DNA of 64,000 bases, taken from the NCBI RefSeq assembly GCF_027942865.1, contig NC_134528.1, positions 29,645,232 through 29,709,231 of the forward strand, written 5' to 3'. Both the position numbers and the translations under genes were made by a program. This document shows positions 1 to 64,000 of this stretch, piece after piece. Each line of letters starts with the position of its first letter. Position 1 is the first letter of the stretch. The notes beneath the pieces were generated by a model. That model was given only the letters and a program-made list of their open reading frames with translations, was not told the origin of the DNA and did not search any database. This DNA is from Odontesthes bonariensis. Lineage: Eukaryota; Chordata; Actinopteri; Atheriniformes; Atherinopsidae.

Positions 1-346
1 TTCCGAGCAGCAAACACCGTAACAGGCACGGCTGTCGGCAGGCGGCAGCACGCAGTGATACGAAGGGAGAGAAAATAGGGCCAAGCGATTGTGAGGTCTG
101 ACTTTTTCCTGGAGAACGATTTTGTGATGCAAATGTATTACTCTTTTGAACGCATATTGTTTTGAGAAGCAAGGCGCTTTATTTTTGTGGCCCCAGCCAA
201 CTAGCCGGACTACCTTCGTCAACGCCAAAACGAGGCCGGAACTCTGCTCACAGAACGCAGCGGGGGGTAAGCAAATGGTCATAAATGATATTGCTAGTAT
301 GGGATGTCATACAGCTTCATGTCAAAGAGGCGAACTATCCCTTTAA
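1..346. repeat. Palindromic TTAA-type MITE, right half (copy A)
   Basis: This is the right arm of a long foldback element that also occurs at 23617-24286 and 34733-35347. It ends with the terminal sequence AACTATCCCT followed by TTAA at 343-346. The window edge cuts the left arm. The small open frame inside is a chance frame of the repeat. The TTAA flank suggests a piggyBac-like or Kolobok-like non-autonomous element; the superfamily is inferred from the flank only. It lies in an intron of sap30bp. Confidence 0.8.
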
Positions 347-3264
347 AGACTTCATGACTTCATCATGTTTGCTGGGTGTTGGCACAGTAAAGGTGTGAAT
401 CACTTACCAGACTTGGCTTGTATTGGAGATACTTTGTTGTCTGACAGATTGGTAATAATTGTGTACCTGGCAGTGGTCAGTGAGTAAACTTACCTGTACA
501 GGTGTGCATGCAAGTGTCAGATCAGACAGGATATGAGTTATGCAGGGAGTGGCGTTTAGTTCAGCGTTCTGTTTGTCCTAAACTTTCCTTTGTGCAGCTT
601 GTTCATTCGGACTATCCTGGATGCAGTTTATAGCAGGGCAGAATTTTATGGCTTTCGCCTGCAGGTTTTTGTTCTCACCGTTTCTTTTCTTTATGTTTGT
701 TGCAGCCCTGAAAAGCAGAGGAAAGTGAAACGCAGCACATCAATTTTTGGTTTTGAAAATGAGCCCCGTCAGTGTGCCTTGGTGTCGGAGTGTGAGTCAT
801 AGCCTGGGTTTGGACTCTTGACATTCCTGCAGTGGAGCTCAGCTCCTCCGTGTTGCCTCTCAGTAAATGTCACAGTGTGTCTGGCAGAAAGCCTCCCATC
901 AGCCAGCTGAACGCTGCTCTTTGTCTGTTGACTGAAGGGATTCACATTGTCCGCCTGTCCAAAAAGACCCTCAGGGCACAGATTGAGACTCTCTGTGTGC
1001 TTTTTTGGGAAGGCAGATGGTAATTTAAAAAAAGAATCTAATCTTTCTCTGTCACTGTTCTAGTCCTCCTGACTGTGCCGATGCCTCCTACGCTGAGCTG
1101 AATTGTAAACGGGGATATTTGTTACATATACTGTGATATAATAATACTTCCACTGTCACACTGCGTTTACAGAGTGTATTCTGATGTTTAATCAGAGCTT
1201 GTTCAACAAGGATACAACGTTATCAGGGAAATCTCAGGTTGTAGATTAGCAAGCTATGAGTCTGTCGGACCGTGCAAGTCTGTGTCTGTTAGAGCTTAAT
1301 GAAGCACCGAGCTACCACCTCATGCCTCTGAGTCATCAGACTTGTTGTATCTAGTTTTTCCTTTCTCTTCTTTGTCGTTGGAGGCTACATTATCTACCTG
1401 CTTTATGATGCAGGCTGCACAGGAGCGCTGATGTTAATTTATCTTTACATCGATTAACGATTCTCATTTCCAAACAAATCTGCATGAACCTGCATAAGTG
1501 TGGGCAAAAGCAGCCCCCCGTCCTGGTGGTGAGGTTAACCTGGGTTTGCTTATCAGCTAATAAGCACAATGAGAAAGGGAGGTGCTGCTCCTCTGAACTT
1601 CCCCCACATTGTGTTTGCATGTCAGTTTGTGTCTGAGTACAGCGGTGCCCCGTCTGCACATGAACGTATCGGCAGGTCGAGGCACCGCTTCACTATGGAG
1701 GACGATATTTACCGAACTGTGCAAAAGCGTTGAGCCCCCAAGCAGTCAGACGTGCCTGTAATCTCTCAGAGTGCTTTTGAGCAATGGGGAGGTTTTCCGA
1801 AGCTCTTTGAAAGTTTTTCATTGGACATTGGCTGCTTTTTCACCCGTTTCAGTCCTTGTACCTGAGCATTTTCAGAAGAATGTGTTTTTGTTCGTTAAGC
1901 CTCTTAACACTGACCCATGAATCATTCGAGTATGGGGAAAAAAATAAATAAATAAGGCCACCAAACTCAAGGGATGAACCAACAGATGATTTAAAATTGC
2001 ATTTTTATCACTCATTTTATTCCAGTTTCTTTGTCGTATCTGCTAAATACCGAAGAGAACTCAGTTGGATGGACATAAAATAGTATTTTTGAACCAACTA
2101 GTTGATTCCCATGTCCTTCAAGAAGCCCGGAGAAAGTTTCCTAAAGACTACTTAAAGATATGAGACAAATGTTTGTCTCAGAGGGTTCAGACTGTGTTGA
2201 AGAACCAAATATTGACTTTGATGTTCATTGGAACCTTTTTTTAACTTGGCAGGTTCTAAAGAAACGAGGGGTGGCTGAAGACGTTGCACTGACAGCCATC
2301 TATGTGTGGACAGACGGCATGACATGCCTGTACTGAGCCTGATCAGCAACAACATCTTTGAACTATCTTGTGTCTTTTCTTTTTTGTCAGTTATTTCAAC
2401 AAAATAAGCAGTAAACAGACTGATGAACCTGGTAGCGTGTGAATATGGTCACATATTCACACAGACAGCAATTTAGAGTTACTTGGTGGGCGTTTTTGGT
2501 TTTTTTAGCTAATATTGCAAATTGTTGTTTCAAGTGAAAGTTGTTGAGATAATTGAAGGGCTTATGTGCTGGTGGAATTTTCCCCTGATGTTTAGTAAGT
2601 CTGTGTGTTCGACATGGCCGAGTCAGCGCTTCTCGTGTCGGGTCAAGTTTTAACCCGTCTGCGTTCTTCGCAGAATGTCGGCAGGCGGGAGTCCCTGCGT
2701 TCGGAAATTTGCTCGCCTGTCGACGTCTCGCTGCGCTTAGTTCACGGCATGATTGACAACCCCGCGTGAAGGCAAAGACGATCCGTCTTATTGAGATATA
2801 GGAGTGACACTGAAGAATGCCTGGCCTGCAGTCAGTGAAAGCCGAGGGAGACGAGTCGAGCAAGGGAAGAAAAACAAGGGACAGGTCCAAAAGGAGGGAA
2901 GGGAGCCTCCCTTCCTCATGCAAGCCCCAGCAACAGCCACACCCGAGCTGGGATGTGCGCTCCTCAGAACCATGTTACCACATAAAACCTGCTGCCATAC
3001 AATTCATCCTCAGACGGGGATGCAGAGGAATTTCCCAGTTTAACACACATTAAGTGAATATCCAAACCCACCCCCCCCCCCCCTCAATCCCTCCCCATCT
3101 GTTCTCCATCTGTTTGATTTGTTCCTCCTGTTGCTTTTACCTTGGTATCGCACTGTTTTTCTTTTTAGTTCATGCTTCTGCATGTGGAAACACGCAGAGC
3201 AAAGAGGAAAAGCTGTTGAGGTGGAATGGTGTGAGGGCTCATGTTTGTGCTTCTGTCTTGCCAG
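347..3264 (+). other. Intron sequence of sap30bp; one weak exon-like stretch
   Basis: No convincing gene is seen here. The acidic N-terminal exons expected for SAP30BP are absent, so they should lie before the window. One exon-like stretch stands out: a pyrimidine-rich acceptor ending in TTGCAG at about 705, followed by a frame of about 30 codons (Lys/Arg-rich start) that stops near 800. I cannot match it to a family. A C-run is present at about 3068-3083. The short frames on either strand show no recognisable domain. Confidence 0.4.
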
Positions 3265-6200
3265 CTCTGTTCTCTGAAAAGGTGAGGAACATGTCACCTG
3301 ATGAGATCCGGATCCCTCCCGAGCCTCACGGGCGCTGCTCCAGCCAACTACAGGTACCCACCCGCCCCCTGCAGCACTTATACAGCCACATACATTTTAC
3401 ATGAAGCCCACCCTTTGCTCCGTACTTGCCACAGTTCTCTCTGCTGTTTCAGAGGCTCGTAGATGTGGTGCATAAACACTTTCAGGCGCTAAAGTCATCC
3501 TATTAAAAGAAGGAGTCTTGTTATTGGCTTCTAAAGGGATATGTATAAGTTCTTCGATTGAGGAACATATGATCAAGACTTAAGTTTGAAATGTCAGGAG
3601 TTGAAACTACCTCATCCTTACGGTCTGTGGATGTCGGTGCACTGAAAATAAGCTGCTGTCGAAGCTAAATGAATAGCTTAGCAGTTTCAGCTCCCTGCAG
3701 GGTTAGAAATACATTTTGGTGGCAATCTAAATTCTGAGGCTTCCCCCTGTAATTACAGCCTCGCACAGTGTCACCCCGGTCAGCTCAGTATCAGCACCAC
3801 TGCTCCGGTTGGGCCTTTCTGCTGCGCTTTTGGTGCTCTTTACTTCTCTGAGGTTTTGCGGTGAGGCGCTAAGACAGGTCAGGACACACAGCTGAGTGGG
3901 TAAATGTAGCGCTCAGCAGCTTCCCCCGAGGGCTGACACTCCTCCATCTGTCAGAGGAACAAGCAATGATTCACCTTCTACAGAACAACCTTGATTAGCC
4001 TGCCCTCGGGTCTCAGCAGCAGGAGCTCATCAGAATGGGATTTAATTGGATTTAGCAAAATATCAGGTTTTCACAATCCAGTGGAATTTCAACCCCCATC
4101 AAAGAACAGTTGCTAGAATGTATCCATGTTATTAACCGTATCCAAGTCTTTTCCACGATCATGTCCTTACTGTGGGATTAGAGCAACTATCGCTGAGCGT
4201 TTCCAGTTTCCGACGGGGCCATTTTAACGCAGGAAGCCGCTGAGACGTGCCTTGACTTTTAATGCCATTGTGTGGCAGTAAGCTTTCCTGCTTGGTTAAA
4301 GATTTAATTACCAGTTGTATCACAGTCTTTTAGCTTTTAAAACACATCAGAGTTAAGATGGTTATTTTTGATGGTTTGGACCATGTCATCGTGCCAATAA
4401 ATGAACTGGTGTTAATATTTAGGAATTAGCTCTACATGTGTTGTGGAGGAAATGATCCGAACTTAAAGGATTTCTCCTTTTTAAGCGGCATTCCTTCCTC
4501 CCATCTTGTTCCATGCATCACTCCGTGTGCCAGCTCTCTGTGGCTAAGTTAAACCTGGTCGTCAAATGTTTCTCAGGTATCAGAAATGTCTCCAACAATA
4601 GCCCCGTTCACGCTGCTGACCCTTAACCGGTCGGAGCTGATCAAATATATAAGTTTCATCCATTTGATAACATTTACTTTACATCCTGATGAGTGCAGAA
4701 AAGCGGTGGAAGCCAAGTCAAAGCAGAGCATTGCGTCCATTTCTTTTCATCCTCCTCACTGATTTGTCTGTTTTTCTCTGACAGGAGAAGATCCACAAAC
4801 TGTATGAGAGGAAGCTCCATGGAGACTTTGACACAAACAGCCACATCCAGAAAAAAAAGGAATTTAGAAACCCAAGGTATGCAAGCAAAGCAACGCACGC
4901 ACGCACATGACACCTGGTACTTATTTCTTTTTTATCATAACACCAACCAAGAACAGCTAAATAAAGATTTTCTGCACGTGTGTCGGTGTCTCATCAGGCG
5001 GTTTATTGCTTTTCTTTCAGTATTTACGAGAAGCTCATTCAGTTCTGTGGTATAGACGAGCTGGGAACCAACTACCCAAAAGATATGTTTGATCCTCATG
5101 GCTGGTCGGAGGACTCTTACTATGAGGCTCTGGGTAAGCCTGTTTGTTTTGTCCTCACACGTCTGTTGTGATGACAGATCAGCTCTCATAATTGCATGTT
5201 ATTCTTCCAGCCAAAGCCCAGAAAGTGGAGATGGACAAACTGGAGAAAGCCAAGAAGGAGCGAACCAAGGTGAGGATAACGACAAAGAGAAGTGGATTAG
5301 CATGTGCTGCTCTGCGTCAGGGGGCAAGTCTCCACCAGCTGCTCTTCATTTCTGCTCCATGCTCTTCCTCAGAAGCACGGGAGTCAGCTCTGCCAAGTTC
5401 AGCTTTCATAACCGCAGTGCAGACGCATCCCTGCGCAGCCAGACAGCTCAGTCAGGCCCACTCTGGGTTTTCATGTAAAAACAAACCCCTTCAGTAGAAG
5501 CCAAATAGTCTTAAAGAGCCAGATGTTCTGTAAAAGCTGACATTGGAGAAGCAGGTGAATTGGGATGTTTCATGCTGCCATCATAAGCAGCAGCTTCAAA
5601 CCAGTGGCCAGAACATTGAACTTAAACTGATGTTTTCCACATGTTTTTGTGTTCCTCAGATCGAGTTTGTCACAGGAACTAAGAAGGGCTCCAACCCCTC
5701 CAGCACAGCAGCCTCCACCACCAGCAACACCACCTCCACCACCGCCACAGGTGAAAGGTCGCGCCCGAGCGGCTGAAACGTCGGCTACATTCAGACGTGG
5801 TCACCTCGCGGGCCCGTTTGGCGTTAACATGTTTGTCCTCCACTGCCGGCCTCGCCAGCAGTTCAGAGAGCGTAACTCACGAGCTCCACTTCCAATACGG
5901 AACAAGTCTGTCATGTAAACGTGGCGGCTTTGTTTAAGTTGTTGAACAAAGCCAGCTTGGTATTAAAATTCCGAATAATTTATATGAATCTTCTTTCCTT
6001 TGCTGCTGCATTCCTGAATATTTTGTTACCGCCACCTGCATGTCAGTGGTATTGCTGGAGAACCCTCAGTAGTGTTTCTACCTGGTGTCAGGTACTACCC
6101 AGCGTGAGTTTAAAGCTTGTGGGAAACCATGTTTATCAGCGTGCTTGTGTAGTGACAGTCCAGAAATGGGCTGCTTGTACATGTTTTAGGCTGTTCTGAT

Positions 6201-6999
6201 GATGTGAGGGTTCATCCTTCGATTTATTGGAGTTTAAATGGCTTGTTGATACATTTTAAAAGGACATAGAGGGGGTGGTCCGTGGCGTAGTGGGTTGAGC
6301 AGGCGCCCCATGTACAGAGGCTATAGTCCTCACTGCAGTTGGTTCGAGTCCCGCATCGGACGGCCCTTTGCTGCATGTTGTTCCCCCTCTCCCTGCCCCC
6401 TGCTTCCTGTCTCTCTCCACTGTCTTATCCAATAAAGGCATAAAAAGCCCCCAAAAAATACTTAAAAAAAAAAAAAAAAAAAGAACAGAGGCAGAAGTCC
6501 ACATGAATCTATTGCCGCTTGGGTAATCTATTAAATCCACCCGCAAAATCAAATTTTTTCTGTTAATGCAGGTTTAGGGATGGGCAGGGTTGGCTCCATA
6601 TATATGGCTCCCAGATAAAAAGCTGCATATTACTACTAGAAATCAGAAATGCCACAAAGAGCCTTTTACATTGTTACTTCCATGTGTACCAGCTTGCCGT
6701 TCAGTGCCTTTTTGTTGTTGTTATAGCTGATAGATTTTTCTAACCAAAGAAGGCAGCACCACTGTATTCGGTATCGTGATATCCGTGAGCTCACCTCATC
6801 GTCTCCTCCTCTGCCAGCAGATGCCCAGAAGAGGAAAAGCAAATGGGACTCTGCCATCCCCGTAACACTGGCCCAGCCCACTCTCATCACTACCACGGCA
6901 ACCCTTCCAGCCGTCGTCTCCGTGACGACCACAGCCAGCGGCACCAAGACCACGGTCATCTCTGCAGTAGGCACCATCCTAAAGAAAGCAAAGCAGTGA
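3265..6999 (+). CDS. sap30bp: SAP30-binding protein (HCNGP-like), C-terminal part, 6 exons
   Basis: SAP30BP is a nuclear protein that binds the SAP30 subunit of the Sin3-HDAC co-repressor and has been linked to splicing of short introns. Exons read as 3265-3353, 4785-4876, 5021-5133, 5211-5269, 5660-5750 and 6821-6999 (TGA 6997-6999), giving 206 residues in frame. Family hallmarks include VRNMSPDEIRIPPEP, KKEFRNPSIYEKLIQFC, GTNYPKDMFDPHGWSEDSYY, the basic/acidic helix EMDKLEKAKKERTKIEFV, a Ser/Thr-rich stretch, KRKSKWDSAIPV, and the Lys-rich end ILKKAKQ. The human protein is about 308 residues, so roughly the first 100 residues, the acidic N-terminus, are upstream of this window. The first exon here begins with two bases of a split codon. 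The last acceptor is a tandem CAGCAG and could add or drop one residue. A SINE sits in the last intron. Identity is from remembered homologue sequence and is firm. Confidence 0.95.
6277..6482 (+). mobile_element. tRNA-derived SINE
   Basis: The element carries an RNA polymerase III box A (TGGCGTAGTGGG, about 6283-6294) and box B (GGTTCGAGTCC, 6341-6351), separated as in a tRNA. A non-tRNA body follows, ending in an A-run at about 6463-6482. It lies in the last intron of sap30bp in sense orientation. It resembles a common teleost tRNA-SINE; the exact subfamily is not assigned. Confidence 0.8.
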
Positions 7000-7652
7000 A
7001 TAAGAAGAGGTGGCAGAGGGAGTGGCACGTTGGTCCATACAGGACGCGGGGTGGACACACGAGCTGCGTGCACGTTGTGAACCAGCCTCTGCTCACACAC
7101 ACACAGACTGACTGACAGACTAAACGGCCTTCTGTCTCCGGGAATGTATCCGCAGCGCTGCGTCAGAAAGCCAAATTGACCGTTTGGTGAAAAGAATTTT
7201 CGGCCATCTTTAAAGCTGACTCGTGCAGATCTGTTTCGTGTTTCATGAAACTGGAGTTTTCAAGTTGGCAACACCTGTTCATTTAAAACAAAGATGGAAA
7301 TGGGTCCCAAACCGGCTGGTAGAATTGTCTGAAAAGCTGTTTATTTTTATATTCAAAGGTCTGGTCCAGTATCGTCATGCTTTTTCCTGCTGTTATGTGT
7401 AATCGCTCTACATGTGAAAATGTTTTACACCATTCTTCTTCTTCTTTTGTGACGGAGTGAACAACTCTGAGGAAAGGTTTTTTTTTTCGTTTTTTTTTTT
7501 TTTTACACTTGTACATGTGTATTGATGATAAGATGAATAAATGGATCAGACGTTGCCTTTTCAGCTGGATTAGGCTTTTTTTTTGGTGATCACCACTTCA
7601 TGGAGTCAGACACCAGTTGGCACCCAGTTCTTCCCACATGTAGACTCGCATC
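7000..7652 (+). other. sap30bp 3' UTR with polyadenylation signal
   Basis: The sequence after the sap30bp stop has no open frame of note. AATAAA at 7536-7541 is the likely polyadenylation signal, giving a 3' UTR of about 560 bases. A T-rich tract at about 7479-7504 precedes it. Cleavage is expected around 7555-7570, just before the LINE insertion begins. Confidence 0.7.
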
Positions 7653-10600
7653 TCAATTCAATTCAATTAATTTTTATTTATATAGCGCCAAATACAACAA
7701 ATGTCATCTCAAGGCACTTAGATAGTAAGTCCAATTCAAGCCAATTAGAATTCAATTAATTAATAATAATCATAATTCATAAAATAATCCAATTCGTTCA
7801 TATAGAGCCAATTCAAAAACAATTTCCTAGCTAAGAAAACCAACAGATTGCACTGAAAACTTTTTGTTTTTTCGGTCCAATCTCCCGTCCTGAGCGTGCC
7901 TGAGGCGACTGTGGAGAGAAACGACTCCCTTTTAACAGGAAGAAACCTCTGGCAGAACCAGACTCAGGAAGGGTGGCCATCCGCCTCGACCAGCTGGGGT
8001 TTGAGAAGACAGAAAGGGGGGGAGGGGGCCGCGGCGGCACTGTAACACCATTCAAAGGATATCTGTTGGAACAGAGAAACACGAGTTAATGACCACAATA
8101 ATGTCACATATACATAAAGAGAGTAAAGTGAGGAAAGGTGTGACAGATGAGGCCCCCAGCAGTCTAGGCCTATAGCAGCTTAACTATGGGATGTTTCAGG
8201 ACCACCTGAGCCATCCCTAACTATAAGCTTTATCAAAAAGGAAAGTTTTAAGCCTGGTCTTAAAAGTGGAAAGGGTGTCTGCTTCCCGGACATTTACTGG
8301 CAGCTTATTCCACAAGAGAGGGGCCTGATAACTGAAGGCTCTGCCTCCCATTCTACTTTTAGAAACTCTGGGAACCTCAAGTAAACCTGCAGTTTGGGAA
8401 TGAAGTGCTCTGTTAGGAAAATATCTTACAATGAGATCTTTAAGATATGATGGAGCTCGGTCATTAAGAGCTTTATATGTAAGGAGAAGAATCTTAAATT
8501 CTATTCTGAATTTAACAGGGAGCCAAGGAAGAGAAGCTAAAACTGGAGAAATATGATCTCTCCTGTTAGTTCTCATCAGAACTCTGGCTGCAGCATTTTG
8601 GATCAACTGGAGGCTTTTCAGAGAATATGTGGGACAGCCCAATAATAAAGAATTACAGTAGTCTAATGTTGAAGTAACAAATGCATGAATTAGTTTTTCT
8701 GCATCACTCTGAGACAAGATGTTCCTGATTTTAACAATATTACGACGGTGAAAGAAGGCAGTCCTAGAAACCTGTTTTATATGCGAGTCAAATGATAAGT
8801 TCTGGTCAAAAATAACTCCAAGGTTCCTCACTGTAGAACTAGAAGCCAAGGAAATACCATCTAGAGTAACTATATAGCTAGACAATTTCTCCCTGAACCG
8901 CTCAGGTCCAAAGATAATGACTTCAGTTTGTCTGAATTTAGAAGCAGACAGTTCTGAGTCATCCAGGTCTTTATGTCTTTAAGACATGCTTGTAGTCTGA
9001 CCAACCTATTGGGTTCATCTGGTTTTATAGATAAGTACAGCTGAGTATCATCAGCATAGCAATGGAAATTTATGCCATGCTGTCTAATAATGTTACCTAA
9101 TGGAAGCATGTATAAAGTAAAAAGAATCGGTCCAAGCACAGAACCCTGGGGAACTCCATGACTTACTCTGGTGTGTGAGGAAGATTCTTCATTTACAAGA
9201 ACAAACTGAAATCTATCAGATAAATATGACTTAAACCAGCCTAATGCAGTTCCTTTAATCCCAATAACATGTTCAAGTCTCTGTAATAAGATACTGTGAT
9301 CGACCGTATCAAATGCAGCACTGAGATCCAACAGGACAAGCACAGACACAAGTCCGCTATCAGAGGCTAAGAGGAGATCATTGGTAACTTTCAGCAGTGC
9401 AGTTTCTGTGCTATGATGCACTCTGAATACTGACTGAAACTCTTCAAACAGATTATTTCTGTGGAAATGATCACAAAGCTGAGCTGCAACTATTTTTTCA
9501 AGAACTTTAGACATAAAAGGGAGATTGTATATAGGTCTATAATGAGCCAACACTTCTGAATCAAGAGTAGGTTTTTTAAGTAAAGGTTTAATTACAGCAA
9601 CCTTAAAAGTCTGAGGTACATATCCTGTCAACAAAGACAGATTGATCAAATCCAATATGGAAGTGTCAATTAATGGGAAAACCTCCTTGAACAGTCTGGT
9701 TGGGATTGGGTCTAAAACACAAGTTGATGGTTTAGAAGAGACTATTGCTGTTGTTAGTTCAGAGAGATCAACTGGGCAGAAGCCATCTAAATACAAATCA
9801 GGTTCTAAAGATACTTCTAAAGCTGCTGTACTTGATGATACATCACTGATAATAGTGGGAAGGACTCCATCAATCTTCTCTCTGATAGAAACAATTTTAT
9901 TAATAAAGAAGCTCATGAAATCATCACTGCTGAGAGTTAAAGGAATCTTTCCAGACTAACTGAGACTCTTCTAAATTAGAGGAACGCCACTGTCTCTCCA
10001 GCTTTCTTGCAGTCTGCTTTAAAGCACGCAGCTGTGAATTATACCAAGGAGCCAACCTCTTCTGACTGATTACCTTCCTTTTCAGAGGGGCAACATTGTC
10101 CAGTGCTGTACGCATTGAAACTATAGTGCTGTCAACAAGAGAGTCAAGTGCTGCTGGAGTAAAGTTTAGGTAGTCGTCCTCTGTCATATCTGCACATGGC
10201 AGTGAAGAAAAGGATGATGGAATTAATTCTTTAAATCTGGTTACAGCATCCTCTGATAAACACCTTCTATACGTAAATTTCTTCTCAGAAACTGTATAGT
10301 CAAGTAATGTAAACTCAAAGGTTATCAGAAAATGGTCAGATAAGACAGGGTTATGAGGGAACACTGTTAACTGTTCACTCTCAATGCCATAAGTCAGCAC
10401 AAGATCAAGGGTGTGATTAAGGCAGTGAGTCGGTCTGTGAACACTCTGAGAAAATCCAATAGAGTCCAAAATAGAATTAAAGTTCATATTCAGGCTGTCA
10501 TTTTCAACATCTACATGAATATTCAAGTCACCCATTACAATGACTTTATCTGTACTCAGCACTAACTGGGATAAAAACTCTGAGAATTCAGACAGAAACT

Positions 10601-10655
10601 CAGAATAAGGGCCAGGTGGACGATACACAACAACAAACACAAGAGGAAGCATCTG
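7653..10655 (-). mobile_element. L2-like non-LTR retrotransposon, 5'-truncated
   Basis: The element is on the minus strand. Its 3' end is at about 7653 with an AATTG-type microsatellite tail and the conserved 3' segment containing TATATAGCGCCAAATACAAC, which recurs alone at about 16674-16782. Upstream on the minus strand is a 3' UTR, then reverse transcriptase and endonuclease coding parts. The 5' end of the endonuclease is missing at about 10655, the usual mark of incomplete target-primed reverse transcription. L2 clade is inferred from the RT and 3' end. Confidence 0.85.
8217..10652 (-). pseudogene. Endonuclease/reverse transcriptase of the L2-like LINE, broken
   Basis: Three minus-strand open segments are remnants of one polyprotein. 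Segment 10652-9924 carries the second half of the APE-type endonuclease, with motifs VMGDLNIHVD and LSDHFLI. Segment 9916-8870 carries the reverse transcriptase, with DLSAAFDTVDH, HGVPQGSVLGP and the catalytic FHCYADDTQLYLS. Segment 8885-8217 holds the C-terminal region downstream of the RT. The segments are separated by an apparent deletion or frame break near 9920 and a frame change near 8880, and the N-terminal endonuclease is absent. The copy is therefore non-autonomous. It lies downstream of sap30bp and has no link to host gene function. Confidence 0.85.
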
Positions 10656-11340
10656 CTTAATTTACACTGGAGATGAAAGGCATAAAGGCCTAAATCTGGA
10701 TTTAACAATTTCTTGCTTTTGAGCTCACATCCACAGACGCACTCGCACCGTCTTGAGTCTCGGGGTAAATGTGTGCACCGAGTGGAGTTTACGTCACTTC
10801 AAACTCCACATCTGACTTTTGTCGAAGGGTTATTTGGTTTCTGGAGAAAAATGTGGGGTTCAAGTTTGACCGTATCTGGTTGCAGCTAGTGACGGAGAAA
10901 GAGAAACCATGAAAATCTTATTTAAAAGAAAAAGAATTTAGTCTTCATACAAGAAAAAAAAGACTTTCACATATTTTATTGTATTCCATAGCTTAATTCT
11001 GAGAAATCATCCAGCGAGATCTCCACCAGCCTGAGTCACTTCTGACCGGCGGGCTGAATCAGACCCACTCTTGGCTGTGATGGCAGTCGTGTGTCGGTTT
11101 CCGTGCGTGAGCAAACGTTCGTGTTCTGCTTCTCAACGTGTTTTTGCAGAGCCTGGAATGCAAGACTTGACAAAAACAAATTCTGTGCCTCCGTTAGACA
11201 CCAGTCTGGCATGTTCTGCTCGGGTGGGGTTCGCACTGTTCCACAGACCCTCCTTACAGGATGGATGCCCTCCATACCTGATTGGTTGAGGAAGGAGAAA
11301 AGGCTGTTGGATGATACAGTCACCACATTTAAACCATTAT
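10656..11340. other. Intergenic, no supported gene
   Basis: This spacer lies between the L2 copy and an L2 tail. Open frames of 70-122 codons overlap on both strands at 11036-11447 but none shows a recognisable family or a coherent splice context. A minus-strand AATAAA-like motif occurs near 10977. I see nothing I can support. Confidence 0.5.
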
Positions 11341-11665
11341 TTAAGGCAAGGCAAGGCAAGGCATCTTTGTTTATACAGCGCATTTCATACCACAGGCAAC
11401 TCAATGTGCTTTACATAAACACAAGAGAACGGCATAAAGCAGCATAAAAACAAGCAATTTGAATAGAATAAAATTAAAACACACAGTTAAAAGCAATCAA
11501 AGAAGAGGGGAAAATATAAAAATTAAGAGTATTCACCATTATGCTTTAAAATTATTTAAAGGAACTAGACCATAAGCACACCGAAAGAGAAATGTTTTTA
11601 ACCTGGATTTAAAAGTGCTCACAGTTGGGGCTGATTTCAGTTCTGCTGGTAGTTTAACATTTAAG
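11341..11665 (-). mobile_element. L2-like LINE 3' fragment
   Basis: The stretch starts with a GGCAA pentamer array (about 11345-11360), followed by a segment containing TATACAGCGCATTTCATACC. It continues into sequence similar to the C-terminal coding end of the 8217-8300 LINE (the region encoding Ser-Arg-Leu-Lys-Thr-Phe-Leu). It is a minus-strand 3' fragment of a related L2 family with a different tail repeat. The boundary at 11665 is approximate. Confidence 0.65.
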
Positions 11666-12205
11666 ATTAATGACAATCCACAGGAAGTGAAGTAAAGGAG
11701 GGGGGAGGGGGGCTAAAGAAAGAGCCTTTATGGGTTAGTTTTCACATCTTCGTGTAATAATATAGATATAGAAATACTGCAATGCTCCAGAAAGGAGTGA
11801 AAAACGGACTTTTACACAGTTCACTTTATTTCAATGCGATATCACAAGGACAGGTTTTATGTTTTAGGCAACTCCATAACAAACAGGTCAAAAAGTTCAT
11901 TTTTTTAAGGATAAACCTTCTACACAGTTTACAGTTCCGTAGTCACAACATCTGAAGTGAATACAAAAAGAATACTGTCCACGCACGATTCGTGCCTGTG
12001 GGAATGTCGGTGGGATGATTCATCGTTATGAGATCCTCATTACTGCAGGTGCGTGAGCGCGCGCGCACACGAGCCACACCCGATACAAGTTGTACCGAGC
12101 AGGTCACAGCTTTCCCTGATAAACCTACTGCGTCACAGTTTGAAATGTGCCTGAGCAAGACTTGATGAACACAGTATTCACCGCTTCAGGGGCCTTTTAG
12201 CTGGG
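11666..12205. other. Intergenic, no supported gene
   Basis: No coding or repeat structure that I can support is visible. A short alternating GC tract (GAGCGCGCGCGCACAC) is at about 12055-12070. Confidence 0.4.
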
Positions 12206-14441
12206 TATGGAAGTTTTTCTGTGCCATCAGAGTTTGAATACGAATTTCTAATATCGAATTTTTACAGCATCAAAATCAGACTTTGAATTTGAAAAAACAA
12301 CAGTGGAGAAAAAAAATTCAGTGGAAAAAAATACAACTTCAAAAAATTCAGTGGAAAAAGAACCAGACTCAACATCCGGGTAAACAGGGAGAAGCAATCG
12401 ATCCCTGTCTCAATTCATCCAACGGCAGCCAATCAAGTTGCGCCACATTGGACAGATCAGCCATGTCCACCAACGCGGGTGATGGTGCTTCAGTGAGTGA
12501 GTTTACTTTATTTGCCATTTGTGTTGATAAAATTGAGTAATAAATATTACTCAATATCAGCCGCGGCTATTCAGAGACAACACGGGAAGCCGGACAGCCT
12601 CTCCCATTCTCTAGCGAAATTGTTACAACTTCAATGTTAAATTGACGATAAAACAGTTATTCACAAAACACAAGATATGCCCAATACTGCGTTTACTTTC
12701 ATAACTACAACATGTTGTCCTGTAGCTTAATGAAGTGATTTGTTCTGAAATGGCCGCCGTTCACTGAGGAAATCATGTTATGAAGCCGCCACTAACAGCC
12801 AGGCTTCCAAGCCGAGGGCTGCCCGGCTTCAGGAGGGGGCGGGAGAGTCAAGTTTTTTTCTACAATTCTAGGTCATCATTGGCTAAATCGACAAAAACTC
12901 ATCACTTCCAAGGCTGCTCGGCGTCTCTGGGGGTAGATTAGACGTCGGCGTGTCAATATGAGGGGCTGTGTCCTGATGATTGGAGTTAGTGTTGGTCCAT
13001 CATGAGAGATCTTGTGGCAGCCGAATTTATAAGCGGAGAGAAGCACGCTGGAACTTCAGTCCCAAAGCAGATACGAAAGAGGCTGGTTGTCTGTGAAGTG
13101 CTGTAATACTTTTAGGTGCTGTTTACACATATCCGGGTATTTTGAAAAACGAAGACCTCTCCCTTCGTTTGTGCCTTTCGTTTATACACAAACGGAGTTT
13201 TTTCCTCCGAAAACGAAGCTAAAAAAAAACTCCGGCAAAAGTGGAGATTTTTTAAAAACTCCGTTTAGCGTTTGTGTGTAAACTGGTTGAAAGAGACGAA
13301 AACGGAGTTTTCAGAATGGAATGCGGAGTTATCGTCATAGTACAGAGCCCCGCCCCTATCCGCCATATTGGCAGGATGCTAGCGTGATAACGCCATTCAT
13401 TGTTTATCTGGCAAGCATGGAGGTGCTAGCAGGATTTCTGTTTTTGAGAGCTATACTCGCTTGTGTGATTTTGAAAATTACAGTCATACAATGTATTGAA
13501 CAATAAAGACATTTTTCACGGCTTTAGCAGTTTTATAGTCCAGCGCAACATGTAAAAGTAGCTCAGTCTCGCTATCAGTCCACACACATGAGCCTGGCGC
13601 CATATTTTCTTCTTGAAAAGGATCCGGAAGTTCTTCCTGTCAGCGGTTCTCTATTAGGCTTCTGATTGGCTTGTGTGGAATTCTCATTGTTCTAACACTG
13701 CCACCGACAGGCTTGGCGTAATTTAATAGCTCTTGATAGCGTATCAATGTAGACGTGTTTTTTTTTTTAAAACGGGGCTGTGTGCACCAAGTTTTTTTTT
13801 TAAAACGAAGGTTAGAAAATACAGCACCTTAGTTGTTTCTTTCCAGAATTCATGCTGCCCATTCACAAATGTTACCTTTTTTAAGAATACTTACCACCAC
13901 CATCAAACTCTAAGTATTCATTATGACAGGGAAAAATGCTCCACAGATTCTGATCCAGCCACAGATCCAGCCATTTACAGGCCTTAGATTCCATCATACT
14001 TGATTTTGGCCTTGCTGTGTGAATTTTCAAAGTTTATACCTTCTTTCTGTGTATTTGCTGGGTATACTTGTCATACTAGACACAGCTATGTTATAACTAA
14101 TTCTTTTTAACTTTGCTATCTTCTGCTTTGGGATGGCACGAGCCACTACAACCCTGAACGCGTAATATGGGCTTCCCCTGTTTTAAAAGTCAGCAGCCGC
14201 CACTGCTCAATATCTATTGAGCTGATCTGATGAATTGAGACAGGGATTGATTGCTTCTCCCTGTTTACCCGGATGTTGAGTCTGGTTCTTTTTCCACTGA
14301 ATTTTTTTTAATTTAATTTTTTTCCACTGAATTTTTTTTCACACTGTTGGTTTTTCAAATTCAAAGTCTGATTTTGATGCTGTAAAAATTCGATATTAGA
14401 AATTCGTATTCAAACTCTGATGCCACAGAAAAACTTCCATA
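12206..14441. mobile_element. TA-flanked DNA element with about 220-bp inverted terminal repeats
   Basis: The left end (from 12208, TGGAAGTTTTTCTGTG) and right end (to 14439) are inverted repeats of about 220 bp. They include matching internal blocks such as AAACAGGGAGAAGCAATCGA on the left and its complement near 14250-14270. Both ends are bordered by TA, as expected for a 2-bp target duplication. The interior has no transposase frame, so it is non-autonomous. It contains a separate nested element at 13115-13828. The superfamily is undetermined; Tc1/mariner-type TA insertion is one possibility. Confidence 0.65.
13112..13831. mobile_element. PIF/Harbinger-like MITE with TTA target duplication
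   Basis: Terminal inverted GGTGCTGT (13115) and ACAGCACC (ending 13828) are each flanked by TTA (13112-13114 and 13829-13831). The 3-bp TTA duplication is typical of PIF/Harbinger. Subterminal regions are rich in a complementary AAACG/CGTTT motif. No transposase frame is present. It is nested in the TA-flanked element at 12206-14441, so it is the younger insertion. Confidence 0.6.
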
Positions 14442-16673
14442 GTATGCTGGGCTCCGGTGTCCGTGTTGCTCATCACAATGACAAACTATACATTAAGTTG
14501 TTGTTAAAGCCTAGCTTACCAATTCTAATAGCATATTCTTTCTCAGTTATTTTTCATGACGATTGAAAGGAAATCTATCAAGCATGTCCATGTTTTCATG
14601 GAAATACAAAGACACGTAAAACTCCCAAACTCCTATTTCAATTATTGTGGTCATATTGTGGCTGTTTTTTTTCCGGTAAAAGTTGAGATGTTGGTGTACA
14701 ACTCATTTATGTGTCTGATAGTTGTCATTCATAAAGTGAGCCGTCTGAGGCGCCTGTGCTGGGGGATTCTCGCCTCTAAGCAGAGTTAGTGGTCGGGGGA
14801 GAGAGGTGGAAACGCCATCATTAGGAGTGAATGAACTCAGTGATCCAAAAAGTGCCGTTTTGTCATGTAAATAAGCAAGGAGTTGGGCACAGGCTGAACC
14901 CTGCCTGGGATTTGCTGCGGGGAGCTGTAAGGGTGCACATTCTTGCTGGGCTTCTTCTCTTAAACCAAACCAAACGAAAAAAAGCAAGAAAAATTCAAAG
15001 CAATCTGTTTTTGGATTGTTTTTGTCTCTCTGCCGCTGATGAGTCCTCTTCAACACAGCAGCATCTTATTCCCAGTAAGTAAGATCTCAAATCAGAATGT
15101 GTTTGGGGATAGTTGATGAATTATAATACACCTGTTCACATGGTCTATTAACAATGCATTATCGCTCTGTACCCAGAACAAAGATTCTCCTGAGTGTACA
15201 CAGTCATTTGGTTGATGAAATTCAGGCTTTTAAATGCAGTTGTTTGTTGGTACGTTAAGGAGGCCCCTGTGCAGTCTGCATAGATTCTTGATAAACAAAT
15301 TTGGAGACTCCTTTCCTTATTTTCAATTGAGTCGTTTGAATCATTATCATTATTTACTAAAAACTCAAATACGAAAATACATCCATAATGTGCAAATCTG
15401 TGGACCCTTGTTCAAAGATGATGGGGTGGGTGGGCCACAATCTTCCAGCTCCTCCTTCAGCAGGAGAAAGGGCTGTTTAGACTGGCTTTCCTGTCAAAGT
15501 GTCAGCCAAGATCTTCATGCAGGAGGGAGGAGTTGTGTCTAAGACGTTTTTGTTCCCCCCAGAGAGTGAGCCATTGTGTCAAAGCAGATCTGGTTGCTAT
15601 GGCAGCGTGGCTGCCCAGTGTGGTACAGTAAAAAGGAACAAAGCTCATTTTTGACTTTAGGTGATTTAAACCCCTCCGGCCCAGGATAGGTTCTGAAATG
15701 AGTCACTGGGAATCCAGTTGAATCACGGTTGGCAGTACGTGGGGCAGAGACGGTGAGTGATCGTGAGTAACCTTTAACACCTGATGTGTGGCTCACTGAA
15801 GCCAAGGGGAGAGATTCTGAAGCACCGGCAAGAGAGCAACAGCAACAAATGCATCCTCCAATAAAATGTTGGATTACGGCAGTAAAGTTGCAGTAAAAAG
15901 GATCGACGGTGCTCCTGAAATACACAAAACATGACTGATCTGGCGATTTGTGTGAATCCTGCATTCTTCAGCTTATGTTTTGGCCACATGAGCAGTGAAA
16001 AAGCCAGCTTTTATGGGATATAGGGAAACAAAGTCGAGTTTTGGTAGAAGTTTGGAGGATTAAAAACAACATCTTAAACTTTCGCTGAAAGCAGACAGCT
16101 GATGACAGCTAATTTGAAGAATGTAACCATGACAACATTTCGTAAAAGTTGAGGAGAACAGAAAGGACTATTTGTACTCCAACTCAGCAGACTTGGTGAT
16201 AAAAGAGTGAATAGTAATGTTGATATGTTTAAAACTGGACGGTTCTGGTGATTTTTGGGTCAGTCGAAGTCAAGTTACCGTCAAAATACAAATGATTTGC
16301 TGTTTTGATGCCTCCATGCACCTCCCCTGCCCTGTGCTAAACCCATGTGCTGCTCGTTCCTACTTCAAACACAACCCCCTTTCCAAAAGTGTTGGAATGC
16401 TGTGTACAGTAGAATGTTCAAACCCCATATCCAGAGGAGTGGGTGGTTTTTCTAAAATGAAACAAAAAAAACACAAACCTGCAATTTTTTCATTTGTTGG
16501 AATAGTCAAAGGGCCAAAGAAATCCTTTTCAGCGCCTTCACTGTAGTCCAAAACATATTCACGAATTTAGAGTTTGAAGGCAGCGACGCGTTCAGACAAA
16601 GTTGGGAGGGATGCAAAGAAAGACAGAGAAGTTTATAGAATGTAGAATGAACCAGATTCAGGATGATTCTTTG
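14442..16673. other. Intergenic, no supported gene
   Basis: About 2.2 kb without a convincing gene. Open frames up to 141 codons exist on the minus strand (15539-15964) but overlap others and show no domain, splice context or repeated motif. I see no RNA gene. Confidence 0.45.
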
Positions 16674-16782
16674 ATTGAATTCCAATTGGCTTGAATTGGA
16701 CTTTATTATCTAAGTGCCTTGAGATGACATTTGTTGTATTTGGCGCTATATAAATAAAAATGAATTCAATTGAATTGAATTC
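16674..16782 (+). mobile_element. L2 LINE 3' tail, solo fragment
   Basis: A plus-strand copy of the same 3' segment found at the end of the LINE at 7653, containing TTGAGATGACATTTGTTGTA and ending in an AATTG/ATTCA microsatellite. Only about 110 bases of the 3' end remain, a strongly 5'-truncated insertion. Confidence 0.85.
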
Positions 16783-18896
16783 TACAATGCGATGGTTGGG
16801 GACGGGTGAGGGTGTCAGGATCTGGTGTAGAAGGAGCATCCGCCAAAGCCTAAGCATCTGGTCAAATCTTTAACATTTAAAAGGTTCCTACCTAAGTAAA
16901 ATGACCTGACAGCATTAACTTGTCAGCCACGAAAAAAAAGTTGTTCAATTCTCTAGTTTTTAAGAAAATGAGCTTCAGGGTTTCCTTTATTATCTCATTC
17001 AGCTTAGGAAACACGGGATCATCTTTTATGGTAGAAGGAAGCTTATCCCAACACAAGTGAGCAGCCAAGGACGCACTTTTCTTTTCTTTTTTTTCTTTTT
17101 TTCAAAACTTTTTTCAAATGACACACCTTTATAATGAAGTAACAATATATATTTGTATCATATCTCATCATACTGATGTGATTTGTGTAGAAAATAGAAG
17201 TAGAAAAATACTTAATTCATCCTCCAGTAGGGGAAATTCAAATTAGTCAAGTAGCTCAAAATTTTTTAATTACATCGGAATAAATGAATAAATATATGAA
17301 TTAATTTTAGAAGAACATGTCAGCAGTCCCTGTTATAAAGCCTTCTGGCTGTGGGGACAAAGGACCTCCTGAAGCTCTCAGTCCTGCAGCCTCTCACTGC
17401 AGCTGAGAGGTGTCAAGGCCTCGGTGAATCTTTGTGATAAGAAATACACCAACAGAATTACCCCCGTCGTTTCTCCACAACAGACCCACATCACAGCTCA
17501 GCAGAATCGTGGTCGGATTTATGCCGCTTAGCCCTCACAAATTCTTCCTGCCGTTTATCCGTAACCTCATGAGGTTTTCCAATGAGGTCAAATAAAGTGC
17601 TCAATAACAGGTGAAAGGAGGTCATTGTTTTGACAAAAACAATAAATAGATAGGTCATTGATGTTTAAACCCTGTTTGATTGAAGGACACACACGTCGTG
17701 TTATTTTTTCAGTCTACTGAAATCTGTTGGAGCTGGTGATGAAGAATGAATGAACTTTATGTCGGGCCATTTCTTATCCAAATAGTTTTGCAACTGCATC
17801 AAGCAACAACACATGGACGGACACGTACTAGACTTTTTGTGCGGGGTACCAAACCAAGGGACTTTGTACGCTAAATGTTAAGACTTTTAGCCGACTGTTC
17901 CAGTGATTTATGGTTCCGTGTCTCACTTTTTCCCCCACTAAATTATCTGTGCAAATTCAATTCTCAGATTGGACAAAAGCAAGTGCTTTCGTTAATTGTG
18001 ATTTGTGGCTCAGTTATGTTGCCATTTGAAATAGTTCCTGAGTGTCAAACAGCTGTGGGCACGCTGAATGCTCCTGCTGACTTATTGAAAGTAGTCATTT
18101 AATCTCAGTTAATACACCGTACAGTTTCCTTTTAACCATGAAGGGCATCTTAGAAAACGTTCAAATAAAGTTTGATCATGAGTTCAAGGCTCAAAAGACA
18201 TTTAGAAAATGTCAACCCGATATGGGACATGGTGTCAAGAAAGGCTCGGACGACCTGTCATGGCAGGCAGTGGCTTACAGCTTGACCTCTGTTGTTGTTC
18301 AGATCTCTGAATGTTGACAGGTTAAGATCTTCTCAACACTGTTTAAATCCTATGCACACGAAAACTATGAGGACCCTTTTGTGAGAGTCTTTGGAAGCAC
18401 AATGAGCACGCAGTGAGCATTAGGATTCAGTGTCACGGCCACTGTGCCATGTGGTGCTTGTCTGTACAAGACTGCAGATACCCTCCTTACTGAAGTCCCC
18501 TCTGCCCCTGTACGCTCTACAAAGTGAAACATTTTGCTCCGCGCCCCGGGAGGAACACAGATTTCATATGAAATATTTTCCAAGTAGAAAATGTACCCGT
18601 AAGTATGAGTACATGACAGAGTAAACACGAGTCACAAAGCAGTTTCCCGTAGCCTGCAGGCAGTCTTCTGCTCTGTGTGCCACTCCCAAGAGCTTGGGAG
18701 GAGGCCACAGAAGGAGGGGCCTGACTTTAGAGTCTCAAGCCCACACAGGTGAACTCCTGTTGGGGTGGAATGCAGTGGGGGGGGGGCTTGACACACAAAG
18801 GTGTGGAGCTTTTAACTACTAACAGGGTTGGGGAAAAGATGGAGGCAGCGGAAGGGAGTTTCTCCATCAGAGCAACTCACCTGGATAGACAGAGTG

Positions 18897-18899
18897 TGT

Positions 18900-18930
<31 letters not shown>

Positions 18931-18933
18931 GGG
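18897..18933. repeat. (TG)n-(G)n microsatellite
   Basis: About 8 TG units are followed by a run of about 20 G, a simple-sequence tract upstream of itgb4. The chance frames that cross it encode poly-Gly or poly-Pro. Confidence 0.95.
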
Positions 18934-20664
18934 GTGTATTCATGCATGCATGCGCAGAAGCTGAAGGAGGGATCAAATCACAGAGCTCAGTCATATTCAC
19001 CCACTTGCTCTGAGTCTCATTCTGTCTTATATTCCTCCACAGTACACATTTAAAAACTCTGCACATGCTCTCAGACACACACACACACGCTTGGCTGAGC
19101 ACAGTTTAAGGGACACATAAGTCAATATTTGACCAGAGCACGCTGCACAGGGAAGAAGAAACAAGAGGACAAAAAGTTTTTGAAAAGGAATTTGAACTTG
19201 GACACAAGGACGAAGAAGGTCTCTTTTTTTGTCTGATTTTTGCCCCTTTTGTAAAAAAAAAGAAAAGAAAAAAAGATCACAGGTGGATATAAAGCAAAGG
19301 AGAAAATAGCTTTTCTTATTTATTGTTGGACTTTTGGACTTGAACTGGGAGAGAGCACACTAAGAGGTTTGTCCGATCAGTAATCTCTTTGTTTCCAGCA
19401 ATAAATTTCCTAAAGGCGCCATTGTTTTTCAAAGCCTTTCACTTGAACGTGTCCTACTGAGCATTGCAAAATTGATGGTTATCATGGCACCTCACATCTG
19501 TGTAACTTTCGGGCAGGGTGAATGGCTATAACGTGTGCGTGTTGTGTAACTTTATATCCCTGGAACTTTATGTTAGACTTGCTGGCATGCCTGAGGACTG
19601 AGCTTTGGACAGTTGTGGATTTATTGAAGTGGTTTTAATATTTCTTTTTTTCCCGCTGCCCTTGGTGCATGTATTCCCAATGAAAGCACAGACTATAGTG
19701 CATCAGAGATTAGATAAACTGGATCAAACATCTATATAAGCGCAGCTCGCTGTCGCAGAGATGATATCGAATGTGTAAACCTGCTGTCTCGGTTAGTTTC
19801 GTATTTCTAAATGCAGAGATAACTGACAACTCTGGGCTTTTGACTGTGTTTTTATTTGTTGTTGTTGTCACTGTTAAAGCCCGACTGTCAAGCCTTTTAT
19901 AAAAGAGGACCCCCCCCCAAGCCCCCACCCGCCCACCAGTACTGATGATGTCACAACAGGGTGAGACACACGCCCCGTGGTGGTATGTTCACCTGGCAGG
20001 CGTGTTGTTGTCTGCACAGAAACATCTGCAGTGTTAAACCCAGAGAAATGTCGGAACAAAGAAGAGCAGCTGGAGGCTGTGATTTGTGTGGCCCCCAGTT
20101 CACTGTCGGTATGAAAACCACCGTTGATTTTCTTTGAGACGGAGTAGCATGCAAAGTGCTTCCTTCTTGCTCATATTTAGTGACTGGTGATGAAGTGTGA
20201 AGGCATAAAGGGCCGGTTTGTTTTCTGCTCTGAGCCACTCTGGTCGGTGATTTATGTGACACCTTACGCCACGATCGCTCCCACTCACGCACACACCTGT
20301 GGCCCACTCAGCTTCACAGAGGGGCGCTAAGGTGCCTCTCCCATGTGTTTCCAGGCTGTGTTTTTAACTTGGACGGGTCATTCTCTCGCCTCAGGGAGAA
20401 ATTCCTCCTCCAGCCTGTAAATCTTCAGGGCACAAATCGTCTGTTTTTTGCAGTCAAATTGCAGCTGCCCCCTGAGACAATTACTGAGACGTTTCATGCC
20501 ACACAGTGGCCTTTGTTCACTCTCCACCTTCTATGTTTACTGGCTTTTTTTCTTTCTTTCTTTTTTTTTGTTAATCAGATAGTCCTCTATCCAGGATTCC
20601 AGCCTGAAATGAAAAAAACATGGACGCATCATATTGCCTGGGATATTTCCAGCTCCCACCCCGT

Positions 20665-20720
20665 ATCAGTCCTTTCCCATTATGATTCCTCCATCAGTCC
20701 TTTCCCATTATGATTCCTCC
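20665..20720. repeat. 28-bp perfect tandem duplication
   Basis: Two identical 28-bp units stand head to tail (20665-20692 and 20693-20720). The unit starts ATCAGTCCTTTCCC. It is a single recent duplication in non-coding DNA. Confidence 0.95.
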
Positions 20721-21495
20721 ATCGCACTGTGTCGTGCCCAAACTGGCTCTGATATTGTATGACAACAGCAAACGGTACAGCAGTTTCAAACTACATGAAA
20801 GCCATCCAAGCTTGAAAGGAATGTTTATAATATCACCTGAGAACAAGATTCGGTCATTTAAAAAACTACTTCATTCCAAGTAAATCCCAATAAACTGTTC
20901 CGTGAAGATATTTTGGATATAAAATGTCAGGTTTCCAGGTCTCTCCCTTTGGTTTTTCTCCCTCTATTCACGCACATAATGGAGGCAAATGGAATTCATG
21001 CAGGACGCTCTAAGCGTTGAAAAAACCTCTCTCAAGTCACACCATGCCAACATCTATCGTCCAATCGATTCTCAATGTTCTGCATTCTGACGGATCTCAA
21101 AAGGGTGTGTTTCTTCCAGCAAATTCAGTCCGCACTAATTTGGATGTGGACACCCAACTGAATCCAGATGCAGATGCAGATATCTCTAAATCTGAAGAGC
21201 TAAAGCATCTGCCTGGTTATGTAAAAGATTTGAAAATCGAAGCGTTAGAAAAGTGTCTTTCTGTGTTGAACCAATGTTGAGTGAGCAGCTGTTTTTACGA
21301 GCTGTGATGTAGAGGTCTGGACTTGTTCGCGCTCTCTGAGCGATGCCTAAGCCAAAGTTTCTCCTTCGTCTGCATGAATAACAGCAGGGGACAGCAGTCT
21401 GTCCGACTGCTCTTTTCTGTCTGTCACAGATGATGTGAACGCTGTTGCATATTCACTAATGCGACTGTATGTTTTGCCTGTGTTGCAGGGAGGAG

Positions 21496-24400
21496 ATGAG
21501 GAGATGGGCCGTAAAACTCTCAGCGGGTCTCAGCCTTCTGACCATCCTGCTGACCTGCTGTTACGCTGAAGGTGAAGCCCAGAAATCGAGTGTACTGGCA
21601 GCTGATAAACACCAGCGACTCTCTCAGAACACTTACCCAACACAATTTTGTCCTTGTGAAAAGACCACTTTTCATTTTATTCCTGTTTCGTCACAGACTT
21701 TGTCATTCTTTTTCACTTAATTACAAATCATTAATCCGAGTTCTAACTGATATGTTCGCTGTTCATCAGTTAACCCTCTCTTTCAGACTTACACAGACCG
21801 CACATTACAGACAGAATAGGATATTTTTCACAACTGTGGATGTTTGTCTTGAGAAGCTCTCTAGCGCGTCATGCTAAAATGTGTTTAGTGTTACCACAGG
21901 TATTCTAGCTATGCATTGTGGTTTTAATTCTCACTTTATTGCCTTCCTTTGACTGGGACTACAAACCTCCCTTCACTGGGGCCCAACAGAGAACTACTGC
22001 TTCGCTTCGAGGTCCAAAACCTGCTCAGAGTGTGTGCGTGCAGGGAAAGGCTGCGCCTACTGCCCTGATGAGGTGAGAGCAGAAAACTACAGGCCTCTGA
22101 AAGGATGGAAGCCGTCTTTGGTTGCGTATCATGTGCTTGTTTAGCATTTTTGAGCCTCGGATTGCACTCGACCCCTGTGCTAATGTGCACGGTGAGGTGT
22201 GGAGAACGAGTACATTTTTGTCTTGAAAACTGTTCAATTCACTTATCCCACATGGTTTGTTTGGTGATTACCCTGCAGGGATGCAGAACGCACTAATCAA
22301 ACTCCCTGTTCACTCAGAACTTTAACGGACCTCGCTGTGACCTGTACGTGAACATAGTCGCCCACGGCTGCAGTGTGGCGACTGTCATCACAGCTCAAAG
22401 CAGTATGACGATAGACAGAGTAAGTCTTTGTCACTCACACTTGTCTTGTGATCATCAAATCATTTTTCAGCATTAATCTTACCTTTCTCTTGGTAGCATC
22501 AAGCAATCAACACGATGATCCAGCAGTCTCAGGTGTCGCCGCAGGAGGTGACCATGACCTTTCTGCCGGGAGAGGAGAAACTGTTGGATGTGGACGTGTT
22601 TTCTCCAATCACAGGCCCTCTGGATCTTTATATTCTTATGGACTTCTCCAACTCCATGTCTGATGATTTGGACAACTTGAAGAGAATGGGCAACGAGCTA
22701 GGTGGACAAAGTGGCGAAGTGTTGTTATTTCTGTGGAGTCAGCTGTAATACTGACGGCAAATGTTTTCTCTCCCATAGCTACGCTGGTGAGGAACCTGTC
22801 AAATGACTACACCATTGGATTTGGAAAATTTGTGGACAAAGTGATTGAGCCCCAGACTGACATGAGACCGGAAAAGTAAGAAAGAAAATATGGCCCAGTG
22901 AAGAAAGTTACTCAGGTGATGAAAGTGTACACGCCTTTTTCTCATTCCCTTTGGTCCATTCTCTTTCTACTTTGTCAGACTTCTGAAGCCGTGGCCAAAC
23001 AGCGACGGTCCCTTCTCTTTTCAAAACGTCATCAAACTGACAAACGATTTGGACGTCTTCACTTCTAAACTCAGCAAGGAGAATATATCTGGTAACCTGG
23101 ACCCCCCTGAAGGAGGGTTTGATGCCATGCTCCAGGCCGCAGTGTGTGGGGTCAGTAAAAATACTAAACACATGTTGCTCTGCAGGACTTTGAGAGGAAA
23201 AACAGCTGGGGTCCATGTTGGTTTTAAGCCCCGGGTCTAAAATCACGGGCAAAACCTCGACTTGCCTATTAACCCTCAATTGAAAATTGAGTAAAACTAT
23301 TCACATGGAAAGAAAAGTTAAGTTGATTAGAAAAGTTGAATAACTGGCATTGCTGAGTCCTTTTATTGATCTTGACTCCATTCCATGTACATGTGACTGT
23401 TTCCGGGTTTTAATCACTAAAGTGGAAACTGAACTGATGTTTGCTTGTCGGCCCCTTTAATGAACCTGCCTGTCAAGTTGCCAAGTGAGGATGTGTTGAA
23501 AGCACCTATAATTAATCTTCTCATACTCAACCAAGTGACAGTATGTAACATTTTTAAGACTTGTCTCGCTCATCGTTGTGGTTTTCAAGCCTGTGACTCG
23601 AATGTTTGGGTCAACGTTAAAGGAATAGTTTTCTCTTTTGACATGAAGCTATATGACATCCCATACTAGCAACATCATTTATGACCATTTGCTTACCCCC
23701 CGCTGCGTCCTGTGAGCCGAGTTCCAGCCTCGTTTTGGTGTTGACGAAGGTAGTCCGGCTAGTTGGCTGGGGCCACAAAAATAAAGCGTTTTGCTTCTCA
23801 AAACAATATGCGTTCACAAAATCGTTCTCCAGGAAAAAGTCAGACCTCACAATCGCTTGGCACTATTTTCTCTCCCTTCGTATCACTACCTGCTGTGTAG
23901 ACTGTGCAGACCGAAGTGCAGAGCGAGCAGTCCCCTGCTTCCGAGCAGCAAACACCGTAACAGGCGCGGCTGTCGGCAAGCGGCAGCAGGCAGTGATACG
24001 AAGGGAGAGAAAATAGGGCCAAGCGATTGTGAGGTCTGACTTTTTCTAGATGGACGATTTTGTGATGCAAATGTATTACTCTTTTGAACGCATATTGTTT
24101 TGAGAAGCAAAACGCTTTATTTTTTTAAACCCCAGCCAACTAGCTGGACTACCTTCGTCAACGCCAAAACAAGGCCGGAACTCGGCTCACAGGACGCAGC
24201 AGGGGGTAAGTCAGTGTTCATAAATGATATTGCTAATATGGGATGTCATACAGCTTCATGTCAAAAGAGGCGAACTATCCCTTTAACATTGGATGCAGGC
24301 AATCGTCAGGTATCAGAAATGTCGCCCTTTAGGAAGTGCCTTAAAGTGCAGTACCACTGTTGTAAAGATGCATCATGTAATCCATTGAAGTTTCAGTTAT

Positions 24401-27400
24401 CGCTCTCCAGCTCCACCCTTATATCAGGATTTTGTCATTTTGTGCTTCAAAAAAGCCCAAAACTTTATGGTGACTACATCCTTCTTCCAGCCAGTGCATG
24501 CAATACCCTCTTAGTGTCAAACGGCACACAGTCTTAAATGCTAGCTGATGAGCAAAGAGGAACAGTTAGAGACTAACCAAATCTTCTTCGTAAAAGTCCT
24601 ATTTTTTTGGTGGAACTATTTAGAGACATTTCAAAAAGCTCAGTTATGTAAGTGTATGCGAGCACTGTGTGTAAGTGGATTCATGTGCCACAAAATGTTG
24701 GAGAGGTACTTGTGATATGATTCATGCAAAGCTTTTTACAGTGACCGTGACGGGTACAATCAGCACCAACGACAATCAAAACCAAAAATTCCAGCAACTC
24801 ACCTATAAAAGGTCTTGATATCTGGTGATTGTCCTTACATTCGAATCTAACTGTATTCTCTGCTCCCATTTTATTTAATCAATTTATTCTAGGATCAGAT
24901 CGGTTGGCGCGATCACAGCACGCATCTCCTGGTTTTCTCCACCGAGTCAGCCTTCCACTACGAGTCTGATGGTGCTAATGTGCTGTCAGGCGTCCTGCCA
25001 CGCAACGACGAGCGCTGCCATCTGGACGCACTTGGTAGCTACACAGAGGCTACAAACCAGGACTACCCTTCAATACCCACACTGGTCCGTCTGTTGGGAA
25101 AACACAACATCATTCCCATCTTCGCTGTCACCAGCTATTCTTACTCATACTACGAGGTTAGTGGGTTGTAGTTTTTTTCAGCTTTTGCTGACGTTAAGCT
25201 CAGTAAACAGGTTAGGTCCTGGGCTCCACATTTCTGTTTTTTTGCATTGTGTGCAGAAACTCCAAGCGTATTTTCCCATTGCTGAGGTGGGTGAGCTTAC
25301 GCAGGACTCATCCAATATCCTACCGGTCATAGAGACTGCCTTTAAGGTAAGTTGCAGTTGCTGGGACTTTGTTTCATATCAGTCAAATGGTGGCGAGAAA
25401 AGCTCTGTGTGCTGATCTTTTCGCTTGTCCTTCCAGAGTATCCGATCTAAGATGAGCATCCGTGCAGAGGAGTTACCAAAGGCTTTTGAGGCTCAGTTCT
25501 TGAACAGTAGTGGACAGGTTGCAGAGTATGGGGCCTTCAACATCAAGCCTGGAGATATTGTACGTGGCAAAAAAACAGACCTTATTATACACAAAAATCC
25601 ATGTTATGCACAGAAAAGTCGATGTATAGTCCATCCACACATTCTCAGTTTGAGTGACTAGGCCATTCTAAGACACTTCAATGGTTACCCTTAGACCACT
25701 CAAATGTTGCCTTAACTGCTTAATTAGGGTCACTGTCACACAAAAAGGTGAACCTCTGTCCCGCCTCATTTCTCCGGAATACTGAAACAGGTTCTCTTCA
25801 AGAATTTGCTTGTGTTCAGCACCCACCCATCACTGTCTGTATTCTGATTGATTTCACTGGCACTACGGTGAACAAACTTCACCACAGCATGAACCTGCCA
25901 CTACTGTGCGTCACTGTGGATGGTCTTCTCAAAGGTTTTGGTTTGTGTGACATTTTGACCATTTTCCTAAACGGTCAAAAAGTTGAGTTTTAGTATCATC
26001 CAATCAAACTACTTTGCTGCACTGGAGTCTTTGAACGCCTCACAGCAAGAAGGTTCCAGGTTCAACACCCAGCTGGGGCCTTTCTGTGTGGAGTTTGCAT
26101 GTTCTCCCCGTGTATGCGTGGGTTCTCTCCGGGTACTCCGGCTTCCTCCCACTGTCCAAAAAATCATGCATGTTAGGTTGATTGGCATCTCTAAATTGTC
26201 CTTAGGAGTGAGTGTGAGCGTGCATGGTTGTTTGTCTCGTTTGTCTCTATGTGGCCCTGCGATGGACTGGCGGCCTGTCCAGGGTGTACCCCGCCTCTCG
26301 CCCATTGACTGCTGGGATAGGCTCCAGCCCACCCGCGACCCGATCGACGGATTCAGCGGTATAGATAATGGATGGAGTCTTTGAACCAAAAACAGGTTGT
26401 AGTGTGACAAAATAGGAAAACCTAAAGAGGGGCAAAAAACTGTAAGAACACTTGGTAACATACACAAAGCAACCAACAAAAAAAAAACAAAGTGCAAACT
26501 TAAATGAGAGAATATTTCACTTCAACCTCAGTTGAATGCAAACTAAAAATAGACTGTAGATGTAGATCTATTCTAAAATAATGTTTCATTATGAAGAAGC
26601 GGTTGTTTAATTTTTTGTGTGTGTGTGTGTGTGTGTGTCTTATGTGTGCTCGACAGGGTACTTTCAAGATGCGGCTCAAAGCCCAACGAATGATCAATGA
26701 AGAGCACGCTTGCGAGATGAATCCAGCTGAGAGAGAAGGTGCAGTGAGGGTCAAACCTACAACCTTTAACGCTGCAGTTAGAGTGAAGGCCTCCATTTTG
26801 TGTCCAACCTGTGACTGCGAGAAGGTCAGACACACGGAAACCCATGAAAAGTCAACTTGAAGTTACTTGTGGACATTGTTTTATGATGGATTGTTGTTTT
26901 TAGACCCGGATCCCTAAAGCAGATAGATGCCATGGCAACGGGAACTTAACGTGTGGCAAGTGTCAGTGCTACGAAGGCTGGTGAGAGTTTAACCATGAGT
27001 TTTTTTTTTTCCCCATGTGGATTGTGGCCTCAATGCCAGACGATGGACAGTTTCAGGCCTCTTGGTGTAATAAAGACTTTCTTACTTCTCTCTGTTGTCG
27101 CTGATCTTTCCCTCAGGTTGGGGAACTTCTGTAACTGCTCAGCGAGCGCTTCAGCTCTGGACACCAACCAGTGCATCGGACCTGGCATGAAAGAGCCTTG
27201 TTCAGGCCGTGGAGACTGTCAGGCGTGTGGAACCTGTGTGTGCTACAAACCGGAACAGTTTGAAGGACCCTACTGTCAGTATGACAACACCCAGTGCAAA
27301 AGACACTCAGGCTTCCTCTGCAACGGTATGACCATATTCCACTGCAGATTTTGTGAATAAGGTTGTGTGTGTATGCGTGGTAATGCCATGACCTCCATCG

Positions 27401-30400
27401 CATCTAAAATTACATTTGGTTTCTTTGAAAGAAAGCTGACATTTAATATATGTATTACGGTAACTGACTTGTAAAGCTTTAGAAATGACTGCCTTACCTT
27501 TTGATAGAAATGTTGTGTTTGAATCTGTTTGTCAGGGAGCTTTTGACAGCTCAGAAAAAAAATAAAACGTATCTCTTCACGAGACATAAGCTAAATCAAT
27601 AAAAGTGTAAAGCAGAAAACTCTTTCCTCTGTTTTCTCAGACCGTGGCTCTTGCGTTATGGGACAGTGTGCATGCACTGAGGGCTGGGAGGGCGATGCCT
27701 GCCAGTGTCCAAAGAGCAATCAGACCTGTCTGGACAGCAAGGGGGTGAGCAGGGCCAATCCTTTCTGCTAAACTAACTGTTTATTGGGATGTTGTTTCAT
27801 GTCAAGTGTGGTATAGTTGGTGCCTGACTGTGTCTTAATGTGTGCCAGGTGGTCTGCGGCGGGCGAGGTAAATGCGTTTGTGGTCGCTGCGAATGTCATT
27901 CGTCTGAGACGCTTCTGACTTCGACCTGTGAGCCAAACCTTCAGGTAAACAGAAATATGTGCATTCTGGCCTCTGATCTCAGAGCATCTTCATCGGCTGA
28001 AATGATCTCAAGGCAGCTTGATTTTTTTTGACCACATCTAGCCTCAATATGTCTGTTTATTCTTGGCTCACCCTCTTCTTGACGTGTGTGTTTCCTGTCC
28101 AGTACCAATTCAGTGTGTGTGAGGACACGAGGGTTTGCGCCCAGTGTCAGGCCTGGAAGACAGGAGAGAACAAGAAGAAAGAGAAGTGTGACACTTGCCC
28201 CTTCAAAGTTGTCATGGTGGATGAACTGAAAGAACGTGAGCAGAGGGATTTCACACTGATCATTTTTTCAGCATCGAAAACACTCTCTGGTTGAGACTAC
28301 AGGAAGAACACCCAGAAAGACTTCTGAACAGTTTCCATGTGTGTGCGTGCGTGTGCTTTCAGAGGAGAAGGTGCTTGGTGCGTGCAGTTTCCGCGATGAG
28401 GAGGACGACTGTACATACCACTACACTGTTGAAACCAATAAAGAGTCGATAGTTGAGATGCTCAAAGAGAAAGGTGAGCTGCAAGATGGATACATAAGAA
28501 TAAGGAAGGTTAAGACATGTACTCAAGTTTTTTCAAGCTAGAATACAGTGAGAGGTATGAAATAAAATCCCACTCACCAGCGTTAGGGAAAGATGTCTTT
28601 AAAACGGGACAATTCCGATCACGAAGCTGGTGAAACGGTATCACAGCAGCTCTAGTTGCATTGGTGTGTGTCTGACTTTGGCGACATTTCTCCGTCCTGT
28701 CAGACTGTCCACCTGCCAGTCTGCTGTGGTTGCTGCCTCTCATCCTCTTCCTCCTGTTGCTGTTGGCACTTCTGCTGCTCTGCTGCTGGAAGTACTGTGC
28801 CTGCTGCACAGCCTGTTGGCAGGTGAGAAACACTCTCACCAGACTCCTAAAAGATTTGATATTTCCAAATCAAGGTTGAATTTATGGCTTCTGTCTTTCT
28901 CTGACACAGAGGTTTCTCGCCCTGCTGCCTTGCTGGAAGAGGGGTAAGACGTTTCTCATGTGACATTTGACTGTACTGCTCTAAATCCCTCCTCCTCCCA
29001 CCAGCGACCACGCGGAATATGAGTCACCTCGTGCTGTCTTTTCTCCAGGTCGGATGGTCGGCTTTAAGGAGGATGAGTATGTGCTGCGTCAGTCTCAGCT
29101 CACCTCAGACCATTTGGACACACCATTGATGAGGACCGGCCCGCTCAAAGGAACTGATGTGGTGCGCTGGAAGGTCACAGATAACGTGCACCGTGGAGCC
29201 AGCCACCCCCAGGCGCTGATAAAGCCAAACCCAAAGGAGATGAGTGAGTCTTTTAAAAAACAGATTCACGTTGTTAAGGACAATGCTTTATCTTTTGAAT
29301 GATGAAACTTTCTCTTTCATCATTTGTAGTTCAGTTCCCGATGTCTCTGCGACTAAACCGGCTGTTCTCTGAGAACCTCTTTCACCCAGAAAGCAGAGAC
29401 GCTGAGCAACTCCGCAAAGAAGTGGCTGATAATGTGAGTGTGGTTTTCATATTTTTGGGCGTGTGTGTGTACAAACAATGAACTGCACCACTAAGGACTG
29501 GATTTGTTCTTCCATCCAGCTTAATGAGGTGTACAAGCAGATTCCTGGGGTACAGAAAGTGCAACAGACATCATTCAGGTAAGAGGTGTTCAAGTGCGCG
29601 TGCTAACATTTCTTAGTTTAAAACGTTTAACGCATGTTCTGTCACAAACTGATACCTTTTTTTTTTTCATAGAATGCAAAGAAACGCAGGAAAAAGGTAA
29701 AAAATCTGACTGATGCAAAACCAGACGTCTGTTTAAGAAGCCCGGAAGTCCCACGTGTCTGACGTCTCTCCCCCTCTTCTCCTCAGGCAGGACTACACCG
29801 TCATGGACACGGTGTTGTCTGCTCCTCGCAGCAGCTACCCAGATATAGTCAAAGTCACTGAGAAGAATGTCCAGTCCGGAAACTTCCATGACCTCAAAGT
29901 GGTGCCAGGCTACTACACTGTAGCCACAGACAGAGGTGTGTGCTAACCGTTTGTGTATTTGAAGGACAAATCTCATCTCTGCCGTACATCTTCATTAAAT
30001 CTGCTCCTCCTCTGCAGAGGCCGCGGGAGCCGTAGAGTTCCAAGAGGGTGTGGAGTCTGTAGACGTTCACGTGCCGCTCTTTGTCAAAGATGAAGACGAC
30101 GACAAGAAGCAGCTGCTGGTGGAGGCCAAAGATGTGCCTCTGGGCATTGCAGAGATCGGAAAACGTTTGGTTAATATCACCATCATCAAAGAGCATGGTG
30201 AGAAACCCCTAACCCCTAACCCTCTACAGGTTGTATACACAGTGTACAACCTGAATCAGAGAAATATTAACTGAGACTGAGGAGGCATGAATAGGGAGCA
30301 GATCTATAGGGCAGTAAATGATTCTCCACCTCCTCTTCTCAGCCACCAGCATCTTCTCATTCCTCCAGCCAGCTTACACGTACAGCAGGCAGGATGCAGT

Positions 30401-33400
30401 GGCCAACATCCCCATCAGCAGAGAGATCATTGAGGATGGACGCACACAGGTCACTTACCGTACACGAGATCTTACAGCCAAGGATAAGAAGGTAAGCTGA
30501 GAACTGCTTTCTTTATTTGGAAGCAGACTGATATTGCTAGATGTCTTGGGATTGGTCCCACAGTGAAAGAGCTCTCAGTGACCGTAGTTGGTTTGTAAGC
30601 AGCATCGTAAAGTCTAAATTCCTTTCCTGTTCTTCCTTACGGGATTTTAGGACTATTTAACTGCAGAGGGAGACCTGTCCTATGGTCTTGGTGAGGTTCA
30701 GAAGATGGTCCCTGTTCCTCTGCTAGAGCTGGGTGAAAAAGACGGCTTGTTAGAAGACAAACAGATCAAACAGTTTGTCATGGACCTCAGTAACCCACGG
30801 CAGGGTGCCAAGCTGGGACGCTACCCAAGAACGACCGTCACCATCATGGACCAACCAGGTGAGTCAATGCAGAAGCGTTTTGGTTCGTTTGTCTCATGGC
30901 CTCACTCCCAGCTGAAGCATTAACGCTAAGGTTGCACCATCCTCTTTTATCCAGAACCAAGTGTGATGATGTTCAAGAAAGGCACCCAAAACTTCAGCAC
31001 ATCAGACCCGCTGTACACCATCCCTGTGGTTCGTACTCGCAACACAGACAGTACCGCCACGGTGAAATATCACACCAAGAAAGCTCAGCGTTTTGAGCTT
31101 TCTGGCCCTCTGAAGTTTGGTCCTGGAGAGACAGAGAAGAATATAGTGATTGACCCGAAAGTATACCCGGGCCCGATCCAGCCAGAAACCTTCCAGCTGG
31201 AGCTGTTTGACCCCAGCAGCAACGCTTCTATCGGAGAGAGGAGAACCACTCTTGTCAATCTCACAGAGGGAGGTGAGACACGTATGAGGAGACTTTCAAA
31301 CATTAAAGGTTTGATAAAACTGCCATGTGATGAGATGCAGTATCTGACACGTGTTTTACTTCCTCCACTTCCTGCAGTTCCAAGATCTCCTGAGAAGTCT
31401 CAGATGCAACAGATGGGCTACGTGAACCAAAAAGCTACCTCCCCTGGAGGTTACCCTCTCACCCCAGAAAACCTCAAGGCCAAAGCAACCGGACCCAGAA
31501 ACATCCGTCTGAACTGGGACCCAGCACCTGGTAACCCCGTGGGATACAAGGTACATCAAATCAACATGTTCACAAACTTTGTCATTTCCATTTCCATGTA
31601 TCTCTCTAACTGAGTCAACTGCTTTCCTGGTGTGTTTTAGGTGAAGTATTGGATCTACGGCGACCCAGAGAAAGATGCTCAGGTGTTAGACGTTAAGACT
31701 CCTCACGCTGAGTTGACCGACCTGTACCCTTACTGTGACTATGAGATGCGAGTGTGTGCCTACAATGTGTTGGGAGATGGCTATGATACCGACATCGTTT
31801 CCTGCCAGACACTGGAGGATGGTAATGATCGTGAATTTAGGAAATTACAAATGAGGAATAAGTCATTTGCTGAGATCAACCTTTTTGCTTACACAGGAAC
31901 AGCTGTGTGTGTAGAACTGCAAATGAATTTATGTGTAGGACCTCTTTGAGCGTCAGTAATGGCCACATCAGTGATTAGGAAACCAAGAGCTGCAACATAA
32001 CTAGAGGAGGTTGCAGCTTTATTGGGAAAACGTAGTTTCAAACAGAACTGACTACCCCCAGTAAATGTTAACGTAGGTTTGAATTAAATCTGTCTTAGTG
32101 GACAAACATGAGACAACAGCACTGACAAGGTCTAGATCAGTTTGAATGAGCAGGCTTTGTGAATGTCTGCTTAAATGATACTGAGTTTAATCCCACAATC
32201 TCTCTGTTTTCCTGCAGGGCCTGGTGAACCTGGTCGACTGGCCTTCAACGTCATCAGTCCAACTGTCACTCAGGTCAGCTGGGCAGAGCCTGCAGAGACC
32301 AACGGCAACATCACAGCATACGAGGTCATCTACACACCTATCGACGATGAACTGAGTAAGAGATCCACCTAAAAATGGCCATATCTGGTTGTTAGTTGGT
32401 CAGATTCCATCCCATGCTAATGCTCGTCTCCTCACACAGAGCCGGTGGGGGCAGCCAAGAAAGTGATGATTGACAATCCTAAGAAACGAATGCTGCTGAT
32501 AGAGAACCTCCAGAGCGCCCAAACGTATCAGTACAAAGTCCGTGCCAAGAACAGCGTAGGCTGGGGCCCCTTCAGAGACGCCACCATCAACTTGGCATCG
32601 CAGCCCACCAGACCCCTGTCGAGTAAGGCTGCGATGAACACGTCCCCGAAGCGCTCCCTGTTCCTTCTGTCCCCCTGAAATGAGATTCAGTCCTCTCTCT
32701 TTCTGTGTCTCCAGTTCCCATCATTCCGGACATCCCTATTGTGGATGCAGAGGCAGGAGATGAGTATGACAGCTACCTGATGTACAGCAATGATGTGCTC
32801 AAGTCCCCAACAAGCTCCAAGACACCCAGTGTCTCTGGTGATGGTGGGTACCCAGAGCCAAAACCACAAGCTACTCATACATGTGACTGCCAGAGTCAGA
32901 GGGTTAGGGTTCGAGCTGTAACAGGGGTTCAGTTGTTCCACGTTTTCATTGCTCCGAGACATCTCTCTGTGTTCTGATATGAATGCGTGTACATGCTGGT
33001 CAAGCATCAGGTTGCTAAGGTTTCTTTTTTCCCAGCACTTTCTATTTTTTCAGGTTTTCTGTGTGACATGTCTGAAGAGGCAGACAATAATACCCCACCT
33101 CACAGTTAACAGGGACAAAAAGAACAGCTGGACCAGCTTTTTTTTGCTGGAAGAGCTCCATCTGGCAAGCATATTTACTTCAGCAACGCCCCAGCCAGGC
33201 AGCAACAAAAATCTGCTTTCAGTGCATCCTCTCATGTATGCAATAGATGTACTTTGCAATCACTAACCGCAGGGTCTTTTTCCATTAAATCTGCTGTGAA
33301 TCTTCTGCTTTTTGCAGCCGTAGTCGCTTTTTTTTTTTTCTTCCACTGGAAGACTGTGCTGGAGCCGATCCTGGCCTTTGAGACTTTTGGACTTGAGTTA

Positions 33401-36400
33401 TATAAATTAAGATAAATTCATTAACGTCATGAACTTGTTAAAGGTTCTTTTTTTTTTTTTTATGTAATGTGTTGTAAAACAAGCACTTCTTCCTTTGACC
33501 TCCATCCACCGCCTGCTTGCTTCTCTCCTGTGACCAAAAAAAATCAAGGCTGGAAATATGTCAAGTTGGTGGGCTCAAACCTGGATCTCCGTACGGTGTC
33601 ATGGAAAAAACAAGTGGAGGTCATCCCCATTCGGCTCAGCACAGACACAGAGGCGAGCTCGGATGAGGCACAACACCCCAGCTACACCCAAACACCCTTG
33701 CCAGGTGAAGACCCCTCCATCAGACTTATCGACAGATAGAGAGACAGGCAGCTAGCATGCCAGCTGTAATGCACGGCCAGCCATGTTCCCAGCAGGACAA
33801 CGTCACTTTCCTGTCATTCACTTTCAGGCTTCCGTCCTTGTCCCTCTTGTCGCCTTGTTGGCACCTTTCCCATGTATTCTCCCACCACCTGCACTGAGAG
33901 GATCGCTGGCATCAACTGCCCGCTTTCAGTTGATGATCGGGGGCAGGCTTTTCCAGGTTCCTGCCTCTGTCTCTACTCTCTCCATCCCAATGGGGAGGCA
34001 CTGATCCGGAGGCAGCTTTTCTGCTGAGTGTAATGGCCTAGATACTGGGATGCAGTATGGAAAAAAAGGGGTTCTCAACCAAATACAGTCTCATTTCTGC
34101 AGGCCAGTTTGAACGTTGACACTTTTGTGTGCATCTTTTGATGAGAAATACCTCATGAAACAGGTTAGCAAAAAGTCACCTCTTCACATTTAGTAGGCTG
34201 CGGATTCACCACAAGGGGGAGCCGTAGAGACAGGCTTGGACACGTTTTTTTTCCTACATGCTAATTCACAGATGTTCAGGCAAAATAAAGTGCAAACTAA
34301 CTGTTATCACTCGTGCCACATGCAGGAATTAAGTGCACGCCTAAACGAGATCAATAAGATTTTGTCCAAAGCGTTTGGCTCGCGTGATGCCACCCTTGAA
34401 TTTTTGGTTTTTAAAACTTCATCAGACAGAAAGATCTCCACCACTGGGTGGATTTCCACTCTATCACAAATGTACGGAGCCCAGCTGGTGCCACCAGGAG
34501 AAAAAAAAAAACGTCTGTGCGGATTCTTTTTTTTTTCTCCTGGTGGCACCAGCTGCTCCGTACCAATGAAACCATCATATGTTTTTTTTGTTTTTGTTTA
34601 ATGATGAAATTGATTTAGGGGAAGGGGTTTACTTCACCCACTTGTGGCCAAAAGCATTGCAAAAACAAACTACTGGTCCCTTTTGTAAATGCAAAAAAAC
34701 TTTATTTTTTTTCAGCTTACAAAGATTGTACCTTAAAGGGATAGTTCGCCTCTTTTGACATGAAGCTGTATGACATCCCATACTAGCAATATTATTTATG
34801 AACATTTTCTTACCTCCCGCTGTGAGCAGAGTTCCAGTCTTGTTTTGGCGTTGACGAAGGTAGTCCGGCTAGTTCGCTGGGGTTACAAAAATAAAGCGTT
34901 TTGCTTCTCAAAACAATATGCGTTCAAAAGAGTAATACATTTGCATCACAAAATCGTTCATCCATAAAAAGTCAGACCTCACAATTGCTTGGCACTATTT
35001 TCTCTCCCTTCGTATTACTGCCTGCTGTGTAGACCGTGCAGACCGAGCACTAAACACCGTAACAGGCGCAGCTGTCGGCAGGCGGCAGCAGGCAGTGATG
35101 CGAAGGGAGAGAAAATAGAGCCAAGCGATTGTGAGGTCTGACTTTTTCCTGCACAACGATTTTGTGATTTAAAATGCTTTATTTTTTAAGCCCCAGCCAA
35201 CTAGCCGGACTACTTTCGTCAACGCCAAAACGAGGCTGGAACTCTGCTCACAGAACGCAGCGGGGGGTAAGAAGATGTTCATAAATAATATTGATAGTAT
35301 GGGATGTCATACAGCTTCATGTCAAAAGAGGCAAACTATCCCTTTAATATCTTTCCCACCTGCTCACATCTTAGAAAGTCAGTAGAAGGTGTTTATACAC
35401 AGAAAAAGCTTCGACACAGCAAGAAGAAGAACTTTCTGAGCTTGTTTCTGTTTTTATAAGGGGCGTAAGGAGTGCTGATCCGGCATGTCTGAAACAGCTG
35501 ACTGTAGACCGGCTGAGGCTGGTTTCAGGCGCTGTGATCACTGTAAGGACAAACAAATGCGCTCTGCTGGTTTTTCACCATCCTGCCTCTCATTGCCGTG
35601 TTTCACAGATTACATGATGAACGGGAAGTGGGAGCAGAACTTCCTTTTCCCGGGGGGATCACTGACACGCAACTTGTCAGCTTCATCCTCTCCCATGTCC
35701 ACTCTGAGCTCCAACTACAGAGGAGCAGGCGGCTCCATGTCCACAGAGACCACCAACACTTACTTGACAGGACACGGTAAGATGGACACCAGGCATTGCG
35801 CGGAGGAAAAGTCGGAGAAGATCACAAGGTCTCATGCACGTGTACGCTTTGTCTTTGACTCTTGGCGCAGGCGGCTCTCATAGAAAGGAGATGATGGGAG
35901 GCGGAGTGCACACAACTGAAGTCATCATGAGGAAGCGTTCAGAGAACAGAGGCTACACAGATGAAAACATCCGGGACTCCATCGTCATGACCGACGTGTC
36001 GAGCAAGTTCCCAGATCTGGGTAGGTTTCCAGCCGAGGTCGCCTCTCTGGCCTGAAGACAGATTTTACTTTGGAATGCAATATTTAAGATGCCTCGGCAG
36101 GTATACTGTGCAAGCGCATGAAAGTGATGGCTTGGACATCTGTTAGCAGGGCTGGGGGCTGGCTGCACAGCAGGCTTCTCCACACAGACTCTGCAGGAGC
36201 TATGCTGACTATCGCTCTCCCCCCCACCCCCTTATTTCTTATTTTTTTCCCCTTTTCTTTTATTCTCCTTGCTCACTTGGCTCCCTACCTGCCCCCCCTC
36301 TCCCTCGTGCTGTCTCCTTCCCGCCCCCCCCCTGCTCAATGCGCCATCAGGTGGGTTCGGCTACGCTGGGATGCAGAGCAGCTCTCAGAGCCAGTTCAGC

Positions 36401-38233
36401 TACAGCCTGTCTCAGGGTTCCAGGGCCAGGACGCAGTCGTCAGACGTCAATGAAGCCTTGTATAGTCTGGACAGGGTTCTCCAGGGTAAGTCTGCAGCAT
36501 AAAGGCATGGAGGCTCCGGAAGTATTTGCTGACTTTGCCGCGTAATGCAGCCCTCCTCAACATTCGACATTTTCTTTCCTGCTTCATTGAGGGTCTGACT
36601 CTTTGTCTCTGTTTCTTACTGCTGTTTACATTGCTGCCTCAAACATGTTGCAATAAACACCCATCTCTCAAAAGGTTTTTGGTATATGTTCAGCGGGATT
36701 AAATAATATGACAGCCCAAGTCTTTACTTCTGCGTGCTCCTCATGATCCTCCAGAGTTTAAAGAACAGCACGGCGCACATCTCCCAGCTTTCTCACTCGT
36801 GTCTCTCTGTCTCAGATGCTCGATTCTCTCCCGGAGTGCCGGAAACCCCCAGCAGACTGGTGTTTTCTGCTCTGGGACCAACTGCTCTCAAAGTCAGCTG
36901 GCAGGAGCCCCACTGTGAGAAAGACATCCTGGGCTACTGTGTTCTTTACCAGCTGCTCAACGGAGGTACGAACGAAGAGGAAAATGGCATCAGTCTGTTG
37001 TTCGTGTCTTTTTTTTCATATCGAGTGTCCGTTATCCCAACTCTGTTCTCCTGCAGCTGAGACCAAGCGCATCGATGTGACAAACCCAGCAGAGAACTCT
37101 GTGATCATCCACGACCTGCTGCCCAACCACTCCTACCTGTTTAAGGTGAAGGCTCAGAGCCAGGAGGGCTGGGGCCCGGAGAGAGAGGGAGTCATCACCA
37201 TCGAGTCCGCCGTGGACCCCAAGAGTCCCCTCAGCCCCATGCCAGGTGCTGACTCTCCCCATTCTTATTAAACACAGACACCATGATGTTTTTTTCGCGC
37301 AGTCCCTAAAATTAAAGTGCGTCTGTCCTCGTTGTGTTTCCTGTCCCGTCCGTGTCCAGGCTCGCCGTTCACCCTGAGCACCCCCAGTGCTCCGGGCCCT
37401 CTGGTGTTCACCGCTCTGAGCCCCGACTCCCTGCAGCTCAGCTGGGAGAAACCTCGCAAACCCAACGGAGACATCCTGGGCTACATAGTCACCTGCGAAC
37501 AGCTCCACGGAGGAGGTGAGGCCTCCTGGGAAAGAAGAGGCACAAACGCTGGTGTGTGTCTTGCGTTTTGTTGCAGTTTCATCAGAATCATTTCTGTTTT
37601 CCCCCAGGTGATGTGCGCTCCTTCCAGGTGAACGGCGACAGCGCCGAGACCAGTTTGACCGTTCCAAACCTGACTGAGAACGTTCCGTATAAGTTCAAGG
37701 TTCAGGCTCGGACCACGCAGGGCTTCGGTCCAGAGAGGGAGGGCATCATCACCATCGAGTCCCAGGATGGAGGTGAGCCAACAAACTGGCATCCCCACCC
37801 GACACCTAAAACCATCGCAGATTCCAGGATTATTCAGGAACACTCTCAGCGTTCTGATCACCCTCTCAGATTTCTCAACCATATTCCTCCCTCCTTGCTC
37901 TATGCAGGCGCCTTATCTCAGTACAACAGCCAATCACTGACGAGGAGGGACGTGTTCCTCATGCCAACAGAAGTCACCACGCAGACCAACGTCTCCCACA
38001 CCATGCTCAACGACCCTTACTTCTCAGGTACAAAGAAAAAGGTTTCATTTCCACAACCCTTCCAATCAGACACGCCGACTCATCCAAACGTTTCTCTGAC
38101 AGACGGGATGACGACGACCACACAGCACACAGAGAGCGGCAGCATGGTGACCCGTCAGATCACCAGGGAGGTGGTTCAGAGGAGCGTCATGGGAGGCTCC
38201 ACCGTCACCAAGAAGATGTTTTATGAGACCTAA
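21496..38233 (+). CDS. itgb4: Integrin beta-4, complete, 42 coding exons
   Basis: Integrin beta-4 pairs with alpha-6 as the laminin receptor of hemidesmosomes and binds plectin through its long tail. Exon lengths keep phase throughout and sum to 1,991 codons. Parts in order: signal peptide (first ~25); PSI Cys-rich segment (exon 21990-22072); beta-I domain with MIDAS D136-x-S-x-S (exons 22497-25559); Cys-rich EGF modules (26657-28235); one membrane helix (28704-28822) followed by a CWKYCACC-type juxtamembrane Cys cluster; Calx-beta (30343-30858); a second Calx-beta-like exon (30955-31272); FNIII-1 and -2 (31378-32622); connecting segment (32715-36485); FNIII-3 and -4 (36816-37772); C-tail to TAA 38231-38233. 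Start chosen because ATG at 21496 opens a typical signal peptide after an acceptor. Longer than human isoforms (about 1,750-1,875). Exon 29673-29696 is only 24 nt. Introns carry two MITEs and a SINE. Confidence 0.97.
23617..24286. repeat. Palindromic TTAA-type MITE (copy B)
   Basis: A foldback element of 670 bp with arms of about 300 bp. It is bordered by TTAA at 23617-23620 and 24283-24286 and has the terminal motif AGGRATAGTT and its complement. The right arm closely matches copy A at 1-346. It lies in the itgb4 intron between exons 22979-23150 and 24893-25156. It has no transposase. Frames of 70-145 codons inside are chance frames. Confidence 0.85.
26027..26376 (+). mobile_element. V-SINE-like tRNA-derived SINE
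   Basis: The stretch has a box-B-like GGTTCAACACC at 26059-26069. A widespread fish SINE body follows with GTTTGCATGTTCTCCCC (from about 26093), CTCCGGCTTCCTCCCACTG and GGGATAGGCTCCAGCCCACC (about 26313-26332), ending in an ATGGATGGA-type tail. It lies in the itgb4 intron between exons 25437-25559 and 26657-26824. The name V-SINE is a resemblance from memory; no database comparison was made. Confidence 0.7.
26619..26638. repeat. (GT)n microsatellite before itgb4 exon 10
   Basis: About ten GT units occur 18 bases upstream of the acceptor at 26655-26656. They form part of an atypical, GT-rich polypyrimidine region for this exon. Confidence 0.9.
34472..34563. repeat. Perfect-looking hairpin, about 37-bp arms
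   Basis: The left arm starts GTACGGAGC, runs through CTGGTGCCACCAGGAG and ends in an A-run. After a 15-base loop the right arm mirrors it: T-run, CTCCTGGTGGCACCAG, GCTCCGTAC. Arms differ by one inserted base. It lies in the itgb4 intron 33705-35608. No terminal duplication is obvious. It could be an inverted local duplication or a small foldback element. Confidence 0.8.
34733..35347. repeat. Palindromic TTAA-type MITE (copy C)
   Basis: The third copy of the foldback family, 615 bp, is bordered by TTAA at 34733-34736 and 35344-35347. Both arms match the corresponding arms of copies A and B with scattered substitutions. The right arm carries a small deletion in the middle. It lies in the itgb4 intron 33705-35608. 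Confidence 0.85.
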
Positions 38234-39300
38234 GATTCCTTTTTCTTTTAACTGCACCCATTTAGTGTCTGAATTTCCAACACAGTGAGGAATCCTGCTC
38301 AGAATCTCTTTTAAAAAGAACCCGCTTCAGAGAGCTGCCCCGCCGCAGAGTTTGGCTTTATATTTGTGTGTGTGTGGGGGGAGATTCTATTACACCTTTC
38401 ACAGTCAGCACCGCTCCTGACACTGAGCTCCTGCATGTAATACTCCACTCCCTCTGTTGGTCCAGATCTGCTAACACACACCAGGCGTTTCAGTAATCCA
38501 AAGCGACCTCTCTGTCCTCCACCGGCCTTTAATCTGTTTAGATTATTTCTGGTTAAACTTAAACGAGTATCATCTTATTTCACTTGCCCGCAAACGTTTT
38601 ATCATTCATTTGTCTCCAAAAAAGCTTCAAACGGTTCTCTTTTTTTATGTACCCAAACGGTTCCCTCTGGAATGATCAGGTGTCACGGTGGTGTATTTGG
38701 AACTTCTGTGCATAGATTTGCATTATATTATATTATATTTGTCTTTTTCTTTGAGATTTTTGACTTTTGCAAACTCCCACTGGATCCAAACGCAAACACT
38801 GTGCTACGTCTGCAAACACTACGCCGTGCGTTTCCATCCACATATCTCCCGCTGACGGCCGCTTAGAACACAAATAATCAAAAATCCATGACACGTAGCC
38901 GGCTTCTGTTTGCTTTCAGAGGATGTCAACACTGCCGTCAGGTCGGTCCTCTCTCCGTATTCCGTCAGCATTTCAAGCCCATCGACATTTAAACAGAATG
39001 ATGTGTTGGAGAAATGGTGTGTAAAGACAGAAAGATTGTATTTGCTTCTAATGCAACTCCTACTGTATTTTGCTTTTCTATGTCGTTTAAAATGGTTCAA
39101 GACATCTTATTTTAAAAGAAATCTTAGTAGAAAATCGAGACCTTGATAAATTTCACCAAAACACCGAAAGTATCCGTGTACTTCTCATCAATACAAATCC
39201 TTCACTTTGTAGCAGTGTAGCATTCTTTTTGTACATCCTTTCTATTGCACTTAATAAAGATTTATAATTAAAAATGATTATGAGTTCATTTATAAATGAT
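38234..39300 (+). other. itgb4 3' UTR with polyadenylation signal
   Basis: Non-coding sequence after the itgb4 stop. AATAAA at 39253-39258 is the likely polyadenylation signal, giving a 3' UTR of about 1.04 kb. A GT-rich tract lies at about 38363-38378. The small open frames here (for example 38672-38866) show no family. Confidence 0.7.
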
Positions 39301-39925
39301 GTGTGATCACTGAGGACAAAACAGAAGATTAAGAGTTTATTCATTTTGGGGAGAAAGAAACCATCTTTATGTTGTGCACAGATACAAAGCACAGCCGCAG
39401 AAACAAGCCCATGCCCAGCAGCTTGAGGCAAAGCATCACACACAGTTTGAGGGATTAACTGTTCACATGCGTCAGTTCAGTCTGAGATTATCTGCGCTGA
39501 GACTAGAAGTAGCTGGTCAACCTTCCTTCCATGGAGCCTTTACGCTATAACTTTCAAGCTCTATAAGAGGGAATGAAAAACCTTCACGTGGAGCATGAAA
39601 CTCTAGCAGTTTCTTTTGGTTTTGACGGGTTTTCTCTAAATCCTCCACAGACAAACCTCAAAGGACAATGTGGAAAAACAAGGCTGATTGAGGTTTTCCT
39701 CTGACGCTATGATATATCAACCTCCAAAAATACAAATGTTAAAACGCTGTATGTCTCCATGAAGGCAGAGTAACGGAGAGTGTAAATGCAGAAGTGTGGC
39801 GGGTCCTGTTCCTAATCTCACCCGTCACCTCACAGCCAGGCTCAGAGCCGACACACAGGATCCAAGTTCACCCAAACTGAGTGTGGGCCGCTGTGGATCA
39901 GGAGCACTCAGGAGCGCTGAGCAGT
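39301..39925 (-). other. 3' UTR of the SPRY-domain gene
   Basis: Minus-strand AATAAA (TTTATT at 39336-39341 on the plus strand) is the likely polyadenylation signal of the gene whose stop codon is at 39926-39928. The UTR is about 600 bases. Its end nearly meets the end of itgb4 from the other strand. Confidence 0.65.
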
Positions 39926-42900
39926 TCAGTTCCACAGGCAGGGCCCGGGGCAGAGGCACGGCTGCCTGACGCCCGCCGCCCTGATCACCAGGTCTCTGAC
40001 CACCTCCACAGTCCCAAACACTGGGTACAGTTCCTCTGTGAAATTCTCATTGTAGGTGTAGAGATGTGAGCGCTTTTCCACATCGTAGAAGGACAGCTGG
40101 CCCTCCTCATAGTCCAGACACACCCCGACCTTCCGGGGCACCAGGCTCCGGGGTAAGGGGGTCGTGGGCACCGTCAGGGCTTTCAGATCTGTGCCTCTCT
40201 CCAGACGGAGAGTCAGGTAGCCCGTCTCTGTGTTCAGTGAGCGGAAGCCCTGCCTCACGGCAGAAGCTTTAGCCACGCCCAGCCGCCAATCCCGCTCGCC
40301 CACCTCCACCTCCCAGTAGTGGCGTCCGGAGCTGAATCCCTCCTGGCCCACGGCACACCACCAGCCGTCGAAGCGCTGCGGGCCCTGCGGGATGTCGCGG
40401 CGCTCCAGGCCGCAGCGCATGCGCTTTTCATCACTGGAGATGAGCAGGTCTCGGTTAGCGCTTTCTGAGTCCAGGGTGACCTCCTCTGTGGAGCAGATGC
40501 AGCCATTAAAATAACTACACACTCAAACCTGCAATATGACAACCAACATACAGGATTTCTCATACCTGCTGCATCACAAATCCAGTTCCACACTGTATAA
40601 GAAAGAGACACTCGTTAAAGGCATGGTAGGTAATCCTGTTCAGAAACACATTTTGTAATACTGGGTGAAATGGTCCGTCTATCCTGAGAGAAATCTACAC
40701 AAGATGTATTTAGAAAAAGGGACGAAAATAATCAGACCTCTGTGGCAGCTGCAGGACTGAGAAAAAGCTGACCAATCCGAGATCAGCGTCCCGCTGATCT
40801 CGGATTGGTCGCCTACAAAAAACCAATCAGATGCCTCTGCTTTCTGCCTACGCCCCCCTCTGCCGGCTCCCTGCTCCATGTGCGCATGCGGTTCCACCGG
40901 CTTTGGATGAAGCACTGACGGAATGGGGAGGGGGGGGTGGAGCTTAGAGGAGTGGACACTTTCGAATCTTGCTAGCTCTCTTGCTAGCTCTCTAGGATTA
41001 CCTACCATAGCTTTAAAGCTTCTTTAATTTACATATCAGTGACTGCTTAAAACATGACCCGAACAGGAAGAGACATAAATTCTGAGTTATTACGCTACAC
41101 AGTCTACAGTAAATGCTAAATTTGATATCAGCAGCAATTTTCTGAAAACTCCTGGAAGGTTTAGCTGTAGCAACATCCCACATGGTCTGCTTGGGAGACA
41201 GAAATGAACTGGTTCGCTGCTCTCGCTCGGTAAGACGAATGTTTCCCCCAATTCCCCCAAGTAAGCAAGACCTTCCCTAAGAAAAGACGTCATCTGGTAG
41301 GAAGTTCACCTTCCTCTGAAATCTGGTGAAGGATTTTTGAAAAGAATCTGATCCATCAGATCTTGGTTGTGAAAGTGTTTTTCTTTCCACGATAACCTTC
41401 ATGTGTATTTCTGAGATCTGAGAGACTCAGCCTCTTTGGGGTGCTCTTTCTAATCCCAACAACACTGTTCTGTTGCCAGTTAACAAGTCATTCAATCTAA
41501 AAGGGATTACGTTTTTCTGCCCCTTTACTTAGCGTTACTCATTTTAAAAGCAGTGCTTTCTGTTATTAGTTTTGCCGCCTGTGTTTGGCGGCTCCACGTT
41601 TCTTCTGCCTTCAGTTTTGACCTGCCGCTGATACACACACACCTGGCCAAAACTACGGCAGCCCAGCTCGGGTCCTGAACTGTTAACATGTCACACTGAA
41701 GGGAAACAAGTGCAGTTAGGCGATAGATTAAGTGTTGTGTCATGGAAAAGGGGCTTCATTGCATTTCCCAATGTCAAGATAAATAAGACAACCAGTGGAT
41801 CAACCTGCAGCTGAGTAACAATTTAACAGTCAGTACTTACCACTGTGGGGGATGTAACGGACTGCGTCTGAAAGAAGAAGATCAATACTATGATTACAAG
41901 GAGACAATCGAGTGTTTCATCCACAATCTGATAACTTTTATCTCCAGTAAATAATAACAGTCTCGTCTGGACTCACCGATCCTCTGGCTCCTCTGCTTTT
42001 TCACCAGCCACTGCTTGGTAACATCCTCCTACAAACACACACAGTGTAAACATAAAGCCGAAGCAGGCCAAGGTGAGTTAGACAATGAGATAAAGAGATT
42101 AGCATGGCCGGGCATCATGCAGCACACTCCAGAGAGTGCCTTCCTACAGAATCTCACCGCCACTGACCCTGGGGGCATCATGCAAATGACACAAAACTTG
42201 CTTTTAACTTCAAGTTAAATACCAGCGCTGCTTATCCCGACATTAGCTGAGAACATGAACCTGCTTCCTACTGGAAGAAGTGGAAGATTTGACACGAATA
42301 TTTGGAAACACATCCAGACCTTTGTGGGGCTATCTGCATTCAGCACAGCCAGCACGATGAGCTCCATGGCTGGGAGCAGGTTGGGCAAGCGGCCCCTCTT
42401 CCACTGGAACTCCAGGTCGTCCAGCATCATGAGGACAGGCTCGCCTGGCCACACGGGGGGCTGGAGGGGGCCGGGCGGGCACACACAGTCAACACTGTTA
42501 GGATTAAAGTGTTCCCTCTAACTTGCGATCACATCCCCATCACACTCTGAGTATGACAGGATGACTGCCAAGGGCAAGGTTTAGCTTAATCATCTTTATC
42601 AGACACAAGGATGGAACTGGGTCAGACTGTAATCACCAACCAGTTAGCCTCAACTTCCAGCCTCGTATATTCACCTGAGCTCTGCATTTAATCTGCCGCG
42701 CCCAGTCCAGGATGACCCTTTTGTGAGGCCCCATGTCATACTCTCCCCCTGACTCCAGCATGCAAAGAAGGTGTCCCTTCCAGTCCCTCTTCTCTGGCTT
42801 CTCATACTGGTAGTCAGACGGCATGATCTTGTGCTGGGTATGAAATGGAGATTTTTAAGAACAATCCAGAGAACATGTTCTTTTTTCTGTCATCCTGGCT

Positions 42901-43373
42901 AAAAAGAGAAATATGGCACTTTTTTGTTTTTTTGTACCTGTACTCTTTTCTCCAGCACGGCAGCCCAGTCCACAATGAAGTCCCGACACACGCTGGCTGG
43001 CCAGATGTCCTCGCACGTCCAGATGTGGGCGAGGACGTTTGATCTCTATGATGTGACGAGATACAAATGATTTCTGCGACTCAAAGTGATGGAACTGAAA
43101 AAGAGAGAAGAGCTCACCTGGCAAATTCTGTTAAGTTCTCTGGCAAGTTCCATGATAAACAACTGACTTTCCACCAGGGGCTCCGTCTTTTCATGTTTCA
43201 CTCTCCTACGAGACTCCTGCATAAGAAACCCAAGGTAAGAGGAAAGAAAACATTTTGTGTACACATTCAGCTATTTGAGTCCAATCAGCGGTGGGAGCAG
43301 GGTCGCGCACCTTGAGCCTGATCTTCAGCTTTTTGGCCGGCTCGATTAGAAACTGCAGGCAGTCTTTCATCAT
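39926..43373 (-). CDS. PRY/SPRY (B30.2) protein with unrecognised N-terminal region
   Basis: Nine coding exons on the minus strand: 43373-43311, 43216-43118, 43045-42938, 42833-42675, 42460-42320, 42028-41977, 41867-41841, 40592-40566 and 40485-39926. They total 412 codons in one frame, each with AG acceptor and GT donor. Start is the ATG pair at 43373-43368. The last exon encodes a B30.2 domain (residues about 226-400): PRY start EEVTLDSESANRDL, then GRHYWEVEVGERDWRLGVA, VGVCLDYEEGQLSFYD and YPVFG. The domain typically binds protein partners, as in TRIM and butyrophilin families. The two 27-nt exons before it resemble the short linker exons of TRIM genes. The first 220 residues are helical and charged (for example LAHIWTCEDIWPASVCRDF, RVILDWARQIKCRAQ) and show no RING, B-box or coiled coil that I can see. 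I do not recognise this half. Gene model firm, function unknown. Confidence 0.85.
40615..41016. repeat. TTAA-flanked MITE with inner hairpin
   Basis: Inverted termini AGGCATGGTAGGTAATCCT (left) and AGGATTACCTACCATAGCT (right) are flanked by TTAA at 40615-40618 and 41013-41016. Length about 400 bp, with no open frame. A perfect 19-bp hairpin with a 3-base loop lies at 40770-40810 (arm GACCAATCCGAGATCAGCG). It lies in an intron of the SPRY gene. It belongs to a different family from copies A-C but has the same flank type. Confidence 0.75.
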
Positions 43374-43402
43374 GCTGGCTGCTGGAGAGGAAGGCCGATG
43401 CC

Positions 43403-43662
43403 CTGTGGTATGATAATAAAAACGCTTTAGTAGGCTGGCACTCATTCTGTCAAGAGCCGGAGCCCAACTGCAGCTGAGTCGCAAATCGATGAGGGAGCAC
43501 AAATCGCACAATTTATGTGAGGTGGCAAAAAGCTGTGCGCGTGTGCGTGAAGAGAGGAGCTCTGCAGAACTTTCATCACGGCTCTGCACTCAAGGCCCAC
43601 AGAGAGCTCGTTAGCGGGCACTCTGAGCTGTCCTTACATGGGGGGGGAGGAGAGGACACAAC

Positions 43663-43694
<32 letters not shown>

Positions 43695-45084
43695 AGACCA
43701 CAGAGTGGATGGCAAACAATTGCAGAAACAAACAGAAAAAGAAAATTGCACAGTAACAGGATTTCCTGACGCGTGTGGGTCGATGCAGCTTGATCATGGA
43801 CTTAAAACTGCAAGTTTATTCCCCTGGAGCTGTGAGACAGCAGTGCAGAGGATTTCTGAAAGGGTGCGGGGGATTGTTGGACCAACTCGCTGTTGATTCA
43901 GCAGTCAGTCCGCCCCTGCACGCCAGTTCAGTGCACTGAGGGGATTTGCTGTGCTTTCTGTGATGTAGGGGTGGCAGCTGAGCCAAAAGATGCTAGCTGG
44001 ACCTGACTCTCCAAGCATTGAAGGGCATAAGGGTGGGGGGGGGGCTTTGCATCCAGAACTGAAAATTCACATGTTAGCAAGAAATATCTGACTTATTCGT
44101 AAGGATGTGGGATTTTTCTATTAAAATATAAATACTAAGATCACAAGCTTATTTTACACAAGCCAACTGGAGCCAACTATCAACTTCAAAATACATGCTG
44201 AAGTAGTTACAATGCTGGTCAAATTGCAATACATTTCAGAGGGGGGGGGGGGGGGGGGGGTATCCTACTTTATTGGCTTGTCTGTCAAGCTGTGCAATAG
44301 TGATAAATCATTGTCTGACTCTTGGTTAGATACTGCGTTTATCCCTGGTAGTGGAGGCCGAGCAGAGGAGCAGGAAGATTAGAGGAAATCCAGGATTACC
44401 GCCGGTGCCACTGCAGTACAAACACAAGTTGTGACTTTCTATATTGGGAATGACGATACGTCCTGCAAGTTTGTATCAAAGCAAGCGGGCGATAAAACAC
44501 AGCTCAAATCAGCCGTTTCTAATGTAAATGGTGCAAATGAAGGCGAACAAATGCCCTGACGAGCGTGAGGGTACGTTTGCAGAAAAGCATCAACTGAACC
44601 AACAAGGAGTAAATTAGCCTCATCTCAATTACCGGGCACAGCCAGCTGTCTGGCTGGATATGTGCATGTAGAGGTGGAAAATAATTCATCCCGACCTTGT
44701 AATAGGAGAATTCCCCGTTCTTCTGATAACTCTGCGCGTCTCCTCAGTGATGTTTTCACCGAACTCGGGCTAATTTATCGCTCCGCCATCGCTCACAGAC
44801 AAACTGCTTCATCCACTCAGCCACAACTGCGGCACGAGAGACAGAGCGCGCGCTCTTATCCTCCACCGCCTCCACCGCGCGGCAGTTTGGAAGGACGTCC
44901 ACTAGAGGCCGCCATTTTACACGAGTTAAAAGGAGAAACTGCATGGCCGAAATCTTAGTAAACTTAAAGTTTACTGTTCTTCTGTGAACTGTATAAGTTT
45001 AGGAATAACCTTACCAATCCCAGAGTAGATAAGGAGCAGTACTGCCATTATTCGTTCACTATGTCATGCTCACATGTTCGCAGG
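43403..45084 (-). promoter_or_regulatory. Upstream region of the SPRY gene, candidate promoter
   Basis: The first coding exon has an acceptor at 43403, so a non-coding first exon lies further up. A YY1-like AAAATGGCGGC (minus strand, about 44909-44919) next to a CCACTAGAGGCC stretch marks a candidate promoter around 44800-44930. GAGTTCG before GTGAAAAC near 44760 is a possible donor. Simple repeats are (CA)n at 43664-43694 and a G-run at about 44241-44261. No other gene is seen. The promoter assignment is inference. Confidence 0.4.
43664..43694. repeat. (CA)n microsatellite
   Basis: About 14 CA units, possibly polymorphic. Confidence 0.95.
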
Positions 45085-45464
45085 TGTTAAGCAGGGTTGC
45101 CAACTCTCACGCATCTGCCGTGACACTCACTCTTTCCGACTTAGTGTCACGCTCTCACACTTAACAAAGAAATCTCACGCTCGATCATTTTTTCTTTCTG
45201 TGTTGATTTTTTTCACTCTCGTTCTATAATTTCCGAATGCTTAAACTCATGATTGGACCACAGCAGAGTGTCTAATCCCTCTCTGATTGTTGATTCGCTG
45301 GAAACGGCTTGTCATTACGTCAGTCGGTACGTCAGTGACGTCGGTCTGTCAAGGCGAAATCTGATTGGTAACGCAGCGCTGTCTCACTACAGCAATGTAG
45401 TGTTATCACAGCCAATATAACTAACGAAAGTTACGTATGTAACTACGGTTCTATGAATCCTGGA

Positions 45465-45611
45465 TGACCGCCAGAGGCGGTGCTTTCAAGCACTGGATGA
45501 TACATCTTGCGCATGCGCAGGTCGAGTGTTAATACCAACAACGTCACTCGTGACCCCCTGCTGACCCCGGAGAGCCTATATACTTCCGGCAACATCAGCA
45601 GGTCAGTCCTT
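45465..45611 (+). repeat. DIRS inverted terminal repeat, 3' side
   Basis: These 147 bases are the exact reverse complement of 51467-51613, as read base by base. They start GACCGCCAGAGGCGG and end CAGTCCTT. Confidence 0.92.
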
Positions 45612-45656
45612 ACAGAATCTTCTCGCGAGTATACGAGGATTCTGAGTGACAGAACG

Positions 45657-45761
45657 CTCTGGCGGTCATCCAGGATTCATAGAACCGTAGTTACATACGT
45701 AACTTTCGTTCTATTTCATCCTTACTGACCGCCAGAGGCGGTGCTTTCAAGCACTGGATGA
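45657..45761. repeat. DIRS internal complementary region
   Basis: 45657-45710 is the exact reverse complement of the element's outer end 45423-45476 (54 bp). 45708-45761 is the exact reverse complement of the other outer end at about 51578-51631 (54 bp). The two blocks share the trinucleotide GTT at 45708-45710, matching the AAC at both element termini. This joined copy of both ends is the hallmark that templates circle formation in DIRS elements. Confidence 0.9.
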
Positions 45762-45803
45762 CTAATACCAGAAGAGTCACGAGGAATCCGGCACTTACTC
45801 ACT

Positions 45804-46829
45804 TTATTGAGAGGAAGCAGCAGAGTCGGGCAGCAGGACCACAGCCAACGGGTTGGGAGTGGCAACATTCACCTGATAGAACCTGGAGAAGGTACTCGGT
45901 GACGCCCATGACGCTGCCTCACAGATGTCTTCCAGGGGAACGCCCCGTAGGGCTGCCCATGAGGTCGAGACAGCTCTGGTGGAGTGGCAGCTCACCCCAG
46001 CTGGCTGGGGGCGCCCACTTCCCTCATATGCCTGGGTGATGGCGTCCACCACCCAGTGAGACAGTCGCTGTTTAGAGAGCGCACAGCCTCTCCGAGGGCC
46101 ACCGTAGCAGAGGAAGAGCTGGTCCGACTGCCTGATACCGGCAGTCGCGGCCACGTAGGCTCTCAGAGCCCGCACAGGGCACAGTAGGCGTAACCTGTCC
46201 TCCCCCTCCGGGGGAACAAACTGTGCCAGGTGGATAGGTCTGTTGAGGTTAGATGAAGACAGCACCTTCGGGAGAAAAGCGGGGTTCGGCCACAGGGAAA
46301 CCCCTGAGCCATCCGAGTTCCACCTCATGCAGGAGTCGCTCACCGACAGAGCATGCAGCTCCCCGACGCGCTTCGCTGACGCGATAGCGAGTAGAAAGGC
46401 GGTCTTAGCGGAGACCCACCTCAGCCCTGCCTGAGCAAGGGGTTCAAAGGGAGGCGCGCACAGGGCGCCGAGCACCAGGTGCAGATCCCATGGTCGGGTG
46501 CGCCGCACTCGTGGGGGGCGCAGCCGCCGCGCACCTTTCAGGAAAAGGGACACCAACCTGTGGCTTCCCACCGTGCCGTTATCCACTCGAGCATGCCGAG
46601 AGGAAATGGCCGCCACATACACCCTCAGGGTAGCAGGGGACCGGCCGTCATCCAGGAGTGACTGGAGGAACTCCAGAATCCTAGGGACAGGACAGTGCAC
46701 AGGGTCCTCACCCCTGTCCAAGCACCATGTAGTGAACAGCCGCCACCTCTGTTCATAAAGCGCCCGGGTAGAAGGCGCCCTCGCGTTTAGGATGGTATGG
46801 TAGACCTCGCCAGAGCACTCAGTCAGCAT
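45804..46829 (-). CDS. DIRS tyrosine recombinase (ORF3)
   Basis: This 341-residue phage-integrase-like recombinase would integrate the circular DNA intermediate. The ATG at 46829-46827 overlaps the stop of the RT frame (46825-46823), an ATGCTGA-type overlap. An N-terminal SAM-like core-binding region begins with LNARAPSTRALYEQRW and PATLRVYVAAISS. The catalytic part includes AKRVGELHALSV (first Arg box), the CHSTRAVSTSWA box (His-x-x-Arg) and the likely nucleophile Tyr in FSRFYQVNV near the C-terminus. The open frame continues upstream to 48659, but that portion is the RT region read in another frame. No stop or frameshift interrupts the domain. Confidence 0.9.
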   Translation of the reverse strand: MLTECSGEVYHTILNARAPSTRALYEQRWRLFTTWCLDRGEDPVHCPVPRILEFLQSLLDDGRSPATLRVYVAAISSRHARVDNGTVGSHRLVSLFLKGARRLRPPRVRRTRPWDLHLVLGALCAPPFEPLAQAGLRWVSAKTAFLLAIASAKRVGELHALSVSDSCMRWNSDGSGVSLWPNPAFLPKVLSSSNLNRPIHLAQFVPPEGEDRLRLLCPVRALRAYVAATAGIRQSDQLFLCYGGPRRGCALSKQRLSHWVVDAITQAYEGSGRPQPAGVSCHSTRAVSTSWAALRGVPLEDICEAASWASPSTFSRFYQVNVATPNPLAVVLLPDSAASSQ

Positions 46830-49066
46830 CGGGTCGGGCCCTGCAGTGGCCAGACCCACAGCTGCAGGCGGGACGGGTCGGGATGCCAGATCCGACCCTG
46901 CCACTGAGACAGGAGATCCCTCCTGTCGGGGAGGCGCCACGGGGAACCGCTGCAGAGCCTGTGCAGCAGTGGAAACCACGTCCTCCCTGGCCAAAAGGGG
47001 GCTACCAACAGCAGCCTGTGGCCCTGCTGGAGGACCCTCTGTAGCGTAGGGACTATCAGAGGGATCGGCGGGAAAGCATAGAGGAGAACCTCTGGCCAGT
47101 CGTGGGCCAGAGCATCCTGTCCCAGGGGACTGCTCTCCTCTGTCAGAGAGAACCAGAGGGGGCAATGGGTCGACTCTTCTGAGGCAAAGAGGTCCACGTT
47201 TGCTCTGCCGAAGGTGGCCCAGATATTGAGCACCACCTCCGGATGGAGCTGCCAATCCCCCGGCGGAGGCTTGCCACGGGAGAGCAAGTCCGCCATCTGG
47301 TTGCGTTCCCCGGGCAAATACATTGCCCTTAGGCTGGCTAAGCGTGGTGCTGCCCACAGCAGGAGGTCCCGGGATGCCTGCAGTAGCAGTGCAGACCTGG
47401 TGCCACCTTGGTGGTTTATGTGGGAGACGGCCGAAACATTGTCCGACCGCACTAGTACATGTCGGCCCCTCAAGAAAGGGAGGAAAGCCTGCAACGCTCT
47501 GTGTACAGCCCGCAGCTCTAGTGCGTTGATGTGCTGTGAGCGGTCCCGCGCCGGCCACAGCCCCTGAGCTGTCCGGTTCTGCCACACGGCACCCCACCCC
47601 GAGAGGGAGGCGTCCGTCGTGACTGCCTCGCGACGGGATGCAATGGAGCCCCTGGGCATGCCCTGGAGGAGAAACGAGCGCTTCTTCCACGGGGCCAGGG
47701 CAAGAAGGCAACGGTGGGACACCGCGAGCCTCCTGTGCCGGTGTCTCTTGGCGTCCAGGTGAAAGCTGTGCAACCACCTCTGGAGGGGACGCAGCGACAG
47801 CAATCCTAAGGGGACCACAGCAGCCGCAGCTGTCAGTTTCCCCAGGACGCATAGGAACTCCACGTAGTGGAACCGCCTGCCTTCCCGGAACGGGAGGAGG
47901 TGGCGGAGGATGTCGTCCACCCGCCGCGGCGACGGGCAGGCCATCATGGTGACCGCATCGAGGGTCACCCCAAGAAAAACTGTGCTCTGTGATGGGACAA
48001 GGCCACTCTTTGTAAAATTCACCCTGAGGCCCAAACGGGCCACATGGGAAAGAAGACACGTCGTGTCGAGGGCCGCCTGAGACTGGGACGGCGCACAGAC
48101 GAGCCAGTCGTCCAGATACGGCAAGATCTTCATGCCCCGCGACTGTAGGCGCGAGAGGGCTGCCGTCACACACCTGGTGAACACCCGTGGGGAGAGGGAG
48201 AGACCAAACGGGAGCACCCTGAACTGGAAATGACGCCCCTGAAAGGCGAATCGCAGAAACTGCCGATGGTGTGGCGCCACAGGAACGTGAAAGTAGGCAT
48301 CCTCCAGGTCTATGGAGGTAAACCACTCCCCTCTGGAGACCGTACGCAGAACCTCTGCAGTGGTCAACATATGGAACCTCAAGACCTTCAGGAACCTGTT
48401 GAGGTTCCTGAGGTCGAGGATAGGTCGGAATCCGCCATCTTTCTTTGCTACCAGAAAGTAAGTCGAGTAGAACCCCCCGGGGTGCACCTGGGGGTCTACC
48501 GGTTCGATGGCACCCTTGCCCAGGAGGGCATACAGCCCCTGGGCGAGGGCTCGGGCTTTCGCCGGGTCGCGGATGACAGTCATCCTGACTCGGCCATGGA
48601 TCGGGGGCCGACGTCGGAACTGAAGTTCGTACCCGTGGGTCAAGGTGGAAAGAACCCACGGGTCCCTGGTGGAAGCAGCCCAGTAGCTGAGCCGCTGCTG
48701 GGAAAAAACGCCGACGGTCGGCCCCGTGGCCTCAGCGTCGGGCCCCCCGACCTCTAGAGGCTCCAGGGGCACGACGGTCGGTACGTGAGACCTGAGGACG
48801 CCCAGGGGGCAGTCGCTCAGGTGCCCGAAAGGGCTGCGCCTGCCGCTGAGCAGGCTGTGGGCGTGAGTACTGGGGCCGAAGGAGGCCCCTGGCCCGTGAG
48901 TGGGTGCCGCGCTGCGGGGCAGCTGGACGACCCCTAGGGTTGCCAGGCGGCGGCGCGCTTCTGTGAAGCTCAGACAGCTGCTGTCGGGTCTTCCCAGCTT
49001 GGACCGTGCGCTCGAGGGCTTCCAGAGCCGCGGAACCAAACAGCTCCCCCGGTTCCACCGGAACAC
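46823..49066 (-). CDS. DIRS reverse transcriptase-RNase H (ORF2)
   Basis: An uninterrupted 747-codon frame. The RT palm contains LVAKKDGGFRPILDLRNLN, FTSIDLEDAYFHVPV, RVLPFGLSLSPRVF and the catalytic ILPYLDDWLV. RNase H follows, with ITTDASLSGWGAVW, INALELRAVHRAL and VRSDNVSAVSHIN supplying the Asp/Glu/Asp residues. After it comes a conserved DIRS C-terminal region with NVDLFASEESTHCPLW. The frame overlaps ORF1 by about 335 bases, so the true start is uncertain and may use an internal ATG or translational coupling. It works with ORF1 and the recombinase in element replication. Confidence 0.9.
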   Translation of the reverse strand: MFRWNRGSCLVPRLWKPSSARSKLGRPDSSCLSFTEARRRLATLGVVQLPRSAAPTHGPGASFGPSTHAHSLLSGRRSPFGHLSDCPLGVLRSHVPTVVPLEPLEVGGPDAEATGPTVGVFSQQRLSYWAASTRDPWVLSTLTHGYELQFRRRPPIHGRVRMTVIRDPAKARALAQGLYALLGKGAIEPVDPQVHPGGFYSTYFLVAKKDGGFRPILDLRNLNRFLKVLRFHMLTTAEVLRTVSRGEWFTSIDLEDAYFHVPVAPHHRQFLRFAFQGRHFQFRVLPFGLSLSPRVFTRCVTAALSRLQSRGMKILPYLDDWLVCAPSQSQAALDTTCLLSHVARLGLRVNFTKSGLVPSQSTVFLGVTLDAVTMMACPSPRRVDDILRHLLPFREGRRFHYVEFLCVLGKLTAAAAVVPLGLLSLRPLQRWLHSFHLDAKRHRHRRLAVSHRCLLALAPWKKRSFLLQGMPRGSIASRREAVTTDASLSGWGAVWQNRTAQGLWPARDRSQHINALELRAVHRALQAFLPFLRGRHVLVRSDNVSAVSHINHQGGTRSALLLQASRDLLLWAAPRLASLRAMYLPGERNQMADLLSRGKPPPGDWQLHPEVVLNIWATFGRANVDLFASEESTHCPLWFSLTEESSPLGQDALAHDWPEVLLYAFPPIPLIVPTLQRVLQQGHRLLLVAPFWPGRTWFPLLHRLCSGSPWRLPDRRDLLSQWQGRIWHPDPSRLQLWVWPLQGPTRC

Positions 49067-50273
49067 TGCGGAGGGTTCTCCTGCAGGCCTCCGAGAGAGG
49101 GGACTGCGCCAACCAAACCTGGCGGCGAGCCTGTACGAGAGTAGCCATTACTCGTCCCAACTCCCTGGACATCAGTGCAAAGGCCTGTAGAGAGGCGTCA
49201 GTAATACCGTGGACAGAAGTGTCCAGCTCAGTCTCCTGCAGGGATGACGACAGGGCGAGCAGCAGGTGGGACATGGAATTACCCATGCGAGCCATACGTG
49301 CTGCCGCCTCATAGGCCTTCGACAGCGATTCGTCCGTAACCCGGCACTGGGGGCGAGGACACCTCGCCTCCTGTCTCAGAGCCTCATTGGGTGAGACGAT
49401 CAGGGCGGCGATAGTGGGCTCAACCGCTGGCATGCGGTCCAGGCCGAACTTGGAGGCGTCCTGCATGGCTGCCAGGGTCCGAGCATCAGCTGTCGGACGG
49501 GCAGGGGCCCTAGGGTCCCTCCAGAACTTCTGTAATTCCCTCAGATACTCTTCTGATGGAGGTACAGTTAGTTCAGCGGGGGTTGAGGAGCGCCTGAAAA
49601 AGGCACTGGCTGAAGCTGGCTGAGCCTGCGGCACGTCCAGCTGTAGCCTGGCTAGAGCCGTACGGATGGCGGCTCCCACAGAGCCGTCCTCACTACCACC
49701 CGCAGAGCCACGGGCTGAAGAAAGGGAGCCCGCTGCAGAAGGATGGGAGGCTTCGTCTCCCAGGAGCACGTCCGGAGCGTAGTCCTGAAACATAGTAGCC
49801 GAAGCTGCTATGGAAAACGCATCCTCCTCCGGCCCGAAGGAGGCCGCTGGAGGAACAAGGGCACCTGGCAGGGTTGCTCCAGCCCCAGGCTGGAGAGCCA
49901 GGAGGAGGGACTTCATGCTGTCAAGCTCCGCTGTCAGCTGATCCACTCTAGAAGTAAGCCCGGACCCCTTGGCCCTCTTCCCGGAGGTGGGGCCTGCAGT
50001 CTCAGCAGGCCGACGCCGTGGTTGGGTAGACCGAGACGGGGCCAGCCGCTGGTCAGGGGTCAACTGAGGAGACAAGGGAGGGCCCAACAGGCGCTCTACC
50101 TCGGCCAGCCTTGCAGCCCTGACAGCATGAGGCAAAATGCCACAATTCATGCAGGACTCGTCTGAGAGACCCTGCCTCAGATGTCCGAGGCCGAGGCATG
50201 AAGGACACAGATCATGGCCATCCTCAAGCTGTAGAGGAGCCATACAGGCCGAGCAGGAGTGGTTGTGATCCAT
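48732..50273 (-). CDS. DIRS ORF1, gag-like protein
   Basis: An open frame of 513 residues starting MDHNHSCSACMAPL. The N-terminus carries a Cys/His cluster (CSACMAPLQLEDGHDLCPSC, then a CMNC pair) that could form a zinc finger. A Pro/Arg-rich basic stretch follows, then a helical region with repeated Ala/Leu/Glu, and the C-terminus is Arg/Pro/Gln-rich. Position first in the element and overlap with ORF2 suggest a nucleocapsid-type role. This is inferred from position and composition, not from a recognised domain. Confidence 0.8.
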   Translation of the reverse strand: MDHNHSCSACMAPLQLEDGHDLCPSCLGLGHLRQGLSDESCMNCGILPHAVRAARLAEVERLLGPPLSPQLTPDQRLAPSRSTQPRRRPAETAGPTSGKRAKGSGLTSRVDQLTAELDSMKSLLLALQPGAGATLPGALVPPAASFGPEEDAFSIAASATMFQDYAPDVLLGDEASHPSAAGSLSSARGSAGGSEDGSVGAAIRTALARLQLDVPQAQPASASAFFRRSSTPAELTVPPSEEYLRELQKFWRDPRAPARPTADARTLAAMQDASKFGLDRMPAVEPTIAALIVSPNEALRQEARCPRPQCRVTDESLSKAYEAAARMARMGNSMSHLLLALSSSLQETELDTSVHGITDASLQAFALMSRELGRVMATLVQARRQVWLAQSPLSEACRRTLRSVPVEPGELFGSAALEALERTVQAGKTRQQLSELHRSAPPPGNPRGRPAAPQRGTHSRARGLLRPQYSRPQPAQRQAQPFRAPERLPPGRPQVSRTDRRAPGASRGRGARR

Positions 50274-50293
50274 GTCGGGACCACCTCTAGCTC

Positions 50294-50295
<2 letters not shown>

Positions 50296-50336
<41 letters not shown>
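50296..50336. repeat. (TA)n(CA)n microsatellite
   Basis: About twelve TA units are followed by about eight CA units, immediately upstream of DIRS ORF1 on the minus strand. Confidence 0.95.
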
Positions 50337-50402
50337 GTGTATTTGACGATAGTACGTATTTATGAATTCTTATTCATATATGTCTTCTTCTTAGTTATAG
50401 AT

Positions 50403-51240
50403 GAATGCTGGGAGAGGGAGCCGTAAACGGTGCCTTCGCCAACAATCAACTATAGGCCCCTTGGAGAGGGGCAAGTGAAGGTTTTATTTATTTATTATTT
50501 AAAGAAAATTCTTCACTTATAGATTTTCATACAAAAGAAAATCCTGTACTCATAGATGAATGCTGGGAGAGGGAGCCGTAAACGGTGCCTTTGCCAACAA
50601 TCAACTATAGGCCGCCTGTTCTGGGAGCGGGGGGCGCACACGCCGCCGTGCACCAGGAGAGGGGCTGCTGTAATTATACAATGTCTATAGTTGGATGCCG
50701 GGAGCGGGAGCCGCACACGGTGCCTTCACCGACAACCACTATAGGCCACCTGTTCTGGGAGCGGGGGGCGCACACGCCGCCTTACACCAGGAGAGGGGCT
50801 ATTGCTGTATTTATACACCGTCTATAGGTGGATGCCGGGAGCGGGAGCCGCAAACGGTGCCTTCGCCGACAACCACTATAGGCCGCCTGTGCTGGGAGCG
50901 GGGGGCGCACACGCCGCCTTACACCAGGAGAGGGGCTAGTGCAAGTTCTATTAGCTATAGCTGGATGCCGGGAGCGGGAGCCGCACACGGTGCCTTCACC
51001 GACAACCACTATAGGCCACCTGTTCTGGGAGCGGGGGGCGCACACGCCGCCGTGCACCAGGAGAGGGGCAGAACAATAGCAGCAACAAAATCAAAGAACC
51101 GGCACAACGAGTTGGCCGCTTAACATAAGTAGGTTACAGATGCCGGGAGGGGACTAGCAATGTAGCTTCACCGACAATGCAACTATAAACAGACTGTTAC
51201 TCACGTGCAGCGCACAGCACCGGGAGAAGGAGCGAGCATG
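50403..51240 (-). repeat. Tandem array of about 135-bp units in the DIRS leader
   Basis: Units begin near 50403, 50559, 50695, 50832, 50966 and, in degenerate form, 51138. Each contains GGGAGCGGGAGCCG, CGGTGCCTTC, GACAACCACTATAGGCC and, except the first and last, GGGGCGCACACGCCGCC. Internal units are near-identical; the outer two are diverged or shortened. The array fills the leader between the 5' inverted repeat and ORF1. Confidence 0.9.
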
Positions 51241-51466
51241 CTACCTAGACCGGCGCTTGTAACAGCTGGTCAGTAAACTTCATCAGCCGAGGGAAAAAAA
51301 GGTTACATACCTCTCGGCAGTTCGCCGCGGTCTCTGAAGGGCGAGCAGCTCGCAGCCTCGACGGGACGTCGCGAGACCACCAGCAGCGAACGATGAAGCA
51401 GAATTGGTTTTAGAATTCGTCTCATATGCAGACGCAGTACTTACCTTGCGCAGCGAGAAGATGAAA

Positions 51467-51613
51467 AAGGACTGACCTGCTGATGTTGCCGGAAGTATAT
51501 AGGCTCTCCGGGGTCAGCAGGGGGTCACGAGTGACGTTGTTGGTATTAACACTCGACCTGCGCATGCGCAAGATGTATCATCCAGTGCTTGAAAGCACCG
51601 CCTCTGGCGGTCA
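51467..51613 (-). repeat. DIRS inverted terminal repeat, 5' side
   Basis: Reverse complement of 45465-45611 with no difference seen over 147 bases. Together with a further short unique end (to 51631), it forms the 5' terminus of the element. Confidence 0.92.
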
Positions 51614-51631
51614 GTAAGGATGAAATAGAAC

Positions 51632-51745
51632 AGCCTTGCCACTCTCTATTAAGCCCCATTGTGCCGGCTTTTTTGGCTGCAGTTCCACCAGAATTCCACT
51701 GGGGGCGTCGGTGGAGACCAGAATGAATGGGGCCCAACAGAGCTA
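51632..51745. repeat. Left part of an interrupted inverted repeat
   Basis: The block containing GGCTGCAGTTCCACC and GGAGACCAGAATGAATGG recurs inverted at 55565-55645. The LINE lies between the two arms. It is probably a foldback part of the hAT-like host element or of another element inside it. Confidence 0.65.
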
Positions 51746-54700
51746 GATTCAATTCAATTCAATTCAATTCAATTCAAAAATACTTTATTTATCCCAGAGG
51801 GATATTAAATGTTGATGTAGCTCAATTAAATCAAAGAGTTATTATAGATGCTGATGGCTGTGGGCAGGAAAGATTTCCTGTAGCGGTCCGTTTTGCATCC
51901 AAACTGAAGAAGCCTTTGACTGAAGAGACTCTGTTTTCTGATAACAGTCTCATGGAGAGGATGTTCAGGGTTGTCCATAATTCTCTTGATTTTATGCAAA
52001 ATCCTTCTTTGCATTATTGTCTCCAGAGGTTCCACAGTCGTCCCCAGAACAGAACCAGCCTTCTTTATCAGGTTGTTGAGTCTTTTTAGGTCCCTGGTTC
52101 TGATGCTGCTGCCCCAACAGATGACGCCAGAGGAAATGACGCTTTCAACAACAGACTTGTAGAAGATCTGCAACATCTTGTTGCAAACCTTGAAGGACCT
52201 TAGCTTCCTCAAGAAGTACAGTCTGCTCTGTCCTTTCTTGTAGATTGCTTCACTGTTGTGTCTCCAGTCCAGTCTGTTGTCCACATGAACCACCAAGGTA
52301 TTTATATTCCTCAACCACCTCCACTTCTTCTCCCATGATGGAAACAGGGTTCGATCTGACCTTGTTTCTCCTGAAATCTACAATCATCTCCTTTGTTTTG
52401 TTAACATTCAAGATGAGATGATTGTTCCCACACCATGCCACAAAGCGGTCCACCAGCTCTCTGTGGAAGCTGAGCTTCTTGTCCATCTCTGATACACCCG
52501 ACAACTGCAGAGTCATCTGAATATTTCTGTAGATGACAGGAGTCTGACTTGTACTGGAAGTCTGAAGTGTACAGAGTGAAAAGGAATGGTGAGAGTACAG
52601 TCCCCTGTGGTGCTCCTGTGCTGCTGATCACCTGGTTAGACACACAATTCTTCAGTCTGACAAACTGTGGTCTGTTTGTCAGGTAGTCATTAATCCAGGT
52701 GATTGTTGAGGCCTCCACCTGAGTCTTCTGGAGTTTCAGACGAAGCAGATCAGGCTGGATTGTGTTAAATGCACTGGAGAAATCAAAGAACATGATCCTC
52801 ACAGTGCTGCCTGCTTTGTCCAGATGACAGTGGGTTTGTTGAAGCAGGTGTATGATAGCGTCTTCAACTCCAACTCCATGGCGATAAGCAAACTGCAGGG
52901 GGTCCTGATATGTGCTGGTTTGCTTACACAGGTGGGTCAACAGGAGTCTCTCCAGGACCTTCATGATGTGGGATGTCAGGGCAACAGGTCTGTAGTCATT
53001 GATGTCTGAAGGGTGAGTTTTCTTTGGTACCGGAACCAGACAGGATGTCTTCCACAACAGTGGTACCTTCTCTTGGGTCAAGCTAAGGTTGAAAAGGTGT
53101 TGCAGAATCCCACAGAGCTGCTCTGCACAGGCCTTCAGGACTCTGGGGCTGACACCATCTGGACCTGCAGCCTTGTTCCGGTTCAGTCTTTCCAACTGCC
53201 TCTTCACCTGACTTCTAGAAACAGAAAAGTGGGAGGGGGAGGCAAAGGGGACAGCAGCATCTCCTGATTGGGTTGATGACAAATTAGTGGAAGCAGAAGA
53301 ATCCATGACTGAGGTGGAGGTGGAGATGTTACAGGAAAGCTGTGGGTCAGAGGAGGGTGGGGTGTCTCTTTGGCTGAGAACAGGAGGGGAGGATGGTGAG
53401 CTTGTTCCTGAACTGAACCTGTTGAAGAATGTGTTCAGCTCATTTGCTCTGTCCAGACTTCCATCCATCCGATCCTCCCTCTGCTTGAGGCCTGTGATCT
53501 TCTTCATCCCTGACCACACATCTCTGATATTGTTCCTCTGCAGTTTACTCTCAAGCTTCTTTCTATACACTTCCTTGCTCTCTCTGATCTTGACTTTGAG
53601 CTGCTTCTGTATACTCCTCAGTAACTCCCTGTCTCGCTCCCTAAAGGCTCTTTTTTTCTTGTTCAATAGTTCCTTTAGCTCACTGGTGATCCAGGGTTTG
53701 TTATTAGGGAAGCATCTCACTGTTCTGGTGGGGATGGTGTTGTCCACACAGAAGTTTATATAGTCAGTCACACACTCAGTCATGGCATTAATGTCCTCTC
53801 CATGTGGCTTACAAAGAGAAATCCAATCGGTTGCATCAAAACAACCCTGTAAGGCTTCTTCAGCTTCCTCTGACCACTTTCTAACAGTCCTTTTTGTGAC
53901 AGGTAGTCTCTGGACAAGGGGTTTATATGCTGAACAGAGAAAAACAAGGTTGTGATCTGATTTACCCAGGGGAGGTCTTGATTTGGAAATGTATGAATCC
54001 TTGACATTTGTGTAAAACAAATCCAATGTCTTGTTTTCTCTGGTAGAGCAGCTGACAAACTGTTGAAAAGTTGGCAGTGTAGCAGAGAGTGAGGCATGAT
54101 TAAAATCACCAGATATTGCCACAAAAGAATTGGGGTGTTGAGTCTGTATCTTAGCAACAATGGAACTGATGACATCACATGCAGTGTCGGCAACAGCTGA
54201 GGGTGGAATGTAAACAGCCACCAAAACAACACTGGTGAACTCTCTTGGCAAATAATATGGACGAAAACCCACTGCCAATAGTTCAATGTCAGGACTGCAG
54301 AGACGACTCTTCACAGTAACATGTCCTGGGTGACACCATCTGTTGTTGACAAGCACTGCCAATCCACCCCCTTTCCTTTTCCTGCTACTCTTTATATCTC
54401 GATCTGCTCGTACAGTCAGGAAGCCCGGCAGAGAGACGCTGGAGTCGGGTATATGATCCTGTAGCCATGTCTCAGTAAAACACATAATGCTACATTCCCG
54501 ATATTCTTGCTGAGTCCTTATCAAGGCTAGAAGTTCATCCAACTTGTTAGCTAACGATCTTACATTGCCCATGATGATGGACGGCAGAGATGGTTTCTTC
54601 TTTCTTTCTCTCCTCTTTGCTCCTGCTCTGCATCCACGACGCCTCCTTTTCAATTCCAGTGGGATTTCTGGCTTCAGTTGTCGAATTATTTCTGCTTTTC

Positions 54701-54860
54701 CAATGTTATTCAGCTGCTCCCTGTTGTAAACCACCTTGTTGCTATGGTGATGCATCATGACAAAAGAGTAAAATATACAAAAGTATTGGGAAAAGCACAG
54801 CATCCAAGGTAGGAAGGAACAGTTGTCCAAAAAATGCAATTTCTTCCAAGAAATAACAGG
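51746..54860 (-). mobile_element. Rex1/CR1-like non-LTR retrotransposon, near full length
   Basis: The minus-strand LINE ends at about 51746 with a TTCAA pentamer array (51749-51775) and the 3' motif CTTTATTTATCCCAGAGGG. The body encodes endonuclease and reverse transcriptase. The 5' limit near 54860 is approximate. Clade assignment to Rex1/CR1-like is by resemblance of the 3' end and endonuclease. Confidence 0.8.
51826..54839 (-). pseudogene. Endonuclease/RT polyprotein of the Rex1-like LINE, frameshifted
   Basis: The main frame (54839-52401) carries the APE endonuclease (IIMGNVRSLANKLDELLALI, CFTETWLQD, VAISGDFNHASL, GKSDHNLVFL). The reverse transcriptase follows, with AGPDGVSPRVLKACAEQL, FFDFSSAFNTIQP, STGAPQGTVLSPFLFTLY and the catalytic KYSDDSAVV. 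The frame is lost near 52510 and continues in another frame (52516-52250: NKTKEMIVDFRR, EYKYLGG), then again to 51826 with the C-terminal KSVVESVISSGVICWG region. Two frame breaks make this copy inactive. It is nested in the hAT-like element. Confidence 0.85.
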
Positions 54861-55979
54861 AATGAAATTTAGAAAAAAAGAAAAATCTCAATGTGAGGTA
54901 CAGAGCTACTCCAACGTGCTGCCACCCTCAGCAGCGCATTCTAGAACACATGATAAAACAAAAAAACAAACTCAGATGCTACAAATGGTCAGTTTCACCT
55001 AAGTCTCCTCAAGAGCGCTCAGATTTGAATGTAGTTTCTGAGAGCTCAACATGGGTTTCAAGTCAAAAATCTACTGAACGAGTACATATATCCCTTTGAT
55101 TTCTTACAGGTTGGCTTCTTGTTGTCCACAACACGCTAGCATTGTGCTAATGACAGCTGTTCGACCGGCGAAAGAATGAATTACGACCAGAGGCACCGCT
55201 TGACGGCTGGCTCCATACCAAGCGACAACAGAATTAAGATGGACTTTTTCCGCTTATGTTACCACACATTCTCTCTTACTACAGCTCTTCCTTGAAAACG
55301 CTGCTGCCTTTGAGACCAACCACAGATTCTATAATACTAGATAGGCTGTGGACCAACAACTGTTGCCGTAAAGCGGCATCTCCGGTCATAAGCTATGTAT
55401 GACGTCATATACACTTCAAATCCTTTTTTTAAGCAAATGAGTGGCTCTAAAAATCTAAAACTCAGCCATGGGTATTTTCTAAACATCCTCTTTCAAACAC
55501 AACATTCGAATTACTAGAGAAAAAATTATATCTTGAGATAAGGGCACGCTAGGGCGTATAGCTCCATAGGACTCCATTCATTCTGGTCTCCAAAATTGAG
55601 CGCCCCACGTGGAAAGAGGGTGGAACTGCAACCAAAATTGCCTCGTTGGAAACCGGAAATGCACCGTGAGTGGCGAATCTGTACTATTATAGAATCTGTG
55701 GTGTTATTCGATTCAAGTGAATTTAGGATTTGCCATGTCTAACTAGTCACCCTAAAATCGACTAGAATGGAAGAAATTGCATTTAAGGAATGCAAAATTT
55801 TCTAGAGGAAGGCCCCACACTCTGCACTATTGCATATTCATAAAATGTATACATGTATCTACATCATATCTAGACAGATATATATATATATCTGTACTGT
55901 GGAACAACTTCTGAAATGCGTGTCGCGAACTGACCCATTGAAATCTCACTCCAAGGTTTTTGGAAAAGTTGGCAACCCT
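54861..55979. other. Remaining right part of the hAT-like element
   Basis: No gene is seen. It contains the right arm of the inverted repeat (55565-55645). A short inverted pair based on CCACAGATTCTATAATA lies at about 55320-55340 and 55683-55703. A (AT)n tract is at about 55874-55891. The stretch just before 55980 carries the right terminal sequence. Confidence 0.5.
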
Positions 55980-56184
55980 GTGTTAAGGCGGTTCTGATTT
56001 CAGAAAATGACCAACAAGTAAGTAAGCTAATGTAAAAACAACTACATCTCAGTAAGGTAAACTGTGTCAATGAAACACGACACACTAACTGTGTTAGCTG
56101 TTTTTTGTCGGCTGTCTGTAGCCATGACGGTATATTTTGGAGGCTCTTCAGTGTCATTGGTTGACAGAAAGACATATTCAGCGT

Positions 56185-57860
56185 CAGGGGCGATTTTAGG
56201 ATCTGGTCTTTAGGGGTGCCCAGCCCCCAGTGCTCACAGAGGCACATTATTTCTCACTAATTGAGGCGAACTAGTACATCTATAAATTTTGGAGCCCTAT
56301 TAGTTTTGCTTTGAGTAGTGTTTTCCCCTACAACATTCAATTTTGACCTCTTCATTTCAAAAGACTGTGGCTTAACAGGGATAAAGAGAGCCTGAGACAA
56401 ATATTGAAGATAACTCAACATTTATTTTGGGAGTAAAGAGTTAAAACAAAAACAAATGCTAGAAAATAAATAAAATGGTCACTAAAAAAATGCATCCTTG
56501 AGCAAAAAAAAAAAGTGTTTTTTATAATATGTGACCCGCTCTGGCGAAATGAGTCGGAAGTCGCAACATTCTATTTTGAGGTACGGGCAGATAACGTGAA
56601 AAAACAATGGATTAAAAAAGACATTTTTTTAAGCTAATTTCAAAGAATAGACATTAAAAAACAATCTCCCAAAGTTGTATAGTCCATATAATTGAGGAAA
56701 GGCACGTAAATTAGAATTCAAGTTGACTTGCAAGTTGTATTAAATGCATTAAAATTTAACAGGTTGAACAAATTCACCGACTCCTCTCCTGTTAACGTCT
56801 ACCGTTCCTATTACCTCTGAGGATTTCCCTTTACCTCTGAAACATCTCTATCTCTGCTCGCTTCATAAAACCAATCAAAATGCTTAAAAATGTACCTAAA
56901 CAGTGACACAAAGGCCCACAATAGGCGGGAAGTCACGTTTCGAGTGACTGGTGCACGCGATTGGTCCAGCCATCACTCCTGTCAAACTAGCTATCTGTGT
57001 TGGTGTAGCCTAAACTAATCGTAGAAAGTCTCTCAATATTCGTCATTGTCAAAAAAGTCGTCTTATATTACAATATTAGTATCGTGTAGTACTGTAGTAT
57101 AGTGTAGTGTGTTGATCTGTGTTTTTGTTTTAAAATGTCATTCGCTAAAGAAAGTAGAGTCGCTAAAGCTTTAAACTCTCGTGGCGTCCAATTTTAGCTC
57201 TGCTGCTGGACAGCAAGACTTGCTAGCGCTAGTTACTGATTTTTTTACTGAGGTGATATCTTCTGAAGAAGAAAATGACAGCGATGTCAAAGACTCGGAT
57301 ATGGAAAAGGAGTAAGAATTCGCCACTCATGTGGAAGATGACGATGAAGTCATTGAGCAACCTGTGACTGATATTAATGAGGTGACGAGGGCTATGTCGA
57401 GCTGTGAAGCAGTGTGTGTGGGAACAAAAATAAATATTTTATAATCATTTGGGCTTCAGTCTGGTTTAATACCCTTTTATATGTGTACAAATAACTTTGG
57501 TAAAATGAAGCTTTAAGATAAAGAGTTTATCCCTTTAAATTCACAGCATTTTGAAAGATATCAACAAAAAAACGGGCAAAAAACTTTAAACGCGCATTTC
57601 TCAGGTTTTCAATCGTAAAAAGAGGGTGGAAGATCATAAATCAAATGGCCATATTTTGAAAACCATCCAACGTATGACTTTGACTATGGTATCATTTTAA
57701 AGCTTATTTCCATCTCCTTTCTTTGACATTTGGGTCACTGTGACTCATTTTGCTGGATCAGGTCACATATAATATTTTAAAAATGTGCTGAGCCAGGCGG
57801 TGCCGAGCTATCTCACGGTGGTGCCTTGGCACCACTAAAAATACCCTAGCCTCGCCCCTG
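56185..57860. mobile_element. hAT-type non-autonomous element with 8-bp target duplication
   Basis: Left end CAGGGGCGATTTTAGG (56185) and right end complement CAGGGGCGAGGCTAGGG (ending 57860) are imperfect inverted repeats. Both are flanked by the identical 8-mer TTCAGCGT (56177-56184 and 57861-57868), the signature of hAT insertion. There is no transposase frame. It contains an inner inverted-repeat element at 56529-57768. It ends only about 200 bases upstream of the next gene's start codon. Confidence 0.85.
56529..57768. mobile_element. Inner element with ATGTGACC termini
   Basis: Left end ATGTGACCCGCTCTGG and right end complement ATGTGACCTGATCCAG are imperfect inverted repeats of about 27 bases. 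Both are bordered by ATAAT (56524-56528 and 57769-57773). A short Met frame (MSFAKESRVAKALNS, about 57135) and a nearby acidic Glu/Asp/Ser-rich stretch (about 57255-57360) are possible remnants of a transposase N-terminus, broken by stops. The superfamily is not assigned. Confidence 0.5.
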
Positions 57861-57868
57861 TTCAGCGT

Positions 57869-58061
57869 AGAGCGTCTGTCTGTAAAGGTGTGTTATATCC
57901 GTGTCCACCCGCCCTCTGTCTCTGACAGACACTGGAATGGGAAGGTGTCTCGGTATTTTCGTTACACGGAAGCCTTTACAGCGCATAACCCTGTGCTTGG
58001 GCGATAAGGGGCTGCTAACCTCTTATCAAGCAGAGCCTGTCATCCCAGCTGGACGCTCAAC
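57869..58061 (+). promoter_or_regulatory. Proximal upstream region of the RUN/PDZ gene
   Basis: About 190 bases lie between the hAT element and the start codon at 58062. The region should contain the 5' UTR and proximal promoter. No TATA box is obvious. The sequence is moderately GC-rich. Confidence 0.4.
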
Positions 58062-61000
58062 ATGGCACCCAAAGACCCTCTGATCTGCTCCCTGAAGGGT
58101 AAGCATCAGTCGTCGGCTGGCCTGATCGGATCATTTTATCGGTTTTCTTCTGTGTGTCATTTCTCGCCCAAACCTGTTTCATAACTGGGGTTCTGTTTCT
58201 TTTATTATTGGCAGCCTCAAAGGCGAAATGTATAGGTGAAAAAAGACTAAACACCTGCCACATCTTTTATTGTGTGTGGCGCCTCTTCCGCGTGGCGTTG
58301 ATGCGCGAAATGTCGGCGGTCCGGCCGTTTGTTGGAGAAATGCTGTGTTTCTGAACACTTCACGCGGATCTCTCTGCTTGCAGTGTGTGTCCTGAATCTG
58401 CAGTCGGGTGGGGAGGTGGTGACGGACTCCAACCCTCTCCTGGCCTCCTGCTGTCAGCTTCTGGAGCTGGTCTTCAGGAAGGGCCTCCAGCGTCAGTATC
58501 CATTAAACATTTACCTTATCTGCTCATCCTTTTGCCAAACCTGCACACTGCAGTTAGATGTGCAAGTCTGATCGTGATGGTTTTATTTCTCTGCAGAGCC
58601 GGTGCTCAGTCTGGTGCACAGAGATTACTGGCAGTGTTTTGAACAAATTCCCCACCAGGATGCGTGTGGCAGGTAACTGATAAGAAACCTTTTTTTTTCT
58701 GCAGTAGTGTCACTGGCTCTGCTGGAAGTGTCAACCATCTGTTGTGTGTACTCGTGCAGGCTGTCTTCTCTGTCCTTGGCCGTGGAGCAGACCAGAGTTC
58801 GCAGGAAGCTGCTCTCGGCTCAGGGCCGGGGCCGCTACTTGCTCAGGCTGGCCCTCAGCCGTAAGACCCTGTCGCAGTTCTTCACACACCTGCTGCACAC
58901 GCCCAGAGTCCTGGAGGTCCGACACAAACGCCACACAGATTTCCTCTGTTAGTCACCAAATTGGCTGTGAAATGTGCCCGTTCTTCATGCCTTTTCTCCC
59001 CCCCTGCAGTGGTACAGCCCAGCTTCATCAATCTTCAGGAATGAGGAGTATGCAGGTGAGGCTTTTTATCTGATCGCTTGCCACCAAATGCAGCGGCTCG
59101 AGCGAAGCTGAGGCCACTGTTTTCCTTTTCCCAGAGCCTTTCATGTCCCTGCTGCTGGTGCTTTCTCACATGGAGTTCAAACTGGACATGGAGGTCAGAC
59201 TGATGCACTGTGTATCTTATTTCTGCATAATAACAAAGCTACAAGGGTTTTGTTTCCCTGTGTTGCCGTTTATCACAATTCTTTGTCATTTGTTTGAAAT
59301 CGGACAAGTGAACTATTACATTTACTTTTATTCTCTTGAAACAGAACTGCAGCTTTCTGGATGAGAGCTGGCTCCTGCCGGTAAGAGCAACGACTAACTG
59401 CTGCATACGTTACACAGTCACATTATTACTCCTCGAGAACGTGACACAGTGTGTCGACTGTTTGCTTTCAGGTGTGTGAAATGTATGAAGTCGTGCCCTG
59501 TCGGGAAGTAGGGATGGTTCTGAGGTCTGTCTCTTTATCTCCACAAGAGGGGAAAAAAGGGGGTTCCGCACTATGAGTTTCTTCTCATGTGAAGCTTCTT
59601 CCTGTGTCTGTATCAGGTATCTCAGTGGGCGCGTCTTCATCCTCGACTTAATGCCTGGCAGTCAGGCTCACGTCGACAGGTTAATCTCTCCCGGGGACAT
59701 CCTTGATGAGATCAACGGCACCTCGCTGAGGAATTCTAAAAACGGACAGGTGAGGAAATGCTCAAACACAGACTTTTCCTCGTGTCTGTTTTTTAATAAA
59801 TAAAAGCTCTGGTGAGTCTTGAGAAAAATGAATCGGGCATTAATCCTTCATGGACCTGGAACAAACAGGAAGGTGTGTGCAGTGAACTGAGTTTGGAGCT
59901 TCCTAAAAGTGCCTCAGAACAGATTTTAAAGACTGGGCTCTCCTGTGGGTGTCTTTAAAACATGGTGAATATGACAAGTAGTTAAGAAGTTATTTTCCAG
60001 AATTCCTACAAACAACTTTTTCCTTTTCAGATTTTCAAATGAGATATGCATGCAACGTACACAATTATTTTGAGAGCTCTGTGTGGTTCTCCATTTACTC
60101 CCAGGCTGGTGTGGTTCTGTCACGGCTGAAGGGCTGCCCATTGTCCATCCGCATTCTGAGATGGAGGGCCCAGGACGGAACTGTGTATCGGCCCATTGTC
60201 AAGCTCCTGCGGGCCCTGAGGATGGAGAACCCCAGTTTGCAGCTGGGTCCCGCTCCCGCCCAACAGACGGCCGATAAAGTCCACAGACCTCCTGCTTCAC
60301 AATGTCTCAATGAGGGAAGGCAAGTGTACACACCATTTGTAATTTCAAGCCGTTCCGTTTCCAGGAACACACCACAAACCGACCCCCCCCCCCCCCCCCT
60401 CTCTCTCTCTCTCACACAGAATCGTTCACATCGTGGAGTTCCTGGGAGAAGCAAACATTGGGATGGTATTAACTCGTCTTCATCACATCCAAAGTTAAAT
60501 AACTGTAGATGTTTTGGATTTACTCTGAAATACTTGGTCTGACCCTCAGTTTGGAGGCAAAGAAGTGCTGCAGCATGCAATTCCACAGGTGCTGCACCAA
60601 AACCTGCCGAGCAAGGTAACTCCCCTGCCTAAGGGCACAGTGGCTGATTCATGTTGTGTAATACACGAAGTCTGATAAACGCGGTGTAATGTGTCCCACA
60701 GGAAGTGCTTTTAGATATGAAGGAAACACATTTGACATGCACTGACAGAAACGGCACAATGGTATGAGGATATGCAATAAAAATTCATCTGGGGCGGGTG
60801 GGCGACCAAAAGTTCTTACAGTCTGTTTATTCTCAGAAGCTGTTTGAGCATCATTATCCAGAGATTTCATGTGTAGGGAGGTTGGCTCGGTCAGACTACA
60901 CAATATTTGCTTTCTGTGTGGCGTAAGTATTACATTTTTACATCATTTCCATGTCCTGGGACAAGCAGCTTAACATTTGCCCCCACCTACAGGGATTCCC

Positions 61001-61202
61001 CAGCGACCCCCCAGCCAACAGGTTTTTGCTGCATGGTCCTCAGAGCCAATAACATTAAAGAGTGTGAAGATATCATCTGCCGGATTGGTGAGGAGAAATG
61101 ACTACTCGATCATAGTTCTGTGAACCTCATCTACACTATACCTAATTACCCCCTTCCTCTTTTACAGCTACTGGTTTCAAGCACACAGAATGGTTTGTAT
61201 GA
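58062..61202 (+). CDS. RUN-PDZ protein with C-terminal PTB-like segment
   Basis: Seventeen exons keep one frame for 443 codons: 58062-58098, 58215-58235, 58384-58491, 58597-58672, 58760-58916, 59010-59055, 59135-59193, 59345-59380, 59472-59524, 59617-59749, 60105-60319, 60420-60465, 60550-60615, 60702-60761, 60837-60922, 60993-61087 and 61168-61202. A RUN domain (residues about 25-180: LELVFRKGLQ, YLLRLALSRKTLSQF, LLLVLSHMEFKLD) suggests small-GTPase or trafficking contacts. A PDZ domain (about 190-270: VFILDLMPGSQAHVDRLISP, GDILDEINGTSL) would bind peptide C-termini. The last 150 residues (IVHIVEFLGEANIGM, KEVLQHAIPQVLHQNL, EISCVGRLARSDYTIFAFCV, CCMVLRANNIKECEDIICRI) have the spacing of a PTB/PID fold. 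The intron after 60319 has a GC donor (GCAAGT). I do not know a gene name for this combination. The model is strong; the PTB reading is inference. Confidence 0.88.
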
Positions 61203-61727
61203 CCAACCACCCACTGGTTGCTCATTCCATGGATTGTAAATAAAGCATGCAATTACCACACAGCATCAGTGTTTGAATACAAAACAGCACACAGCTTTCT
61301 ACTCATAAAGACCTTTAATAGAAAGACATGTGACAACATTTCATAAATAGTATTAAATGTAGCTGCCAAGATTGTGTTGGGAAAACATGTAAAAAGCGGC
61401 CCCGAAAACCAGAAGGGTCTGCAATGCTCCTTATCCCAGAGGATCAACTGAGGTAGCCAATACCCTGACACTGCAGTGAGGCATACTGAAGAAATGCTGG
61501 CATTCTATGATCAACTGTAGATTTGTTAAGAAACGCTGCCCCTGGAAGATGCGAAGAATTACTCTTTTCAGAACTCCATCCCTAAATAGAGCCCAAAGCC
61601 CACAATGACTCGAGTGATGGAGTCATGTTACAATCAGAATAATGACCCAAGAGGGCGCAGGCAGCACACTTCTACTACCCTTAGTGTACTCTTGCTTATG
61701 GAATGGTTGATTTATTGTATCACTCTT

Positions 61728-61758
<31 letters not shown>

Positions 61759-61859
61759 AGGAAAACTTATAAAAAAAATAAGCCAAGAAATAAAAATGTT
61801 CACAAAAATGGTTAAGTATGATAAATAGGGATCATATGTCAATGCAGCCACTGGCCTCT
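61203..61859 (-). other. Converging 3' UTRs of the RUN/PDZ gene and h3.3
   Basis: Plus strand: AATAAA at 61239-61244 is the RUN/PDZ gene's polyadenylation signal, giving a very short 3' UTR. Minus strand: the h3.3 3' UTR runs down from 61859. An ATTAAA (61314-61319) and an AATAAA (TTTATT at 61709-61714) are possible signals. An A-run of about 24 lies at 61728-61751. No gene is seen here. Confidence 0.65.
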
Positions 61860-63743
<1,884 letters not shown>

Positions 63744-63896
63744 ATGTCTAAAACACATCCACAGCCCCCGTCATCTTCGGCAGCAACGACTACCGGGGGA
63801 CCCTCCTCGTCCTCTTCGTCTTCGCCCGCAGGGGGCTCGACCTCTCCCGCAACCGTGTTGAACGTACAGCCCGAGAAACCTCAACATTACACGTAC
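63744..63896 (+). CDS. unk: Unkempt RNA-binding zinc finger protein, first coding exon
   Basis: Unkempt is a CCCH-type zinc-finger protein that binds UAG-containing mRNAs and represses translation, with roles in neuronal morphology. Only the first exon is in the window. It starts MSKTHPQPPSSSAATTTGG, continues with a Ser/Pro-rich low-complexity segment, and reaches the conserved LNVQPEKPQHYTY that precedes the zinc-finger region in family members. The donor is either GTACGT at 63893 or GTAGCT at 63897; the second keeps the final Tyr. The zinc fingers lie beyond the window. Position next to h3.3 matches human. Confidence 0.9.
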
Positions 63897-64000
63897 GTAG
63901 CTACAGTTGTATAGCTGAATTAGCTAGCTGAGTGTACACAACCTCACGTGTAAGTTGCACTCACAAAAAACAACAGTTCCATTTTATTAGACTAAATGTT
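63897..64000 (+). other. Start of unk intron 1
   Basis: Non-coding sequence to the window end. Nothing further is seen. Confidence 0.6.

What the first reader, a model, noticed from the sequence alone, without database searches (positions are those of the whole stretch)
30955..31272. Second Calx-beta-like domain encoded by one symmetric exon of itgb4
The exon of 318 nt (106 codons) begins and ends in phase 1, the pattern of a cassette module. Its product has the Calx-beta layout: [20 protein letters not shown], then [16 protein letters not shown], then [17 protein letters not shown]. It directly follows the ordinary Calx-beta domain (30343-30858). From memory, mammalian ITGB4 passes from a single Calx-beta to FNIII-1 with a short linker. 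A tandem Calx-beta would alter the spacing of the plectin-binding region and explains much of the roughly 170 extra residues.
Basis: partly seen in the sequence, partly recalled or inferred. Interest (0 to 1): 0.72.

Follow-up and report, generated by a model that had tools for sequence, protein, structure and literature searches.

The report
Second Calx-beta-like domain in integrin beta4
In this animal (probably a fish) the integrin that fastens skin cells to the layer beneath carries an extra, old and divergent copy of its Calx-beta domain, encoded by one in-frame exon that the human protein appears to lack, which would lengthen the arm holding its plectin-binding part.

Summary
The exon at 30955-31272 (318 nt, phase 1 at both ends, AG/GT borders) lies between the Calx-beta exons (30343-30491, 30651-30858) and the first FnIII exons of an apparently single-copy itgb4. 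It looks coding: 0 of 1642 intronic windows score as high. Its 106 residues are homologous to Calx-beta: Pfam 22.4 bits, E 1.3e-4, below the 27-bit cut-off; hhalign with a profile that leaves it out 93.7%, E 1.9e-7, against 0.1% for an FnIII control; alignment with the neighbouring Calx-beta z 11.5, 0 of 2000 shuffles. A single-sequence fold is a beta sandwich that cannot name the fold. Human ITGB4 chains match only the first Calx-beta and FnIII-1; roughly 23 residues lie between them in human, 135 here. None of nine calcium-ligand positions of NCX CBD1 is kept. Likeliest: an old tandem duplicate serving as a calcium-independent spacer or docking module before the plectin-binding FnIII-1,2. 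The tree does not date it. No other vertebrate genome and no RNA data were available. New variant of a known kind, modest interest.

The parts
30955..31272 (+). itgb4 exon, 318 nt, phase 1-1, encoding a second, divergent Calx-beta-like domain (106 residues)
   Evidence: splice borders and phases; coding character; Pfam; pairwise; profiles; single-sequence fold
30343..30491 (+). itgb4 exon, phase 1-0, N-terminal part of the ordinary Calx-beta domain
30651..30858 (+). itgb4 exon, phase 0-1, C-terminal part of the ordinary Calx-beta domain
31378..31550 (+). itgb4 exon, phase 1-0: linker of about 28 residues and start of FnIII-1
31641..31821 (+). itgb4 exon, phase 0-1: rest of FnIII-1
30018..30197 (+). 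itgb4 exon, phase 1-1, upstream of Calx-beta 1; looks loosely like the back half of a Calx-beta but is not supported as one

Best explanation
The exon is a genuine itgb4 coding exon for a second Calx-beta-like domain, an old tandem duplicate of the neighbouring Calx-beta of the same gene (shown: homology, frame, coding character; inferred: origin by internal duplication). It keeps none of the nine acidic positions that hold calcium in NCX CBD1, so it most likely works as a calcium-independent structural module that lengthens or reorients the stalk between the membrane and the plectin-binding FnIII-1,2 pair, or as an extra docking surface in the hemidesmosome plaque (inferred). Because it is flanked by phase-1 introns, skipping it would leave the frame intact and give a human-like domain order (frame shown; use of such skipping not shown).
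For: Frame and splice borders. Codon statistics, 0 of 1642 intron windows as high. Pfam Calx-beta 22.4 bits for the exon alone, and 77.6 bits for the 403-residue region against 57.1 for Calx-beta 1 alone. Local alignment with Calx-beta 1 score 79, z 11.5, 0 of 2000 shuffles. hmmsearch with an ITGB4-only profile (this genome's Calx-beta 1 and the human one) 20.0 bits; of 5000 shuffles 3946 were listed with a score, best 6.5, the rest not listed; with an NCX-only profile 6.3 bits, best of 3974 listed shuffles 5.7. hhalign with a profile that leaves the exon out 93.7%, E 1.9e-7 against FnIII-1 0.1%; human Calx-beta as positive control 99.4%. Best pairwise scores are with the ITGB4 Calx-beta, 79 here and 67 human, against 37 to 55 for five NCX domains or part-domains of the same genome (named NCX by NCBIfam, below its whole-protein cut-off as expected of fragments). 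Single-sequence AlphaFold model, pLDDT 71, six strands. Human ITGB4 chains match only Calx-beta 1 and FnIII-1.
Confidence: 0.82

Rival explanations
1. The domain was imported by exon shuffling from another Calx-beta gene (NCX, FRAS/FREM, ADGRV1) rather than duplicated in place.
For: The exon is a phase 1-1 cassette, and it also aligns above chance with 4 of the 5 NCX domains or part-domains tried (0 or 1 of 1000 shuffles as high; the fifth 32 of 1000). The tree does not exclude it.
Against: Its best pairwise scores are with the ITGB4 Calx-beta of this genome (79) and human (67), against 37 to 55 for the NCX domains; the ITGB4-only profile scores 20.0 bits and the NCX-only one 6.3. Calx-beta domains of other genes (FRAS/FREM, ADGRV1; names recalled) were not compared.
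Confidence: 0.12
2. The exon is a gain peculiar to this lineage and arose recently, so it says little about vertebrate ITGB4 in general.
For: Human ITGB4 lacks it (with the positions in PMC4030831). No other vertebrate could be examined.
Against: It is no closer to this animal's Calx-beta 1 than to the human one: where the two differ it agrees with this genome's copy at 4 columns and with the human at 5; three tree shapes are equally likely (AU p 0.56, 0.48, 0.37), and its branch is very long, 2.65 substitutions per site in the free tree. Published zebrafish ITB4 is 1893 residues, against 1752 to 1835 in the six tetrapods of the table passage seen (human 1822, mouse 1818, horse 1752, opossum 1778, chicken 1818, frog 1835; PMC4030831 Table 1), which fits but does not prove a wider presence in fish.
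Confidence: 0.15
3. It is a pseudo-exon or an exon rarely included in mRNA.
For: No transcript data could be consulted.
Against: Open frame, both splice borders, phase match with its neighbours and codon usage like the other itgb4 exons.
Confidence: 0.05

Closest known systems
Calx-beta domain of human integrin beta4 (PDB 3fq4, 3fso, 3h6a)
   Same: Homologous domain of the same protein; this genome's Calx-beta 1 is 53 of 116 aligned residues identical to it
   Different: One such domain is described in human; the second domain here is 26 of 103 identical to it, is one exon where Calx-beta 1 is two, and has a shorter loop where Calx-beta 1 has [15 protein letters not shown]
Calcium-binding Calx-beta pair CBD1-CBD2 of the Na/Ca exchanger (SLC8)
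   Same: Two Calx-beta domains in tandem in a cytoplasmic region (recalled; both are in the solved chain 3us9, which matches twice)
   Different: In the three NCX CBD1 copies taken from this genome 9 of 9 ligand positions are acidic; in the second domain here 0 of 9 keep the NCX residue, two being gaps and one Glu for Asp (the ligand list is recalled, not from a call)

Membership tests
Pfam Calx-beta (PF03160) | Profile score at or above the curated cut-off of 27 bits for the domain alone | tested here: not met
   22.4 bits, E 1.3e-4; it is therefore called Calx-beta-like, homologous to the family, not a certified Pfam hit
Calx-beta superfamily by homology | Similarity to known Calx-beta domains beyond composition, along the whole domain | tested here: met
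   z 11.5, 0 of 2000 shuffles; 20.0 bits against best listed shuffle 6.5; hhalign E 1.9e-7 over 98 columns, FnIII-1 control 0.61
Calx-beta superfamily by homology | Seven-stranded beta sandwich of the Calx-beta type | tested here: inconclusive
Calcium-binding Calx-beta (NCX CBD1 type) | Acidic calcium ligands at nine positions (list recalled) | tested here: not met
   0 of 9 kept in the second domain (two gaps, one Glu for Asp), 4 of 9 in Calx-beta 1, 9 of 9 in three NCX copies; the loop is gapped, so single positions are uncertain
Integrin beta4 (ITGB4) gene | Integrin beta VWA, EGF, then cytoplasmic Calx-beta and FnIII repeats | tested here: met
   In order along the + strand: Integrin_beta above its cut-off, EGF_integrin below its cut-off (23.9 of 27), Calx-beta and FnIII-1 above theirs, and 3 of 5 later fn3 pieces above the cut-off; one piece chosen for the membrane span gave nothing. 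Best PDB matches are integrin beta4

The most novel reading that the evidence does not exclude
The tandem Calx-beta is the ancestral jawed-vertebrate state of ITGB4 and was lost by clean removal of one phase 1-1 exon on the line to mammals, so that fish hemidesmosomes place plectin at a different distance from the membrane; in animals that keep the exon, in-frame skipping could switch between the long and the human-like form.
Probability: 0.25. Interest if true: 0.5.

Novelty: new variant of a known kind. Interest (0 to 1): 0.33.

Why it matters
ITGB4's cytoplasmic tail is described as one Calx-beta and four FnIII domains (PMC4452579 and PMC4388270, passages seen). A second Calx-beta would mean that this plan is not general among vertebrates, would warn against carrying residue spacing from human ITGB4 to a fish model of blistering disease, and offers a natural experiment on what the Calx-beta of ITGB4 is for.

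Tried and rejected
A third, still more degenerate Calx-beta just upstream (exons 29791 to 30197): it looks like the back half of one, but Pfam gives nothing at E up to 10; pairwise z is only 2.4 to 3.2; shuffles score as high in 108 of 4768 listed (combined profile), 264 of 4689 (ITGB4 profile) and 953 of 4819 (NCX profile); hhalign gives 1.2%. Not claimed.

The rotavirus VP4 matches of the exon (E 0.096 and 0.32) cover about 30 residues around GPGET and are taken as chance.

The fold comparison shows no Calx-beta chain among the 50 entries listed; on a single-sequence model of middling confidence this says little either way.

The hhalign result is circular (its profile holds pieces of Calx-beta 1) and is not used.

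Dating by tree is unresolved. No second itgb4 was found in this genome for a rate test: the FnIII-2 exon matches itself, a later FnIII of the same gene, and one weak place on another contig with E 0.077, 12 candidates scored. The 106-residue exon has one match only, itself, but that search scored a single candidate and did not report even Calx-beta 1, so it is not sensitive to diverged copies.

From their listings and from passages of three papers (PMC4030831, PMC4452579, PMC4388270) I saw no mention of a second Calx-beta in ITGB4. No paper was read whole, and the library is open-access only. The identifier that I recalled for the crystal-structure paper of the human ITGB4 Calx-beta is not held.

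Full report
What is there. On the + strand it holds itgb4: pieces match Integrin_beta, EGF_integrin (below its cut-off), Calx-beta and fn3 in that order, and the best solved relatives are integrin beta4 chains. The exons around the finding are 30018-30197 (phase 1-1), 30343-30491 (1-0), 30651-30858 (0-1), 30955-31272 (1-1), 31378-31550 (1-0) and 31641-31821 (0-1), all six with AG/GT borders and one open frame through the joined sequence.

Is the exon real? Its in-frame codon score (0.325) lies within the range of the 16 other itgb4 coding pieces (0.225 to 0.642, in sample) and above all 1642 intronic windows of the same length (best 0.118); the other five frames score below zero. The training pieces did not include the exon. 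Openness by itself would be expected in about 1% of intronic stretches. No transcript data were available.

Has the human protein one? The human chains 3fq4 and 1qg3 match residues 60-178 and 314-401 of the joined region, so 135 residues (179-313) lie between the two matches here. Published positions in the human protein are a Calx-beta motif at 991-1054 and FN3 from 1128 (PMC4030831, passage). If 991 falls at the start of the crystal chain's match, that match ends near 1105 and about 23 residues remain in human. So there is no room for a counterpart, and the exon accounts for 106 of roughly 112 extra residues in this interval. The same table gives ITB4 as 1822 residues in human, 1818 in mouse, 1752 in horse, 1778 in opossum, 1818 in chicken, 1835 in frog and 1893 in zebrafish, compatible with the exon being present in other fish but not a test of it.

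Where did it come from? Its best pairwise scores are with the ITGB4 Calx-beta (79 own, 67 human), above five NCX domains or part-domains of the same genome (37 to 55) (their best NCBIfam match is the sodium/calcium exchanger model in 5 of 5), which favours duplication within the gene. It is equally far from the own copy (25 of 105 identical) and the human copy (26 of 103); where those two differ it sides with the own copy 4 times and the human 5 times, and three tree shapes are indistinguishable (AU p 0.56, 0.48, 0.37), with a branch of 2.65 substitutions per site. A recent duplication in this lineage is therefore unlikely; an event near or before the split of fish and land vertebrates, with later loss in the line to mammals, is open. 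Calx-beta 1 is two exons and the second domain one, so an intron was probably lost or gained since.

How does it likely work? At nine positions that bind calcium in NCX CBD1 (list recalled), three NCX copies of this genome have 9 of 9 acidic residues, Calx-beta 1 keeps 4, and the second domain 0 (two gaps, one Glu for Asp; the loop alignment is gapped). I infer a calcium-independent module. In mammals plectin's actin-binding domain binds FnIII-1,2 and part of the connecting segment (PMC4388270, PMC4452579, passages). An added sandwich just before FnIII-1 would lengthen or reorient the tether, or add a docking surface. This step is inference. The phase 1-1 borders mean that skipping would yield an in-frame, human-like order; whether that happens is untested.

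Verdict. It is a new variant of a known domain architecture, possibly shared with other fish and possibly already visible in public annotation that I could not consult. In the listings of eight searches of the open-access library I saw no mention of it.

Noticed in passing
window 29791-30197: The two exons before Calx-beta 1 encode a stretch that resembles the back half of a Calx-beta by eye ([18 protein letters not shown]...[18 protein letters not shown]) but does not pass the profile tests.
   Followed up: yes
window 23633-24289 and 34733-35350: Two copies (direct-repeat blocks 89 to 93% alike) of an interspersed element of roughly 650 bases with internal inverted repeats, 11 kb apart, between exons of itgb4.
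   Followed up: partly
G000 contig C28, own genome: itgb4 appears single-copy: the FnIII-2 exon matches only itself, a later FnIII of the same gene and one weak place with E 0.077.
   Followed up: partly
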